In this document: positions 1-64,000 of the stretch, one piece after another
Position numbering within the stretch: position 1 is the stretch's first letter
Layout of the letters: each line of letters opens with the position of its first letter
Assembly: GCA_903789375.1 (NCBI GenBank)
Contig: CAIFEB010000005.1
Span: 8,344 to 72,343, forward strand
Source: an uncultured Eggerthellaceae bacterium
GTDB taxonomy: Bacteria; Actinomycetota; Coriobacteriia; Coriobacteriales; Eggerthellaceae
Reading direction: 5' to 3'
Length of the DNA stretch: 64,000 bases
Translations under genes and position numbers: made by a program
Notes under the pieces: generated by a model
What the model was told of the DNA's origin: nothing
The model's input: the letters and a program-made list of their open reading frames with translations, nothing else
Database searches by the model: none

Positions 1-92
1 GGGGGTCGGCCCCCGCCCCGGGGGGGGGGGGGCCCCCCCCCGCCCCCCCCCGGGGGGGGGGGGGCGGGGGGCCCCCCCCCCCCCCCCCCCCT
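1..92. other. Low-complexity G/C-only stretch at window start
   Basis: This stretch is alternating homopolymer runs of G and C, with a single T at position 6 and no A. No coding or structural signal can be read in it. It ends abruptly where normal sequence with a ribosome binding site begins. It looks like an assembly or sequencing artefact at a contig end rather than biological DNA. That is an inference; a real GC homopolymer tract cannot be excluded from the sequence. Confidence 0.7.
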
Positions 93-121
93 TCTCGTTT
101 TCCTCCCGTTAGGAGCTGCCC

Positions 122-454
122 ATGAACACGTCCCCCGACATCATCGACGTCACGCCGCTTTCAAGCTCAAGCGAATCGGCAAGCCGTGCCGCAGGCGATA
201 CCGCTGCGAATCGCGCCGCATCGCGCGCCCGCGCGAAGGCGAGGCGAACCGCACGCTCCCACTCGTTCGGCGAGCGTCTCGGCGGATCGCTTGCAGGCAT
301 CGCGCTCATCGTGGTGGGTATCGCGCTCGTCGCCCTTGGCGTTCCGATGCTCATTCTGCCAGGACCGGGGCTTTTATCCATCATGCTGGGATTTGGATGC
401 GTCGCTCAGGGGCTGCGGCGCCTGGGACTGCACGCGAACCGCACGACTGCGTGA
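122..454 (+). CDS. Small membrane protein, PGPGW-like family
   Basis: A 110-residue protein. The first ~55 residues are polar and rich in Ser, Ala and Arg; the rest is a hydrophobic hairpin of two membrane segments around residues 58-80 and 85-100, joined by the turn LPGPGLLS. That turn resembles the PGPGW putative transmembrane family, whose function is unknown. AGGAG sits six bases before the ATG, which supports this start. The gene is convergent with the HTH regulator to its right. Function is not known; the family assignment rests on the PGPG turn and hydrophobicity only. Confidence 0.7.
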   Translation: MNTSPDIIDVTPLSSSSESASRAAGDTAANRAASRARAKARRTARSHSFGERLGGSLAGIALIVVGIALVALGVPMLILPGPGLLSIMLGFGCVAQGLRRLGLHANRTTA

Positions 455-621
455 TAGCGCACTCGCTGCGTGATGGAGCGTCCGCATGCGAACAGCATCG
501 CATGCGGACGGATGGCCCGCAAACTGTATGGCGGACGCGCACATTCCTGCGTTCCGCACGTTCCCATTACGCGAAGCGAGCGTTCCACATCGCTGAGCCC
601 GCGCCCGATCGCCGTGCGGCG

Positions 622-1698
622 CTAGCTTTCGTAGGCGATGCCGCCGATTCCCGACAGATCGCCGTGCTCGAGCGCCTCGAGGTCGCAGCGCAAGCCATCG
701 TCGGCGAGAAGCGCTTTGATGCGCCTGATCAACGGCCGCGTACGGTCGTTCTTCACGATGGTCATGTCGACGCATTCGGTCTGCAAGGGCACGAATCCCA
801 CGGCGCCGACCATATGGGCGTCGCGGCGCGTGCCGACCGAAACGTCCGCAGCGCCGATGGCCACGCGCGATGCCGCCTCGACCGGCGTGAGCAGCTCGTC
901 GGCGTAGCCAGCGATGTTCTCCGCGCGCGCTTCGAGCGAGCGCAGCTTCTCGTCGAGCAGAACGCGCGACGCCGAGCCGCGCGGGCTGTTGGCTAAGCGC
1001 ACTCCCTCGCGAAGCAGCGACCCCCACGCGTTCAGATTGCGCGGATTGCGGCGCTGCACGATGAATCCGCGCGTGCGACGATACAGCCGCAGCACGATGA
1101 CTGATATCCCAGGCACCAACCGGCGCACGTACTGGACGTTGTACGAGTTCGAGCGAAGATCGTACAGGCAGCTCAACGCGATGTCGGCATAGCCGCCGTA
1201 GAGGTTGACGAGCGCCGTGTAGCTGTTCTGATAGGTGCGTGACATGGGAACGCCCTGGCTGATCAGATAGTTCGCGATGACGTCGCCGGCGATTTCGCCG
1301 CCCGCGATGACGAAGGGCGCCTCGATCGCCGTAGAGAACTGGGCTGCTTCGGCAACGCTTTGGCCTTCTCCAGGGCGAAGCGGCGCCGTCCCCCGGCCCG
1401 TCTGCGCCTGACCGCCCGTCTCGACAGCGGGGTTCACAGCGCGCGCGGTGCCCTGGGCGCGACGGCTCACATCGGGCGACATCGGCGTGGAAAACGTGCG
1501 CGCAACGGCACCGTTCCCGCCGCCCACTTGGTGCGACGCTTCGAGATAGGCGTTGACGTCGCGCAGGGTGAACCTCAGCTTGCGACCCAGATGGTACGAG
1601 GCGAGCTGGCCGGACTTGGCGAGCTGGTACACCGAGTTCTTGCCGATGCCCAGGTACTGGGCCACCTCTTCAGCGTTCATCGCATCGTCGGCCAACAT
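622..1698 (-). CDS. Excisionase-type HTH regulator with PBP-like domain
   Basis: 358 residues. The N-terminus (about residues 7-55, with NAEEVAQYLGIGKNSVYQLA) is a MerR/excisionase-like helix-turn-helix. After a Gly/Ala/Gln-rich linker, residues ~120-350 read as a periplasmic-binding-protein-like domain of the type fused to molybdenum regulators and to MoeA-like proteins (PBP_like). Such proteins are thought to be transcription factors sensing a small oxyanion or cofactor precursor. The nearby modD and the four molybdoenzymes here make a molybdenum or tungsten link plausible, but that is inference. A good promoter lies 130-160 bases upstream. The start codon has only a weak GAGAG site; ATG at residue 7 is the alternative. 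Confidence 0.75.
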   Translation of the reverse strand: MLADDAMNAEEVAQYLGIGKNSVYQLAKSGQLASYHLGRKLRFTLRDVNAYLEASHQVGGGNGAVARTFSTPMSPDVSRRAQGTARAVNPAVETGGQAQTGRGTAPLRPGEGQSVAEAAQFSTAIEAPFVIAGGEIAGDVIANYLISQGVPMSRTYQNSYTALVNLYGGYADIALSCLYDLRSNSYNVQYVRRLVPGISVIVLRLYRRTRGFIVQRRNPRNLNAWGSLLREGVRLANSPRGSASRVLLDEKLRSLEARAENIAGYADELLTPVEAASRVAIGAADVSVGTRRDAHMVGAVGFVPLQTECVDMTIVKNDRTRPLIRRIKALLADDGLRCDLEALEHGDLSGIGGIAYES

Positions 1699-2180
1699 CG
1701 CTCTCTCACTTTCCGGTAGCTGTCAAGCCGCGCGCTCTCTCTGCGCACACGGCAAGACGAACGCGTGCCGAACCGCACGCGCCAATGCATCCACTTTCTC
1801 CCTTGTCGTGTCCCATTCTATCTATATTGAGTATATTTTTGTAGTCGAAATAATGCAAAAATGATAGCGCAGCTCATCCCTGACGAAAAGAACAGAGGTC
1901 CGCCATGCGCCCTGTACGAGCTCCGCGCAAACAGCTTGCGGGGCGCGCGCAGGCGCCCGCCGCGAAGCGAACCCTACCGCGCGACGCAAAACGAGCTCGC
2001 CCTGCATAATGCACAGCGAGCTCGTTTGCTTCCCGCGCACACGCGCCCTACGCGGGCGGGTTCACCATCATGGCTCCGCAGGCCAAGCGCGCAATCTGCG
2101 GCAAGCCCACCGCGGGCCGCACGTGCGTATGGGAGCGCCTTTCGAAAGCGAACGCAGTCAATGCGGTGCGCACCCGCACC
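1699..2180. other. Intergenic region between modD and the HTH regulator
   Basis: No convincing gene is visible. The part nearest the regulator (about 1800-1870) is sharply AT-rich compared with its surroundings and contains the leftward promoter described separately. The remainder is GC-rich with no clear hairpin terminator for modD. Confidence 0.6.
1830..1858 (-). promoter_or_regulatory. Sigma-70-like promoter for the HTH/PBP regulator
   Basis: Read leftward, TTGCAT (1858-1853) is followed after exactly 17 bases by TATACT (1835-1830), a near-consensus housekeeping promoter. Transcription would start near 1823 and give a leader of about 125 bases before the regulator ATG at 1698. The AT-rich flanks could hold an autoregulatory operator, but no clear palindrome is seen. 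Confidence 0.65.
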
Positions 2181-3023
2181 CTACGCGCGCACCATGCGGA
2201 CGCTCATATCGAGCGGTTTGGCCGTGAACAGCGACGTCGTCGCGATGCCGTCGATGCCTGTGGCGGCGTATTCGGCTGCGTTTCCCGGGTTGATGCCGCC
2301 CGCCGCGATGATGGTGAGATGCGGGTCGATCGAGCGCAGGCGCGGCACGAGCGTGCGCAGCTCGCCTGCCGGCACCTTGTCCATCTGCACGCCGTCGACG
2401 CCGGCTTGCGCAAGCCGAAACGCCTGGTCGGGATTGCATTCGACGAAGAGCTTCTTCTCCACGCAGCGGCGACGGATGTCCGGCAGCTGCTCTAAGAACG
2501 CGTCGAAGCCGCCCATGAACTCAAGATGGTGGTCGAACACGAGCACCGTCTCCGACAGCCCCAGCCGATGTGGGTACGCGCCGCCCGCGCGGACGGCCAT
2601 CGTGAGCAGGTCCTTCACACCGGGCATGCTCTTGCGCGTCGTCAGCACCTCGCATGCGGGGTTTTCGGCGTGCACGGCATCGACCATGCCGCGGGTCTTC
2701 GTGGCCACGGCCGACAGATGGTCGAACACGTTGAGCCCGGCCTTCCACAACTGATGGAGCGCGCCCGCCGTGCCGCTGACGTCAAGGAACGACTCCCCCG
2801 CGCGCACCCGCGTGCCCGTCTTCGTCGCGCTGTCGACCGAAAGTCCCAGATCATGCGCCATGCGCTCGACGACTTCCGTTCCGCAGAGGACGCAGTCCTC
2901 GCGCGTGAAGTACTCCATGCGCCCCGGCTCGTCACCGATGCCAAGCACCTCGCTCGTCAGGTCGAGGTACGGCACATCCTCCGCCATGAAGTACTCAAGA
3001 CGGCTTGCGGGAATGCGGACCAT
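2181..3023 (-). CDS. modD: ModD, nicotinate-nucleotide pyrophosphorylase-like protein
   Basis: 280 residues of the quinolinate phosphoribosyltransferase fold, in the ModD subgroup often found with molybdate transport genes. Visible family features are the N-terminal YLDLTSEVLG, the central TRKSMPGVKDL segment, and the C-terminal barrel strands with GVDGVQMDKV and IIAAGGINPGNAAEYA, where the phosphate-binding loop lies. The true ModD reaction is not established; by homology it would be a phosphoribosyl transfer. I start it at the ATG at 3023, preceded by AAAGGGG; an upstream in-frame ATG at 3134 lacks coding character. No modABC transporter is adjacent, which is unusual. The next gene downstream in the same direction is the HTH/PBP regulator. 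Confidence 0.88.
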   Translation of the reverse strand: MVRIPASRLEYFMAEDVPYLDLTSEVLGIGDEPGRMEYFTREDCVLCGTEVVERMAHDLGLSVDSATKTGTRVRAGESFLDVSGTAGALHQLWKAGLNVFDHLSAVATKTRGMVDAVHAENPACEVLTTRKSMPGVKDLLTMAVRAGGAYPHRLGLSETVLVFDHHLEFMGGFDAFLEQLPDIRRRCVEKKLFVECNPDQAFRLAQAGVDGVQMDKVPAGELRTLVPRLRSIDPHLTIIAAGGINPGNAAEYAATGIDGIATTSLFTAKPLDMSVRMVRA

Positions 3024-3279
3024 CGTGTCCCCTTTCTGTTGCAGACGGGAAGGCGCGGGTGCGAAGGGCAGCCCCGCATCCGCGCCCGGTTGTTGATTTG
3101 CACGTTCGTGCGCGGATGGCCGGCACGCGTTCATACGCTATCGCCGGCGCGCTCCGTTCCGCATCACCCGCGCGCCGCGGGAAGCGCCCGCAGCATGCGG
3201 CTCAATGCGAAGCCCCAGCGGCGCTCCACCCGTGTATGCACGGACATGCAGGCCGCAAGACGCGGCATGCGTCACGCCG

Positions 3280-4629
3280 TTACGCGAGCGCCCCCAGCGG
3301 ATCCCACGGCGCGAGCTCGATGGGCTCGATCGTCTCGAACTCCTGGCGCTGCTCGTCGGTCAGGTACTTCTTGTCGACGACCACCTGGTACACGTACTCG
3401 TCGAACCAGCTGTCCGTGAGCGAGTCGAATCCCTCTTTGCCGTGGTCCTTGCCCCAGCTGTTCTCCACCTTCCACAGCGTCGGCTTGCCGTCGTCATCGA
3501 AGTTGACGCCCTCGAGCACCATCGCGTGGGTCATCACCGACTCGCCGTAATCCAGGCGCTCGGCCTTGTTGAAGCCCGCGATGACCGGGAATCCGAACAG
3601 CGAGTCCACGTCGAGCGCATCGAGGTCCATGATGCCGTCCTTGGGCAGAAACGACTGGTCGACGTCGCAGCCGAACCAAACGGGCAGGTCGTCTTTGAGC
3701 TGTTTGATGGCCGCGGCCTTCAGCTGATCGGGCTTGAGGTTGAGGTAGCGCACACCGCCGGCCTCGATCACGTTGCCCAGGCGCGCGACGGTGTAGGTGC
3801 GGTCGAACGGCTTGTCCGCCGTGGGGGCCGATACGAGCGACACGTAGTCGTCCAGGTTCATGCCCACAGCCTCGTCGAAGAAGCGCTGCGGCGTGTACGT
3901 GCCCGCGAGCACCAGCTTGTCGTCCTTGTCGCGCAGGCGCACGTCGAACTCGCGCGGCGGCTCGCCCAGGCAGATGACCAGCAGGTGGTACACGTTCTCC
4001 ATCAGGGTCTTCTTCTGCTCGCGCAGGGCCTCGTCGGTGGCGCCGGCCTCATGGGAGCGGCGCAGCTCGCACGCGCCGCGGCGCAGGTAGCGCGTGAGCA
4101 GGGCGTCCATGTCGGACGTGTTCTGCGAGCAGGCGGTTTCGGGCATGGCCTCCTTGGGAACGACGCCGTACTTCTTGACGAGCGCCTTGAACATGTCCCA
4201 CTGGCCGCCGTCACCCACCGGGTCGGTCAGAAGGAAGCTGACCAGGCGGCCGTCGCGCGGCTCGTCGGCCGTGTCGATGATGTTCTCGAAGAACCAGTTG
4301 CTCTTCTCCAGCTTGTCCCAGAACAGCGGATAGGCCTGGGACAGCTCGAACGTCTTCAGCTGGTATTTCTTGATGACGCGGAAGCGCATGGTGTTGAGCG
4401 ACGCGAACATCCAGCAGCGGCCGGAGCGCTTCTGGTCGGTACGGTCGCCCTGCTTGACCTCGACGTCGAACACCGACGTGTTCTTGGCCACGCGCTCGGG
4501 CACGCGCGCCACGTCGCGGATGCCCTTGCCGGTGACGGCGTTTTTGGCGACGACGTTCGCGCGCGAGGCGAAGAACGTCTCGCTCGCCCGCGCGATGTCG
4601 CGGTCCGTGATGGAATTCGTCTGATCCAT
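3280..4629 (-). CDS. pepC: Bleomycin hydrolase-type aminopeptidase C
   Basis: 449 residues, the usual length for peptidase family C1B, a cytoplasmic homohexameric cysteine aminopeptidase that trims peptides. The papain-type catalytic set is present: oxyanion Gln66 and nucleophile Cys72 in DQKRSGRCWMFAS, His near residue 365 in SVMTHAMVLEGV, and Asn near 389 in WKVENSWGKD. It stands alone, with no operon partner on its strand. There is no signal peptide, which fits a cytosolic role. Confidence 0.95.
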   Translation of the reverse strand: MDQTNSITDRDIARASETFFASRANVVAKNAVTGKGIRDVARVPERVAKNTSVFDVEVKQGDRTDQKRSGRCWMFASLNTMRFRVIKKYQLKTFELSQAYPLFWDKLEKSNWFFENIIDTADEPRDGRLVSFLLTDPVGDGGQWDMFKALVKKYGVVPKEAMPETACSQNTSDMDALLTRYLRRGACELRRSHEAGATDEALREQKKTLMENVYHLLVICLGEPPREFDVRLRDKDDKLVLAGTYTPQRFFDEAVGMNLDDYVSLVSAPTADKPFDRTYTVARLGNVIEAGGVRYLNLKPDQLKAAAIKQLKDDLPVWFGCDVDQSFLPKDGIMDLDALDVDSLFGFPVIAGFNKAERLDYGESVMTHAMVLEGVNFDDDGKPTLWKVENSWGKDHGKEGFDSLTDSWFDEYVYQVVVDKKYLTDEQRQEFETIEPIELAPWDPLGALA

Positions 4630-5142
4630 AGCACAGCTCCTATCGACTGACCCGCGGCGCCTGCGCGCCCGCGGGCTTCGAATGTATTGCCTTCCTAGGA
4701 TAACGCGCGACGGGATTTATGCGCAGGCGAACGCGGAAGGCATGCAAAGAGAACGCAGGGAGCGAAGGGACGCGGTCGGCGCAGGGGCGGCAGCGCACGA
4801 AGGGACTGCCGCACCCGGGCGCAAAATGGCAGGTGCAGACAGCGCAGGTTCTGTCCGCGCGCGAAGAGACGCCACGGAGCCGACGACAGCGCGGCGGGGC
4901 CGGAATGCATGCAGACACGTCAGCTGCGTGCGCCAACTCCGTATGACGCGTCTCTGCTTTAGCCATAACTTAAACCTACAGCATGGCAACGATTCGTCCC
5001 CCGACTTCCCGCACGGCGCATCGGTGCCTGGATTCCAGACGCCCTATGCTATTATGCAACCTGTTTATATGAGAGAGATGCCTGTCTGCGACAGGCGAAC
5101 CCGGGGCGGACGCATCCTCCCCGGCGGAAGAAAGAAGGAACC
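4630..5142. other. Divergent intergenic region between pepC and mrp
   Basis: About 510 bases between two divergently read genes. No credible small gene is visible. A weak stem of seven bases (GCGGCAG at 4787-4793 with CTGCCGC at 4806-4812) is the only hairpin seen. The stretch near 4960-5070 is less GC-rich and includes TATGCT/TATTAT-like hexamers that could serve as a -10 for mrp, but I cannot pair them with a good -35. Confidence 0.5.
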
Positions 5143-6051
5143 ATGGCTGAAAATCAACCTGGCAGCTGCGACGGAGTGTGCTCCGGCTGCAGCGTGGGCG
5201 ACTGCGATTCCCGCTCCGCCGCACCCAAGCCCAAGGCCCGCAAGAACATCAAGCACACCGTCGGCGTCGTGTCCGGCAAGGGCGGCGTGGGCAAGTCGCT
5301 CGTGACCTGCCTTATCGCCGACGAGCTCGTCAAGAAGGGCTACAAGGTGGGCATCCTGGACGCCGACATCACCGGCCCGTCCATCCCCAAGGAATACGGC
5401 ATGACCGGCCGTCTGAGCGCCGACGACAACGGCATCAACCCGGCCGTCACGCACAACGGCATCAAGGTGATGTCCGTCAACCTGATGCTGCCGCAGGACG
5501 ACATGCCCGTCGCATGGCGCGGCCCGGTCATCACCGGCATCCTGAACCAGTTCCTCGACGAGACCAACTGGGAGGACATCGACTACCTGCTGGTCGACAT
5601 GCCTCCGGGAACGTCCGACGTGTTCCTGACCGTCATGCACAGCTTCGACCTGGACGGCATCATCACGGTGTCCGCGCCGCAGGAGCTCGTCGCCATGATC
5701 GTGGGCAAGGCCGTCAACCTCGCGCACGACATGAACGTGCCCGTGCTCGGCCTGGTCGAGAACATGGCGTACTTCAAGTGCGACGAGTGCGGCAAGGAGC
5801 ACTTCATCTTCGGCGAGCCCCAGGGCAAGGTCGTCGCGAAGCGCTACCAGATTCCGGCGCTCGCCACCCTGCCGATCGACCCGGTGTTCACCAACCTGTC
5901 CGACGCCGGCAAGATCGACCAGTACGACGTCGAGGGCAAGCTGGACGACATCCTCGAGCAGATCGAAGTCGCGGCGCGTCAGAAGGACGCCAAGCGCGCG
6001 GCCGAGGCTGAGAAGGCCAACGCGGAGGAAGCCGCACCTGCCGCCAACTAG
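5143..6051 (+). CDS. mrp: Mrp/ApbC/NBP35-type Fe-S cluster carrier ATPase
   Basis: 302 residues. The deviant Walker A motif GKGGVGKS lies at about residues 45-52, followed by the Walker B-like LLVDMPPGTSD. A CxxC pair (FKCDECGKE, about residues 210-217) is the conserved bridging-cluster site of this family. The N-terminus carries an extra Cys-rich motif (CDGVCSGCSVGDC, residues 9-21), as in NBP35-type members. These proteins load [4Fe-4S] clusters onto apo-proteins in the cytoplasm, useful in a genome so rich in Fe-S molybdoenzymes. The start is fixed by GAAGGA seven bases upstream. A terminator follows at 6079-6116. Confidence 0.93.
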   Translation: MAENQPGSCDGVCSGCSVGDCDSRSAAPKPKARKNIKHTVGVVSGKGGVGKSLVTCLIADELVKKGYKVGILDADITGPSIPKEYGMTGRLSADDNGINPAVTHNGIKVMSVNLMLPQDDMPVAWRGPVITGILNQFLDETNWEDIDYLLVDMPPGTSDVFLTVMHSFDLDGIITVSAPQELVAMIVGKAVNLAHDMNVPVLGLVENMAYFKCDECGKEHFIFGEPQGKVVAKRYQIPALATLPIDPVFTNLSDAGKIDQYDVEGKLDDILEQIEVAARQKDAKRAAEAEKANAEEAAPAAN

Positions 6052-6078
6052 CGGTTACGCGTCAACCATTGCGCAATG

Positions 6079-6116
6079 AATCCGGGCCTGCGAGTTTTCG
6101 CGGACCCGGATTTTTT
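6079..6116. terminator. Rho-independent terminator after mrp
   Basis: AATCCGGG (6079-6086) pairs perfectly with CCCGGATT (6105-6112); the loop contains a further short GCGA/TCGC stem, and a run of six T follows (6111-6116). It ends mrp transcripts on the + strand and overlaps the stop codon of the convergent cydDC-like gene. Confidence 0.85.
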
Positions 6117-9100
6117 CATGCGCGAACGAACAGCCCATCCGCCACCTGGTCGAACGCGCGCAGGTCACGGTAGCGGGCGCTCGTGCGCGCGAGCTTCGCC
6201 GGCGCGCCGTCGAGCGCGATGCGTCCGTCCTCGACGAACACGATGCGGTCGAACGCGTCGAGCCCCTGCAGGTGATGCGTCACCACGACGAGCGTGCGGT
6301 CGGCGAGCACGCGCCGGATCGTCTCGAGCAGCGCAGCCTCCGTTTCCGGATCGAGCCCCACCATCGGCTCGTCCAGCACGACGGCCGGCGCCTTGGCCAC
6401 GAGGATGCGCGCGAGCGCGATGCGGTGACGCTCGCCTCCCGACAAGCCGGCGCCGCCTTCCGCGAGCATCGTGTCGAGCCCTTGCGGCAGCCGCGCGAGC
6501 AGGCCCGACAGCTCCACGGCGTCGATGGCGCGCAGCAACTCGTCGTCGGTCGCATCGGGGCGGCCAAGCGCAAGATTGTCGCGCAGCGTGCGGTTGAACA
6601 GGTACGGCGCCTGCTGCACGACGCTCACGAAGCGCGCCGTGCCCTCGCCCAGCTCAGACGGCCGCACACATCCGACGCGGACCGTGCCGGCAACAGGCGC
6701 AAGGTCGCCCCGCAGAAGCGACACGAGCGTGCTCTTCCCCGCGCCGCTGCGTCCGAGTACCGCAACATGCTGACCTGCGGGTATGGAGAGGCTGAAGTCC
6801 CGCAGCACCGGCATGGGCTCGCCGGGGTACGCAAACGTCACGTCGTCGAAGACGAGGTTGACCGACTGCGCGTGCGCGGGTTCGCGCGGAGGCGATGGCG
6901 GAAGAGCGCTGCCGGATCCGCCATCCGGTCCGTTTGCGTGCTCGGACGCCGACTCGGATTCGGCTATGCGTGTGCGTTCGAACGCCAGCTTGGCTGCGCG
7001 CGCGCGTTCGGATTCGTTCTCGCCGTTGGATTCGGGCGCTTCGGACGCGGAATCGCCGCCGAACACAGACACGGTGCCGCCGTCGCGCTCCCCCTCCCCT
7101 GCGCCTTCGCCTGCCGTAGCGCCGCCCGCGATGCCGTCGCCGGGCAGGCCGTTCAGCCGCTCGATGGACGCGCGGTGCTCGTTCGCCTGCTCGCCCGCGC
7201 GCGCAAGCGGCCCGAACGCCTCGAACAGCGGGAAGTACCCCAGCACGAACGCGCCGATCCAGCTGGCCGATCCGCCAACGACGCCGCCGAAGCGCGCCTG
7301 CGCCCACACGACGACGAGCACGGCGCCAATGCCGAACACGGCGGCTGCGACCAGGTCGCTCGCGCGCAGGTACGCGTCGAGCCCGCGCCGCTCGCGCTCG
7401 ACCGCCGCCGCCCGCGCACGATGCCGTGCGAGGAAGTCGGCCCGTCGTCCTGAAAGCACCCAGTCGGCGGCACCGGCGACGTCGTCGGCGAGCACCCGGT
7501 ACAGCTCGTCGGTCGCGCGCTTTCGCCGCCGCGTACGCTCGCGCGTCGCACGCACGGCGACGGTCGGCGCCACCAGGGCGAGCAATGCGAATTCGAGGAG
7601 CATGACCAGCGCGAACGCGAGGTCGAACACGCCAAACACCACCGCGGCGCACACGGCCAGGCCGCACGCCGTCGCGCAGGGGAACAGCGTGCGCAGGTAC
7701 AGGTTCTGCAGATGCCCGATGTCGTCGGCCATGAGCGACAGGAAATCGCCCGCCGTATAGGCGCGCGCAAGCTCGGGGCGATGCCGCGCGACGGTGCGGT
7801 AGAGCGCCGCACGCATCGAGCTCGTCAGCTTGAGCACCCAATCGTGGCTGGTCAGACGTTCGAAATAGTGGGCGAAGGGACGCGCGATACCGAACAGCTG
7901 CACGAACCCGATGGGCACCATGAGCGCGAACAGCCCGGTGAGGCCCGGATCGACCGTACGGCAGATCAGATAGCCCGCGGCGAACATCATGAGCATCGAG
8001 CAGACGAACGTGAGCAGCCCCAGCCCGAGCGCGCGAAGCAGCTGGTCGCGATGGGCGGAGAAGCCCGGCCGCACCCAGCGGTCGCCCGCGCGGCGCGTCG
8101 AGGTTGCAGATGCGGATGCACCCTCGACGGCGGCTTCGTCACCACACGCGCCAGCGGCGGGTTCACCCGCACCATGCTCGTCCGCAGCAGGAGCGGCGTC
8201 CGCCCGCTCTGCCCGCAGGCGTTCGCACACCTCGTCGTCGCAGGTCACAACCCCTTCCTTGACGACGAGCACGCGGTCCATGTGCGCGAGCCAGTGAAGG
8301 CGGTGCGTCGCGAACACGACGAGCCGCCCCTCCATCAAAGGCAGCATGCGATCCGCCAGGTCGCGCTCGGTTTCGATGTCCAGATGCTCGGTCGGCTCGT
8401 CGAGCAGAAGGATGCGGCGTGCAGGGTCGAGCAGCGCGCGGGCGAGAGCGATGCGCTGCGCCTGCCCGCCCGAAAGCGTCCGCCCTGCATCGCCGACGAT
8501 GGTGTCGAGGCCCTGCGGCAGGCTCGCGACGAGCGGCGCCAGGTCGAGCGCGTCGATGGCACGCGCGATTGCCGCGTCATCGGCTTCGGGGTTGTACAGC
8601 GTCAGGTTCTCACGCAGCGTCGCGCGGAACAGGTACGGATGCTGCGGGATGTAGGCGACCTGGCGTTGCCACGACGGCATGCCGAGCATTTCGACCGGCG
8701 TGCCGCAGACGGTGATCCCGCCCGCGCACGGCCGCTCGAATCCGCTGATGAGCGCCATGAGCGTCGACTTCCCCGAACCGCTTTTCCCCACGACGCCCAC
8801 GCGCTCGAATCCGCGCAGCTCAAACGTCGCGTTCGCGAGGACGGCATCGGCGGATGGCGACGGCGTCGTGTCGCCGGACGGCTCTTCGGATGCCTCCGAT
8901 GCAGGTGCGACGGTGGCCGTTTCGTCACCGTTCGCCCCCGGGGAGCCGCTTTCCCCATCCGTCACTTGCCCATACGAGAACCGCACGCCGCGAAACGCGA
9001 GCACGGAATCAGGCCCCCACGGCGCGCACTGCTCGCTGGCGACATCGGCCGCACGCCCGGCGACTGTTCGGTCAGCGGTCCCATCGGCAACAGCAGTCAC

Positions 9101-10147
9101 AACGCCAGCGGCATCCGCCGCATACCCATCGGCCTCGCGCTCGGCGCCCTCCGCGCTGGCCGCACTGCCCACGCCCGCGCCGTTCGCTGCGGGCGCCGCA
9201 TCAGCGCCCCCGCGCACGATGCCGAGCAGGTCCGCGAGCGCATTCTTCCCGTCGAGCGTCGCGTGGAAATCGCCCGAGAAATCACGCAGCGGTTTGAAGT
9301 ACTCCGGCGTTAACATGAGCGCCGCCAAGCCTGTGACCAGAGGCAACCCGTCGTTCAGCATACGCAGGCACAGCATGATCGAGATGCCCGCCACCGCGCA
9401 CACCTCCACCACGTCCAGAATCGCCGACGACAGCATCGCCGCGCTCAGCGTGCGCATCGTCGCCTTGCGGAACCGCTCGCTCACGCGGAACACGCTCGCG
9501 GTCTCGGCCTCCGCGCGCCCGAATGCACGCAACGTGTCCACGCCTTTGAGCGTGTCGACGAAATGGTTCGAAAGCACCTGGTAGCTGGCGTATTGCCGCT
9601 CGGCGCGCTCTTTGGCGCTGCCACCCACGATGCGGAAGAACATGATGGCTACGGGAAACGCCACGAGCGCGATGATGCCCGACGGCACGTCGACGACGAA
9701 CAGAGCCGCCACGAGCGCGATTGAGATGACGGCAAGGTCGCTTACCTTGGGCATGAGCGTCTCGATGTAGGACCGCACCTGGTCGGCACCTTCGAGCACC
9801 GCCTGTTCGAGCGCGCCCGAGCCGCTGCGCCGCACGGCTGCGCCCCGAGAATCGTACACAGCGGCAAGCGCCTGTTCGCGCAGTCGCGCCGCCTGTTTCG
9901 CCGCATACCGCCCCAACATGGTCGCACGCACGTACAGCACCACCTGGCGCACCAGGTAGCACGCGATGAAGCAACCGAGCAGCCTTGCCTGCGCATGGAG
10001 CGAATCTGCCGCCCACAGCGCGCTGACCAGCGCCGCAAGCGAGACAACTTGCCCCACGGCAAGCCCTGCCAGAAGCGCGCTCGACACGATGAGCAGCGCG
10101 AGCACGCGCTTCGCGCCGGGAAGACCGAACAGCGCCTTGTCGAACAC
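6116..10147 (-). CDS. cydDC: Fused CydDC-type ABC exporter (two TMD-NBD halves)
   Basis: 1343 residues holding two complete ABC half-transporters in tandem. Half 1: membrane domain, Walker A GKSGSGKS (~residue 452), signature LSGGQAQR (~560), Walker B ILLLDEPTEHLD. Half 2: membrane domain, Walker A GRSGAGKS (~1130), signature LSGGERHR (~1235), Walker B AVVLDEPMVGLD. CydDC exports cysteine/glutathione-type thiols and is needed for cytochrome bd assembly; fused versions exist in actinobacteria. No cydAB is in this window, so the thiol role is by homology only. Long Ala/Glu/Gly/Ser-rich insertions precede each NBD, and one lies inside NBD1. I place the start at a GTG (10147) preceded by GAAAGGA; reading farther upstream would overlap the divergent exporter gene. 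Confidence 0.85.
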   Translation of the reverse strand: MFDKALFGLPGAKRVLALLIVSSALLAGLAVGQVVSLAALVSALWAADSLHAQARLLGCFIACYLVRQVVLYVRATMLGRYAAKQAARLREQALAAVYDSRGAAVRRSGSGALEQAVLEGADQVRSYIETLMPKVSDLAVISIALVAALFVVDVPSGIIALVAFPVAIMFFRIVGGSAKERAERQYASYQVLSNHFVDTLKGVDTLRAFGRAEAETASVFRVSERFRKATMRTLSAAMLSSAILDVVEVCAVAGISIMLCLRMLNDGLPLVTGLAALMLTPEYFKPLRDFSGDFHATLDGKNALADLLGIVRGGADAAPAANGAGVGSAASAEGAEREADGYAADAAGVVTAVADGTADRTVAGRAADVASEQCAPWGPDSVLAFRGVRFSYGQVTDGESGSPGANGDETATVAPASEASEEPSGDTTPSPSADAVLANATFELRGFERVGVVGKSGSGKSTLMALISGFERPCAGGITVCGTPVEMLGMPSWQRQVAYIPQHPYLFRATLRENLTLYNPEADDAAIARAIDALDLAPLVASLPQGLDTIVGDAGRTLSGGQAQRIALARALLDPARRILLLDEPTEHLDIETERDLADRMLPLMEGRLVVFATHRLHWLAHMDRVLVVKEGVVTCDDEVCERLRAERADAAPAADEHGAGEPAAGACGDEAAVEGASASATSTRRAGDRWVRPGFSAHRDQLLRALGLGLLTFVCSMLMMFAAGYLICRTVDPGLTGLFALMVPIGFVQLFGIARPFAHYFERLTSHDWVLKLTSSMRAALYRTVARHRPELARAYTAGDFLSLMADDIGHLQNLYLRTLFPCATACGLAVCAAVVFGVFDLAFALVMLLEFALLALVAPTVAVRATRERTRRRKRATDELYRVLADDVAGAADWVLSGRRADFLARHRARAAAVERERRGLDAYLRASDLVAAAVFGIGAVLVVVWAQARFGGVVGGSASWIGAFVLGYFPLFEAFGPLARAGEQANEHRASIERLNGLPGDGIAGGATAGEGAGEGERDGGTVSVFGGDSASEAPESNGENESERARAAKLAFERTRIAESESASEHANGPDGGSGSALPPSPPREPAHAQSVNLVFDDVTFAYPGEPMPVLRDFSLSIPAGQHVAVLGRSGAGKSTLVSLLRGDLAPVAGTVRVGCVRPSELGEGTARFVSVVQQAPYLFNRTLRDNLALGRPDATDDELLRAIDAVELSGLLARLPQGLDTMLAEGGAGLSGGERHRIALARILVAKAPAVVLDEPMVGLDPETEAALLETIRRVLADRTLVVVTHHLQGLDAFDRIVFVEDGRIALDGAPAKLARTSARYRDLRAFDQVADGLFVRA

Positions 10148-10515
10148 GGCGGTCCTTTCGTCGATGAGGATGGTGCGCTTATTGTACTTCTTTCTCAATA
10201 AGCACCCAAGCTTAGCGACAAGACGCCGGCACGGCCCGCATACGGGCAGATCGCGCGCATGCAACTCGGGCATGCATGCAGGTGGCTCAAGCGTACGACC
10301 GGTAGACGCAGCTGCAGAATCCGCCAACACAACGACCACTCGCATCGCGACTCGTGCGCTACAGCGTTCGAGCCGCAGCGCCTGCCGTTCTCCACGGCGC
10401 ACGTACCGCATCCACAGTGCGCACATGAGCGCTTGCGTCGTTCCGTATAATGAAAGCGACAAACACGCACGTCCGAGCGCGCCTTCCCGCGCGCCGCATA
10501 TTCCCCGGAGGAACC
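10148..10515. other. Divergent intergenic region between two ABC exporters
   Basis: About 370 bases between divergent genes. The part next to the cydDC-like gene is AT-rich (10175-10205) and may hold its promoter. A perfect TATAAT hexamer at 10446-10451 lies 64 bases before the rightward ATG and is the best -10 candidate for that gene. I see no good -35 at 17 bases, so it is only a tentative promoter. No small gene is evident. Confidence 0.5.
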
Positions 10516-12489
<1,974 letters not shown>

Positions 12490-12762
12490 GGGGGAACCGG
12501 ACGAAGCAGACGAAATCGCCGTAGTTTACCTGTATATGAATGCGTCCGGCGCTCGTTCTAAACAAGCACCGGACGACAACAGAACTTTAAAAAACAGACA
12601 TTTCAATGTTTAGAGTGAATTATGGCGGGGGCTCAGAACCAATATTCGCGTTCATGCTTCATGGGGGTCGCACAATTGCGAATCAACCATGCCTATACGT
12701 GTTCAAGGGAAACATGGTTAAGAACCAAGCCCCCACCAAAAGCCTCTCTAGCAACTTCGTTC

Positions 12763-13041
12763 TCAATTAGCCTCATCATGGCAAAACCGTCCGAGATACC
12801 ACGCTTCGCCTTGATCCGCCAACTGAAATACACGCTGCACTTGCTTTTCACTTAAATCGGTTCGGCAATTAACGGTCTCCTTTATAGCCTTCACCTTAAT
12901 CCTTGCCATGCGCCCATTGGGTTTCTTACAGCAAGGCCTAATGAATATGCGAATCCAAAACCGCAAATCGTTCATCGACTCAACCAGTTCTTCATATGGC
13001 GCCGATTCAAGCAGAGCTTCTACTTCGAGTTCTTGTTTCAT
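12763..13041 (-). CDS. Hypothetical small protein at the edge of the low-GC block
   Basis: 92 residues starting at an ATG with AGGGGA eight bases upstream. It is charged and has no membrane segment; CCKKPNGRMARIKVKA is a basic stretch near the middle. I recognise no family. Base composition is clearly lower in GC than the exporter to its left and matches the molybdoenzyme block to its right, so it is probably the last gene of that block. An overlapping frame after residue ~75 also looks protein-like (GISDGFAMMRLIENEVAREA), so a frameshift or a decayed longer gene is possible. Confidence 0.45.
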   Translation of the reverse strand: MKQELEVEALLESAPYEELVESMNDLRFWIRIFIRPCCKKPNGRMARIKVKAIKETVNCRTDLSEKQVQRVFQLADQGEAWYLGRFCHDEAN

Positions 13042-13249
13042 ACGAGTATCCCCTGACAAGCATGCGCATGCAGAGCCTGCTCGCCCCAAAACAAGCGAGC
13101 AGGCAACCATGCTCATTCATCCATGAAAACGCTGCGCTAACCAACTCCTTGGCAAGCGAGGGTTCTTTCGCCACGCAAAGGAGCGCAAACGATTGCTATC
13201 TGTACGCCATCATGCGGGAAAATAAAACTCCCGGCTCAAATGCCTGCGC

Positions 13250-14404
13250 TCAGTTAGCAGAACCCGCCTTAATAGGAACCATCGGTGGCTTTAACATAGG
13301 CGCTGCGGTAGCATGCGCTTTAACCATGGCCAGCTTCTTGTATTTGGTCTCCAAATCGGACTTGAAGTCCTCGTCTACCGAACCGTCCGCACGAACGTAC
13401 GTCGCACTCTTCGTAACCAGCTCCGTCACTTTTGCGCGTAATGCGAGATCTTTGAACCCATCGATTTGCCCTGATTGCTCGGCCTCTACACGAGCTTCGT
13501 ACGTTCTCTCAGGAGTTGGCTCTCCGAACATAAAGTTGATATCTTCGTCTTCCAATTGCACATCGAAATGGTTAGCCCACGATGCCAACGCTATATCCTG
13601 GCTGATACGGTTCGACGCATCTTGGTGGACCTGGGAAGTAAAATCCTCATCGCTGATTCCTTCGATTGCCAGATATGAAGCTCTATCCAAATCGTATTGT
13701 TCGAGAAAGCGTTCAAACTCATGCATAATTTGCTTCTCGACATCACGCACAGGATTTTCAGGAAGGTCGTCAACCAGTCTCTCACCGATTTGCTTAACTA
13801 CATCGTACTCAACTTTGTTTGAGTACGCACGTTTGCGCTCTCGCTCAAGCCGCTTTTTCGTTCTTGCTTTGAATTCGGAGACCGTGTCGGACAGAGCGAT
13901 GTTCTTCTTCACCCACTCATCGGTTATTTCGGGCACGATGTACCGCCGAAGAGCCAGCACTGTAATTGTCGATACTAGATTAACTTGCTGAGGTTCGCCG
14001 GCGTCTCCTGCACCACACCCGCCATCTGCCGGAGTCTCAAATTCATTGGCTACCTGTGAATAGTCTTCGTATACGTAGGAAACCTCAATGTTATCACCCG
14101 GCACGTGCCCCATGAGCGCTATTTCGACATCCTCAGGAAGCGTGCCAACCCCGAGTTGAACGTCAACGGCTTCGCTCGTCAGTCCTGGAAACGCATTTTT
14201 TCCATCCAGCGTCCTAATCTTGATTCTGACCAGGTCATCCGCATTAATCGGATGCGGTTCGATATCCACATTTGTCGCATGCCGCGCCGCAATTCTTCTC
14301 ATTTCCTTCTCGGCGTCTTCATCCGAGACCTCAAAGTTCGGAAGCGTCAATACCACCGGATCGTACGAGTTCAGCTGGTAATCGCCGTACTTCTCGCGAA
14401 TCAT
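13250..14404 (-). CDS. Trigger-factor-like chaperone lacking the ribosome-binding domain
   Basis: 384 residues resembling trigger factor from its linker onward. Residues ~25-50 (VSDEDAEKEMRRIAARHAT) match the pre-PPIase helix. Residues ~55-125 match an FKBP-type PPIase core (VDVQLGVGTLPEDVEIALMG). The rest matches the C-terminal chaperone arms (VPEITDEWVKKNIALSDTVS, then LERERKRAYSNKVEYDVVKQ). The normal N-terminal ribosome-docking domain with its GFRxGxxP signature is missing. It is therefore unlikely to be the cell's general trigger factor. Being last or nearly last in the molybdoenzyme gene set, it may be a dedicated folding helper for that enzyme; this is inference. The ATG at 14404 has AAAGAGG six bases upstream. 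Confidence 0.75.
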   Translation of the reverse strand: MIREKYGDYQLNSYDPVVLTLPNFEVSDEDAEKEMRRIAARHATNVDIEPHPINADDLVRIKIRTLDGKNAFPGLTSEAVDVQLGVGTLPEDVEIALMGHVPGDNIEVSYVYEDYSQVANEFETPADGGCGAGDAGEPQQVNLVSTITVLALRRYIVPEITDEWVKKNIALSDTVSEFKARTKKRLERERKRAYSNKVEYDVVKQIGERLVDDLPENPVRDVEKQIMHEFERFLEQYDLDRASYLAIEGISDEDFTSQVHQDASNRISQDIALASWANHFDVQLEDEDINFMFGEPTPERTYEARVEAEQSGQIDGFKDLALRAKVTELVTKSATYVRADGSVDEDFKSDLETKYKKLAMVKAHATAAPMLKPPMVPIKAGSAN

Positions 14405-14567
14405 AGCAACCTCTTTCATAACCAAATGCAGCGTGGGTAGCAAAGCTTCCAAAGCCGAAGAAATTAGCAGCGCGGCGATGGCCGGCAGTGAAACTCTTAC
14501 ATATGACGTAAAAATTCGCCATAGCTAATAGTTCAACTAGTTATCCCGGCCATCGCACACGACCCAA

Positions 14568-15806
14568 TTAGATTTTTACTACGTTGCCCTTCTCGTCATA
14601 GAGCTTCAGAATGCCCCAGAACACTGCCGCTGCGAGCTGTGCGATGCAAACGAAGTAAGCAACGCCACCATACCCTGCAGCACTATCAATAATCATCCCG
14701 GAAAAAACCGGACCGAGCCACATTCCCAAATCGATGAACATCGTATAGAGCGCCATGGCGCCTGGCGCCAATCGCGGATCGGGAACCGCTTGGCTGACCA
14801 GCGTCCACATAGCGCAGCAGAAGCCCGACTCAATCAACGCGTACAGAATCATCATGGCTATCGCGCCACCAAAGCTGGTGATGCGGAAAATCAAGAAGAA
14901 CACAACTGCGTATAGAATCGAATCAACAACAATGAACAGACGACGCTTATGGACCTTGTTCAGAATGATGCCTGCGACAATCGTTCCGAAAATTTCAATC
15001 GTGAATAATGCACCTGTGAGTTCCGTTGCGAGAGCCTGATCCATACCACACTGCGTAATCCAAAACGGTGCAATCCAGTTAATCACAACAGAGTTTGAAA
15101 GACCAAACGCCAAGGCAGCGAGACCCACAATCCATGCAGAACGTACCTTGAACACATGCGTTATCTTGGTGCCTTCATCCTGCACATCCGCATGGTTGAA
15201 GTCTTTGGGAGGCTCCTTCACCACTACAGCTGCAAGAATCAACCCTACGACTAAGCAAACGATTGCGACAATCCACAAACTTTTCCAGTTTCCGCCGAAG
15301 GCGCTGGTCAGAGGAATGCTCAAATAGAAGCAAAGCGAAATGCCCACCATCTGCCAGTTGCTCCAAATGCCCATCGGCGCGCCGCGTTTTTCAATAGGAA
15401 ACCACATGGCGATAACCGAAGGGCCGATGATGCCCACAAGGCCCAACCCAACGCCTTCGATAATTCGGCTGGCAATCAGCGAACCGTAATCACCAGAAAA
15501 GAACCCAATCAGACCTCCGACGATTCCGAAAACGGTTGATAAAATCAAACCTTTTTTCACGCCAAGCTTCTGAATGACACTTACCGCAGGAAACGCGAGG
15601 ATGATGCCGGTAAACGTGAACACGCCGGAAATCATTCCTGCAGATGCGCTGTCAATCGCAAGGGACTGCTGAATGTTAAGCATAACAGCACTCGTCTTGT
15701 ACTGCGCAATAGCCATCATGATACCGATGATCCATACCGCAATCATCACAGCCCACGCACCAGGCGCCATTTTTGGAACCATCGATGAGGAAGGTGGCTG
15801 CGCCAT
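14568..15806 (-). CDS. MFS transporter in the molybdoenzyme block
   Basis: About 412 residues with twelve hydrophobic segments and MFS features such as GRIDG-like EGVGLGLVGIIGPSVIAMWF and GAPMGIWSNW. It is clearly a close relative of the MFS carrier at the right end of the window (shared GIWSxW and EGVxxGLxxxIGP). It sits in one direction with the molybdoenzyme, Fe-S and zinc-ribbon genes and probably imports or exports the enzyme's substrate or product. Start uncertain: the ATG at 15806 gives a usual short N-terminal tail but its AGAAGG is too close. A GTG at 15842 with GAGGGG is the alternative. Confidence 0.85.
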   Translation of the reverse strand: MAQPPSSSMVPKMAPGAWAVMIAVWIIGIMMAIAQYKTSAVMLNIQQSLAIDSASAGMISGVFTFTGIILAFPAVSVIQKLGVKKGLILSTVFGIVGGLIGFFSGDYGSLIASRIIEGVGLGLVGIIGPSVIAMWFPIEKRGAPMGIWSNWQMVGISLCFYLSIPLTSAFGGNWKSLWIVAIVCLVVGLILAAVVVKEPPKDFNHADVQDEGTKITHVFKVRSAWIVGLAALAFGLSNSVVINWIAPFWITQCGMDQALATELTGALFTIEIFGTIVAGIILNKVHKRRLFIVVDSILYAVVFFLIFRITSFGGAIAMMILYALIESGFCCAMWTLVSQAVPDPRLAPGAMALYTMFIDLGMWLGPVFSGMIIDSAAGYGGVAYFVCIAQLAAAVFWGILKLYDEKGNVVKI

Positions 15807-16084
15807 CCCTTCTTCTTTGACATTATCCGCCAACTCAATCACTGTCCCCTCATGAGCTTGAATAGCCCCATTGCTCTGAAATTCCGAAACAATCGAGCCC
15901 GCATGCTTCCATGCGTTCGAGGTTCTGCGAAACCTCGAATCCCCTATAAACAAGCTTCCAAGAGGCTCTACTCCACGTATACCAAGCCCTTTCAGCAACG
16001 CCTCGAGACTTCCACGCGTGTATGAGAACTCAAAACCGCGGAAGGGAGCAATCCCCCATTGCCCCCTTCCAAATAGTGCGCTCG

Positions 16085-16318
16085 CTACAGAGCAGGAGGC
16101 TTCGGTGCCCCTGGTGCGCTCGGAGCCTGCGGAGCAGCAGGCACGCCTGGCGCCTTCGGAGCGCCAGGCGCCGATGGCGCCCCCGCTGCCGGCTCATCAG
16201 GTAAATCAGCTTTGCAGAACGGACACTTTTTTAGTTTCACTCCGCCCATGACGGGAACTTCTTTGCCGCAGCTCGGACATATCGTTTTCTGCTCGGCGCC
16301 GGCTGGTCTAAAGCACAT
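16085..16318 (-). CDS. Zinc-ribbon protein with Pro/Ala/Gly-repeat tail
   Basis: 77 residues. The first half has two CxxC knuckles (CPSCGKE and CPFCKAD) typical of a zinc ribbon. The second half is a flexible tail of repeated APGAPKAPG-like units with no hydrophobic segment. GGGAGG precedes the ATG. It lies between the MFS gene and a small helical protein in the same direction. Function unknown; a metal-binding adaptor or a scaffold for the enzyme complex would fit. Confidence 0.75.
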   Translation of the reverse strand: MCFRPAGAEQKTICPSCGKEVPVMGGVKLKKCPFCKADLPDEPAAGAPSAPGAPKAPGVPAAPQAPSAPGAPKPPAL

Positions 16319-16351
16319 GGGTAACCTCCCAATCTACTACGCAATCGATCA

Positions 16352-16570
16352 CTACCAAGCGAACCCGTTATCTCCACGGCCCGGCTTAAGCCTCACCTCG
16401 TTACCAATCTTGATAAGCCCAAGCCCATACGGTGCTGATAAGCCAGCCTCTTTCTTCGTGACGCCGACATCAGCGAGAATGTCCTCGTATTTCTCACCAG
16501 CAGCAAGGCGACCGTTGAAGTAATCGAGCCGTTCCTGGTCGGACATCCCGAACACTGTTTCCTTATCCAT
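16352..16570 (-). CDS. Small conserved-looking protein beside the Fe-S subunit
   Basis: 72 residues, starting at MDKETVFGMSDQERLDYF. The middle (AAGEKYEDILADVGVTKKEA) reads like a helix-turn-helix or small helical bundle, and the tail is basic and glycine-rich. There are no cysteines and no membrane segments. It lies 33 bases from the zinc-ribbon gene and 70 from the ferredoxin gene, all leftward, so it belongs to the same gene set. I do not recognise a family; either a small regulatory or structural subunit is possible. Confidence 0.6.
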   Translation of the reverse strand: MDKETVFGMSDQERLDYFNGRLAAGEKYEDILADVGVTKKEAGLSAPYGLGLIKIGNEVRLKPGRGDNGFAW

Positions 16571-16640
16571 GAGAACCCCCAATTCTCCTTCGGACCGGGC
16601 GCACGAATTGCGCCCGGTCCATACAAAGCCACTCGCACAC

Positions 16641-17000
16641 TTACATCGGCTTATAAATGGCAACCTTCTCGCCGAGTTTTTCAGACTTCTTTGCCAGCTC
16701 CTCCACCGGACCAAAGTCAAGGCAGAAAGTCAGACAGTGCTTCACGCACATCGGCTTTTCGCCTTCGTCAAGTCGCGCGGCGCACAAATCGCACAGGTCG
16801 GTAGGTACGGGGATATAATCCCAATCCCAACGATCGTCGAGCGTGTCGTTGTCTTTGCGGAACGGTCCCTTTTCGAATACCTGGATTCCCGACTTCCCTG
16901 CAGGAAGATCTTTGATCTCCTGGCAACCAACCACACAGGAGCCGCAATTGTCACAGTACTTGTAATCGACCAGCAGACCGTAATTGCTGTAATCAGCCAT
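16641..17000 (-). CDS. Ferredoxin-like Fe-S subunit of the first molybdoenzyme
   Basis: 119 residues with two cysteine groups: YCDNCGSCVVGCQE near residue 15 and LCDLCAARLDEGEKPMCVKH near 70, enough for about two [4Fe-4S] clusters. It is shorter than DmsB (four clusters) and resembles the small electron-transfer partners of cytoplasmic Eggerthellaceae molybdoenzymes. It lies 27 bases downstream of the catalytic gene. The ATG at 17000 has GGGAG nine bases upstream; an in-frame GTG at 17009 abuts the site and is less likely. Confidence 0.85.
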   Translation of the reverse strand: MADYSNYGLLVDYKYCDNCGSCVVGCQEIKDLPAGKSGIQVFEKGPFRKDNDTLDDRWDWDYIPVPTDLCDLCAARLDEGEKPMCVKHCLTFCLDFGPVEELAKKSEKLGEKVAIYKPM

Positions 17001-17027
17001 AGTTCTCACTCCCTTCCTTATTTGGAC

Positions 17028-19397
17028 TTATTCGAGAATCTCGCGAGCAGTCTCCGCATCCTTAATCCAACCGTGGGATTCAACCAGCGTCGGAGGAATC
17101 TGTTTGAAGTTGCTCTCGTTCTGATCATCCAGGCTGGATACCTTACGCATGTTGACCATGATGCCCTTGGCAGGTGTTCCAAATCCGAGATTGCCAACGT
17201 TGTAATGCGGCAGGAGCAAATTGAAGTTCGACTTGAACACACCGTACAGATTGGGAGCTGAGCCGTCTTCCTCGGGGAACCACCAACCATGCTGGCAATG
17301 AACGGTTCGCTCATCAATGGTCGGCGTGACCTTCGCGCGCCAATTGCCCTTGCCGAACATGTTGTAGACCTGCACCCAGTCGCCATCCTCGATGCCGTAC
17401 TTTTCTGCGGTCTTTGGATTAATTTCCACCAGCGGATCGGGATTCAGCGCACGCAGACGAGGAATCTGGCGTTGCTCAGAATGGAAGAACGCCGACACAC
17501 GAGCACCAGAGGTAGCCATGAGCGGATACTTCTCAGCCAGCTGAGGCTGTGACACCTGTGTGTAGTTCGGCTCCTCGAAGTAGGGCATCGGATCCTCGCC
17601 CCATGCGTCGTACAGAACCGAGTACAGCTCGAACTTGCCAGTTACCGTGTTAAAGCCAGGCTGCCCATCGTTGCGGAGCATGCCCTTTTCGTACTTCCGA
17701 TACGTCATCGGCGGGAAGTACACGCCCATTTCCTTGAACTCATCGAACGTAAACGGCAGCAGCGGCTCGTCGTCAAGCTGTTCATCCAGCCACTCATGGA
17801 CATTGTTGTACTTGGACCAGTTCGCCTTCGGCGTCACGCGGCGGCCAACCTCGTAGCAAATTTCCAGGTCGGATTTCGTCTCACCGGTACTGAACGCTTT
17901 AGCCATGCAGCCCAGCCACACATTGTTGGACATGTAGTACGGGATAACGAATCCATCGTGCTCAGCATACGTCGTCATCGGAAGGAACAGGTCGGCTAGG
18001 GCTTCAATCGTCGGATTCATGAACAAATCCGTCGCCACCGTGTGCTCCATAGGCAGCAGCGCCTTGTACCAGCGCTGATTCTGCATACTGCAAGTAGCCG
18101 ACAAGAAGTTCGACGAATTGATCCAAGCCATCTTTACGGCATAGGGTTCACCGGTCTCGAGCGTCTCAAGCGTTTCATCAGGATGCGTCGAAGCCATAGT
18201 CGCCGCGAATGCCGGCCACTTTCCAACACCGATACGCTTTTCCCACATCTCGTCGGAGAGATACTGACGAGAGTCCGTGCACCAATGACCCAGACGAACT
18301 GCGGGATCACCGACGGTCAAGCCGCCCGGAACATCGATGTTGCCCGTGATTGCCATGATAGACAGGATGGCATGGCCTGCCTGGACGCCGTTCTTGTTCT
18401 GGTCGATTGCGAGACCCCACTGGATGCACATCGGATGGTTCGTCGCCATGATGCGCGCGGCGGCTCTGATTTCCTCCGCCGGCACCCACGTTTGCTTCTC
18501 AACCAGCTCGAGCGGATACTCATTCACGCGTTCTGCCAGCTCATCGAAGCCGTAGCACCAGTTTTCGACAAAGTCGTGGTCGTACAGATCCTCATTAATG
18601 ATGACGTTGAGGATACCAAGAGCCAGCGACGCATCAGTTCCGGGCTTCAGCTGCAGGGTCATATTGCCCTTGCGCGCACCCAGCCACGTGACGCGCGGAT
18701 CAACGACAATGAACTTCGTGCCACGCTTCATCATGTCAATGAGTGAATGACCGAAGAAGCCATCGCCATTGGACCAGAGCGGCATCTTGCCCCACTCGAC
18801 GACAACCTTCGTCAGCTCATAATTAGGATTGTCAAAACGGTCGGGGAAATAACCGGTATCCAGCTCGGGATAGCCAGCGCCCAAAATGTAATCGGCAACC
18901 GACGAACGCGGGCCATAGCACGACCAGCCAGACTGCGCATAGCACAGGTTGGGCGTATTCAGCACCGAGAACGCCATCGGGTAGTAGAACATGCAGGCTT
19001 CGCGACCGGTGCCGCCGAAAACGACGATTGCCTCACGGCCATATTTCTTCTCGATGTCATCGACCCACGCTTTGATGAGATCGTAGGCCTCATCCCAAGT
19101 AATCCGCTCCCACGCATTCGCGTCACCGCGCTTCTCGGGGTCACGCTTCATAGGATAGATGATGCGCTTGGGATCATACGTGTAGTCTTTAAGCGCCAAG
19201 CACCGAGGACAAAGCCTGCCTTGGGTAATGGGGTTCGTCTCATCACCCTCGACGCGAATCAGCTTTCCGTCCTTAACGTACAGCTCAACGCCGCATCCAA
19301 CGGGATGGTCTCCCGGAGGGGACCACGCGCAGGTCCGAAAGATTGTGGAGCCATCTGGCTGGGGCGTTTGCCACTCATGGTCAAACTGCTTGTCCAT
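17028..19397 (-). CDS. Molybdopterin oxidoreductase, catechol-dehydroxylase-like
   Basis: 789 residues of the DMSO-reductase family, bis-MGD type. The N-terminus holds an FS0 [4Fe-4S] site: Cys23, His31, Cys35, Cys63, Cys66 (TCAWSPPGDHPVGCG and GRLCPRC). Then come YPMKR and WERITWDEA, and a C-terminal dinucleotide-binding domain. There is no Tat signal, so it is cytoplasmic. The CAWSPPG/LCPRCLALK pattern is typical of Eggerthellaceae enzymes, including the dopamine and catechin dehydroxylases. Gene company (small ferredoxin, MFS, divergent membrane LuxR) also fits those clusters. The substrate is unknown; a reductive dehydroxylase or other small-molecule reductase is my inference. GGAAGG precedes the ATG. 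Confidence 0.88.
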   Translation of the reverse strand: MDKQFDHEWQTPQPDGSTIFRTCAWSPPGDHPVGCGVELYVKDGKLIRVEGDETNPITQGRLCPRCLALKDYTYDPKRIIYPMKRDPEKRGDANAWERITWDEAYDLIKAWVDDIEKKYGREAIVVFGGTGREACMFYYPMAFSVLNTPNLCYAQSGWSCYGPRSSVADYILGAGYPELDTGYFPDRFDNPNYELTKVVVEWGKMPLWSNGDGFFGHSLIDMMKRGTKFIVVDPRVTWLGARKGNMTLQLKPGTDASLALGILNVIINEDLYDHDFVENWCYGFDELAERVNEYPLELVEKQTWVPAEEIRAAARIMATNHPMCIQWGLAIDQNKNGVQAGHAILSIMAITGNIDVPGGLTVGDPAVRLGHWCTDSRQYLSDEMWEKRIGVGKWPAFAATMASTHPDETLETLETGEPYAVKMAWINSSNFLSATCSMQNQRWYKALLPMEHTVATDLFMNPTIEALADLFLPMTTYAEHDGFVIPYYMSNNVWLGCMAKAFSTGETKSDLEICYEVGRRVTPKANWSKYNNVHEWLDEQLDDEPLLPFTFDEFKEMGVYFPPMTYRKYEKGMLRNDGQPGFNTVTGKFELYSVLYDAWGEDPMPYFEEPNYTQVSQPQLAEKYPLMATSGARVSAFFHSEQRQIPRLRALNPDPLVEINPKTAEKYGIEDGDWVQVYNMFGKGNWRAKVTPTIDERTVHCQHGWWFPEEDGSAPNLYGVFKSNFNLLLPHYNVGNLGFGTPAKGIMVNMRKVSSLDDQNESNFKQIPPTLVESHGWIKDAETAREILE

Positions 19398-19499
19398 GTT
19401 GCACCTTCCTCTTCTCTTTCCCCTCGTCTCAACGTCAGCGCTTCATGCGCCGCATTTGGAACATATCGAGAGAGCGCAGCCTGAAATAGGCTCCAAAAA

Positions 19500-19632
19500 G
19501 TATGAAGAAGGTATGAATTCGCATCCAAGCGTAGCCCCGTAAGCCCCTGGTATGACGGCTCTCATACCAGGGGACCAAAGGTATGATATTTGCGTTCTAA
19601 TCTGGTGATATTCAATCCCTGTACAGGTATGA
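19500..19632. promoter_or_regulatory. Cluster of GGTATGA elements, candidate operator array
   Basis: GGTATGA occurs at 19510-19516, 19549-19555, 19580-19586 and 19626-19632 on the + strand and at 19562-19568 on the - strand. A GTATGA lies at 19500-19505, exactly 11 bases from the first copy. The pair at 19544-19555 and 19562-19573 forms a perfect 12-base inverted repeat with a 6-base centre. Half-sites CATACC also occur three times in the leader of the adjacent LuxR gene (20394, 20429, 20488). Binding by that LuxR protein is an inference. Confidence 0.6.
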
Positions 19633-19741
19633 GACTTCCATGCAGAGACGGATGCACGAGGGAGGTTAAAGAAGCGAACCGCAACAAGCCTACAAACCAG
19701 AACAGAGTACGCGTACAAGACTGGATATGCTCCTATCCTGC

Positions 19742-19790
19742 AGAAATAGAAGCGGCGCAACGGATAGTCCGTCGAGCCGCTTCTATTTCT
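19742..19790. terminator. Strong 49-base hairpin downstream of the zinc-ribbon gene
   Basis: AGAAATAGAAGCGGC (19742-19756) pairs perfectly with GCCGCTTCTATTTCT (19776-19790). Inside the loop, ACGGA and TCCGT pair again. A T-rich stretch follows on the + strand (19796-19805). It could terminate the leftward zinc-ribbon transcript, or end an unannotated rightward RNA. No protein gene reads into it from the left on the + strand. Confidence 0.6.
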
Positions 19791-19909
19791 CCAACTATTT
19801 TTGTTTGAAAGGCTGCTTGGTGCTCAGCACGCCTTTCGGCGCGAGCGCTCAATCAAATCACAACGCACGCCGCGCTCGACGCTTCAATGACGATTGCCTC
19901 TGAAATCCG

Positions 19910-20263
19910 CTATGACTTTGACCTTGCAAGAATCTGCTTCTTGCAAGGATCGTCCTGCGGTCCTCGCTCCCGATCCCTTCTTCCGCAAGGGTAGCCACAT
20001 ACAATGCCGCTGTACGCACACGATGCGGGCTGAACCGAGTTTCGGACTTCGGGAAGTAAGTCCGCTCCGCATTTTTTGCAGCGAAAGCGCTCGTGCAGCC
20101 ATTCACTCTGCTCATGCACGGCCCCTTTACGTTTCCAGTATCCCAAGGCGTATAAAAAATCTTCTCTTTTGTACATTGTGGCTTTCCCGCATTCGGGGCA
20201 AACAATGCCTTTGAGTTCTGCCGGTTTGCACTTATCGCACAGAGCACTGCAATACATGCACAT
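19910..20263 (-). CDS. Zinc-ribbon protein between molybdoenzyme and LuxR genes
   Basis: 117 residues. Eight N-proximal cysteines form knuckles: CMYCSALCDKCK, VCPECGKAT and RCKKCGADL, indicating one or two zinc ribbons. The section after residue ~80 is Arg/Gly-rich with four more cysteines and looks less conserved. The DNA for the last residues contains a perfect 11-base hairpin (19922-19932 with 19938-19948), so the real protein may end earlier through a frameshift. AGGGG lies eight bases before the ATG. It reads toward the molybdoenzyme. Its role is unknown; a metal-binding or nucleic-acid-binding accessory protein is possible. Confidence 0.6.
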   Translation of the reverse strand: MCMYCSALCDKCKPAELKGIVCPECGKATMYKREDFLYALGYWKRKGAVHEQSEWLHERFRCKKCGADLLPEVRNSVQPASCAYSGIVCGYPCGRRDRERGPQDDPCKKQILARSKS

Positions 20264-20520
20264 GCGCCACCACCCCTATCGCTTTGTCTTCAGAATATTT
20301 TGAGACAGAGCTGTTCGCAATCGTGCGTTTCGATCGATTAATCACGCGGGTCGTACTGGTGCGCTAACCATCATCCTTCTGGTACGATACAAACATACCG
20401 TCAAGGAATGAACAGTTTGGGGACTGGGCATACCTTCTTCGGATTCCGCTTTGCGAAATATCCAATGTGCATTTCAACAAATTTACGCATACCATGACCG
20501 AAGCAGGAAGCAGGTGCTCA

Positions 20521-22334
20521 ATGAACAACGGTCAGAATGACCGACCTTCAAACGGCGACCTTCGAATCGGGAAATTCTTCGAAGGAACAATAGCTCTAGC
20601 CATCGGCATGTCTGGCATACTCCTGATGGTATTCAGATCTCCCTTAACGATTCGCACACTCGAAATCAACGGGCTGTCGATTCCATATCTGATTGTCTAT
20701 TCCGTGTTCGTCACTACAGCTTTGCTTATCACAAGGCCTCTGACTGATCGCTTGAACACGGAAAACGGATATCAGCTGGTAAAGCTCTTCGCTTACGTGG
20801 GTCTGTGCATCGCGCCATTTGGGCTTATGACGACCCCCCCCCCGCAATTTCAATAATTGCAATCGCTACCCTCTCAATTGGCACCGTCTCTGCTCTGGTT
20901 ATCTATTGCAACTATCTATGCGACTTCGATCACATACAGCTCGTCGCCATCATTTCCTTCGTCGCGCTTATATCCCTGTTTACAACATGCATCTTCATTC
21001 TTGCGAGCGTCTCATTCGGATTCTGCATCGTCGCTTCCGCTGCCCTCAATTGCCTTGGTATCACTATCTGCTGTCGAATCGCGGATCGAACCCCCCTTTT
21101 CCGAGTAAGTGCAGCGGAGTCGGAAGAACGAGCCACAACGCGAAACATCGATCGTTTTACATATTGCCTAATTGGCATTGACTTTGGTTTTTCATGCGGA
21201 TTCATAATCCTAAGCGCTAGCGTATTCCAAGCCTCTACCCCAAACAGCACGAGCATGGAAGCACTAGCCCTGCTGATACCTGCCTTATTTGCAAGCACCC
21301 TCCTTCTATTTTTCAGGAACCAGCACCAATACGCCGTTGAGCACCTTTCAAAAGATTATTTATCTGCGAGCATAACAATCTGCCTCGCCGCAGCAATGCT
21401 AGCGCAAGACGACATTCGGCTCATTGCAATTGCCGTTGTCCTATTCCTTGCAAGCTCCCAAATGCTCATCGCGATCAATGCAAGCGTTGAATTCATCCGA
21501 TGCGAGAACCTATCCCCCATATGGTATATGGCTGAGGATGGGTTCATAGCGCTCGGATTTGCTATTGGCTTGTGTTTTGCCTGGTGGGCATCGGGATACA
21601 GTCTTGCGGAAGACGATTTCGCTTATGCAAGTCTCGCAATAATTGTCATCAACGTAAGTTTGCAGCCGCAAATCAATAAGGGACGCTACCCTCTGCTCAT
21701 CTCTCAATCTTCGCCGATTCTACGCGCACAAGCAGCGCAATCGTCCGCTCAAACAACCGAGGAGAAGCGGCTGTGCATAGATAGCAACGATGTTACGCGT
21801 TCGGATGGCTCAACTGACGAAACCGCGCCAAGCGTCCAATCTGAGGACCACGCGGATTTTAAGATCAGTCGCAATTCTGGCGCTCTCTTTTCGATGCAAA
21901 GCATCATTGAAGATAGTCCGAAAGCCGATTCGGAACCAGAACTAATACAGCAAGCTAATCCGTCGCACTGCGGCGATTCACTTCTTCAGCACGACGACGG
22001 CAGTGTGCTGAAACCATCATTTACGGCAAATGACATCACACCGGCGATTGCCGCTTACGGTAACGGCAGCGGTCATAAAAAGGGAAGCTATCAGAAAAAA
22101 ATCGACTACATAAGCAACGTTTGCAACCTGTCGCCCCGCCAGCACCAGATTCTGGGGTACCTTGCACGCGGCAGAGATGCACGCTTCATCGAAGAGAAGT
22201 TCTGCATCTCGCACTCGACTGCAAAATCGCATATCTACAACATTTATGGGAAACTTAACGTGCACTCGAAGCAAGAGCTCATCGACAAGATTGAGCACAC
22301 GCAAGTTCCGCGCTACAGAGATGATCCGGAATAG
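20521..22334 (+). pseudogene. Membrane-bound LuxR regulator, frameshifted at a C10 tract
   Basis: Codons 1-105 run from ATG 20521 to ten consecutive C at 20834-20843, after which the frame closes at TAA. The next frame continues from there to 22334. One extra C (C11) or two fewer (C8) would give one protein of about 604 residues. That protein has a membrane domain of roughly a dozen helices, a polar Ser/Asp-rich linker, and a C-terminal LuxR HTH (NLSPRQHQILGYLARGRDA ... HSTAKSHIYNIYGKLNVHSK). Such proteins are typical Eggerthellaceae sensors that switch on a neighbouring molybdoenzyme. It is divergent from that block. It may be phase-variable, truly dead, or a sequencing error; the intact downstream frame argues against long decay. 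Confidence 0.8.
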
Positions 22335-22344
22335 CAGAGGGCAT

Positions 22345-22377
22345 GAAAAAGGCCTGCCCCCACTGTGGGAGCAGGCC
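22345..22377 (-). terminator. Terminator of the APC permease operon
   Basis: GGCCTGC (22351-22357) pairs with GCAGGCC (22371-22377), with an inner CCCAC/TGTGGG-type stem. Read leftward the hairpin is followed by TTTTTC (22350-22345). It ends the leftward permease transcript and separates it from the convergent LuxR gene. Confidence 0.85.
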
Positions 22378-22415
22378 CTGCTGCGCGCGTTATCGTCCTA
22401 TCATCCGTTCGTTCG

Positions 22416-23816
22416 CTAGAACTCCAGATGCTTGAACGCCTCAGGCACTTCCTTGTAGCCGTGCGACTTCACCGCGCCCACGATGAGGCCGATGACGAAC
22501 CACGTGATGCCCACCGCATACGTGAGCGTCTGGAATCCGGTGAACACGTACGCCAGAATCAGCACGCCGCACCACGGGCAGATGAAGTACTTCACCCAGT
22601 CGCCGAACGTCTTGCGCTGGTTGTGCTTCACGAAGAAATACCAGAACACGGCGAAGTTCAACATGATGAACGAAGCCAGCGCGCCGAAGTTGACGAGCGT
22701 GGACAGGTCGGCCATGCCCAGGATGTTCGTCAGGATCAGCGCGACGATGCCGATGAAGATGGCGCCCACGTACGGCGTCTTGTACTTCGGATGCACCTTG
22801 CCGAACACCGACGGAATCACCTTGTCGCGGCCCATGCCGTACAGCAAGCGCGACGCGGCGAGCTGCGCGTTCATGATGTTCGCGATGCCCACGGCCACGA
22901 TGTTGATAACCAGCATGATGCGGTAGAACACGTCGCCGCCGATCATCTGCACGCCGTAGAAGAATGCGTTGTCCATGTGCTGCTCGTCCCACGACGCATA
23001 GTCGGGCTGGATGAGCGACGCGATGTAGGTCTGCGCGATGAACGCCACGATGATGATGGCCAGCGCGATCATAATGCCGCGACCGATGTTGCGCTCGGGG
23101 TTCTCGGTCTCCTCGGCCAAAGTCGAGATGCCGTCGAAGCCCAGGAAGTTGAGCGCTGCGATGGAGATGCCCGCGGCGACGAACGACGCATTAACCTTCT
23201 CAGGCTGCCAAATCGGATCCATGGTGAATCCGGAGCCGCTGGGGCCCAGGATGTACTTGCAGCCCAAGGCGACGAACGCGATGACCGCCACGACCTCGAT
23301 CACGAAGATGACCAGGTCCAAGCCCTTCGTCAGATTGACGCCGCGGATGGTGACGAACGTGTTGAAGATGATGAATACCAAGATCCACAGCCATGCAGGG
23401 CTGCCCGGAACCAGAAGCGAGCCCCAATTGCCCACCATCACGTACAAAAGCGCCGGCGAGATGCAGTAGTCAAGCAGGATCAGCCAACCGGCGATGAAGC
23501 CGACGTGCGGATTGATGCCGCGCTGCACATACGAGTACACCGATCCCGCGATGGGGAACTTGTTGGACATGCGCATGTAGCTGAGCGCCGTGAACATGAT
23601 GGCGATGAAGCCGATGATGTACACGAGCGTGGACATGCCCAGGCCCTGCACCTGCACCAAGCCCCAGATGGACTGCGGTGCGATGATGACCATGAACAGA
23701 ACGCCGTACAAAACGACGTCGCGCAGGCCCAGGCTTCGCCTGAGCTCCTGCTTGTAGCCGAACTGCTCGAGCTGACTCGAATCAGCGCTGGCAGCGGCCT
23801 TCTTCCCTTCCGCCAT
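22416..23816 (-). CDS. APC-family amino acid or amine permease
   Basis: 466 residues with twelve hydrophobic helices and the APC consensus in helix 1 (LRDVVLYGVLFMVIIAPQSI) and GSVYSYVQRGINPHVGFIAG in helices 2-3. It is a proton- or gradient-driven importer in the inner membrane. The gene follows the formamidase gene by 152 bases in the same direction, with a terminator after it, so the two probably form an operon that takes up and cleaves an amide or related nitrogen source. Substrate not readable from sequence. Confidence 0.9.
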   Translation of the reverse strand: MAEGKKAAASADSSQLEQFGYKQELRRSLGLRDVVLYGVLFMVIIAPQSIWGLVQVQGLGMSTLVYIIGFIAIMFTALSYMRMSNKFPIAGSVYSYVQRGINPHVGFIAGWLILLDYCISPALLYVMVGNWGSLLVPGSPAWLWILVFIIFNTFVTIRGVNLTKGLDLVIFVIEVVAVIAFVALGCKYILGPSGSGFTMDPIWQPEKVNASFVAAGISIAALNFLGFDGISTLAEETENPERNIGRGIMIALAIIIVAFIAQTYIASLIQPDYASWDEQHMDNAFFYGVQMIGGDVFYRIMLVINIVAVGIANIMNAQLAASRLLYGMGRDKVIPSVFGKVHPKYKTPYVGAIFIGIVALILTNILGMADLSTLVNFGALASFIMLNFAVFWYFFVKHNQRKTFGDWVKYFICPWCGVLILAYVFTGFQTLTYAVGITWFVIGLIVGAVKSHGYKEVPEAFKHLEF

Positions 23817-23968
23817 TGCATTCCTTTCTGTTTCGAACCATTACCCTGAAGGCGCAACGCGGTAGAGTTCGACGGGCTGGGCGGCGTTCTACCGAGCCCG
23901 CTGAATCCTGCTGCGTCTGCGGCCGCGCACTCCTTTCGCGCGCGGCTGCGCCCTCGCACGCAAACGGC

Positions 23969-24871
23969 CTAACGCTGGCCGATGAGCGGCTTGAACTGGG
24001 GCAGCTTCGGTGCGCCGAAGCGCAGCGAAAGCTGGACCTCGCACGGCTTGCACGCCTGATTGAGCTCGACGTCGCACTGCACCGACATGTACATGTACGT
24101 TTCGACGGCGCTCCAGCCGGTCACGTCCATGAGCAGGCGCTGCAGCTCCTTGCTGGCGGCCATGAGAGCCTCGTCGAACTCCTGCGCTGACGCGTTGACG
24201 TACCACTTGTCGGCGGTTTCCAGAACGGGCCAGTTGAGCGCGAAGTTCTTGATGAGCTGCGTGCGCACGGTGATGCGCGCCGGAATCTCGATGCCAGTGC
24301 CGCACAACTCGGCGTCGCCCATGGCGGCGTGCACGTCGCCCATCTGCAGCAACGCGCCCGGCACACGCACCGGGAAGTACAGCCTGGCGCCCTTGCCGAT
24401 AAGCTTGTTATCCATGTTGCCGCCGTAGTTGCCCACGTAGCCGTCGATCACGTCGTCTCCGTCGGGCGCGCACCCGATGACGCCGATCATGGGCTTGATG
24501 GGGAATTTCACCTCGTTGAACTGGGCGAACCCGTCCTTGATGGGGATTTTCTTAGTCTGGTAGCCGGTCGTCTCGTACAGCGGCCCGCAGTGGTCGTCGG
24601 TCGAGATCGTTCCCTCGTCGGCCACCGTCAGGTCGAGGATGTCGACCACCAGCACGTCGCCCGGCTCCGCGCCGTCGACGAACACGGGACCCGCCGCGGG
24701 ATTGGCCACGTCGTAGCCGTAATCGAGGTCGGCCATGGTCACATCCTCGGACGTGATGCGGTTGGAGAAGCAGTCCTTCGTTTCGAACAGCAGCATCTCG
24801 CCCGGCTGCACGTGGCAACAGGGCTTGTTGTCATTCGAGAACTTGTAGACCTGGTCTTCGATCACTTTCAT
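23969..24871 (-). CDS. Acetamidase/formamidase (FmdA/AmdA family)
   Basis: 300 residues of the FmdA_AmdA family, which hydrolyses formamide or short amides to ammonia and the acid in the cytoplasm. Recognisable family segments include GPVFVDGAEPGDVLVVDI, the STDDHCGPL region and QMGDVHAAMGDAELCGTGIE with its conserved acidic and His residues. The ATG at 24871 follows GGGAGGG by three to four bases. A strong promoter lies 165-195 bases upstream. The permease gene downstream is the likely transport partner. Confidence 0.9.
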   Translation of the reverse strand: MKVIEDQVYKFSNDNKPCCHVQPGEMLLFETKDCFSNRITSEDVTMADLDYGYDVANPAAGPVFVDGAEPGDVLVVDILDLTVADEGTISTDDHCGPLYETTGYQTKKIPIKDGFAQFNEVKFPIKPMIGVIGCAPDGDDVIDGYVGNYGGNMDNKLIGKGARLYFPVRVPGALLQMGDVHAAMGDAELCGTGIEIPARITVRTQLIKNFALNWPVLETADKWYVNASAQEFDEALMAASKELQRLLMDVTGWSAVETYMYMSVQCDVELNQACKPCEVQLSLRFGAPKLPQFKPLIGQR

Positions 24872-25035
24872 TGTTCCCTCCCTGCGTTTGACTGCTGGCG
24901 TGTTTGCGCTGGTGACGCGGCTGCCGGCAGACGTAGGATTCCGCCTGCCACGTCGCTCGCCCCCCAAGCACCGAGCGCAAAAACAATGACGTGCATTATC
25001 CCCCTCATGTCCCGGGAATCCTAGGGGATGGGTAG

Positions 25036-25065
25036 ATTTTACCTAATGGAATTGTGAGCGGTCAA
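25036..25065 (-). promoter_or_regulatory. Sigma-70-like promoter for the formamidase operon
   Basis: Read leftward, TTGACC (25065-25060) and TAAAAT (25041-25036) are separated by 18 bases. Transcription would begin near 25029, leaving a leader of about 160 bases to the formamidase ATG. Confidence 0.65.
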
Positions 25066-25160
25066 AAGATTGCCGCGGAATGCCCGAGAACCGCTCGCGC
25101 TGTGCCCGCGTGCGGGACTCTCGCTTCCGTGTGCGGGCGCCGGCGCGCGCGTACAAGGCT

Positions 25161-25200
25161 GCGGAGCCCGCCGTGCGGGGCGCCAGGGCTCCGCACGGCG
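25161..25200. repeat. Overlapping alternative stems
   Basis: GCGGAGCCC (25161-25169) pairs with GGGCTCCGC (25186-25194), while CGCCGTGCGG (25169-25178) pairs perfectly with CCGCACGGCG (25191-25200). The two stems share bases, so only one can form at a time. No T-run follows on either strand. Function unknown. Confidence 0.45.
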
Positions 25201-25681
25201 TAAATATGACCCCTTCTACGGTATATCAAAAAGTTTTCCGAGCAGAGGACGGGTTATCGTATGCGGTTTCGCGCATATATGAGCGATGGTTCGAGCAGCT
25301 TGCGAAGCACGCCGCAGCGTGCTCCCGTGCGCACGCCGTCTCCGTTCGGACGCCGTACGCCCCCCCTTCCCGTTCGCGCGCCTCCCCTTCCCGTGCGCAT
25401 GGCGCGTGCCCGTTCGCCCACCACGCGCCGAGCGATTCCTCGCGCGCGGTTGTCGTTTCGCTCGCAAAATGGACTCATCCGTCGCCGATGCGCTCCCCCT
25501 CGAGCCGATTTTCCGCAACCCGTCGAGTTTTTCACACATTTCGTGGCAGGTATTTGCATTTGACCTGTTGATGAAAACTAGCTCTTTTATATGTATGATA
25601 ATCACCAACACAAGCAAGAAAAATCGACGCTTGTGGTCAAAAGCAGGTGCAAGCCAGCACCATCACGGCGAATGGATACCC

Positions 25682-27013
25682 ATGAAACTCACAGTCAACA
25701 AGGAAACGGCGCTCTTCCTCACCCGCACGTTCCGTGCCGCGGGCGCGCCAGCTCAATCGGGATTCCGCGCAGCAAGCGCGACCGAGCAGCCAGGCCTTCA
25801 TGCCGCGAGCGCGTCCGAACAGCCAGACTTCCAGGCTGTGGGCGCATCCGAACACCGCGGAGCTGCTGCGGCGTCCGCGACGCACCGCACCGCAACCGCA
25901 GGCATACCGTCCGCATACCGCGCCATTTTCGAGAACGCACCGCGCCGCGACCTTGAAGCGCCCGACCCCTCGCCACGAAAGCGCTGGTCGAAGGGCCTGT
26001 TCGACCTCAGCCGCTTCGGCATCGACCTGCCGGAGATGCCGCCGCTGCCCCTGTCGGTGTGCGTGCCGCGCCAGGACCTCCGCATCGCTTCATCCTCCGT
26101 CAAGAGCACGGTCTACGACGGCGGACTGCCGCCCCGCGCGTTCATCGACCTCGGCGGTGGGCTCGCTATGAGCTCGCCCGAGCTTCTGTTCATGGAACTC
26201 GCGAACCAGATGACGCCGATCGAGCACCTTGCGTTCGGCTTCGAGCTCTGCGGCGCGTTCACGCGCGATGCGAGCGACCCCATCGGCGGACCTTCGACGT
26301 TCGGCGTCACCCCGGTCACCTCGGTCGAGAAGATCAAGCGTTTCGTCGACGCCTCGAAGCATGTCAAGGGACGCACCGCCGCGCAGCGCACGCTGCGTTA
26401 TCTTTCGGATAATGCCTGGTCGCCGACCGAGTCGATCATCGCCGCCGCAATTTCTCTGCCCCTTGAGGACTACGGCTACGGGCTGGGGTCGTGCACGTTG
26501 AACCCGCGCGTCGAAGCGCCCGCGAACGTTGCGCGCGCCGCCGCCAAGCCGTCACGCATGCCCGACATCATGATCGGCGGCACGAAGGTGGGCATCAATT
26601 ACGACGGCGCCGTTCACCTCGACCTCGGATCAATCGTCAACGCGGCGAGCGAAGTCGGCCGCAACCCCGAGCAGGCTCGGCCCGAGGCCGCGCTCAACGC
26701 CGCCGTCCGCGACGTGCGCGCGAAGGTGGTCGACGACATCCGACGCAACCGCGAGCTTGCCGCCGCGGGACTGACGGTGTTCCCCGTCGTGAAGGAGGAC
26801 CTGTACGAGCGCGGCGGCCTCGACCGCGTGATGATGCAGGTGGTCGACGCTGTTGCGCGGCAGACGAACCGCGACCTCTCGCGCGTGCAGGAAGCGCTGC
26901 AGCACGGGTTCGCCGCGAAGGAACGGCAGCGCGCGCTGCTTTCGCTGCTGCCGGGAACGGGTTCGGACGAGATTTACGACCTGTCCACGACCGAGGCGTT
27001 CATCAGCTTCTGA
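25682..27013 (+). CDS. Hypothetical protein with a DUF559/Vsr-like C-terminal domain
   Basis: 443 residues. The first ~75 are Ala/Gln/Ser-rich and poorly conserved in character. The middle (~110-270) resembles a hypothetical family seen repeatedly in Coriobacteriia, with SSPELLFMELANQM and FELCGAF. The C-terminal part has RMPDIMIGGTKVGINYDGAVH, which matches the PD...(E)YDGxxH core of DUF559/Vsr-type PD-(D/E)XK nucleases, except that the usual catalytic Glu is Asn (INYDG). It may therefore be a non-cleaving nucleic-acid-binding relative. Start at ATG 25682, chosen where hydrophilic coding character begins. A bidirectional terminator follows. Confidence 0.65.
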   Translation: MKLTVNKETALFLTRTFRAAGAPAQSGFRAASATEQPGLHAASASEQPDFQAVGASEHRGAAAASATHRTATAGIPSAYRAIFENAPRRDLEAPDPSPRKRWSKGLFDLSRFGIDLPEMPPLPLSVCVPRQDLRIASSSVKSTVYDGGLPPRAFIDLGGGLAMSSPELLFMELANQMTPIEHLAFGFELCGAFTRDASDPIGGPSTFGVTPVTSVEKIKRFVDASKHVKGRTAAQRTLRYLSDNAWSPTESIIAAAISLPLEDYGYGLGSCTLNPRVEAPANVARAAAKPSRMPDIMIGGTKVGINYDGAVHLDLGSIVNAASEVGRNPEQARPEAALNAAVRDVRAKVVDDIRRNRELAAAGLTVFPVVKEDLYERGGLDRVMMQVVDAVARQTNRDLSRVQEALQHGFAAKERQRALLSLLPGTGSDEIYDLSTTEAFISF

Positions 27014-27365
27014 GGACTGCACTCGTATGCTGGAAGCCGCGGCCCGGTAGGTTGACGACCAGGTCCTCAACCCGCAATGGCCCAGTCGCGATCGGACTGC
27101 CGAGCATGTATGAGTGGCAACCGGTCGGCCGAGGGCGACGGATTGAAAGCAATAAGCGACAAGCGAAAAATCGCGAATGATAAAAAGCTCGTTTTGACGA
27201 AAACCCCGCTTCGGGGCATTCCGAAGCGGGGTTTTCACACATATAAATGCGTTTTTTAAATCAACCGATTCATTTCCATTTTAATGTACGATAACGACCT
27301 CACAGCAGAGACCTCGTTATCGCAATCGCCCTACCACCGGCGACAACCCAATCGCACCGGTAGTT
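27014..27365. other. Convergent intergenic region with two inverted repeats
   Basis: Between the DUF559-like gene and the convergent lipoprotein gene. It contains the strong terminator at 27199-27236 and a second perfect 9-base inverted repeat, CGATAACGA (27289-27297) with TCGTTATCG (27314-27322), which may help end the lipoprotein transcript. No gene is seen. Confidence 0.6.
27199..27236. terminator. Bidirectional terminator
   Basis: GAAAACCCCGCTTCGG (27199-27214) is perfectly complementary to CCGAAGCGGGGTTTTC (27221-27236) around a six-base loop. A- and T-runs at the two ends let it act in both directions. Confidence 0.9.
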
Positions 27366-28022
27366 TTACGCCGCAGAATCCTGGAACTGCGGCGTATTGG
27401 ACTGGTCGGAGGCCTTCTCCCACGCTTCCGGATAGGACGTGTCGGAGAGCTGCGAACCGTCAGCAGCAAGAATGACGACCTCAGTGTTCACGGGGAATCC
27501 GGCGATCTGCTGGTACATGCATCCGTAGATGCCGCCCGCGTAGCTCAGGTACATGTCCTGAAGCCCGAGCGAGCTCGTCGAAAGCGTGAACGTGACTTGC
27601 GAGAAATCGTCTGCGTAGTCGACAGCCGTCACATCTTTCCAGCTGTCGCTCCCCGGCATCGCGTCGAAGTTGCCCGCAACTCCCTCATGCAGCGTGTCAA
27701 CCAGCGCATTGTATTTGTCGATAGGCAGCGTAGCGGTGTACGAGCCATCATCGTTCGCTACGATGTCCGTCGCACCCAGGCCCTCGAGCGTTTGCGTCGC
27801 CTGGTCCTGGTCAGCGTCGTTGAAATACACCTTCGGGAACGTGACGGTCCGAGTCGTGAGCGTCGCCTGTTCTACCGCACTGTTGTCATCAGTCTGCGCT
27901 GTGGTGGTTCCGGAATTTTTCGTTGCGCACCCACACGCCAAGCACGCCATCAACGCGCACGCGAACACGCACACTGCAATTTCTCCCATTCGTTTCCCCG
28001 ACACCCACATCTTCGACTTCAT
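27366..28022 (-). CDS. Predicted lipoprotein of unknown function
   Basis: 218 residues. The signal peptide (basic start, hydrophobic core, then ACLACGC) gives a lipobox with the acylated Cys near residue 31, so the mature protein should be anchored to the outer face of the membrane. The mature part is acidic, Thr/Asp-rich, with a repeated-looking beta pattern and no catalytic motif that I recognise. The start at 28022 has AAGGAGA seven bases upstream. The gene is monocistronic. Confidence 0.75.
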   Translation of the reverse strand: MKSKMWVSGKRMGEIAVCVFACALMACLACGCATKNSGTTTAQTDDNSAVEQATLTTRTVTFPKVYFNDADQDQATQTLEGLGATDIVANDDGSYTATLPIDKYNALVDTLHEGVAGNFDAMPGSDSWKDVTAVDYADDFSQVTFTLSTSSLGLQDMYLSYAGGIYGCMYQQIAGFPVNTEVVILAADGSQLSDTSYPEAWEKASDQSNTPQFQDSAA

Positions 28023-28730
28023 CCTCGCAATCTCCTTCTGTTCCGTATGTTTTCCCAGACCAACGAAGCTATCATCCACTCGATGCACGACGCACGCACC
28101 GCATACGGCATAACGCTCTTCCCTGCCAGCTACGGGAGGCGTCCCGCAGCAGGCGACGAATCCATGCGATGCCTCGCCCAAAGCACTGCGCCCAAAGTCT
28201 TCTGCGGAATCTATCCGATGAGCTTCGTAGGGAAAAATGCTACCACTCGCGATGAAAATTGCATGAGCTGCGAGCTCATGTCTGCCACCCGGGCAATCGT
28301 CTCACCAATGCCGCGCCCCAAAGCGCCGCGTACGCAGAGAGGCCCCTTTGGGGGAGCGGCGAAGCTATGGGGAACACCTAAAAAACCGGCGCTCCCGCGA
28401 TTGCCTATCGTTTAGGTTGTGCATTATTCAACGTTTGAGTGTTTTTTGTGGCACTACTGTTTCCAAATGAATAACGGCCATGACAAGTAACAGCACCGTA
28501 ACAGGCGATTTCTAACGTCTCACCCATCGGTTCTGGCATACGCGGACCGTTCTGGTTCGGGACTGCTCACCGCGAAGAAGCGCGGCTCGGCGCCCATCGC
28601 CTTGTACGATGCTGCACGCGGCACTGCATTCGGAACCGTTCGCGTATGCGAAACCGATGCGCGGTCGGGCATGGAATCGCCCGAGCCCGACCAGCAGGAC
28701 CAGCGGCAAACGTCGAAAGGTGTCCCACCC
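28023..28730. other. Divergent intergenic region of about 700 bases
   Basis: Separates the lipoprotein from the M20 hydrolase. I see no convincing gene. The part at 28415-28510 is AT-richer and probably holds the promoter for the M20-MFS operon, but no good -35/-10 pair can be named. Confidence 0.5.
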
Positions 28731-29918
28731 ATGCCAGAATCAACTTTGCTCCACGAGGCGAAAGAGCTGTTCCCGCAGCTTGCGGGCTACCGCGAGAGCC
28801 TCCATCAGATTCCCGAGACCAATCTTGAGCTTCCTCAAACATCGGCGTTCGTTCAGGACCAGCTTTCCGCTCTCGGCATCGAGCACACCACCCTCGTCGA
28901 CGGCAACTGCGTCGTCGCGACCGTCGGCTCCGGAAAACCGTGCATCATGCTGCGCGCCGACATGGACGCGCTTCCCATCGTGGAGGATTCCGGCGAGACC
29001 TTCGCCTCGACGAACGGCAACATGCACGCCTGCGGTCACGACCTGCATGCATCCGCGCTCTTGGGCGCGGCCGCATTGCTGAAGCGGCACGAAAGCGAGC
29101 TCGCCGGCACGGTGAAGCTGCTGTTCCAACCGGGCGAGGAGACGTTCCACGGCGCTCAGGCTGCCATCGACGACGGCCTGCTGGAGAATCCCCACGTCGA
29201 TGCGGCGTTCGGCATGCACAGCGCAAGCCAGGTCCCCGTCGGGGTCGTCCTCTACGGCACGCAGTGCATGACCGCCGTCTACGGCTTCCGCATCACCGTC
29301 AACGGACGCGGCGGACACGGGTCGAACCCCGGGGAATGCATCGACCCCATCTCGGCGGCCATTCAGATCCACCTGGCGCTCCAGGAGCTGATGTCGCGCG
29401 AGAAATCGCCGTTCGACGAAGCGTCGCTGACCATCGGTAGCTTCCATGCGGGCAGCGCCTCCAACATCATCCCCAACCAGGCCGTCATGGAAGGCACCAT
29501 GCGCGTGTTCAACCCCGAAGCGCGCGCGTTCCTCATCAAGCGCATCAACGAGATCGTGCCAGCGGTTGCCGCAGCGTACCGCACGACGGCAACGGTCGAG
29601 ACAATCATCGACGTTCCCCCGACGATCAACGACGAGGACATGCTCTCCGACGTCCTGGGCTATCTCGGCGACGAACTTCCGGAAATCACTTTGGCGGACA
29701 AGTTCCACGTGATGCCCTCAGAGGACTTCGCGCTGTACGGCGAGCGAATCCCGACCGTGTACCTGATGGCCGGCGCCAAGCCCGACGACGTCGACGATCC
29801 CCTTCCCCATCACAATGCGAAGGTGAGGTTCAGCAGCGACGAGATTCCCTTCGCCGCCGCAGCTTACGCCTCCGTTGCGCTTCGCTGGCTGGCAGACCAC
29901 GCGGGAAAAGAGGAGTGA
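28731..29918 (+). CDS. M20-family amidohydrolase (IAA-amino acid/hippurate hydrolase type)
   Basis: 395 residues, the usual length of M20D amidohydrolases that split N-acyl amino acids in the cytoplasm. Metal-binding features are MHACGHDLH, FQPGEE, a His in FGMHSAS, and the late HHNAKVRF. The lid/dimer domain (GRGGHGSNPGECIDPI) is intact. The ATG at 28731 follows AAAGG at about nine bases. Its stop overlaps the start of the following MFS gene, so the two are translationally coupled and the MFS protein likely carries the substrate. Confidence 0.92.
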   Translation: MPESTLLHEAKELFPQLAGYRESLHQIPETNLELPQTSAFVQDQLSALGIEHTTLVDGNCVVATVGSGKPCIMLRADMDALPIVEDSGETFASTNGNMHACGHDLHASALLGAAALLKRHESELAGTVKLLFQPGEETFHGAQAAIDDGLLENPHVDAAFGMHSASQVPVGVVLYGTQCMTAVYGFRITVNGRGGHGSNPGECIDPISAAIQIHLALQELMSREKSPFDEASLTIGSFHAGSASNIIPNQAVMEGTMRVFNPEARAFLIKRINEIVPAVAAAYRTTATVETIIDVPPTINDEDMLSDVLGYLGDELPEITLADKFHVMPSEDFALYGERIPTVYLMAGAKPDDVDDPLPHHNAKVRFSSDEIPFAAAAYASVALRWLADHAGKEE

Positions 29919-31360
29919 TGACAACCGCAGCAAACACCCTGACGGCCGCGACAGGGCGGCAGAGCAAGTTCTTCTTCGGCTGGTGGGTCGTCGCCGCCGG
30001 CTTCATCATCATGGCTACGTGCTACACCGTGTTCATCAACTGCATGTCGCTGTTCCAGGCGTACATCGTCAGCGACCTGAACACCACGATGAGCGCGTTC
30101 AACCTCAGCAACACGTGCGCCTCCGTCGCCTCGGTCGTCGGCGCGCTGTTCGTCGGCACGTTCGTGGACAAGTACCCCGGGCGCGTGCTCGGCGCCGTTG
30201 GCGTCATCACCACCGCCGTCGTGCTGATACTGATGTCGCAGGTCACAGCCGTGTGGCAGCTGTATGTGCTGTTCACCGTCGTCGGCATCGTCGCCCTGGC
30301 CGGCCTGCGGCTGCTCATCTCCATCATCGTGACCAACTGGTTCACGCTCAAGCGCGGTCTTGCCGTCTCCATCGCGCTCGCCGGATCGGGCTTCGGCGGA
30401 GCGATCCTGTCCCCCGTCGCCGGCGTGTTCATCGTCAACTACGGCTGGCGCCCCGCGCTGGTGCTGCTCGCCGTCGTCGTGCTGGTGGCCGCACTCCCGC
30501 TGGTGCTGTACTCGTTCTACAGCCACCCCCAGGATCGCGGGCTCGAGCCGTACGGCGCCCATCAAATCGAAGAGGGAACGAAGGTCGACAAATCCCCCGA
30601 TAAAATGGTCGACGTCGCCGTCGGTTGGAAGGCTGTCAAATCAAGCCCGTCATTCTGGCTGCTCGTCGTCGGGTTCGTCGCCATGGGCATTGTGAACGGA
30701 GCGGTGCTGCCCAATCAGGTGACGAACATGACCCAGGTCAAACTCGCGGGCGATGTCGTCGTAACCGGCGGGCACTCCACCCTGTGGGCAAGCGGCGTGC
30801 TCTCGCTGTACATGGTGACCGTCGTCATCGCGAAAATCTCGCTGGGTGCCATCTACGACCGCTTCGGCCTGGACGCCGGCAACGTCTTCGGCACCGTCGC
30901 ATGCTGCGTTGCCTCCGTTGCCCTGTGCTTCCCGCAAACCGACATCGGCCCGATCGTCGCAGCCGTCGCGTTCGGCATCGGCACGTGCATGGGCACCGTC
31001 GCACCCCCGATCTCCACGGTGAAGCAATACGGTGTCAAGGATCTTGGGAAGATCACCGGCATCGTCACGAGCGTCGAGATGGTGAGCTATGCAGCGGCGA
31101 CGCTCATGTCCGGCACCCTGTTCGATATGTACCATTCGTTCGCTCCGATGTGGATCATCTGCCTCGTCTGCTCTGTGGTCATGGGGGTCACACTCGTCGC
31201 CAGCCGCGCGACATCCGGCAAGCTGATTGAGAAATGCCGCGCCGCAGGTGCGCCGAAGGTGGATGCATCGGGCAACGTCATCGAGGAGATCGCCGAGGAA
31301 GCCGAGGCTATTGACGCCGCGGGCTTGAGCCCCAAGGCGCAGGAGGATGTTCTGGACTGA
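29918..31360 (+). CDS. MFS transporter coupled to the M20 hydrolase
   Basis: 480 residues, twelve membrane helices (first FFFGWWVVAAGFIIMATCYT), a charged loop after helix six, and an acidic C-terminal tail. It resembles oxalate/formate- or monocarboxylate-type MFS members. The ATG shares a base with the TGA of the M20 gene (TGATG), with GAGGAG upstream. The last ~30 bases are imperfectly duplicated just after the stop codon (31327-31354 and 31359-31385). Probable role: uptake of an acylated amino acid or release of a cleavage product. Confidence 0.88.
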   Translation: MTTAANTLTAATGRQSKFFFGWWVVAAGFIIMATCYTVFINCMSLFQAYIVSDLNTTMSAFNLSNTCASVASVVGALFVGTFVDKYPGRVLGAVGVITTAVVLILMSQVTAVWQLYVLFTVVGIVALAGLRLLISIIVTNWFTLKRGLAVSIALAGSGFGGAILSPVAGVFIVNYGWRPALVLLAVVVLVAALPLVLYSFYSHPQDRGLEPYGAHQIEEGTKVDKSPDKMVDVAVGWKAVKSSPSFWLLVVGFVAMGIVNGAVLPNQVTNMTQVKLAGDVVVTGGHSTLWASGVLSLYMVTVVIAKISLGAIYDRFGLDAGNVFGTVACCVASVALCFPQTDIGPIVAAVAFGIGTCMGTVAPPISTVKQYGVKDLGKITGIVTSVEMVSYAAATLMSGTLFDMYHSFAPMWIICLVCSVVMGVTLVASRATSGKLIEKCRAAGAPKVDASGNVIEEIAEEAEAIDAAGLSPKAQEDVLD

Positions 31361-32044
31361 GCCCAAGGCGCAGGAGGACGTTCTGATGCAAAGCGCATGG
31401 CCGAGAACCCATTCCTGAACGAAAACAGCCAACCTAGAGAAAGCGGGACGTTAACCGACGTCCCGCTTTCTTGCGCTATGCAGAAACCTCCGAAGAAAGG
31501 TCGTTTACTCCAGCCCCTGCACCCAGAGGTTGTACGCCGCCGCGCACGTCCCATCAGATGATAGCGGCCGCCGTGGCGATTATGAACTAGACGCCACCGT
31601 CGGCCGGGTGCAGCAGCGGAGCGACGTTGTGCGCCACGTGCTCTTCGTTGCCGCACGAGCGCTCGGGGACGAGCGCCATAAAGGTGCGCGTTCACATCAA
31701 GCGAAATCACTGCCCATTGCAAAATGCGGACCTTGCCAACCCGGATCGTGCACCGGAGATACAAGCCGTCATTTCTCGCATTCAGATAATATGAAGCTTC
31801 TCATGCGGCAGCTAGACCTACGTACGAAACGCGCGAGCGCGACTCATCGCGCTCGCCAACGCGAAAGCAAGAAAACCGAAACACATATCATTAAGTTGAG
31901 AAGTTTTCGTAAGATAATATGAGACAGTCGGCAATTTTGGATTGGGCCATGATTGCCGATAATCAGCCAGTGCGGCTCGTCATTGCCGGACAATGCGAGA
32001 ATGGCCGTACTAAACCAACTGGGACAATGGGAAAGGGGAACAGC
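31361..32044. other. Intergenic region with terminator and possible gene remnant
   Basis: It starts with the duplicated 3' end of the MFS gene and the terminator at 31438-31472. On the - strand between about 31500 and 31690 there are short stretches that read like a broken protein (MALVPERSCGNEEHVAHN, then after stops DGTCAAAYNLWVQGLE ending at a stop). These suggest a decayed gene but cannot be assigned. GC falls from about 31780 onward. Confidence 0.45.
31438..31472 (+). terminator. Terminator of the M20-MFS operon
   Basis: AGAAAGCGGGACGT (31438-31451) pairs perfectly with ACGTCCCGCTTTCT (31458-31471) around a six-base loop, with T-rich flanks. Confidence 0.9.
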
Positions 32045-33561
32045 ATGCGTTGTCCTAACTGCGGAGAGTCGCTCCCGGAAGGGTCGACCACCTGTCCGAA
32101 ATGCGGAGCGCAATTCGAAGTCACATTTGCGGACGCAAATTCGAGAGAGAGAGAGAGAGAGAGAATGAGCCATCTTCTCCTGACGAGGTAAGTGCTCAAT
32201 CCGAGAGCGATAAGAACAACGGCACTGCGTCGGATGCCTCGCCCTCTACGGTGAGCGAAAATAAGAATGGCACAATTGCCCACACAGAAGTCGACTCGTC
32301 CGCAAAAACGCCTTGGTACAAAAGCGCTTGGTTTGCCATCGTCATGTGCTTCCTCGTACCGCCTGTCGGCATTATCTTGCTTTGGGTTTTCAAGGAGCCC
32401 AAGCAGAAACCTGCGCGCATTGCTTTCACGGCAATAGCTGCACTCGTCATAGTCCTTGGGATAGTCGGGCTGATAAATGGTTCGGGGAAGCAGGAATCAT
32501 CATCGGACACCGATGCGCAAGCTGAACAGACTCTAGTTGAATTCAAAGGCATGCAATATCTTGAACCCGAGGGCTGGGATAGAACGTCAACTGACGACGG
32601 CGACCCAGTATACGTGCTTAATCGAACCGACTCTTCAAAAGCTAGAGCTAAGATTTACCTCTTTGGAATCCCTGGCAAAGCGAAAACAAGAGGGTACCTT
32701 CCCGATTTCGCAGCTGCCGCACAATCAGGTTTCTATAAACAACAAACCAATCCGCATGTATCGAATACACATCAGCTCGACTCAGTCGACGGCGCAGTGC
32801 TTCTTGCAAGCGATTTCACCGCCCAAACCGATAGTGGCAGCAATTACACAGGAAAACTGACCGTTATCGCCATGGCGGACGGGGTGGTCAGTGCAGTTTA
32901 TTGCAACTTCGACGGGGATGACAGCACGCGAGATGACTACAATGCCCTCATCGCTTCAATAAAGATGACCGATGACGAGAAAGCGGCAATAGAGGCGCTT
33001 CCTGAAACATCGAACTCTTCGAGTTCGTCAGCCAAGAGCAGCTCCTCGGCCAAAAGCAGCTCGTCCGCAAAGAGTGCGTCGGCGGCTACTTCTTCAATTA
33101 AGTCTTATAAAGCAGGCACCTATATCGTCGGAAAAGACATTCCGGCTGGCGAATACAACCTGTCTGCAACGGGTAAAGCTTATTTCTGCGTCTACCCCGA
33201 CACTGACAAGTCAAAGATTCTCGAAAACGACAACTTCACGAAAATGGAGTACATCACCGTCTCCGATGGACAGTTGCTTATTTTGAAGAATGCCAGCGCC
33301 ATTGATTTGAACGATTACACACCAAAAGAGACAAGCACGATAACCGGGGATGGCAAGTACCTTGTCGGCGTTGATATCCCCGAAGGTCAATACAAGCTCG
33401 AATCGGACGGCGGAAGTACGTCAGGATATTACAGTATTTACGACGATTCCGAACCTGACAGCAAAATCGTGCAGAACGATCTTTTCTCAAGCTCCGACTA
33501 TTGTGAAGTTTCGAACGGCCAGTATCTTTTGATAAGGCACTGCACAGCCACGTTGCAATAA
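32045..33561 (+). pseudogene. Zinc-ribbon membrane protein, frameshifted at a (GA)11 tract
   Basis: The first frame (ATG 32045) gives a zinc ribbon, MRCPNCGESLPEGSTTCPKC, then enters eleven GA units (32143-32164) and stops soon after. The second frame runs through the same tract to 33561. Ten or thirteen GA units would join them into one ~504-residue protein. It would have an N-terminal zinc ribbon, a charged linker, two membrane helices (FAIVMCFLVPPVGIILLWVF and a second), an extracellular part, a Ser/Lys/Ala repeat linker (SSSAKSSSSAK), and two homologous C-terminal repeats (AGTYIVGKDIPAGEYNL and KYLVGVDIPEGQYKL). The role is unknown; similar domain orders occur in Gram-positive surface proteins. 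Phase variation or a sequence error could explain the break. Confidence 0.75.
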
Positions 33562-33942
33562 CGGTAGACAACCCGCATCGCTTCATTTACCACTTAGCCT
33601 GGCATTATCAATTCGGTGGTGCCAGGCTGTTTACTATCGCCACAGTAAAACCGACATGGCGTTGATTCCCTATACCTGAATGAGTTGTTCAGTATCAATT
33701 CGGTTTCAGCATCGTACGAACTCATACCCATTCATTGTTTAACGGTACACTGTGCATTTGTTACAAAAGCATTATCCGCAAGCCCTTTCTCAGAGACACG
33801 AATAGAGACCGACGCAATAAATGGCGAGCTGGCTTAACGGGCCATAAATCCGCTTGCCATGTCAAAAGTTTCACGCTAGCCAGGCGCGAGCATGTACCGC
33901 ATCCCTTCGCCCCTTGATTTTGGGCTCATAGGACCGAAGGAG
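33562..33942. other. Intergenic region before the GPH symporter
   Basis: Holds the terminator at 33596-33634 and otherwise moderately AT-rich sequence with no credible gene. GC rises again at about 33900, where backbone-type codon use resumes. Confidence 0.55.
33596..33634 (+). terminator. Terminator after the zinc-ribbon membrane protein
   Basis: AGCCTGGCA (33596-33604) pairs with TGCCAGGCT (33620-33628), followed by a short T-containing tail. Confidence 0.7.
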
Positions 33943-35412
33943 ATGCGACACACCTTGCCCGATTCAGATGCCACCACCCACAACCAACACGGCCCCAGCG
34001 CAGCCGAGATCGAAGCTATCAGACAACGCCCTGACATGCAGCCGCTGAGCTGGGGCACCCGTCTTTCCTACGCCGGCGGCGACGTGGCCTGCAACATCGT
34101 GTTCGGCATGGTCAGCTCGCTGCTCGTGCTGTTCTACACCGACTACATCGGCATCGACCCGGTGCTCGTCGGCATCGTCTTCCTGATCACGCGCCTGTTC
34201 GACGGCGCATCCGATATGGTCATGGGCGTCATCGTCGACCGCACTCATTCGAAGTACGGCAAATCGCGCCCCTGGATCATGCGCATGGCGTTCCCGTTCG
34301 CGCTGTCAGCGGTGCTTCTGTTCACCGTCCCCCATACCAGCATGGCGCTGCAGGCGCTGTACGTGTTCGTCGCGTACAACTTCGTCAACACCATTTGCTA
34401 CACGGCCATCAACCTGCCGTACGGATCGTTGTCATCCATGATGACCCGCAGCGAAAAGGAACGTTCCAAGCTTTCGATTTGCCGCATGGGGTTGTCGCCG
34501 CTCGGCAAGATCATGTCCGTCACGTTCTCGATGCCGCTGGTCAAGTTCCTGGGGAACACGCAGCAGGCGTGGATCGAGGCGATGTGTTTGTGGGCGGTCA
34601 TCGCGTTCGTGCTGCTGGTCAACTGCTTTGCGCGCTGCAAGGAGAACGTGAAGATCCCCAAACGCGACGCGTTCGAGAAGCAAAAGAGGAACCTGCCGGT
34701 GAAGACCGAGCTGAAGGCGCTCGTGCACAACCGCTATTTCTGGGCGTGCATGGTGCTGTGGATGATGCAGAGCGTGTCGTTCAGCGTGTCGGGCACCATC
34801 TTGCCGTATTACTGCAAGTACATTTTCGGCGACGACACCTGGATGTACAGCCAGCTGTTCACCGTCGAAACGCTCGTGCTGTGCGGTGCCGTGTTCCTGA
34901 GCACGCCCATCGTAAAGCGCTTCGGCAAGCGCAACAGCGCCCTGGCCGGCGCCATCGTGGCGATTGTCGGCCAGCTGATCTTCTGCGCGGGGCCGAAAAC
35001 CAGCTACGCGCTCATCATGTTCAGCTGCGTCATCCGCTCCATCGGGCTGGGGCCGCTGAACGCCGTGGTGTTCTCAATGCTCGGCGACGCCGTCGAGTAC
35101 GGCGAATGGAAGACGCACATCCGTCAGGAGGGTTTCATCTTCTCCGCCGGGTCGGTGGGCACGAAGGTGGGCGCGGGGCTGACGCGCGCCATCATGACGC
35201 TGTGTCTGAGCGTGGCCGGGTACGTGAGCTCGACCGTCGGCGGCGCGGCGCAGCCCGACAGCGTGCTTCACATGATCGTGCACATCTACGAAGTGGGGCC
35301 GCTCATCGTGGCCGGGACGATCATAGTCGTGCTGGTGTTCTATCGTCTGGACAAGATGTATCCGCAGATCATCGCCGACCTGGCGAAACGCGAATCGCAC
35401 GGCGAGATGTAG
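33943..35412 (+). CDS. GPH-family glycoside/sugar:cation symporter
   Basis: 489 residues of the glycoside-pentoside-hexuronide family (MelB/YihO type). The N-terminal helix-1 region LSYAGGDVACNIVFGMVSS and the RLFDGASDMVMGVIVDRTHS loop are typical, as is the late GDAVEYGEWKT motif. Twelve membrane helices are expected in the inner membrane; substrate not readable. Start uncertain: the ATG at 33943 directly abuts GAAGGAG, and a TTG nine bases later has better spacing. It ends three bases from the convergent torD-like gene. Confidence 0.85.
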   Translation: MRHTLPDSDATTHNQHGPSAAEIEAIRQRPDMQPLSWGTRLSYAGGDVACNIVFGMVSSLLVLFYTDYIGIDPVLVGIVFLITRLFDGASDMVMGVIVDRTHSKYGKSRPWIMRMAFPFALSAVLLFTVPHTSMALQALYVFVAYNFVNTICYTAINLPYGSLSSMMTRSEKERSKLSICRMGLSPLGKIMSVTFSMPLVKFLGNTQQAWIEAMCLWAVIAFVLLVNCFARCKENVKIPKRDAFEKQKRNLPVKTELKALVHNRYFWACMVLWMMQSVSFSVSGTILPYYCKYIFGDDTWMYSQLFTVETLVLCGAVFLSTPIVKRFGKRNSALAGAIVAIVGQLIFCAGPKTSYALIMFSCVIRSIGLGPLNAVVFSMLGDAVEYGEWKTHIRQEGFIFSAGSVGTKVGAGLTRAIMTLCLSVAGYVSSTVGGAAQPDSVLHMIVHIYEVGPLIVAGTIIVVLVFYRLDKMYPQIIADLAKRESHGEM

Positions 35413-35415
35413 CCG

Positions 35416-36093
35416 TCATGCTCCGCGCGACGACGGGTGCAGGCTCGCTCGGTCGAATGACGCCAGCAACCGAAGAAGGCGGGCTCCCACCACGAGCACA
35501 CCTTCCGTGCTCGCATCTTCGACCGCCTCGGCGAATGGCTGCGCCCACCGTTCGAAATGGTCGGTTGAAAAAACGTCGAAAAGCAGAAGATTCGATTCGC
35601 CTCCGCGCGCAAGAAGGTAGGAAAGGAATTCCAGCTCCGCATAGACGGTATCCGCCGGATCGTTGCGTCCCGGAGCCGTAGTCACATGAACCTGCCTATA
35701 GAGGCGCTTCACGTCAAGCGCGCAGGGATTGGCGAAAGCAAGTGCGCTCTCGCCCCCTTGCCACGCCATGAACTCCGACTCCGTCATCGGAACGCGCGGC
35801 TCCGGCATGCCGAGAAACACGTCGGTGTAGGCCCTGCGCACCCGATGGAGCGTCTCCTCTTCGCCCGATTGAGCATATCCGCGCAACCGGTCCGCGAAGA
35901 ACTCGCCCGCATCGTCCGCGACGCCATCCGGGAAGGCGACCTCCGACAACCGCGCATCCTCGAGTGCGCCAAGCAGCTGTTTCGCAAACGAGCTTTCGTG
36001 CAAGCTCTTCGAAAACGCAGCGTCCGGGTACGAGAAGCATGCCGACGCGCACGAAAACAGCTCCGCTAGCGCGCGTTTTCCCCCACTGTTCAC
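35416..36093 (-). CDS. TorD/DmsD-family chaperone of the DmsA operon
   Basis: 225 residues, helical, with the family motif region around YTDVFLGMPEPRVPMTES and a late helical segment EFLSYLLARGG. TorD-type chaperones bind the twin-arginine leader of a molybdoenzyme and hold it until the cofactor is inserted, in the cytoplasm. As the last gene of the DmsA-DmsB-NrfD set, it almost certainly serves that enzyme. I choose the GTG at 36093 because AAGGAG lies seven bases before it; the longer ATG form at 36162 has no such site. Confidence 0.85.
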   Translation of the reverse strand: MNSGGKRALAELFSCASACFSYPDAAFSKSLHESSFAKQLLGALEDARLSEVAFPDGVADDAGEFFADRLRGYAQSGEEETLHRVRRAYTDVFLGMPEPRVPMTESEFMAWQGGESALAFANPCALDVKRLYRQVHVTTAPGRNDPADTVYAELEFLSYLLARGGESNLLLFDVFSTDHFERWAQPFAEAVEDASTEGVLVVGARLLRLLASFDRASLHPSSRGA

Positions 36094-36203
36094 GTTCCGC
36101 TCCTTTGCAGACGAGCCCCCTGCAACGTGCTCCGCAGTGCAACCGGCGCGGAGCCCACTCATCGGGCGGGTGCCGGTTGCGCCGACTCCCGCCCGAACTT
36201 CCG

Positions 36204-37355
36204 CTATCGGTCTTGGCCGATCTTAGGGTACACGAAGCAGAACACGGCAACGCCGAGCGCGATGATGCCGAGCACCACCAGGCACTCAAGCCCCGTCGGC
36301 CAATATGCCAGCGCGGAACCGATGCCCTGCCATGCGCCGTCTGCGCCGTGAACAGCCGGACCAGTTTCCACACCGGGGTAGGTGAGGTTCACGTTACCGA
36401 AGCCGTCCTCGATGATCTGAGCGCGCTTGCAGAACACGCCCAGGATGGCGCAGATCGATGCCACGACGCACAGATTCGCCGACGCCCGAAGCCGCGGCTT
36501 GAAAGCGATGACCAAGCACACGACTCCCAGGATGACTTCCGCCCAGAAGAACGGAGCCACCGGACCGGCAAGAACCATGATGATGGCGTCGTACGCATCG
36601 CCCGCTCCGCCGTATGCACCGGTAAGAACGTCGCAGAACAGGAAGAACAGATCGACGGCAACGAACACGCCGAGGATGAACGCCATCTTCTGAACATTTT
36701 CATCCTCCAGCCGCAACTTGCCCGCACGGCGCAGCGCAACGACCACAACAAGCACGAGCGCCGTGCCGCTCACCAGAGCGGATGCGACGAACCACGGCGC
36801 CATGAGCGAGGTGTTCCAGAAAGCGCGGGATACGTTCAGCGAGAAAATCCATGCCGTAACCGAATGAACCAGGATGGCAACGAGGAACGCAGCAATCGAC
36901 ATTCCGCGAAGCTTGCTCGAAACGCCCGCAGCATCATCTTCCCTGCGCAGCATCACGAGGTACACGATCGAAAGCACCAGGTACAGCGTGAGCACGCACA
37001 GATCCCACATCAGAGGCGACGTGAAATGCCCGTACACGAACAGATGCCAGATGTTCCAAGGCGAGCCCAAGTCGACCACCACGAAGCAGATGGCCAGAAT
37101 CGTGCAGACGATGGACGTCAGCACGGCGACTTTCGAGATGTTGCCGAACCCCTTCAGCTTGAACACCTTCGGCGCCGAGGAGATGATCAACCCGCCCGCC
37201 GACAATCCGACGAAGAACATGAAGTTCGTGATGTAGAGCCCCCACGAGCTCTGATCGCGCATGCCGGTTACCTGCAGGCCGTTCATGCATTGGAATATCC
37301 ATGCGCACAGTCCGATAACGGCGACCACTGCAGCAACAGAAGCTACTTTTCGCAT
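36204..37355 (-). CDS. NrfD/PsrC-type membrane anchor subunit
   Basis: 383 residues with nine to ten hydrophobic helices. It fits the NrfD/PsrC quinol-oxidising family, with FMFFVGLSAGGLIISS early and VLAGPVAPFFWAEVILG later. It would pass electrons between the menaquinone pool and the ferredoxin subunit. A periplasmic loop near the C-terminus (GNVNLTYPGVETG) precedes the final helix. It lies 15 bases after the dmsB-like gene and 110 before the chaperone gene. It is not the DmsC type, which groups the complex with polysulfide/thiosulfate/other reductases rather than E. coli DMSO reductase. Confidence 0.9.
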   Translation of the reverse strand: MRKVASVAAVVAVIGLCAWIFQCMNGLQVTGMRDQSSWGLYITNFMFFVGLSAGGLIISSAPKVFKLKGFGNISKVAVLTSIVCTILAICFVVVDLGSPWNIWHLFVYGHFTSPLMWDLCVLTLYLVLSIVYLVMLRREDDAAGVSSKLRGMSIAAFLVAILVHSVTAWIFSLNVSRAFWNTSLMAPWFVASALVSGTALVLVVVVALRRAGKLRLEDENVQKMAFILGVFVAVDLFFLFCDVLTGAYGGAGDAYDAIIMVLAGPVAPFFWAEVILGVVCLVIAFKPRLRASANLCVVASICAILGVFCKRAQIIEDGFGNVNLTYPGVETGPAVHGADGAWQGIGSALAYWPTGLECLVVLGIIALGVAVFCFVYPKIGQDR

Positions 37356-37370
37356 ATCAAACCACCGAAC

Positions 37371-37991
37371 CTAGGAAAGAAAGCGGACGGAAGGGTTCGT
37401 GCCCTTCTCATCGAGAAGCTGATAATTGCTCCGCGACGCAAGGAGCTTGGAAATCGCGGAATTCGGATCGTCGATGTCACCGAACGTGCGGGCGCGTTCC
37501 GGGCAGGCGGCTACGCAGGCGGGCTCTAGCCCCTTCTTCACACGATGGTTGCACAGAATGCATTTCGAAACCGTGCCCTTGACCAGCGACGGCACGTCTT
37601 CCGACCCCTGCGAGAAATCGAATGTGTACTCGGGTTCGCGCCAGTTGAAGTTTCGCACCCCGTTATACGGGCACGCCGCCATGCAGTACCGACAGCCGAT
37701 GCATTTCTTGTAATCCTGCATCACGATGCCCGTTTCTGAGTCTTTGTACGTTGCGCCCACCGGGCACACCTTGGTGCACGCGGGGTTCTTGCAGTGCTGG
37801 CACGAAAGGGTGATATAGCTCATCGAGAGATGCGGAAACGAGCCTTGGGGCGTGTCGGTGTGGTCGCCGCCGACCGTCAGCACCCTGTTCCACCACATGG
37901 TATCAGGGAGGTTGTTTTCAATCTTGCAGGCAACGGCGCAGGTATTGCATCCGATGCAGCGTTTGGTATCGATAGCCAATGCATATTGCAT
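37371..37991 (-). CDS. DmsB-type four-cluster ferredoxin subunit
   Basis: 206 residues with four cysteine groups for four [4Fe-4S] clusters: RCIGCNTCAVACK, CQHCKNPACTKVCPVGA, KCIGCRYCMAACPYNG and KCILCNHRVKKG followed by CVAACPERA. This is the standard electron-transfer subunit that links the NrfD anchor to the catalytic subunit outside the membrane. Its ATG lies six bases after the stop codon of the catalytic gene, with GGGGAG upstream. It is exported as a complex with the Tat-bearing subunit by family precedent. Confidence 0.93.
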   Translation of the reverse strand: MQYALAIDTKRCIGCNTCAVACKIENNLPDTMWWNRVLTVGGDHTDTPQGSFPHLSMSYITLSCQHCKNPACTKVCPVGATYKDSETGIVMQDYKKCIGCRYCMAACPYNGVRNFNWREPEYTFDFSQGSEDVPSLVKGTVSKCILCNHRVKKGLEPACVAACPERARTFGDIDDPNSAISKLLASRSNYQLLDEKGTNPSVRFLS

Positions 37992-37997
37992 GATGAT

Positions 37998-40466
37998 CTA
38001 CTCCCCTTTCCGAACGTCGACGAGCGCATCGAAGAAAGTGAAGTTGACCGCAAGGCAGTCGACCGACGTGCTCGATACCTCTTGATAACTGCCTTTGATG
38101 AACTGATTGCGCTGCCAGCCCTTCGGCATGTTCACGTAGCCCGAGGGAACGGCGTCGCTCACAACCGCCTTGAGCGTGAAGCTTCCACGGTCGTTGAACA
38201 CGGTCACCTCGTCATCCGATTTGATGCCCCGCGCGCGGGCATCATCGCGGCCGATGTAGATGATCGGTTCGGGGTCGAGCTCGCGCAGCGTCGGATTGTT
38301 GAACCATTGCGTATGGGTGCGCCACCGGTAATGCCCCGTGGTGAGAACCAGCGGATACGTAGCATGAAGATTGTTCGCTGCCGAGGCCTCGTGCGCATCG
38401 CGCGCGTACGGGAAGTGCTCCTTCGCCGCCGCTTCCTTGTAATCCTGCCCGTAGTCGACGCGCGGGGTGATTGATTCGGCGTAGAGCTCGGCACGACCCG
38501 ATGTGGTTGCAAACGACTTTTCCGAGAACACGAACGGCTTATCGGGCGTGCCGATGGCGCGAATCGCCTTCTCCTTCACCAGGCGGTCGTAGTCGATGCC
38601 GTCGGCAGCAAGCTTGTCCGACGTCATAAACGTCTTGATCCATTCCTTCGCATCCTTGTTAGGGACATCCTCGCCATACCCCATGCGCTCGGCGATGAGC
38701 GCGAATATCTCCGCATCCGGCTTGCTTTCGTATAGCGGGTCTATGGCCTTTTCGTTGATGACCACGAACGGGTTGCAGAAATTGACGCGGACATCATCCA
38801 CTTCGAGCCAGGTTGCCACGGGCAGCACGAGGTCGGAATAGCGTGCCGTATCGGTGAACTCCGTATCCATGGTCACAAGGTAGTCGAGCTTGGGCAGAAT
38901 GGTGTCGAACCAGAGGTTCTGCTCGGCGAAGTTGCTCAGCGGGTTGGAGCAGGCAACGAGCAATGCCTTGATCGGATATTCCTTCCCGGCGGTCATCCCC
39001 GTATCGAGCGTTTCCGCAAGCGCGCATTGGGGAAGCTTCCCGTACGCCGCAGAGGTTCCCACCGTGGTGATTCCCGCACCGTTGAAGTTGCCGGCCCAAA
39101 ACCAGAAGCCACTGAGGCTCGTGCCCGGCACGCCGATGTTGCCGGTCAGCGCATGCAGAATCGCAACGGCTTGCCCGAACAGGTGAGCGTTCTGATAGTG
39201 GTCGATTGCGAACACGGTGTACAGGAACACCGGCCCCTGGTTGACGTAGATGTCGGCGATCTCCTTGATGGTTTCAACAGGAACACCCGTCTTATCGGCG
39301 GCTTCCTCAAGTGTGTACGGCGCAAACGCCTCCTTGAGCGCCGTCAGCACCGTCGTGCACTCCTCGCCGTCGACGGAGTAGGTGCCCTCGAGCGCCGGGT
39401 TCGCAACAGTATCGGAGCTTCCATAAGTCTCCGCGTCTTCGTCCCAGACGTACGCCGGGACGTTCCGCGCGGGCGCTTTCGCGGTTGCAGCCGTAATCTG
39501 GGCGTTCGCTTCTTCGGAACGGAGAATCTTGCCCGACTGCTTGCTTAAAAGGAACGGCGCCGTCGTGCGCGTGCGGGCGAAGTCCTCGTCGATAAGGTTG
39601 TTCGACACGACATAGTTCACCAGCGCCATGGCAAGGTATACGTCGGTTCCCGCCGTGATCGGAATCCACTCGTCGCATTTCGCGGCCGTGCCAGTGTACA
39701 TCGGGTCGATGTTAACCAATCGGACGCCCGCTTCGTGAGCCTGCTCGATGAAGCGCCAGTTCTGAGGCGAGGAATTGGTCGGGTTCGCACCCCAGATCAG
39801 AATCGTCTTCGCATCCTTCACGCCTGCGATCTCACTTGCGTTGCCGTAGGGGCCACCGCCGACGACGCGGTTGGTTCCGTAACCGTACGCCATGTCGTAG
39901 CATCCGGCAATCTTCGTCAGCTTGAGCGCGTTGCAGAACCGGGTCAGCACGCCTTTCGCTGCATTAACCGTGCCCTGGTTTCCCGAAGCCGCTTCCACGG
40001 CTACAGCGCCGTCTCCGTACTGCTTCCGATATTCGGTGAACTTCTCGGCTATTTCGTCAAGAGCCTCATCCCAGGTAATGCGTTCCCACTGGTCCGACCC
40101 CCGGTCGCCCACACGCTTCATCGGATACTTGAGCCGCGTCGGGCTGTAGGTGCGCTGGTGGATGGTCAAACCCCTCAGGCAGCACCCGGTGTAGTCCTCT
40201 TCCGGATACGGCGACGGCGTCATCTTGCGCACGATGCCATCACGCACATGGGCGTCCAACTTACACCCTTGGAAGCAGTTCGACCTGCAGATGGTCGTGA
40301 AAACCTTCTCGTCGCTTGTCTCCGCTTTGTCGCTGAAGTCGACCGCCAGCGCCTTGAGCTGGGGTTGACATACGCCCGCTGCAGCACAGGTGCCCGCTGT
40401 CGCAGCAGCAAGTTTCACGAATTCCCTCCGTCTAAGCGGTCGATCTCCCAAACTTGCGTCCGACAT
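37998..40466 (-). CDS. Tat-exported DmsA-type molybdopterin oxidoreductase
   Basis: 822 residues. The N-terminus carries a twin-arginine leader (PLRRREFVKLAAA, residues 10-22) and a hydrophobic core. The FS0 [4Fe-4S] site is Cys60-x3-Cys64-x3-Cys68-x26-Cys95. WERITWDEALDEIAEKF and LIWGANPTNSSPQNW are DMSO-reductase-family cofactor segments. With the DmsB and NrfD genes it forms a membrane-bound terminal reductase or oxidase facing outward. The substrate (DMSO, TMAO, other S-/N-oxide, or an aromatic) cannot be read. The ATG at 40466 follows AAGGGGG by five bases. The adjacent MarR-type regulator is read in the same direction upstream. Confidence 0.93.
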   Translation of the reverse strand: MSDASLGDRPLRRREFVKLAAATAGTCAAAGVCQPQLKALAVDFSDKAETSDEKVFTTICRSNCFQGCKLDAHVRDGIVRKMTPSPYPEEDYTGCCLRGLTIHQRTYSPTRLKYPMKRVGDRGSDQWERITWDEALDEIAEKFTEYRKQYGDGAVAVEAASGNQGTVNAAKGVLTRFCNALKLTKIAGCYDMAYGYGTNRVVGGGPYGNASEIAGVKDAKTILIWGANPTNSSPQNWRFIEQAHEAGVRLVNIDPMYTGTAAKCDEWIPITAGTDVYLAMALVNYVVSNNLIDEDFARTRTTAPFLLSKQSGKILRSEEANAQITAATAKAPARNVPAYVWDEDAETYGSSDTVANPALEGTYSVDGEECTTVLTALKEAFAPYTLEEAADKTGVPVETIKEIADIYVNQGPVFLYTVFAIDHYQNAHLFGQAVAILHALTGNIGVPGTSLSGFWFWAGNFNGAGITTVGTSAAYGKLPQCALAETLDTGMTAGKEYPIKALLVACSNPLSNFAEQNLWFDTILPKLDYLVTMDTEFTDTARYSDLVLPVATWLEVDDVRVNFCNPFVVINEKAIDPLYESKPDAEIFALIAERMGYGEDVPNKDAKEWIKTFMTSDKLAADGIDYDRLVKEKAIRAIGTPDKPFVFSEKSFATTSGRAELYAESITPRVDYGQDYKEAAAKEHFPYARDAHEASAANNLHATYPLVLTTGHYRWRTHTQWFNNPTLRELDPEPIIYIGRDDARARGIKSDDEVTVFNDRGSFTLKAVVSDAVPSGYVNMPKGWQRNQFIKGSYQEVSSTSVDCLAVNFTFFDALVDVRKGE

Positions 40467-40628
40467 AGAATCCCCCTTCCAAGCGATCACGCTTCGAGGC
40501 GCGCACGCCCGCACGGACCGGGCGTTATCCCCCTCGCACCCGCAGATGCCATGATAGGAAGGAAGGGCGGAGAATTTCCACATGCACGGGGTAGATATCG
40601 GTTTTCATTTGACTTATTGGATAATAAT

Positions 40629-41258
40629 TTAACTGTTTACCTGGTATTTTATGATATTTATCAACTCCTTCCCATCGGGTTCGATGTCGTAGCTCACAAC
40701 AGTGCGCCGGTCGTCCGCAACGTTTGTCCCTTTGACGAACGCCGCCCGTTCGAGCTGCGAGAGCGCGTGATGGACGCTTGAAAGCGGCAAGCCCGTTTGC
40801 CGCGCTATTTCGGATGCACGCATGCCCGTATGCTCATCCAGCGCAAGAAGCGCAAGGAACTCGTTCGGCGGTACGCCGCGCGCCTCGATGCAAGCCGAAA
40901 GCCGCCGCCAGGTCTTCCGCGCGATGGGCAGACGACGCGGGCAGCAGGCAATAACCCACTCCGCAGCCTCGCAGCCTTCCGTGGTTTTGGAAACAAGAAT
41001 CCGCCTCCGATCGGTATCATCGCATCGCGTTACGAGAAGACCACTTCGTTCGAGTGACCCCACCGCACGGGAGAGCATTGCACCGTTCACGCCCGACAAC
41101 CTACCCAAATCGCTACGAGCGATCTCCCCCGAATCCGGGACGGCGCACAGCACCCGCGCTTCGTTTTCCCCTATAGACAGCCGCTCTTGAATCAAGACAC
41201 GCTGTGCTTTGACCGCGCGCAGCTGCCGTGCGCATGTCCTGCAATCAATCGTCGTCAT
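40629..41258 (-). CDS. Tandem MarR-like winged-helix regulator
   Basis: 209 residues with two DNA-binding-like segments. The N-terminal one (RSDLGRLSGVNGAMLSRAVG ... DRRRILVSK) and the C-terminal one (ASEIARQTGLPLSSVHHALS ... DDRRTVVS) both have the MarR helix-turn-helix and wing pattern. A single chain with two such domains could act as its own pseudo-dimer. Its ATG overlaps the stop of the polyferredoxin gene (ATGA), which fixes the start and shows translational coupling. It sits upstream of the DmsA operon, which it may control. Confidence 0.75.
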   Translation of the reverse strand: MTTIDCRTCARQLRAVKAQRVLIQERLSIGENEARVLCAVPDSGEIARSDLGRLSGVNGAMLSRAVGSLERSGLLVTRCDDTDRRRILVSKTTEGCEAAEWVIACCPRRLPIARKTWRRLSACIEARGVPPNEFLALLALDEHTGMRASEIARQTGLPLSSVHHALSQLERAAFVKGTNVADDRRTVVSYDIEPDGKELINIIKYQVNS

Positions 41259-42517
41259 GCGAGCTGCTGATTCCTGCGTGCGCTTTCGACCACCGTTTCG
41301 AAATTCGATTGGTTTCTGCACCAAAAGCATTCGTCGCCGTGCTGCAAGGAGATCGGCAACCCGCAGCGTTTGCACGAGCCGCCCTCGCTTGCGTACACGA
41401 CCACCGTATCGCGCGGATCGCTTCTACGGTAGGTACGGGAAAGGGCATGTGTCGGACACGCGATCAAACACAGCCCGCAATCTGCACAGATCCCCGGATT
41501 GAACAGGAAGACGAACGTCGAACTCCGCGTTCTGCGGACAACCGACTGCTCGATCGCCCCCGTGGGACAGAACTGATAGCACGTACCGCACGAGAGGCAG
41601 TGATGCACATCGCAGTCAACGCTGGGAAGCGTGATCCGGACCGAAGGTGCCGAGATTTTCGAACGCCAATCGACAAGCGCCCGTTCTCGCAGCGCAACGT
41701 GCGGTGCCTCAAGCGCTTTCCGCAGGTCGAGGGACACTGTGGTGCCGGCGGTTGCGGCGATGGATCCCGCTTGGCGTGCAGTGCGCGCCCCCGCATTCCG
41801 CAACCGAGAGCTTTCGAACAACCGCTCCGAGCTGAACACCCGCGGTGGTTTTTTGGCATCGAGGACTTTTCCGACACCGGCTGCATCGCCTGTTTGCCGA
41901 CGAGGGGAAAGGGCGCGTGCGGAACCGCCTACGCGTGTACACGCACGACCCGACGTTTCCCTGCCGCCGAGACGCTGCTCCGAAAAGCCTTCGCCGGCAG
42001 CAGCCCGCACCCCGATGGTCCGGTCTACACCCGCTTCCTTCAGCCACCGGTTCGCCGTATTGATATTCGCCCGCACGATTGCGGCACCGCCCGAAACGGG
42101 ACAGACTCCGCAAGCGCCCACGAACACGTTCAAACGAACCCGGCAGGCTGCGGATGCCAGCGCCGCAGGGGAAAAGGCCCCAACACACGCCCTTGTCCTC
42201 ACCAACCGCCCTGCATACGCCGCGTGGACGCACGCGAGGTTCACTTCTTCGCCATCGGCGATTTCCGTCGAGAGGGCGTTCAGTAGCCAGCGCTCGGACC
42301 AGTTGTCCGACGAGAACGCTTCCGTCGGGCACAGCGAAAGGCACAGTCCGCAACCTATGCACCGCTCCCTGTCGAACTGCAGCTGCAATCCGCAGTGGGA
42401 GATTGCGAGCGTCGGGCAAAACCGGGTGCATGCAGCGCACGGGGCACCGCTGTGCTGCGCCCGCAGGCAGCGCTCGGGGTGTGAAGCGGCGATTTTGATG
42501 CTACCGGCGCGCGGCAT
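41255..42517 (-). CDS. Polyferredoxin with central domain and zinc-ribbon tail
   Basis: 420 residues. Two Cys clusters lie near the N-terminus (CAACTRFCPTLAI and RCIGCGLCLSLCPTEA) and two near the C-terminus (CLSCGTCYQFCPTGA and ICADCGLCLIACPTHA), so up to four Fe-S clusters. A ~200-residue middle region has VFVGACGVCPVSGG. The end has a zinc-knuckle pair (CKRCGLPIS ... CFWCRN). Similar ferredoxins accompany molybdoenzyme maturation genes in Eggerthellaceae. It probably shuttles electrons in the cytoplasm; the partner is unknown. The ATG at 42517 has GAGGGGA six bases upstream. It is divergent from another regulator gene. Confidence 0.75.
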   Translation of the reverse strand: MPRAGSIKIAASHPERCLRAQHSGAPCAACTRFCPTLAISHCGLQLQFDRERCIGCGLCLSLCPTEAFSSDNWSERWLLNALSTEIADGEEVNLACVHAAYAGRLVRTRACVGAFSPAALASAACRVRLNVFVGACGVCPVSGGAAIVRANINTANRWLKEAGVDRTIGVRAAAGEGFSEQRLGGRETSGRACTRVGGSARALSPRRQTGDAAGVGKVLDAKKPPRVFSSERLFESSRLRNAGARTARQAGSIAATAGTTVSLDLRKALEAPHVALRERALVDWRSKISAPSVRITLPSVDCDVHHCLSCGTCYQFCPTGAIEQSVVRRTRSSTFVFLFNPGICADCGLCLIACPTHALSRTYRRSDPRDTVVVYASEGGSCKRCGLPISLQHGDECFWCRNQSNFETVVESARRNQQLA

Positions 42518-42580
42518 GACTGATCCCCTCGAAGAAGTCCCCCACTTTTCCCGACGTAAACCGTCCCCTTTCATCCTAAC

Positions 42581-43453
42581 ATGGGCATCGTGTATTACCA
42601 TGCACTCATGAGTTCGCAGTTGCCACATTCTTCGCTGTTCTTGGGAATCCTGAGAATGGTATCCGCCGCGCAAGCCGCATGCATCTCAACCTGCGGTCGG
42701 CCCCTGGCCGACTTTCTTCTACTTGACGCCGGCGCCTGCCAATCGGAGGATTCCGCACTCGATGTATTTGCAGCGCTTGCGGGCGGATACGAAACGGCGC
42801 GTGCCGAAACGGCGAACCTCGAGGCGAGGAGCCTCGTGGTGCTCACACGCAGCCGTACCGACCGGCGCAGGTATGCGGTGAGAACGACGCCGTGGGGCGA
42901 TCGGGTTGCAGCTCAGACGATCGCCGCTATCGACCGTGCGCTCGCGTACGAATTCGAGCTCGAAGACATCGAGCGGCTTGCGACGGTAAGAGAGCTCGTC
43001 AGAATCGTGTCGGGAACGGCTGCACGTTTCCGTTCCGACAGCATTGCACCAGCCGTCCTCGAGCATTCGTTTCTCGTCGGCCTCGCGCTTCTCGACAAGC
43101 AGGCAACTGATGCCACGGACCGCCTTTGCGTTACGCGCGACCGCGCACGGATTCTACTTTCCCTGGCGCTTCATAACGAATGGCCCTGCCCCGCCGCGCT
43201 GCTACGGGAAAGCAAGCTCGAACCTGGTGTGTTCGACTCCGCGCTCTGCGAATGCATCGACCGCACGCCCCCGCTTATCGAGACACTAAGCAGCGCAGCG
43301 GAATCCGACGTGCGCGTTCATTTCACCGCCGACGGGCTCGCGTTGGCTTCGAACCTCGCCGCAGAGCTGTACGGTGCCTGGGGACTCGACGACGAGGAGA
43401 AAAACCAAAGCGCACTGCTGCTCGAAACGGCGTTCGAATACCTTTCCGAATGA
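42581..43453 (+). CDS. MarR-like regulator, divergent from the polyferredoxin gene
   Basis: 290 residues (281 if the ATG at 42608 is used; neither start has a clear ribosome site). The first half has a MarR-like pattern with the wing sequence SRTDRRRYAVRTT; the second half (RARILLSLALHNEWPCPAALL) looks like a second, weaker helix-turn-helix. It thus parallels the tandem regulator on the other side of the polyferredoxin gene. The 60-90 bp divergent gap is the likely shared operator region. Function: probable transcription factor; effector unknown. Confidence 0.6.
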   Translation: MGIVYYHALMSSQLPHSSLFLGILRMVSAAQAACISTCGRPLADFLLLDAGACQSEDSALDVFAALAGGYETARAETANLEARSLVVLTRSRTDRRRYAVRTTPWGDRVAAQTIAAIDRALAYEFELEDIERLATVRELVRIVSGTAARFRSDSIAPAVLEHSFLVGLALLDKQATDATDRLCVTRDRARILLSLALHNEWPCPAALLRESKLEPGVFDSALCECIDRTPPLIETLSSAAESDVRVHFTADGLALASNLAAELYGAWGLDDEEKNQSALLLETAFEYLSE

Positions 43454-43532
43454 AGCGATACTGAGCGGAGTCCTGTCGGGCGGCTGGCGTTGGAAAGGCC
43501 CAGCACCGAAAACTGACTTGGAACGAGCGGCG

Positions 43533-44198
43533 CTAGAGACGGTTGAACAACGATTTCGTCGTTGTGCAGCGAAGGGAGCGCGCAACGACGGCAAAGTATC
43601 GGCAGCGGGTTCTCTCGCACACCAACGCGGCGACCGCTTCGGCGGGTGCTTGGACGTGCATCTCCCAGAACTCCCTTTGCTGCGCACGCCATTCGTAGGA
43701 GCTGCGCGAATCGTGCGCTCTCATCGCGTTGATCTCCATCGAGCAAAGATAGTTGAGGAAGTCGAATTCAAACGCCAGAAAATCTGCCGGCTCGTTCGAC
43801 GAAAGCGCCTTCGCCAGTCCCATGAACCGGTAGATGCGAGCAACCCGCGCAGCTTCGTTCTGGGGACCGTTCAGATACGACGAGCCGTAGAGCGAAATGC
43901 AATCCCCAACGATAAACAGGCGCGTGTACTCCGTACGTATGCCGCGAAGATTCGGCGGAGCGCAGGACGTGTGGATATCCTCGGCGAATTCCGGAAGAGG
44001 TGCGGAGACGGCATGCGATAGCGCTTCCAAGTCGACGAGCGATTCGCACGTTGCCGGATACTGAAGCGCTTGAGCAAACAACGCGAAGGCATCGCGCCTG
44101 CGCTTCGTGGATGCGACGATCGTGCGCAGCCCCTCGGCGGCGATTGCGCGCTGGTCGCTTTCCCCGTATGTACGGCTGGTTTTCTTCTGGGTCGTCAT
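43533..44198 (-). CDS. Second TorD-like chaperone
   Basis: 221 residues, all-helical. Family-like features are the YTRLFIVGDCISLYGSSYL segment and the acidic FLAFEFDFLNYLCSMEINAM helix. These resemble nitrate-reductase delta/TorD proteins, which guide cofactor insertion into molybdoenzymes. It stands apart from any catalytic gene. It is convergent with the divergent regulator, so its client may be the DmsA-type enzyme or one elsewhere. The ATG at 44198 lacks a strong ribosome site. Confidence 0.78.
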   Translation of the reverse strand: MTTQKKTSRTYGESDQRAIAAEGLRTIVASTKRRRDAFALFAQALQYPATCESLVDLEALSHAVSAPLPEFAEDIHTSCAPPNLRGIRTEYTRLFIVGDCISLYGSSYLNGPQNEAARVARIYRFMGLAKALSSNEPADFLAFEFDFLNYLCSMEINAMRAHDSRSSYEWRAQQREFWEMHVQAPAEAVAALVCERTRCRYFAVVARSLRCTTTKSLFNRL

Positions 44199-44389
44199 GC
44201 GTCAGATTCCACTTTGCAGCATCTTCGAGCAACGGTGCGTTTCCAGCGGCGGTGCTCGCATGCAGTTCCGTTCGGTCACCTCCCATTATACGGTGAACGC
44301 CGCCACCGGACGCACGGCGTCGAAACATCAGCTTCAAATGAGGGCTCATTCGCCCATGGCGGCCGCATCACAAGCGCGCCCGCGCTGGC

Positions 44390-45412
44390 CTACCGCACGT
44401 TCGCGCAAACCGCCGCGGCGAGAAACGCCGTCGCGCCGTCGCCTAGTCGGTCGTCGTAGTACGAACGGAACCGCTTGTCGTCAACGTGGCTGGTCACGAG
44501 CGCACGATGGGCTTCCGGTGTGTACTGCCCCGCGCCCCAGTACCCGCGGATCCACGCCGCGTGCATGCGCGCGAGCCTCTCCGATTCCGCGCTTTCCGGA
44601 TCGTCCGTCTCCATCGCGCGAGCCAGCTGCTCGATGATCGCCCTGCCAAGCGCTTCCAGGTCGTTCCATTCCCGTTCGTCCATCGCCTCGAGCGCGCGGT
44701 TCGACGCATCCATCGCCGCATCTCCGTACTGTTTTCGCACTTCAGCACCGTACGTTCGCTCGTTTTCGGCGATGGCCGCGCGCTTGAGCGCCTCGAATCG
44801 TTTGCTGTCTGCCATCCTCGCTTCCCCTTCCTGTTCCGCAAGCGCCGCTTGCGCATTCCCAATCAATCCGTCGAGGTCACGGCGACGCGCCTTCAGAACC
44901 TCGACCTGCGAGGCGAGCGCTGCCCGCATGTCGGCTTCGGTTCCGTCGAGAACCTGGCAAATCGTCGCGAGATCCATGCCGCACGCGCGGAACAGCAGGA
45001 TTTGCTGGAGCCGCGCAGCATCGGCCGACGAATAGGCGCGATAGCCGTTCTCGTAGCGCGCAGGAGCGAGCAGCCCCTTGCTTTCATAATGGCGAAGGGT
45101 CCGCTCGGTCACCCCCGCGAGCTTCGAAAGCTGACCGATCGTGTACGGCGCCTGCGATTCCGAACGAGCACGCGGCGCTGGACGAGCATGCGCATCACCG
45201 CTGGTCGGCGGCGAGGGGGCGGACGGATTGGCGGTTTGGGCTTGTTTGGCTTGGGATTCCACTTGGACCCCAGCTCCAGCCTCCGCCCGATCCTCCGCTC
45301 GGGCTTCCGCTTGAGCCTCCACTTCTGCTTCTGCCCGGGCTCGAGCTGCGTCATCTGGCGCATCGGGCGCCGCAAAATCTATCTGCTTCGTCTTCTGCTC
45401 GCGTCGATTCAT
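44390..45412 (-). CDS. MerR-type regulator with TipAS-like effector domain
   Basis: 340 residues. After an unusual ~90-residue Ala/Glu/Pro-rich leader (repeats such as AEAEVEAQAEARAE) comes a MerR HTH (YTIGQLSKLAGVTERTLRHY ... NGYRAYSSADAARLQQILLF), a coiled coil, and a C-terminal helical domain of the TipAS type, which in Streptomyces binds thiopeptide antibiotics. It may control a drug or stress response. I use the ATG at 45412, with GAGGTGAG upstream. A matching promoter lies at 45510-45537. Confidence 0.82.
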   Translation of the reverse strand: MNRREQKTKQIDFAAPDAPDDAARARAEAEVEAQAEARAEDRAEAGAGVQVESQAKQAQTANPSAPSPPTSGDAHARPAPRARSESQAPYTIGQLSKLAGVTERTLRHYESKGLLAPARYENGYRAYSSADAARLQQILLFRACGMDLATICQVLDGTEADMRAALASQVEVLKARRRDLDGLIGNAQAALAEQEGEARMADSKRFEALKRAAIAENERTYGAEVRKQYGDAAMDASNRALEAMDEREWNDLEALGRAIIEQLARAMETDDPESAESERLARMHAAWIRGYWGAGQYTPEAHRALVTSHVDDKRFRSYYDDRLGDGATAFLAAAVCANVR

Positions 45413-45509
45413 GTCGCTCACCTCGCGAAGCATCGTAAGCCCTGACGCAACGGGAAGGTCAAGCGCGCGCTCGGAAATATTTTTTCGTCGCTCTGCAAGC
45501 GCTTTTCGC

Positions 45510-45537
45510 ATATTATTTCTTACATTTAAATCGCCAA
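45510..45537 (-). promoter_or_regulatory. Promoter of the MerR-TipAS gene
   Basis: Read leftward, TTGGCG (45537-45532) and TAATAT (45515-45510) are 16 bases apart. The start site would be near 45503, about 90 bases before the ATG. MerR promoters often have longer spacers, so self-activation is not indicated. Confidence 0.5.
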
Positions 45538-45647
45538 ATAATGTTCAACTTCAATTGTGAATTTATTTGTAAGATAATTTCACTCTGTCGCACCGAATGC
45601 GATGCAGATGGCCCATCGGCATCGCCGAACCACCCAGCAGCACATCC

Positions 45648-45790
45648 GCGCCCGGCCGATCGGACGGCGTCCGCTAGCACGCCCAGGTCGACCAGCCGGC
45701 CGGACCGCGTCCGTTCGCGCACCCGGGTCGACCGCCCAACCGGACGGCGCGCACCCGGATCGACCGCTCGGGCGCACCCGCCCGGCTCCC
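45648..45790. repeat. Degenerate GC-rich direct repeats
   Basis: Four imperfect units of about 35 bases share GCRCCCGGRTCGACCG-like and CCGGACGGCG-like cores. They begin near 45648, 45680, 45717 and 45752. They lie between the dioxygenase gene and the MerR gene. No known repeat family is recognised. Confidence 0.4.
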
Positions 45791-45793
45791 CTG

Positions 45794-46597
45794 CTACAGG
45801 CCGAACGCGAAACCCGTCATCGCAATGGACCCGAGCGTGCGCACGCGGTTGAACACGACCGGCTTCTCGCCTTCCGCCGCGCCGAGGATGTACGCGAGCG
45901 GCAGGTAGTGGTCGGGCGTGGGCGCAGCATAGCGCGCGTACGGCAGCTTTTCGTACGCAAGTGCCGTCGCGTCATCGCGCGCCTCGACCGTCTTGATCAC
46001 CGCGTCGTCGAACGCGTCGGTCTGCGGCGTCCCCTGCTCGCTGTCCCACAGCACGGCGCCCAGGTTGTGCACCGTGTTGCCGCTGCCCAGCACCAGATAG
46101 CCCTCGTCGCGCAGCGGCGCGAGCGCGCGGCCGAGCTCGTACGACGCGGCGGCATCGAGGTTTTTGTTCACGGAGAATTCGACGATGGGAACATCCGCCT
46201 GCGGAAACATATGCAAAAGCGGCGTCCACACGCCGTGGTCGATGCCCCAGTCGTCGTTGGCGACCACGCGGTCGCCGAGCAGCTCCTGCACGCGTTTTCC
46301 CAGTTCAGGGAAGCCAGCGACCGGATACCTCACCTCGTAGAGCTTCTCGGGGAAGCCATACATATCGTAAATCTGACGCGGCGCGGGCGTCGTCTGCACG
46401 AACGTCCCGCGCGTGAACCAGTGCGCCGACACGGCCAGGATCGCGCGCGGTTTGCCGAATTCGGCGACGATGCGCTCGCCCACCTGTACGAGTCCCTCCG
46501 TCGCGCTGTCGTGCTGGAGCGCGAGCATCGGGCTTCCGTGTCCGACGAACACCGCCGGCATGCGCTTTTCGCTAGTTCCCATTTCGTTGACTGCCAT
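45794..46597 (-). CDS. DODA-type extradiol dioxygenase (YgiD-like)
   Basis: 267 residues of the LigB/DODA family. Metal-binding and catalytic features are present: VFVGHGSPM near the start, AVSAHWFT, DWGIDHGVWTPLLHMFP and LGSGNTVHNLG. YgiD-type members cleave DOPA or related catechols with O2, and distant relatives bind other metals. In a strict anaerobe an O2-dependent ring cleavage is odd, so the natural reaction is uncertain. GGAGG-rich sequence upstream supports the ATG at 46597. The gene is monocistronic. Confidence 0.88.
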   Translation of the reverse strand: MAVNEMGTSEKRMPAVFVGHGSPMLALQHDSATEGLVQVGERIVAEFGKPRAILAVSAHWFTRGTFVQTTPAPRQIYDMYGFPEKLYEVRYPVAGFPELGKRVQELLGDRVVANDDWGIDHGVWTPLLHMFPQADVPIVEFSVNKNLDAAASYELGRALAPLRDEGYLVLGSGNTVHNLGAVLWDSEQGTPQTDAFDDAVIKTVEARDDATALAYEKLPYARYAAPTPDHYLPLAYILGAAEGEKPVVFNRVRTLGSIAMTGFAFGL

Positions 46598-47016
46598 GAT
46601 GGCTCCTCCCCTCCTGCTTTTTGGCGAAGAATAGCGCGCTGCGCGAAAGGCGGCTCTTTGGAGCGATGCAGCGTCCGCCCAGCGCGCGATTGCGGCGGAT
46701 GCACGGTTGCCCCGCTCAACGAGCAGTTGCGCAGGGATGGAGCGCATGCGGCGATGCAGCCGTCGCTCTGCCATCCTGCCGGCATGCCGCAAGGCTATGG
46801 CAAACACCCGCCGCGGCGAAACCGGTCGCGCCATGCAGAGCTGTGGGTTGATGATGACGCTCTTCATCACCGTCCCCATCGTGCTCATCTGCATCTTCAT
46901 GGGGATGTAGCCCACTCACAACCGATCCAAACATCAAAATCCCGCCAACCTGTGCCGTTCGCGCGGAATTCCGCGTCCGCGCTGCTTCAGCGCCGCCCTC
47001 GTGCCATCATTGCGCC
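46598..47016. other. Divergent intergenic region before the AEC carrier
   Basis: About 420 GC-rich bases between the dioxygenase and the AEC transporter gene. The only candidate gene is the very short hydrophobic frame at 46833-46910. No clear promoter pair is seen. Confidence 0.5.
46833..46910 (+). CDS. Possible very small membrane peptide
   Basis: A 25-codon frame ending MTLFITVPIVLICIFMGM, a single hydrophobic helix, located 106 bases before the AEC transporter. Small one-helix proteins accompany some transporters, which is why I list it. There is no convincing ribosome site, and GC-rich DNA can give such a frame by chance. Confidence 0.2.
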   Translation: MQSCGLMMTLFITVPIVLICIFMGM

Positions 47017-47952
47017 ATGCTCAGCCTCATTCTCGCAAACAAGATTCTGTCCCTGTTCGTCATCATGGCGCTCGGGTTCGCGCTCGTGCGCTCCGGCATC
47101 ATGAAGTCGAAGGACTGCTACGGCCTGTCCGTGGTATCGCTCAACATCATCTCGCCCTGCATGATCATCACGGCGTTCCAGGTGGACCTGACGCCCGAGG
47201 TGCAGTCGGGTTTTCTGCTGGCGCTGCTCGCCGGCCTCATCGTGCAGGTCATGTTCTCAATCCTGGCCTGGCTGTTCGGGCGCATCTTCCACTTCGACGC
47301 GGTCGAGAAGACGGCGGCCATCTACTCCAATGCCGGCAATCTGATCATTCCCCTGGTCACCGCTATCCTCGGATCGGAATGGGTCATCTACTGCACCGCG
47401 TACATGTGCTTCCAGACGCTGTTCATGTGGAGCCATGGGAAGTGCCTGCTGCAGAACAAGCCGCTCAGCTTGCGCGGCACCGACTGGCGCGGCATCCTGA
47501 CGGGGGTCAACATGGTGTCGGTCTACGTCGGTCTGGCGCTGTTCGTCACCGGGCTGCGGCTGCCGGGGCCGATCTACGACGGCGTCAGCATGGTCGGCAA
47601 CCTCATCGGCCCGGTGGCGATGCTGATCACCGGCATCATCATGGGTGGCCTGGATTTTCGCCAGCTCCGCAGCTACAAGCGCATCGCGCTGCCGGTGACG
47701 TTCCGCATGGTGGTGTTTCCGCTGTGCGCGCTGGCGGTGCTGAAGTTCACCCCGCTGGCCGCGCTTTCGCCCAACGGCACGAGCGTCCTGTTGATCACGC
47801 TGCTCGCCGCCGCGGGCCCCACCGCGTCGACCATCAACCAGATGGCGCAGATCTACGACTGCAACGCCGGCTATGCAAGCTCCATCAACGTGATCACCAC
47901 CTTGCTGTGCGTGGCGACGATGCCGCTCATGGTGGCGCTGTACGAGCTGTAG
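47017..47952 (+). CDS. AEC-family (auxin efflux carrier type) transporter
   Basis: 311 residues with ten hydrophobic helices and family features: the SLNIISPCMIITAF segment, YSNAGNLIIPLVTAILG in the discontinuous helix, and AAAGPTASTINQMAQIY in the second repeat. These are secondary carriers for malate, malonate or other organic acids in the inner membrane. The gene is alone, with a weak ribosome site at its ATG. Confidence 0.9.
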   Translation: MLSLILANKILSLFVIMALGFALVRSGIMKSKDCYGLSVVSLNIISPCMIITAFQVDLTPEVQSGFLLALLAGLIVQVMFSILAWLFGRIFHFDAVEKTAAIYSNAGNLIIPLVTAILGSEWVIYCTAYMCFQTLFMWSHGKCLLQNKPLSLRGTDWRGILTGVNMVSVYVGLALFVTGLRLPGPIYDGVSMVGNLIGPVAMLITGIIMGGLDFRQLRSYKRIALPVTFRMVVFPLCALAVLKFTPLAALSPNGTSVLLITLLAAAGPTASTINQMAQIYDCNAGYASSINVITTLLCVATMPLMVALYEL

Positions 47953-48091
47953 GCAGCGAGGCGAACACGGCTGCACGCACCTCGATAGAGCTGTCGCTAT
48001 CATCGCGCTCTCGCTTGCATTCGAGACCTCGGCGCTATTAATCGTCAGACCGCGACCAGCGCAGCCCCGATGAACCGATTCCGCGATTTCC

Positions 48092-48964
48092 CTATCCCAG
48101 CAGATGCAGCGCACGGTTCGCCGAAAGCACCTTGCGCGCGATCGTCTCGTACTGGTCGAATGCGCCTGCCGGCAGGTCGACAATGCGGCTCCTCAGCGCT
48201 TCGACGACTCCGGGCGTGATGCGCCGGAGCTTGTCCGTGCCCTCCGGTGTAATCGACAGCGTGCACGATCGCCGGTCGGTTTCGCTGCGCGTGCGGACGA
48301 TGCGCCCATGCTGTTCGAGCCTGGCGGATGTCGTCGCCACCTCGTTCGACCGCAAAAGCAACCGCCGCGCCGCATCGCTCGGTCTCATGCCATCGGGCGT
48401 TTCGTACAGAAGATAGAGCAGCCGATACTCGTTGAGCGATATGTTCGCTCGCTTGAGCTGCTGCGTGATGGCGAACACGATCACCCACGACGCATCGACG
48501 TAGGCGTTCTCGATGCTCATCGACCCGTCCTTGCGATACGTCAGATTGAAGTTCTTGGCAGTCGCCCCCGAATCACGGTACGTCAGCGCGAGCTCCTCGT
48601 CGGTGTAGCAGGACCAGAACTCATGTGCCACCTGCTTGACCGCCGGGTCGATGCGCGCCACCAGATCTCGGCCCGCATCGGTGATGCGCACGGTAACGAC
48701 ACGCTTGTCCGCAGAATTATACGCGCGCGTGACCGCCTTCTTGCGCTCCAAACTGTTCAGCGCGATGGTGACGGCCGACTTCGAATGCGCCAGCTCGTCG
48801 GCGATGGCCGACACCGTCATCCCGTCTGGCGCCATGACGAGCCTGATCAGCATGCGGTACTGCGTGATCGATATGCCTCCCATACGCGAAACGGCATCGC
48901 TTGCCGAGCGCGACAGCAGCACACTCGCGGTAATCCAATCGGTATGACCCGCACTTGCCAGCAT
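48092..48964 (-). CDS. Tandem MarR regulator, divergent from the third molybdoenzyme
   Basis: 290 residues containing two full MarR-type domains. The N-terminal domain has VSAIADELAHSKSAVTIALN and a wing at SADKRVVTVRI; the C-terminal domain has PSDAARRLLLRSNEVATTSA and a wing at SETDRRSCTLSI. One chain thus carries both halves of what is normally a homodimer. GAGGGGG precedes the ATG. It is divergent from, and about 360 bases from, the molybdoenzyme gene at 49326, which is its most likely target. Confidence 0.85.
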   Translation of the reverse strand: MLASAGHTDWITASVLLSRSASDAVSRMGGISITQYRMLIRLVMAPDGMTVSAIADELAHSKSAVTIALNSLERKKAVTRAYNSADKRVVTVRITDAGRDLVARIDPAVKQVAHEFWSCYTDEELALTYRDSGATAKNFNLTYRKDGSMSIENAYVDASWVIVFAITQQLKRANISLNEYRLLYLLYETPDGMRPSDAARRLLLRSNEVATTSARLEQHGRIVRTRSETDRRSCTLSITPEGTDKLRRITPGVVEALRSRIVDLPAGAFDQYETIARKVLSANRALHLLG

Positions 48965-49325
48965 GTCCGCTCCCCCTCAGACACCCCGTCGACGCTGCAG
49001 AAGTCTTGCTGCATCGAATAGTTTTGCCAATACGTTATTTTACAAATTTGAACTTGCTCTATCTACCTTCTTTGACGCTTACATCTCGCGCTGTCCCCGG
49101 TATGCTTTTCAACAGGGGAAACGAGCTGTTCGCATCCGATATCGACCTGCTTGCGCAACGTAAGCGAGCAGTGTTCAGCCATACGCTGAAGCGATTTCGC
49201 AGCGGCATCGCAGCGAAACGGCGCAACCGCCAACCGATGCCGACGACCATCCGCTTTCACATGCGGCAAGCACCACCGATCACCGAAGGCGAACCACTCT
49301 CTCGACACGAGTGAAGGGGGAATCC
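48965..49325. other. Divergent control region of the third molybdoenzyme
   Basis: About 360 bases. The part at 49010-49085 is AT-rich (around ACGTTATTTTACAAATTTGAAC) and is the probable promoter/operator zone for both divergent genes. TTGACG occurs at 49073, but no -10 lies at normal distance. No gene is seen. Confidence 0.5.
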
Positions 49326-51776
49326 ATGTCTGAGGAGAAATGGGTCTGCACCGCGTGTCCCGGATGGGGCGACCATGAGTTCTGCGCCATCAAGACCGTC
49401 GTCAAAGACGGCAAGATCGTGCGGACCGAAGCCGTCGACTACCAGGGCGCGGAGGCGGGCGAAGGCCATTGCTGCCAGAAGGGCATCATGTCCTGGCGGC
49501 AGGTCTACGCGCCCGACCGTCTGCTCCATCCGCTCAAGCGCGCCGGCGAGCGCGGCGAGGGCAAGTGGGAGCAGATTTCCTGGGACCAGGCGTTCGATGA
49601 AATCGGCGCCAAACTGATGGAGATCAAGGAGAACTACGGCCCCGAAGCTGTGACGTTCTGGAACATCACCACGAGCCTGCCGCCGTCGCAGGGTCTGGAC
49701 TCGCTTCTGGGCGAACGGCTTAACTGCCTGTGGGGCGGCACCGACCCGCTGAACGCGTACGGCCTGGACAACGGCCCGTATTACGCCTCGTACTTCGACC
49801 TGGGCAACTTCTACAAGTACATGATGATCGATCCGGTGAAGTTCGACGGCACCACCTACCTCATCGTCTGGGGCGGCAACCCCGTCGAAAACCAGATGCG
49901 CTGCGCCAAGCACATCGTCGAGGCGAAGAGCCGCGGCGCTAAGATCGTCGACGTGGGACTTCTGTTCGACGCGACGGCGGGCTATGCGGACTGGTTCATC
50001 CCGGTCAAGCCCGGCAGCGACACGGCGCTCGCGCTGTGCATGGCCAACCAGATCATCCAGCGCGGCGAAGCCGACATGCCGTACATGATCAAGTACACCG
50101 TCGCCCCGCTGCTGGTCGATGTCGAAACGGGCAAGTTCGCTGCCAACGACGGTTGGTTCTATTACTGGGACACCGAGTCCGACGCCATCAAACCGACGGC
50201 ACGCGGCGCTGAAGAATACGAGGGCACGCCCGCGACCGAAGGCGTCTTCGAATACGGCGGACACACGTACAAGCCGGCGTTCCAGCTGCTCAAGGAGCAT
50301 CTTGCCACCTACACGCCGGAATACCAGGAAGCCATCACGGGCGTTCCCGCAGCTGATGCCGTGAAGCTCGCAGAGGAGTACTCGAGCCATCGCCCGGCGT
50401 TCATTGTGGGCGCGCTGGGTCTCCGCTACCAGAACCAAGGCGACGCGTACCGCGCGCTGTACCTGCTCGGCATGCTCACGGGCAACCTTGGCCAGCTCAA
50501 CGGCGGCGTCACGTCCGAGATTCAGCCGTGCGGCTTTCCCATGGGCTTCAACAACACCGAAATCGTGTTCCCCGAGGGCAAGGAGAACGACCGCGCCCAC
50601 TACGTGAAGCAGGCCGACTACTTCGAGGATGTGAAACGCGGCAAGTACAAAGCGTTCCTCAACCTGTCAGGCAACCCGGTGCACAACTGCCCCAACCGCT
50701 CGCGCTGGATTGACGACACGTTCCCGCAGATGGAGCTCATCGTCGACATCGACGTGTGGATGACCGACACCGGCGAGTACTCCGACTACGTGCTGCCCGC
50801 CTGCATGCCGTTCGAGCGCGAGGAGCTGATTGCCGCCGCGCAGTACAACCACATCGTGCTGCAGGAGCCGGCCGTCGAGCCGCAAGGCGAATGCAAGGAC
50901 CCGGCGTTCATCTACCATGGCTTGGCAGAACGCTTGGGCCTGGGCGAGTACTTCGACAAGACCGCCGATGACTGGATTCGCATCCGCCTGAACACCCCCT
51001 ACCCCTTCATCGCCAACGTCGAGCCCAAGATCACGCTCGAGCGACTGAAGGAAGAGAAGATCATTCGCGCCGCGGTGCCGCCGGTGCCGTGGGACCCATT
51101 CTTGGGCATGAAGTTCGAAACGCCCACGGGCCATATGGAGTTCTACAGCGAGCGTCTGCAGTCTATCGGCCTGCCGATGGCCGCGTACCACGAACCGTAC
51201 GAGGCGCCCACGGCGAAGCGCCTGGCCGAGGGGACGGCCAAGCATCCGTACCAGTTCTTCAGCGGCCGACAGCGGTTCTTCATGCAGTCCATGTTCAGCG
51301 ACGACCCCGTGATGGCCGAGCTTTCGGGCGGCAAGCCCACGGGCCGCATCAACCCCGTCGACGCGCGGCGCGAGGGCATCGTGGACGGCGACCGATGCGA
51401 GGTGTACAACGAACGCGGTCACGTGGTGATTGAGATGCGCCTTGACCAGGCGATTCCTCCGGGAACCGTGCAAGTGTGGTTCGGTTGGCGCAAGCGCGCG
51501 TTCAACGAGGGCGGCATGTACTCGGAGCTTCTGGTCCCGCTGGGCGACGCCGACACCATCGACGACGCGGCCAACTACTGGTACCAGTGCGTGGCCGACG
51601 AGGGCAAGGTCGGCGCACTGCTCTCGGGATTCGCCGTGTCCGGCATGGCGGGCGCCTGGGATACCATCTGGGATTGCGCCTGCGAGGTGCGCAAACTTTC
51701 CGACGGCGAACACGAGAACGACGAGAATGCGGACGCCGAAGACAATGAGCGTCACGCCGATGCGAAGGAGGCGTAA
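49326..51776 (+). CDS. Cytoplasmic molybdopterin oxidoreductase
   Basis: 816 residues, DMSO-reductase family. The FS0 site is Cys8-x2-Cys11-x8-Cys20-x28-Cys49, immediately at the N-terminus, and there is no Tat leader, so the enzyme is cytoplasmic. Family features include HPLKR, WEQISWDQAFDEI, LIVWGGNPVENQ and the C-terminal GRINPVDARREGIVDGDRCE. The C-terminus ends in an unusual acidic, repeat-like tail (HENDENADAEDNERHADA). The following ferredoxin gene is six bases away. Together they form an electron-accepting or -donating pair; the substrate is unknown. GAAGGGGG precedes the ATG. Confidence 0.92.
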   Translation: MSEEKWVCTACPGWGDHEFCAIKTVVKDGKIVRTEAVDYQGAEAGEGHCCQKGIMSWRQVYAPDRLLHPLKRAGERGEGKWEQISWDQAFDEIGAKLMEIKENYGPEAVTFWNITTSLPPSQGLDSLLGERLNCLWGGTDPLNAYGLDNGPYYASYFDLGNFYKYMMIDPVKFDGTTYLIVWGGNPVENQMRCAKHIVEAKSRGAKIVDVGLLFDATAGYADWFIPVKPGSDTALALCMANQIIQRGEADMPYMIKYTVAPLLVDVETGKFAANDGWFYYWDTESDAIKPTARGAEEYEGTPATEGVFEYGGHTYKPAFQLLKEHLATYTPEYQEAITGVPAADAVKLAEEYSSHRPAFIVGALGLRYQNQGDAYRALYLLGMLTGNLGQLNGGVTSEIQPCGFPMGFNNTEIVFPEGKENDRAHYVKQADYFEDVKRGKYKAFLNLSGNPVHNCPNRSRWIDDTFPQMELIVDIDVWMTDTGEYSDYVLPACMPFEREELIAAAQYNHIVLQEPAVEPQGECKDPAFIYHGLAERLGLGEYFDKTADDWIRIRLNTPYPFIANVEPKITLERLKEEKIIRAAVPPVPWDPFLGMKFETPTGHMEFYSERLQSIGLPMAAYHEPYEAPTAKRLAEGTAKHPYQFFSGRQRFFMQSMFSDDPVMAELSGGKPTGRINPVDARREGIVDGDRCEVYNERGHVVIEMRLDQAIPPGTVQVWFGWRKRAFNEGGMYSELLVPLGDADTIDDAANYWYQCVADEGKVGALLSGFAVSGMAGAWDTIWDCACEVRKLSDGEHENDENADAEDNERHADAKEA

Positions 51777-51782
51777 GGACCC

Positions 51783-52241
51783 ATGGCCGAGAAAATCATC
51801 GCAGCGCATTCACCGCAAGCGACCGATGTCGCACAGGACGCCATCTTCGTGGACCTGCTGCGCTGCACGGGATGCTGGACCTGCTCGCTTTCGTGCATGA
51901 CGGGAAACAAGCTCAAGGACGGCCAGCATTTCGTGGACGTGCGCACGCTGGGCTCGGGCGAGGGCATCGACCGTCCCGCCGGGACCTGGCCCGACCTGCA
52001 CATGAGCTGGATGCCCGTCTACAGCAAGGCATGCGTGAAGTGCGAAAGCCGCACGAGCGAAGGCGAGCTTCCCTACTGCGTGAAGAACTGCCCAAACAAG
52101 GCGTTGGCGTACGGACCCGAGGCGGTGGCTGAGAAGATGGCTGCAGCGCGCGCCCGTGGAGCGCGCATCTTCGCGCTGCCCGCGTGGGAGCGTTCCAAGG
52201 ATGGCATCATCTACGCGAGCGCCGACCGCGAGATTCTGTAA
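51783..52241 (+). CDS. Ferredoxin-type Fe-S subunit of the third molybdoenzyme
   Basis: 152 residues. CTGCWTCSLSC (from residue 28) and a later CVKCESR...CVKNCPNKA group give ligands for two [4Fe-4S] clusters. It is shorter than DmsB and lacks two of its clusters. It starts six bases after the catalytic gene ends and has GAAGGAGG-type sequence upstream, overlapping the previous stop region. No membrane anchor gene follows, so electrons must come from or go to a soluble partner. Confidence 0.88.
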   Translation: MAEKIIAAHSPQATDVAQDAIFVDLLRCTGCWTCSLSCMTGNKLKDGQHFVDVRTLGSGEGIDRPAGTWPDLHMSWMPVYSKACVKCESRTSEGELPYCVKNCPNKALAYGPEAVAEKMAAARARGARIFALPAWERSKDGIIYASADREIL

Positions 52242-52307
52242 CGACAACGCCTCGGAAAACCGAGGTCCAGCGCGGGTGAGATCTTTCAATTTCGCCCGCT
52301 CCTCCAC

Positions 52308-52339
52308 AGGCCCCGCTCTCGCTCTCGAAAGCGGGGCCT
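52308..52339. terminator. Hairpin after the third molybdoenzyme operon
   Basis: AGGCCCCGCT (52308-52317) pairs perfectly with AGCGGGGCCT (52330-52339). No T-run follows, so it may be a weak or Rho-assisted terminator. Confidence 0.6.
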
Positions 52340-52440
52340 GCGCGTATCTGTAATCCAAAGGCGGCCCTTCCGCTCGCCGATCCGCCGCTGCAGCGCGCTA
52401 CTACAATAAACAGGTCGACATTCGAAGAGAAGGAGCCTCC

Positions 52441-53721
52441 ATGAGCCAAAGCATCGACACCCGCTGCGTGCAAGCAGGCTATACGCCCAAAAACGGCGAA
52501 CCGCGCCAGGTGCCCATCATCCAGTCCACCACGTTCAAGTACGATTCGTCCGACGCGATGGGCGCGCTGTTCGACCTCGAGGCCGAAGGGTACTTCTATT
52601 CACGCTTGCAGAACCCCACGTGCGACACCGTGGCCGCCAAAATCGCCGACCTCGAAGGGGGAACGGCGGCCATGCTCACGTCGTCGGGCATGGCCGCGAC
52701 ATTCCTCGCCGTGTTCAACATCTGCGAGGCGGGCGGCCACATCGTGTCCAGCTCCACCATCTACGGCGGGTCGTTCAACCTGTTCGCGCACACGATGCGC
52801 AAGATGGGCATCGACGTCACATTCGTCGCGCCCACCTGCACGCCCGACGAGCTTGACGCGGCGTTCAAGCCCAACACGACGTGCGTCTTCGGCGAGACCA
52901 TCGCCAACCCGGCGCTCACGGTCCTGGACATCGAGAAGTTCGCGAACGCGGCGCATCGCCACGGCGTGCCGCTGATCGTCGACAACACGTTCGCCACGCC
53001 CGTCAACTGCCGGCCCTTCGAGTGGGGCGCCGACATCGTCACGCACTCCACCACCAAGTACATGGACGGGCACGGCGGCGCGCTCGGCGGCGCCATCGTC
53101 GATTCGGGCAAGTTCGACTGGATGGCCCATGCTGACAAGTTCCCGGGGCTGACCACGCCGGACGAGTCGTACCACGGCATCGTGTATGCCGAGCGTTTCG
53201 GACGCGAGGGTGCCTACATCACCAAAGCAACGTCCCAGCTCATGCGCGACCTTGGCCCCATGCAGAGCCCCCAGAACGCCTACTACCTGAACCTGGGGCT
53301 CGAAAGCCTGCACGTGCGCATGCCGCGCCATTGCGAAAACGCGCTTGCGGTGGCCACGTACCTTGCGAAGTCGGACAAGATCGAGTCGGTGTGCTATCCC
53401 AGTCTTCCGGGCGATGCTTCCTTCGAGCTTTCGCAGAAGTATCTGCCCAACGGCGGCTGCGGCGTCGTGAGCTTCGACGTCAAAGGCGGCAGAGCCGCGG
53501 CTGTCCGCTTCATGGAGGCGCTCAAGATCGCCGCAATCGAGACGCACGTCGCCGACGCCCGCACGTGCTGCCTGCATCCCGCCAGCTCAACCCATCGCCA
53601 GATGAGCGACGACGAGCTGGTGGCCGCCGGCATCAGCCCGTCGATGGTGAGGCTTTCGTGCGGCCTGGAGGGCACCGACGACCTGGTCGCCGATGTCGCG
53701 CAGGCGCTCGAGCACGTGTAG
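52441..53721 (+). CDS. metY: O-acetylhomoserine sulfhydrylase
   Basis: 426 residues of the Cys/Met-metabolism PLP-enzyme family. It joins O-acetylhomoserine with sulfide to make homocysteine in methionine synthesis, in the cytoplasm. The PLP lysine lies in HSTTKYMDGHGG (~residue 206); the tyrosine-containing GYFYSRLQNPT and the C-terminal SCGLEGTDDLV motifs are typical. GAAGGAG is spaced five bases from the ATG. It is monocistronic, with a terminator after it. Confidence 0.93.
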   Translation: MSQSIDTRCVQAGYTPKNGEPRQVPIIQSTTFKYDSSDAMGALFDLEAEGYFYSRLQNPTCDTVAAKIADLEGGTAAMLTSSGMAATFLAVFNICEAGGHIVSSSTIYGGSFNLFAHTMRKMGIDVTFVAPTCTPDELDAAFKPNTTCVFGETIANPALTVLDIEKFANAAHRHGVPLIVDNTFATPVNCRPFEWGADIVTHSTTKYMDGHGGALGGAIVDSGKFDWMAHADKFPGLTTPDESYHGIVYAERFGREGAYITKATSQLMRDLGPMQSPQNAYYLNLGLESLHVRMPRHCENALAVATYLAKSDKIESVCYPSLPGDASFELSQKYLPNGGCGVVSFDVKGGRAAAVRFMEALKIAAIETHVADARTCCLHPASSTHRQMSDDELVAAGISPSMVRLSCGLEGTDDLVADVAQALEHV

Positions 53722-53885
53722 GAGACGGAAAAATCCCAGGACCGCGCGGCATGCGAAGGCGGGAAGTCGAGCCGTCTGCCAGGCGCCGCTGGCATGCGAA
53801 GGCGCGGAGCAGCAAACCGGCCGCCCTTCGCCTGCCAGACGCTCGCAAGGCTCCGTCCAAGCAACTGAAACGCTGTCCTTTTCGA

Positions 53886-53919
53886 AGGGCTCCTCGGACG
53901 AGGGGCCCTCCGCGTTTTT
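53886..53919 (+). terminator. Terminator after the sulfhydrylase gene
   Basis: AGGGCTCCT (53886-53894) pairs with AGGGGCCCT (53901-53909) with one G-T pair, followed by CCGCG and five T. Confidence 0.6.
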
Positions 53920-53929
53920 AGGCGAAGCC

Positions 53930-54760
53930 CTAGTCCGCCAGCAGCATCATGTCGGCGAGCGGGAACGGCGTGCTCTTCGTGACCTTCGCGTACTCGACCT
54001 TCTCGACCATCTGACCTGCCTCGTTGTACTTCTTCACGATGTTGCCGTGCGCGTCGCAGACGAACGTGAACGTCTCCACCGCGGGAGCGTACGAGCCGGT
54101 CACCGTGGTTTCCGTGCAGCTTGCGGGCAGGCCGTCGTCGGAAAACGTCCAATCGTACGTCCGCTGCGTGCCGAGTGCCGCGTCGCCGCCGTCGGGGTAC
54201 GACAGCGTGGTGCTCGTGCGCAGGCCGCGGTCGTCGAACGTCTCGGCGAAGGCGCGCGTCAGGCTGCCGGGGTGCGCGAACGTGCTCGCGCGTTCCACGA
54301 TGGCGCCGGCAGCGTTGTACGCATACCGCACCTCAAGCGTCGAGCCATCGTCGTATGTCCAGGTCACGCTGTTGACGCGGCCGTCGGATTCGTCGACGTC
54401 CGCCGAGCCCTTGCCGTTGGAGCTGTCATCGCAGCTTGCGTGAAACCCGAGCGCGTCGAAGGATCCGTACGTCACCATGGTGAGGTCGTCCGTCACCGTC
54501 GTGTCGGTGTTGAGGTAGGTCTTCAGCTCGCCGGACGCATTGAAGGCGACGTCGGTCGTGCGCGTGCAGCGGCCGAACCAGTCGCGCGTGATGATAGTCT
54601 GCGATTCGGGCGATTCGTTGGAATACCGCGTGATCTTCGACGGCGTGTAGACGGCATCGCCGCTGGCGAGCCACAGGCCGAAGCCCGCGCAGCCGACGAC
54701 GACCACCGCGATGACGGCCCCGAGGACCACCTGCCACGTTTTCCGCTTGCCCTTCGCCAC
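53930..54760 (-). CDS. Membrane-anchored secreted protein, YD-repeat-like
   Basis: 276 residues. A short basic N-terminus (MAKGKRKTW) precedes one membrane helix ([20 protein letters not shown]); the rest is outside the membrane. The outer part is rich in Thr, Asp and aromatic residues, with patterns such as [20 protein letters not shown] and [19 protein letters not shown] that resemble RHS/YD repeats. It may be a small surface beta-repeat protein; function unknown. I start it at the GTG at 54760, spaced six bases from GGAGGGG; a longer in-frame start at 54865 has no site. Confidence 0.72.
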
Positions 54761-55166
54761 GATGCGCCCCTCCGGTCGATACCGCCAGCCCAGCTCGCTT
54801 GGCTGGTTACCTCCAGCCAAGCCCGTTCGGCCGGTTTCGCTTGTTCGGCTCACATTATTCCCCACCCGGCGCGATTTCCCGCGGGCGCAGGTTCAGTCAA
54901 CAATTCCAGACCACAGATTCGCCGAAATCGCGGCCGGGCGGGTGGCGTACGTGAACGCCCCGCCGCACCCGCGCGTCCACCGGTGCAATGCCGCCCGCTC
55001 GATTCAGGCGCCCGCGAACCAAGCAAGACGGCCCGTGTGCGACATGAAGCGAAACCCAGCTCCCCACGGCGCAACAGCTCGCGCAACCCCGCCGCACCCG
55101 CCCGCGCGGGGGCGCATGGTATGCTTGCCACAACCGAACTTCGACCGAGCGACGAGGGGAAACGAC

Positions 55167-55754
55167 ATGGGCATGAAGGCGCTTGAGGACCGCATCCGGC
55201 GGGACGGCATCGTCAAATCCGACCAGGTGCTGAAGGTGGACTCGTTCATCAACCACCAGATGGACGCGCAGCTGTTCCAGCAGATGGCGCGGCGGTGGAA
55301 GCTGGATTTCGCGGGCGCGCCCATCAACAAGATCATGACCATCGAGGCATCCGGCATCGGCATCGCGGCTGTCGCGGGGCTGGTGTTCGGCCTGCCCGTG
55401 GTGTTTGCGAAGAAGAGCCAGTCGATCAACCTGGACGGCTCGGTCTACACCACCAAGATCCACTCGTTCACACACGAGCGCGACTACGACGTGATCGTGT
55501 CGAAGAAGTACATCGGGCCTGATGACCACGTGCTCATCGTCGATGATTTCCTGGCGAATGGGTGCGCGATGACGGGGCTCATCGAGCTGTGCGAGGCGGC
55601 GGGCGCCACCGTCGAGGGCATCGGCGTCGCCATCGAGAAGGGCTTCCAGCCCGGCGGCGCTACGCTGCGCGAGCGCGGGTACCGCCTGGACTCGCTCGCT
55701 ATCGTGGACGCCATGGACCCTGTAACCGGCGAGATTGCGTTTCGAAAGGAATGA
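55167..55754 (+). CDS. xpt: Xanthine phosphoribosyltransferase
   Basis: 195 residues, the usual Xpt length. It converts xanthine and PRPP to XMP in purine salvage. The PRPP-binding loop is [18 protein letters not shown] (~residues 120-138). The hood region IKIMT-like [14 protein letters not shown] and the [20 protein letters not shown] flexible loop fit Bacillus Xpt. GAGGGG lies before the ATG. Unlike in Bacillus, no purine riboswitch fold was recognised upstream. It is followed closely by a GNAT gene. Confidence 0.93.
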
Positions 55755-55757
55755 AGC

Positions 55758-56306
55758 TTGGAACCGAAAGAGCACATCGCGCTGGCTGACGGCGCGCAAC
55801 ATATCGTGGAAGACCAAAGCATGATCGAGATTCGAGCATACGAGCAGGCCGACGTGCCCGGCATGGCTGAGATATGGAACGAGGTCGTGCGCAGCGGCAT
55901 CGCGTTTCCGCAGGTGGAAGAGCTTGACGTGCATGCCGCATGCGCATTCTTCGCATCCCAGACGTATTGCGGGGTCGCCGTCGAGGATGGACGCGTGGTC
56001 GGCCTGTACATCCTGCACCCGAACAACGTCGGCCGCTGTGGGCACATCGCCAACGCCAGCTACGCGGTGGCGTCAGACGCCCGCGGCAAGGGCATTGGCA
56101 GAGCACTCGTCGAGGATTCGCTTTCGCAGGCGAAAGCGCACGGCTTTCGCATCATGCAGTTCAACGCGGTGGTGGCGTCGAACGCCGGAGCGCGGCATCT
56201 TTACGAGAAACTCGGATTCGTGCAGCTGGGTACTATCCCCAAAGGCTTCCGCATGCCCGACGGCGCTTACGCCGATATCTGCCTGTACTACCACGAGCTT
56301 GAGTAA
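55758..56306 (+). CDS. GNAT-family N-acetyltransferase
   Basis: 182 residues, or 161 if the ATG at 55821 is used. The acetyl-CoA-binding motif is YAVASDARGKGIGRALVEDS, followed by AKAHGFRIMQFNAV and ARHLYEKLGFVQLGTI. Phosphinothricin/ribosomal-protein-type GNATs are similar; the acceptor is unknown. The proposed TTG start, with AAAGGA seven bases upstream and three bases after xpt, suggests a two-gene operon. Confidence 0.85.
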   Translation: MEPKEHIALADGAQHIVEDQSMIEIRAYEQADVPGMAEIWNEVVRSGIAFPQVEELDVHAACAFFASQTYCGVAVEDGRVVGLYILHPNNVGRCGHIANASYAVASDARGKGIGRALVEDSLSQAKAHGFRIMQFNAVVASNAGARHLYEKLGFVQLGTIPKGFRMPDGAYADICLYYHELE

Positions 56307-56525
56307 CGCCGATGGCGCGGGCGGTCGCGTGGCAAGAGCGCGGCTTTCGATGCGCGCGGAGGCTTGGATTCGCCTGCGATAGCAAAGGGGATTGATTCAA
56401 CAGCAAAAGATGAACCTGGCACCAAATTTCACCTTCAGTCCCAACTCATGAGCGATAAGCAGATAGCTCTGATTTCCGCAAATCATCGGAACCAGCCAAG
56501 CGTCTCCATGACTTGCCAAAATGCT

Positions 56526-57791
56526 CTACCCTTGAGACCGCGTGTTACCTTCGCCCTTAGCTGCCTCATCAACCAGCAGGATCAGCTCCCCGTGAGAATG
56601 AACGTCCAGCTTACCGTAAATGCTGTATATATGGCTTTTCACAGTCGACTGCGCGGTGCCTAGCTGTTCCGCAATCGACGAAATTGAAGCATCGGTCATG
56701 AGCATCTCCAGTGTCTCATGCTCCCGTTTGGTCAGACCGTAGCGTTCCGCAATCGCTCGAGCCACGGCTTCATCGTGTTTCTTTGATGCAGAGCCGGCAT
56801 CTAACATCGTTATATCGCTCGACACGAGACTGATATACGGTGTGTCCGTAAATTGGGAATAAAACGACGTCAGACGCTTGAAGAACTCTTTCACGTACTC
56901 ATTCCCGTGAACCTCGCGCTTTGCGGCAAAACCGATTTCGAGGTAGTACGGTTCCTTCAGTGGCACTGCCTTTACCTCATGAGATTCCCCAAAGCGACTG
57001 TACGATAAGATCTGAGAGAACGCAGGCACGACTGAGATCCCGAGGTTTCGTTCAACCATCGAGAGCCTAAACCCACTGTCCGATGTCACCATACTTACCG
57101 CGTCTTCGCCATACAACCGCTTGAGAACTTTCGCAATGTCGTCATTCGAAGCGATAAGCGGATGTGAGCGCATGTCAGCACGTGAAATCGTCTTCCTATC
57201 CGAAAGCCTTGAGTGCTGAGATACCACCGCCATGTCGTACGAGGCGAGATACTGCTGATAGACGAATCCGTTCTCCTCTAACGAGGCAATCGCATTCTGA
57301 TTCTCCCTCTCAAACGGGCTGAAAAAACAGAACAGACCGAGAGCCACCTCGTCATCGCGATGATTCTCCTGCAATAGATTTTGAAGCACCTCGGCGTTGT
57401 TGCATTGCACGAGACGCGTGTTGGCAAACAGCCCCTCGAACTCGTTCGTCATAGGCCAGATAAACCCGGAATCGAATGCGACATTTGCAAGATAGGCGAC
57501 AACGCCCAGCTTAGATGCCTTGTTCGTCAGCTCCCTCACATCGAGAACGCTGCGCTCCATGTCCATTTGAGCATTCAACATGCGAATGGCTATGGGAAGG
57601 ATCCTTTGACCATACTCAGATAAAACCATCTTGTTGGACTGTCGTTCGAACAACTTGCATCCAAGCTCCGATTCGAGCACCGAAAGGGAACGGCTGATTC
57701 CTTGTGGTGTCATATAATTCGCGGAAGCTGCCGCAGCGGCCGTCCCCAGCCGCGCCACATCCACGAAGTACTTGAGATAGTTCGTCTGCAT
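56526..57791 (-). CDS. Chimeric regulator: LysR-type N-terminus, LuxR-type C-terminus
   Basis: 421 residues. Residues ~1-65 form a LysR winged helix (YLKYFVDVARLGTAAAAASA ... QGISRSLSVLESELGCKLF). The middle (~90-300) looks like a LysR effector-binding domain. Residues ~350-415 form a LuxR HTH (LTKREHETLEMLMTDASISS ... STVKSHIYSIYGKLDVHSHG). That C-terminal part is strikingly close to the HTH of the membrane LuxR protein at 20.5-22.3 kb. Two DNA-binding domains at opposite ends of one protein is unusual. It is the last gene of the transhydroxylase-like set. A 12-base palindrome precedes its ATG. GGGGGG is its ribosome site. Confidence 0.88.
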   Translation of the reverse strand: MQTNYLKYFVDVARLGTAAAAASANYMTPQGISRSLSVLESELGCKLFERQSNKMVLSEYGQRILPIAIRMLNAQMDMERSVLDVRELTNKASKLGVVAYLANVAFDSGFIWPMTNEFEGLFANTRLVQCNNAEVLQNLLQENHRDDEVALGLFCFFSPFERENQNAIASLEENGFVYQQYLASYDMAVVSQHSRLSDRKTISRADMRSHPLIASNDDIAKVLKRLYGEDAVSMVTSDSGFRLSMVERNLGISVVPAFSQILSYSRFGESHEVKAVPLKEPYYLEIGFAAKREVHGNEYVKEFFKRLTSFYSQFTDTPYISLVSSDITMLDAGSASKKHDEAVARAIAERYGLTKREHETLEMLMTDASISSIAEQLGTAQSTVKSHIYSIYGKLDVHSHGELILLVDEAAKGEGNTRSQG

Positions 57792-57808
57792 AATCCCCCC
57801 AACGCCGA

Positions 57809-57838
57809 ATACCCGGCTAGATAATACTAGCCGGGTAT
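57809..57838. promoter_or_regulatory. Perfect 12-base palindrome before the chimeric regulator
   Basis: ATACCCGGCTAG (57809-57820) and CTAGCCGGGTAT (57827-57838) are exact complements around a six-base AT centre. It lies 18 bases before the regulator ATG and 39 after the carrier gene stop. It could be an autoregulatory operator or an internal terminator; no T-run follows, which favours an operator. Confidence 0.6.
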
Positions 57839-57876
57839 CGATACGAGCTACCGTTTAATCGTACAGAGCGAATGCG

Positions 57877-59286
57877 CTACGGCAATCCGATAAGCATGGC
57901 GGTCGCCGGGGTCAGGAACACGGTGATGAGGACCATCACCAAGCTCGGAACCCATCCCGACTTCAACATGTCGCCGAAGCCGAAATAGTGTCGGTTGCTC
58001 GAATACGAGAGCAGCGGCACGCCATCGAGCGGGAGCATAAGAGCGATTGCGCTCCAGAATCCGACCATGGCGCAGGTCGCGGCAATCGAGCCACCCATCG
58101 ACGACACGATGGCGGCAAACGGCACCGCGATGAGACCGGCACATGCGGGACCCGCGGGGATGACGTTGTGCAGAACGCAGGCGAGCACAGATAGTACGAG
58201 CAGCGTCAGGACGAGAGGCCATGTGGTCATCGGCGCCATCACCGTGTCAACCAGCCATTGGGTAGCCCCGGTGCTCGTGAGAGCCGTGACGAGAACGTTA
58301 ACGGCCATCATCAGAAGCATCATGCCCCACGGCGAGTCTTCGAGGTACTCATCGAAGTTGATCGCATTCACACCCGGAAGGAACATGAAACCCAGCGCGA
58401 TCAAGGAAACAACCGTGATGTCGATAGCAGTAATCCACGACGAAGCAATCCACACGACCATGGTGATCAACATAACTGCGAGACCAAGGACCTCGCTGCG
58501 CGGCATCCGAGAGAGGGACTGCGCGCGTTGTATGCCCGAGCTCACCGCTTCATCGGTAAGCTGCTCCGGTTTGAAGATCTTCACGAGGGCAAACCATGCA
58601 CAAGGAATCGTGATGACAGCCAAGGGAACACCGAAAGCCATCCACTGAACGAAGCTGATGTGCACGCCGAAATTCTGCTCGATAAGCGTCATCGCCAACA
58701 CGTTGATGATGCATCCCGAAGGGGTCATCGCACCGCCGATAGCAGCTGCCCAAGGAATTCCGATGGCTATGCATTTCGCGAATCCCGATTTCCCGCCCGT
58801 CGGCGTGTTGTTCGCATCAAGCACGCCGTATGCAATCGGCAGCATGACAGCCGTCAAGGGCAGATTGTCCATCAGCGTGGAAATAAGCGCAGTACCGACC
58901 ATGAAGCCCAGCAGCACACGCGACGAGTTGGTCCCAGCCCATCGCAAAATCAAGCCGGTGAGCCGTGTGGCAATCGTAGAACGGCCGACGAAGCTGGCAA
59001 ACGCGAAGCAGCACAGATAGAAGATGATCGCGTTGTTGATCGAAGCTGCCCACGTATCCGTAGCGCTCATAATCCCCAGCAGCGGAACCAAGCCGACCAT
59101 AGCCCACGCGCTGATCGCAAGAGGCATTACCCCAGACACCCAGAACGCGATTGAGACGACGAAGATAGCCAACGCCATCTTCCCGCTCCACGTAAGCCCA
59201 GCCGCCGTGGGCATCGCGCCGATGATCACCAACACGACAATGCCAGCTACGATAATCGCCAGCTTTCTAGCCCATTTTTCTTGCAT
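57877..59286 (-). CDS. DASS/SLC13-type anion symporter
   Basis: 469 residues with about twelve membrane segments. The two SNT-like hairpin motifs of the family are represented by STLMDNLPLTAVMLPIAYG and the late VLHNVIPAGPACAGLIAVP. Such carriers import di- or tricarboxylates with Na+; some move aromatic acids. Placed between the transhydroxylase-like subunits and their regulator, it may import the aromatic substrate. The start is the ATG at 59286, with AGGGG ten bases upstream. A three-copy nine-base repeat overlaps that ribosome site. Confidence 0.88.
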   Translation of the reverse strand: MQEKWARKLAIIVAGIVVLVIIGAMPTAAGLTWSGKMALAIFVVSIAFWVSGVMPLAISAWAMVGLVPLLGIMSATDTWAASINNAIIFYLCCFAFASFVGRSTIATRLTGLILRWAGTNSSRVLLGFMVGTALISTLMDNLPLTAVMLPIAYGVLDANNTPTGGKSGFAKCIAIGIPWAAAIGGAMTPSGCIINVLAMTLIEQNFGVHISFVQWMAFGVPLAVITIPCAWFALVKIFKPEQLTDEAVSSGIQRAQSLSRMPRSEVLGLAVMLITMVVWIASSWITAIDITVVSLIALGFMFLPGVNAINFDEYLEDSPWGMMLLMMAVNVLVTALTSTGATQWLVDTVMAPMTTWPLVLTLLVLSVLACVLHNVIPAGPACAGLIAVPFAAIVSSMGGSIAATCAMVGFWSAIALMLPLDGVPLLSYSSNRHYFGFGDMLKSGWVPSLVMVLITVFLTPATAMLIGLP

Positions 59287-59298
59287 CAATTACCATCC

Positions 59299-59325
59299 CC
59301 TATGAATCCTATGAATCCTATGAAT
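59299..59325. repeat. Nine-base tandem repeat, three copies, at a ribosome site
   Basis: CCTATGAAT occurs three times in direct tandem between the small subunit gene and the DASS carrier gene. In the leftward direction the repeat reads ATTCATAGG and its last copy merges into the AGGGG ribosome site of the carrier. Copy-number change would alter the leader length. Confidence 0.8.
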
Positions 59326-59375
59326 CCTCACCAGCAGGCGCACTCACCCCCTCTCCGAGTGCGCCTGCGAAGCCG

Positions 59376-60188
59376 TTACTGCTGGTCGATGAGCAAATCG
59401 TCGAAGACGACATCCTTCCCACGACAGTCAGCGACCAACGTGACAGGGTCGAATCCCTCTGCCGTAACCACCACCTGGTACGAAGCCTCGTCGGCTTCAT
59501 CCCAGCGAAAATCGCCGAACTCATCGGTTTCCGTGCAATTCACCGTTTCGCCCTGCTCGTTGATGAATTCGACTTTGGCCCCGATGATGACTTCGTTCTC
59601 TGCCCTATTCGCCACCGTGCCGGCTACGAATCGCTTCGGCACGTTGAGATAGAAGACGTGGCTGTCCTCCCCTTGATCGAACAGATGGACCGCAGACGCT
59701 ATCTCATCGGCGAATTCGTCCTCGTCTCCGTATCGGAGCGCGCCCGTCGCGCACGCCTCCACGCAGCGCGGCTGGGTCCAGCCATCCTGCATCAAATGAG
59801 CGCACCCAGTGCACTTCTGGGGCAGACCGAGCTCGTCATTCCAGTAGACAAGATGGCTGGGGCAGGCATCTACAAGGTCGCTGCGGCCCTTTGCCTTCTC
59901 GGAGTCGATGATGATCGCGCCCGTCATTTCATCGCGATACACACATTCGGGGGCCTGGGAGAGCAGCTTGCAGTCATCGCATTGCCCGCAGAATTCGGGC
60001 CGATAGTCAACGCGGACAACCGGCACACGACCCCGCTCCGTTTCGTTCATCTTGCACCAGAACTGACCGGTTTCCGGTTGCGGCGCCGCAATGGGGCTCC
60101 AGTCGTTGTCGCAATGCTCGTCCTTGCAGGCAAGTTGGCAGTTATAGCAACCATTGCACCTGCTCAGATCAACAACCAAACATTTCAT
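59376..60188 (-). CDS. Transhydroxylase-like small (Fe-S) subunit, BthL type
   Basis: 270 residues. The cysteine groups CNGCYNCQLACK, FCGQCDDCK, a late DACPSHLVYWN and CTGCAHLMQDGWTQPRC fit three [4Fe-4S] clusters, as in the beta subunit of pyrogallol-phloroglucinol transhydroxylase. The C-terminal ~75 residues form a beta-sandwich (AGTVANRAENEVIIGAKVEF ... GDFRWDEADEASYQVVV) like the transthyretin/Cna-B-type domain seen in that beta subunit. The ATG lies four bases after the large subunit stop, with GGAGG upstream. The length and domain order match the transhydroxylase partner far better than DmsB. Confidence 0.85.
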   Translation of the reverse strand: MKCLVVDLSRCNGCYNCQLACKDEHCDNDWSPIAAPQPETGQFWCKMNETERGRVPVVRVDYRPEFCGQCDDCKLLSQAPECVYRDEMTGAIIIDSEKAKGRSDLVDACPSHLVYWNDELGLPQKCTGCAHLMQDGWTQPRCVEACATGALRYGDEDEFADEIASAVHLFDQGEDSHVFYLNVPKRFVAGTVANRAENEVIIGAKVEFINEQGETVNCTETDEFGDFRWDEADEASYQVVVTAEGFDPVTLVADCRGKDVVFDDLLIDQQ

Positions 60189-60192
60189 CGTC

Positions 60193-62805
60193 TTACTCCT
60201 CCTCAACGAGGTAGTCGCGCACGTCCTGCCCGTAGCTCGCGTCGTAGAATTTGTTGCGATTGAACTGCTCCGGATACCGCTTGGCCAGCTCGAACACGTC
60301 CACCTTTTCGACACCCACCAGGTATCCCGAAGTGACTTCGCCGTCTGCGTTCTTCGACGTCGTAGCAGTGGGGCAAATCAGATTGATTGCGCCGCCACGG
60401 TCGAGCCCGCCAACGCCCGGCACAATCACGTCGGCATTCGCACCATGGTCCATATACACCGCGTGTTCGCAAATGCGCTCGGTCACGCGCGCCCCGCCGA
60501 GCACCGCGCCGCGCTCGTTGAAGACCTTGACGACGTCGCCCGAGTGAATTCCCAGCTTGTCCGCATCGACCGGATTGATCCAAAGAGGCTCGTACGCGTA
60601 TCCGTCCGGGCCGATAACCTTGCACGTCTCGATTTCGCGAAGCCACTCCACGTCATCGAATTCGGCGTGCACGCGCCAACGAGGATGGTTGGATACGATG
60701 AGGAATGGATACTGTTTCGCTCGGTCGGAAGAAAGCCTGTCGTCGTGCCCATCGCCCTTCTCGATCCAGTGCGCGACTGGGCCGCGGATCCCGTCGTCGG
60801 GGAAGTTGTTCGCAAGGGGCACCGAGTAGAACTCGATCTTTCCCGTAGGCGTTTCCAGGGGATTGTGATCGGGGTCGTCCGCGAAGGGCGTAAGGCCCAC
60901 GACATCATCTTCCCATCCCTCATGCGTGGGAATGAGCTGATACCCGCGCTTCTTGAACGTCTCCCAGTCGCGTTCCTCTTCGGCGATTCCGCAGTTGTCG
61001 TATCCGTCGCGAACCTGCTGCTCGACGGTCTTTCCCTTGGTCATGCGCTGGACGCATCCCTCGTAGATACCGCCGTACTGCTCGAGCGCCGCGCCGATGG
61101 CCTGAACTGCCTCCCAGTCGGATTTAGCCTCGCCAACAGGCGGGATGATCGCCTTCTCGTACGTAACCGCGCTCCACTGGCCGGAGTCGTTGTCGGTGCC
61201 GAAGTCGGATACCTCGAACTTGGTGCAAATGGGAAGCACGATATCAGCGAAGCGCGCATCGTCTTCGAACCACGGCGCCTCCATCAGATAGAATTCGAGG
61301 TTTTCAGACCGCAAAGCGTCTTGGAACTCATTGCCACCGTTCAGAGACGTCATGAACGCCGGGTTGTCCGACCACAGCATCTTGACGGGCTTGTTGCCCG
61401 GAGCAGGGAACTCGAAATGCTCGAATTGGTCTTCGCGAGGGTTGGCAGAAGTACCACGCCCATACCAATCAAAGGACTCTCCTCGAAGCGCCTTGTGAAT
61501 CTTGGTCTTGGGGACGAAGCTTTCCATGCCCTGACCGATAAGCGGTCCGTTGTAGCAAGCTGCCGTATTCGGAATCACCTTCGACGTGGGCAACGGGCTG
61601 CACGACGACATCCCGAAAAGCACCCACTCGATGAACTTGATCGAGATGCGGCCAGGTTTTCCGACGCCCTGCATGGCAAGCAGGTACACTTCCAGACGTG
61701 CAGGTTCATGCGCAAAAGCAGCGCGGATGTACGAACCTCCATTGCAATGGGCAATGGACACGGCGTGTCTCGCCCAATACCGCGCGAGCGCCTTTATCTT
61801 GTATGCCGGGATGCCGCAAATCGGCTCCGCCCATTCAGGCGTCTTCGCAACACCGTCTTCGTTGCCCATGACGTAGTAGACGAACCACTCAAAACCATCG
61901 GAGTGCGTTTTGATGTACTCCTCGTCGTATGTCTTCTCGTTGATCCATACGTATGCGATTGCCAGCTGAAGAGCAGCATCCGTGTTGGGAAGGACGGGGA
62001 ACCACTTGTCTGCGTGAACAACGTTCGTGTAGTTGGCATCAGGAGAGATCGCGATGTGCTTGATGCCGCAATCATGCCACCAGTAAGCCATTCTGCTCGC
62101 AAGCTGGCCGCCCCATCCCCATGTGGTCGTCTCCAGGTCGCAGCCCCAGAACAGCACCGCATCGGAGTTCTGCGCGATGTCCTGCGCGGTTCCGGTCGAA
62201 TGCGTGTTCTGGCCTACAGGATCCATGCCCCACGCGTGCTTGGCTCCCCAGTACCATCCTTCCCAGCTGTCGGGATTGCGTGCTTGGATCGTGAATCCAC
62301 CTACTTCGGAAAGGAGCCTGGTCATGCAGCCATGAGGCGTGTTGATGGCCTTGCTCTCGCCGTGGCCGTCAGCTTGGCAGAGAATCGAATAGGGACCGTA
62401 CTCATCGTGTATGCGTTTGATCTCGCCCGCGATGATGCGGCAGGCCTCGTCCCAACTGATACGCTCGTATTTCGAAATACCGCGATTTTGCGGGTTCCGC
62501 TCGCCTTCCGGATCCCAGTCAACGCGTTTCATGGGAAAGGGAATGCGATTTTTAGAGTAGGTTCGACGCTTGTACACCATCGGGAACGGCGGCGTGAGCG
62601 ATTTCATGCCCGGTTCGAACACCGTCCCGTTTTTCCCCGTGAGCTTCCAATAGTTGAGCTCGTCTTTCGTATAATCCTGATCGAAATGGACCGGATGGAT
62701 GCGGACCAGCTTCCCGTCTTTTGCATCCGCGGCGACGATGTTGGCGCCTCCCCCGAACGATTCGAGTCCGAGGTTGTGCACCGCGGTATCATCTTTGATT
62801 CTCAT
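60193..62805 (-). CDS. Pyrogallol transhydroxylase-like large subunit, AthL type
   Basis: 870 residues, DMSO-reductase family, with no N-terminal Fe-S cysteines and no Tat leader, as in AthL. The segment NPDSWEGWYWG matches the transhydroxylase active-site region. From memory of that structure, its Ser is the molybdenum ligand and its Asp and a His about 30 residues earlier take part in catalysis; Asp, Ser, Trp and the His (in QADGHGESK) are all present here. ERISWDEACRII and GNKPVKMLWSDNPAFMT also fit. It may move a hydroxyl group between polyphenols (pyrogallol to phloroglucinol) or dehydroxylate one. GAGGGGG precedes the ATG. Confidence 0.85.
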   Translation of the reverse strand: MRIKDDTAVHNLGLESFGGGANIVAADAKDGKLVRIHPVHFDQDYTKDELNYWKLTGKNGTVFEPGMKSLTPPFPMVYKRRTYSKNRIPFPMKRVDWDPEGERNPQNRGISKYERISWDEACRIIAGEIKRIHDEYGPYSILCQADGHGESKAINTPHGCMTRLLSEVGGFTIQARNPDSWEGWYWGAKHAWGMDPVGQNTHSTGTAQDIAQNSDAVLFWGCDLETTTWGWGGQLASRMAYWWHDCGIKHIAISPDANYTNVVHADKWFPVLPNTDAALQLAIAYVWINEKTYDEEYIKTHSDGFEWFVYYVMGNEDGVAKTPEWAEPICGIPAYKIKALARYWARHAVSIAHCNGGSYIRAAFAHEPARLEVYLLAMQGVGKPGRISIKFIEWVLFGMSSCSPLPTSKVIPNTAACYNGPLIGQGMESFVPKTKIHKALRGESFDWYGRGTSANPREDQFEHFEFPAPGNKPVKMLWSDNPAFMTSLNGGNEFQDALRSENLEFYLMEAPWFEDDARFADIVLPICTKFEVSDFGTDNDSGQWSAVTYEKAIIPPVGEAKSDWEAVQAIGAALEQYGGIYEGCVQRMTKGKTVEQQVRDGYDNCGIAEEERDWETFKKRGYQLIPTHEGWEDDVVGLTPFADDPDHNPLETPTGKIEFYSVPLANNFPDDGIRGPVAHWIEKGDGHDDRLSSDRAKQYPFLIVSNHPRWRVHAEFDDVEWLREIETCKVIGPDGYAYEPLWINPVDADKLGIHSGDVVKVFNERGAVLGGARVTERICEHAVYMDHGANADVIVPGVGGLDRGGAINLICPTATTSKNADGEVTSGYLVGVEKVDVFELAKRYPEQFNRNKFYDASYGQDVRDYLVEEE

Positions 62806-62857
62806 AGTTCCCCCTCGCACATTAATCAGATCAATGGGTTTTGCCTGTCATTTGGAA

Positions 62858-64000
62858 TCACTCGCTATCGCTTTCCGCCTCCTTCTTCCTGATGTCAGCC
62901 ACCTTTCCATCAGATGTCACGAAGACTGCGACCATGACAGCAGCAAGAATGGCAAGCTGAGCGAGAACGAACTGCGCATTTGCCTGCCAGCCGATCGAGG
63001 AGACGATTGGCGACACGATGTATCCGCCAACAACTTGGGCGACACCTGTCGCAAACGCCATGGTGGCAAGCACGAAATCGGTCTTCTTCGGCTCAGGAAC
63101 GAGAACCGGCGTAATGGCGCGCGTGCCGGTCGGAACCATTGCCCCCGCTACGCCCATAAGGATCGACGCGATCCAAGGACCGGTCATGTCCGTGCCCGGA
63201 GTGAAGTAGAAGAACGCCATGAGCACGGCTACGAGTAGATATCCGCCCGCGACCATCCATTTACGGAAATGGAACTTGTCAGCGGCAACTCCGCAAACGA
63301 TGCCGAGAGGGATGCTGATGATTGCCGTCCAATTCGGCAGCATCGCGGAATCGAACACCGACAGCCCCTTCTCGTTCTGCAGGAACGTCGGGTAGAGCGT
63401 GTTGATGTTCGCAACGTAGTCGAAAACCCACACGAAGAAAAACGCGCAGACAATCATGCCGGCGACGGTGAAATTCCGACCGGGCTTCTTGCGTTTTGTC
63501 GGATCAGAAGCAACCAGCTCGTTCTCGGGAATCTCTGGCATCCTGCAGCTTGCGAGCAGCCAGATGATGGAAATGACTTCCATGGCTATCGAGACGATCC
63601 AAATGGGACGCCAGGAAAAGGCAACCGCCGCACCGCCCGCTGCCTCGAAGATTATCGGCGCGACAAAGAAGCTGATAACGACCCCCACAGGCGTCCACTG
63701 AGACCAGATGCCCATGCAAAGCCCCTGATCCTTGAGCGGAAACAGCCGCGGCATGATATTCGGCCCGATAACGCAGATGAGTCCGTAGGCGACGCCTTCA
63801 AGCGTACGACCGAACAGGAACATGGCCGTGTTCGTGGAAACCATGCACATGACGGAGCCCAAAAGCTGGATAAGGGAGGTCACCACAATGGAGAATTTTA
63901 CGCCCCAACGCTGCATGACCAGCATGCCGGGATACGCGAGGATCATGCCGGCGATAGAGAAGACGCCCATGATTTGGCTGAGCATGTCGACGCCCATCCC
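62858..64000 (-). CDS. MFS transporter, cut off by the window end
   Basis: At least 380 residues are visible; the N-terminus lies beyond the window. About ten membrane helices remain, with GRTLEGVAYGLICVIGPNIM and GLCMGIWSQWTPVGVV, closely similar to the MFS carrier at 14.6-15.8 kb. It precedes the large transhydroxylase-like subunit by 52 bases in the same direction, so it is probably co-transcribed and may handle the aromatic substrate or product. Confidence 0.85.
   Translation of the reverse strand, partial: GMGVDMLSQIMGVFSIAGMILAYPGMLVMQRWGVKFSIVVTSLIQLLGSVMCMVSTNTAMFLFGRTLEGVAYGLICVIGPNIMPRLFPLKDQGLCMGIWSQWTPVGVVISFFVAPIIFEAAGGAAVAFSWRPIWIVSIAMEVISIIWLLASCRMPEIPENELVASDPTKRKKPGRNFTVAGMIVCAFFFVWVFDYVANINTLYPTFLQNEKGLSVFDSAMLPNWTAIISIPLGIVCGVAADKFHFRKWMVAGGYLLVAVLMAFFYFTPGTDMTGPWIASILMGVAGAMVPTGTRAITPVLVPEPKKTDFVLATMAFATGVAQVVGGYIVSPIVSSIGWQANAQFVLAQLAILAAVMVAVFVTSDGKVADIRKKEAESDSE

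Follow-up and report, generated by a model that had tools for sequence, protein, structure and literature searches.

A catechol dehydroxylase-like molybdoenzyme operon of an uncultured Eggerthellaceae bacterium with a candidate trigger factor-derived chaperone

The gene block described here, from an uncultured Eggerthellaceae bacterium, is probably an inducible operon that encodes a dehydroxylase together with its dedicated maturation chaperone, a trigger factor (TF) derivative analogous to PceT/RdhT. The kind of enzyme is known, while the accessory set around it appears to be undescribed. A sequence-only reading of the window, i.e. the whole 64,000-nucleotide stretch of DNA that was analysed, had proposed a candidate undescribed system; this stands for the accessory set, but the enzyme is of a known kind and the block is not an unrelated new system. 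Nor are the accessory genes private to one block, as had been thought. TF paralogues deficient in ribosome binding, N-terminally Cys-rich zinc ribbons and Pro/Ala-tailed ribbons are found beside many paralogous molybdoenzymes of Eggerthellaceae, and we therefore regard them as accessories, undescribed as a set, of an enzyme kind that is already known.

All seven leftward genes listed in that reading were found again on the minus strand at the same positions. In leftward order, they encode a cytoplasmic bis-MGD molybdoenzyme (Moly, 17028..19397), a two-cluster 4Fe-4S ferredoxin resembling NrfC, DmsB and FDH-beta as an electron-transfer subunit (16641..17009), a 72-residue protein (p72, 16352..16570), a Cys-rich ribbon with a Pro/Ala-rich tail (CysRib, 16085..16318), an MFS transporter (14568..15998; MFS_1, 5.5e-36), the TF-like protein (13250..14407) and a small hypothetical ORF (12763..13041). 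The low GC attributed to the block was also observed, GC3 being 0.47-0.69 for its genes and 0.82-0.90 for those flanking it on either side.

Moly contains the Molybdopterin, Molydop_binding and Molybdop_Fe4S4 domains (PF00384, PF01568 and PF04879), and Cys160 is conserved at the presumed Mo-ligand position. Read from its N-terminal sequence (MDKQFDHEWQTPQPDGST), it has no twin-arginine leader, and its 789 aa compare with the ~780 aa expected for the Gordonibacter type of catechol dehydroxylase, whose members include Dodh, (-)-Eddh/Cldh, (+)-Eldh1/2, Gs Vadh, Gp Hcdh and Eadh1-3. The closest PDB entry is acetylene hydratase (2e7z, E 2.8e-75), which is the nearest characterised relative of catechol dehydroxylases (PMC7028382). 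By its sequence, Moly belongs to the 'Gordonibacter-type' family of catechol dehydroxylases, which are Tat-less and related to acetylene hydratase. An assignment as acetylene hydratase proper was rejected because the similarity is distant and the Fe-S ligand pattern differs.

Within this family, Moly forms a separate, well-supported clade in our tree, apart from the Eldh and Eadh clades, and groups with no known enzyme. It is ~41-42% identical to the inferred Eldh1/2 enzymes, for which we used a tandem pair whose 74% identity agrees with the published figure, and to the inferred Eadh enzymes, presumptively assigned at loci combining a molybdoenzyme, a ferredoxin, Amidohydro_2 and two MFS genes (the first eam candidates, found via PF04909, were discarded since the molybdoenzyme was absent or the wrong one). 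With this identity and placement in other clades, Moly was rejected as Eldh1/2 or Eadh. The same distance to enzymes that are themselves inferred, the separate subclade and the fact that most of the enzyme family is uncharacterised leave some room for a different reaction of the redox or acetylene hydratase kind (hydration, transfer of a hydroxyl group, or non-aromatic dehydroxylation, e.g. of a steroid side chain) served by the same accessory logic. Such a case exists in E. lenta, where Elen_2451-2454, like the block, combine a molybdoenzyme and a ferredoxin, there for reductive steroid 21-dehydroxylation; the accessories of that cluster are FdhD and an SPFH protein, with no TF or zinc ribbon reported (PMC11835702). 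We consider a different reaction unlikely, if by no means negligible, given that the characterised cytoplasmic members described in the literature consulted dehydroxylate catechols or phenols (PMC11887054, PMC12771579) and that the ferredoxin, MFS and membrane LuxR agree with catechol dehydroxylase clusters.

Indeed, the likeness to such clusters, already seen in the sequence-only reading, extends to gene content. The Gordonibacter type has been described as a Tat-less enzyme with a 4Fe-4S protein and an MFS transporter (PMC7028382), and the block shares with it a Tat-less acetylene-hydratase-related bis-MGD enzyme, a small 4Fe-4S protein and an MFS transporter; a LuxR regulator, often present in the type, is linked to the block too, but with a broken frame (PMC7028382, PMC11887054, PMC12771579). 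The block differs from it in its own Moly clade and in the addition of the TF-like protein, the zinc ribbons and p72. In line with the earlier suggestion that the chaperone and zinc ribbons are not part of described catechol dehydroxylase clusters, we found no mention of them, or of p72, in main texts on Gordonibacter-type clusters, and within the same literature (mostly open-access main texts) no description of a trigger factor paired with a catechol dehydroxylase or acetylene hydratase.

A conserved gene neighbourhood was looked for, and the module recurs in three other genomes, all from related hosts. Together with the window, this gave four copies to compare. Both Gordonibacter sp. 28C and sp. 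Marseille-P2775 carry the complete module in rearranged form (Moly 88-89% and TF-like protein 63% identical), and a Coriobacteriales MAG carries a reduced one (78% and 44%); the TF-like gene lies 5' of Moly in these three and 3' of the MFS gene in the window. The ferredoxin is 72-75% identical across the other three copies, each of which also has an MFS homologue (46-48%), probably for substrate or product transport. The small ORF, which has no Pfam or NCBIfam match, had been counted as part of the block; a tblastn search of the other three copies revealed no counterpart, and it is therefore probably not a module member. The block is missing from most relatives. In Gordonibacter, its genes have a native high GC3 (0.78-0.95) and occupy another chromosomal site, which fits the proposal that the low GC reflects acquisition. 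We regard acquisition as likely, with the direction of transfer not fixed by these data.

The TF-like protein has a PPIase-like domain and a C-terminal chaperone domain, and a better start at ~14407 gives it 385 aa. It matches Trigger_C (1.2e-15) and TIGR00115 (1.1e-35), the latter with 123.3 bits, under the cut-off of 180.2 bits. The profile match covers trigger factor residues 110-316, and what corresponds to E. coli TF residues 1-109 is gone, i.e. the ribosome-binding domain is absent and there is no GFRxGKxP motif. In an AF2 model (pLDDT 82), the top Foldseek matches were all trigger factors. From its sequence, the protein looks like a trigger factor derivative that is no longer able to bind the ribosome.

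Proximity to molybdoenzymes was statistically associated with the loss of this motif. Among 60 TF-family loci across Eggerthellaceae, which are not phylogenetically independent, 15 of the 30 TFs without GFRxGKAP lie less than 7 kb from such a molybdoenzyme, compared to 0/30 of those with it (Fisher p=6e-6); by genus, the same comparison gives 7 genera versus 0 of 20 (p=0.0014). More truncated TFs (241-335 aa) adjoin other molybdoenzymes. Against this, one TF with the ribosome motif sits 2.1 kb from a molybdoenzyme (locus L109), and some of the proximities are gaps of 2-5 kb, not adjacency, in molybdoenzyme-rich genomes.

The other 15 motif-less TFs are not near a molybdoenzyme, e.g. one in a presumed E. 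lenta genome, and such TFs must therefore have other roles too. Furthermore, in a sister Moly clade (58-60%), CysRib, MFS and weak matches to p72 occur with no TF nearby, so that not every such enzyme requires a TF in its neighbourhood. Both observations would suit a TF-like protein that has a general role, either in stress or as a post-translational chaperone, and is found in the block by chance or hitchhiking, with Moly matured by housekeeping factors. Extra TFs that survive are typically N-terminally defective, and Myxococcus xanthus retains several that, like the TF-like protein, are duplicates which lost ribosome binding and diverged, with divergent functions; in the part of that study consulted, no tie to a molybdoenzyme operon is seen and Coriobacteriia are absent (PMC11559001). 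Nevertheless, a general role in the block seems quite unlikely to us: the TF-like gene is retained in all four module copies despite their rearrangement, related and more truncated TFs adjoin other Moly clades, and motif-bearing TFs do not show the same proximity.

A dedicated chaperone of this descent has a precedent in PceT, a TF-derived protein devoted to one metalloenzyme (PMC8905343). The TF-like protein may be likened to PceT/RdhT by origin and context, as both descend from TF and share an operon with a complex metalloenzyme; PceT, however, has a corrinoid reductive dehalogenase as its client and binds the Tat peptide of this enzyme, whereas the presumed client here is a Tat-less molybdoenzyme. 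The job proposed for it, that of a private bis-MGD chaperone, is the one done by TorD, NarJ and DmsD (e.g. DadhF), which differ in fold and family. No TorD-family gene (PF02613) was found near the block; the genome has 10, two of them in the window (~35.5 and ~43.7 kb). For related enzymes of the E. lenta type, accessory genes were shown to be essential (PMC11887054).

The zinc ribbons recur in a similar manner. ZnRib (19910..20263, minus strand; 117 aa, N-terminus MCxxCxxxCxxC) is 55-59% identical to its counterparts in both Gordonibacter copies, and ribbons like it lie near such molybdoenzymes at 25/33 loci. CysRib is 70-72% identical in the Gordonibacter copies, with related ribbons beside many other molybdoenzymes. 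A Pfam search of the ribbons gave sub-threshold matches only. The third accessory, p72, is conserved throughout the four copies, and weak conservation extends to the sister clade. Its AF2 model (pLDDT 80) has three helices and a beta hairpin, for which a winged helix was rejected, and Foldseek and PDB profile searches returned no significant fold relatives. More broadly, and with slightly more doubt than belief, we suggest that TF duplicates without ribosome binding (some also without the PPIase domain) and Cys-rich zinc ribbons replace TorD/NarJ as enzyme-specific chaperones for the expanded cytoplasmic molybdoenzymes of Eggerthellaceae.

The zinc ribbon upstream and the divergent membrane LuxR gene (20521..22334, plus strand; GerE 6.6e-12) are both present as reported earlier, but the latter extends from ~20521, longer than had been noted, and a C10 tract (20834-20843) interrupts its reading frame. 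Of the two resulting ORFs, one corresponds to residues 67-155 and the other to 157-558 of an intact Gordonibacter LuxR. The idea of poly-C phase switching for LuxR was set aside, as poly-G/C tracts are numerous in the genome and those inspected near other loci are not clearly in LuxR genes. The broken frame, the low GC3 and the absence of the block from most relatives could mean that the window holds a decaying, recently acquired island with a LuxR pseudogene and a silent operon. We find this improbable, as the other genes are all intact and 46-89% identical to their Gordonibacter counterparts, and the altered homopolymer may reflect either an error of assembly or slippage that acts as a reversible switch. 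Of seven TCATACC sequences in the window, five fall within 123 bp upstream of Moly (19510..19632), and an inverted repeat is found among them (CCCCTGGTATGA-N6-TCATACCAGGGG, 19544-19573). The same two promoters hold 3/3 of the TCATACC sequences in 20 kb of 28C and 3/4 in Marseille-P2775. We consider this cluster a candidate operator.

For the operon with a dedicated chaperone, which we favour, we envisage that the MFS transporter would move a small aromatic or related dietary substrate, from which Moly, by analogy with its family, would reductively remove a hydroxyl group using electrons supplied by the ferredoxin. The membrane LuxR would sense the substrate and activate the operon via the TCATACC half-sites. 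The TF-like protein, as a ribosome-free TF duplicate, would hold apo-Moly, its presumed client, until both the Mo cofactor and the Fe-S cluster are in place; as Moly has no Tat peptide, the contact would have to be with the folding polypeptide. ZnRib and CysRib would probably help in the assembly of the metal centre or in assembly with the ferredoxin.

Gut Coriobacteriia encode dozens of uncharacterised dehydroxylase-like molybdoenzymes acting on molecules from diet, host and drugs, and active dehydroxylase has not been obtained in standard expression hosts. If the accessory factors that the cytoplasmic type has been missing are ribosome-free TFs and zinc ribbons, this would explain the failed expression, and the two would serve as a marker for finding functional clusters. 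After PceT, it would also make a second example of a trigger factor turned into the private chaperone of a metalloenzyme. On a practical level, the conserved TCATACC sites would make reporter-assay searches for the regulator and the substrate feasible.

The low-GC block at 12763-22334 holds every gene that the sequence-only reading had named, each in its place, and domain searches agreed with the family assignments. Leftward from 19397 come a molybdoenzyme, a two-cluster ferredoxin, a 72-residue protein (p72), a Cys-rich, Pro/Ala-tailed ribbon (CysRib, 16085-16318), an MFS transporter, a trigger factor-like (TF-like) protein and a small ORF. Upstream of the molybdoenzyme, the same strand also carries a zinc ribbon (ZnRib, 19910-20263), and a LuxR gene is transcribed divergently from the leftward genes. 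The lower GC was likewise borne out, with GC3 at 0.47-0.69 in the block versus 0.82-0.90 in the neighbours on both sides. Directly to its right, amino-acid permease and formamidase-like genes (22416-24877) have normal, high GC3. Poly-G or poly-C runs of up to 27 bases, often as G-run/C-run pairs, occur at several places in this assembly (window 20-91; other contigs C8:26041-26085, C12:2989-3050 and C6:57551-57560).

The TF-like protein lacks the ribosome-binding domain and retains the PPIase-like and C-terminal domains. A profile built on five of its homologues matched trigger factor residues 110 to 316, its scores fall short of the equivalog cut-off for Tig, the canonical trigger factor, and the eight top structural matches of its AlphaFold2 model (pLDDT 82), a predicted fold, are trigger factors.

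The co-occurrence of this gene and the ribbons with the molybdoenzyme, which the sequence-only reading had proposed to search for, recurs in two Gordonibacter genomes, sp. 28C and sp. Marseille-P2775, where LuxR is divergent from ZnRib, TF-like, molybdoenzyme, ferredoxin, p72, CysRib and MFS, in that order. Identities to the two copies are 88-89% for the molybdoenzyme, 74-75% for the ferredoxin, 70-72% for CysRib, 63% for the TF-like protein, 55-59% for ZnRib, 46-48% for MFS, 30% for LuxR and, over differing alignment lengths, 57-73% for p72. The Coriobacteriales MAG Cf509_bin7 carries LuxR, TF-like (44%), molybdoenzyme (78%), ferredoxin, p72 and MFS, in this order. The TF-like gene is retained in the window despite its different location, and the small ORF is not retained in the other copies. 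Among 138 Eggerthellaceae genomes, close TF-like homologues besides that of the window were found only in the two Gordonibacter, and p72 homologues in these and, weakly, in a sister molybdoenzyme clade. The Gordonibacter block adjoins a YebC/TACO1-like gene and ruv genes (assigned from translations) and its GC3 is high; the differing chromosomal position and composition are consistent with horizontal transfer in either direction.

Among solved structures, acetylene hydratase is nearest to the molybdoenzyme (E 2.8e-75); of the characterised enzymes it is also the one most closely related to catechol dehydroxylases (PMC7028382). The window agrees with the Gordonibacter-type enzymes in smaller size, absence of a Tat signal, and the presence of a small 4Fe-4S protein with an MFS close by (PMC7028382). 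The family is large across Eggerthellaceae, and the presumed Mo-ligand cysteine (Cys160) is conserved across the aligned set. Two landmarks were recognised: a locus with molybdoenzyme, ferredoxin, Amidohydro_2 and two MFS genes, consistent with the eam cluster, and a tandem molybdoenzyme pair of 74% mutual identity in a genome that we take to be G. pamelaeae 7-10-1-b. The pair is consistent with (+)-Eldh1 and Eldh2, which are 74% identical (PMC11887054). With these putative Eldh1/2 and eam-type enzymes the window enzyme shares 41-42% identity, and it forms a separate clade with the three other module copies (local support 98-100%); given this resemblance and distance, we infer from family membership that its reaction would be reductive dehydroxylation. 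A widespread orthologue group of about 55% identity to the window enzyme (L043-L064, representative L043) no longer has the cysteines that ligate the N-terminal 4Fe-4S cluster (NTWSPPGSHPVGYGV...GRVNAMNL), although the presumed Mo-ligand Cys is retained; in its sister group, L091/L093, the loss is partial.

Sixty TF-family loci were taken from the trigger factor match list, blind to neighbours. A molybdoenzyme lay within 7 kb of 15 of the 30 lacking the ribosome-binding motif GFRxGKAP versus 0 of the 30 with it (Fisher p=6e-6; counted by genus, 7 versus 0 of 20, p=0.0014), with the caveats that the genomes are related and molybdoenzyme-rich and that distances reach several kb. One motif-bearing trigger factor near a molybdoenzyme, at L109, a locus fetched for another reason, is an exception. 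Spacing is tight in L094, L110 and L132 (0.3-0.6 kb), and in L155, L156 and L165 the trigger factor lies about 1.1 kb from a ferredoxin gene. In Gordonibacter and other genera, shorter forms (241-335 aa), some with the C-terminal domain only, lie between LuxR and molybdoenzyme or adjoin the latter. Homologues of 241-277 aa adjoining molybdoenzymes (L191:5110-5835, L193:5188-6021, L109:11799-12575) extend barely beyond the C-terminal chaperone domain. A second widespread motif-less family (L147:6977-7897, presumably E. lenta, and similar loci) has no molybdoenzyme linkage in Eggerthella. ZnRib relatives lie within about 6 kb of a molybdoenzyme of at least 37% identity at 25 of 33 loci, and CysRib relatives adjoin many molybdoenzymes. 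No TorD-family gene was found near the block; the genome has 10.

The divergent LuxR gene of the sequence-only reading is present, although its broken frame had been overlooked: relative to the intact Gordonibacter homologues, a C10 tract (20834-20843) interrupts it, residues 67-155 of the intact Gordonibacter LuxR corresponding to the upstream ORF and 157-558 to the downstream one. This may reflect decay, an assembly error or a slippage switch. TCATACC/CATACC half-sites cluster in both promoter regions (19510-19632 and 20264-20520). Five of the seven TCATACC in the 64 kb window lie at 19510-19632, upstream of the molybdoenzyme, together with a perfect 12-bp inverted repeat (0 expected); all three in 20 kb of 28C and three of four in Marseille-P2775 lie at the corresponding two places, upstream of the molybdoenzyme and between LuxR and ZnRib. 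Membrane LuxRs respond to the substrates of catechol dehydroxylases by activating the genes for these enzymes (PMC9734109), so these half-sites are candidate LuxR operator sites.

We propose that MFS would import a substrate, which LuxR would sense, switching on the operon; the ribosome-free TF-like protein may hold the apo-molybdoenzyme, its putative client, while the cofactor is inserted, perhaps assisted by the ribbons, and the ferredoxin would then supply electrons for reductive dehydroxylation. The suggestion that the chaperone is foreign to known dehydroxylase clusters accords with the open-access dehydroxylase papers searched, where trigger factor is unmentioned, as it is in a review of molybdoenzyme maturation; because the literature covered was open-access only, this absence is no proof. 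E. lenta Dadh requires accessory genes, a TorD-like chaperone among them (PMC11887054). Bacteria rarely have extra trigger factors, and the ones they retain are typically N-terminally defective (PMC11559001); PceT is a trigger factor-derived chaperone dedicated to a reductive dehalogenase (PMC8905343). Both the enzyme type and the chaperone precedent are known, and it is their combination that appears to be undescribed.
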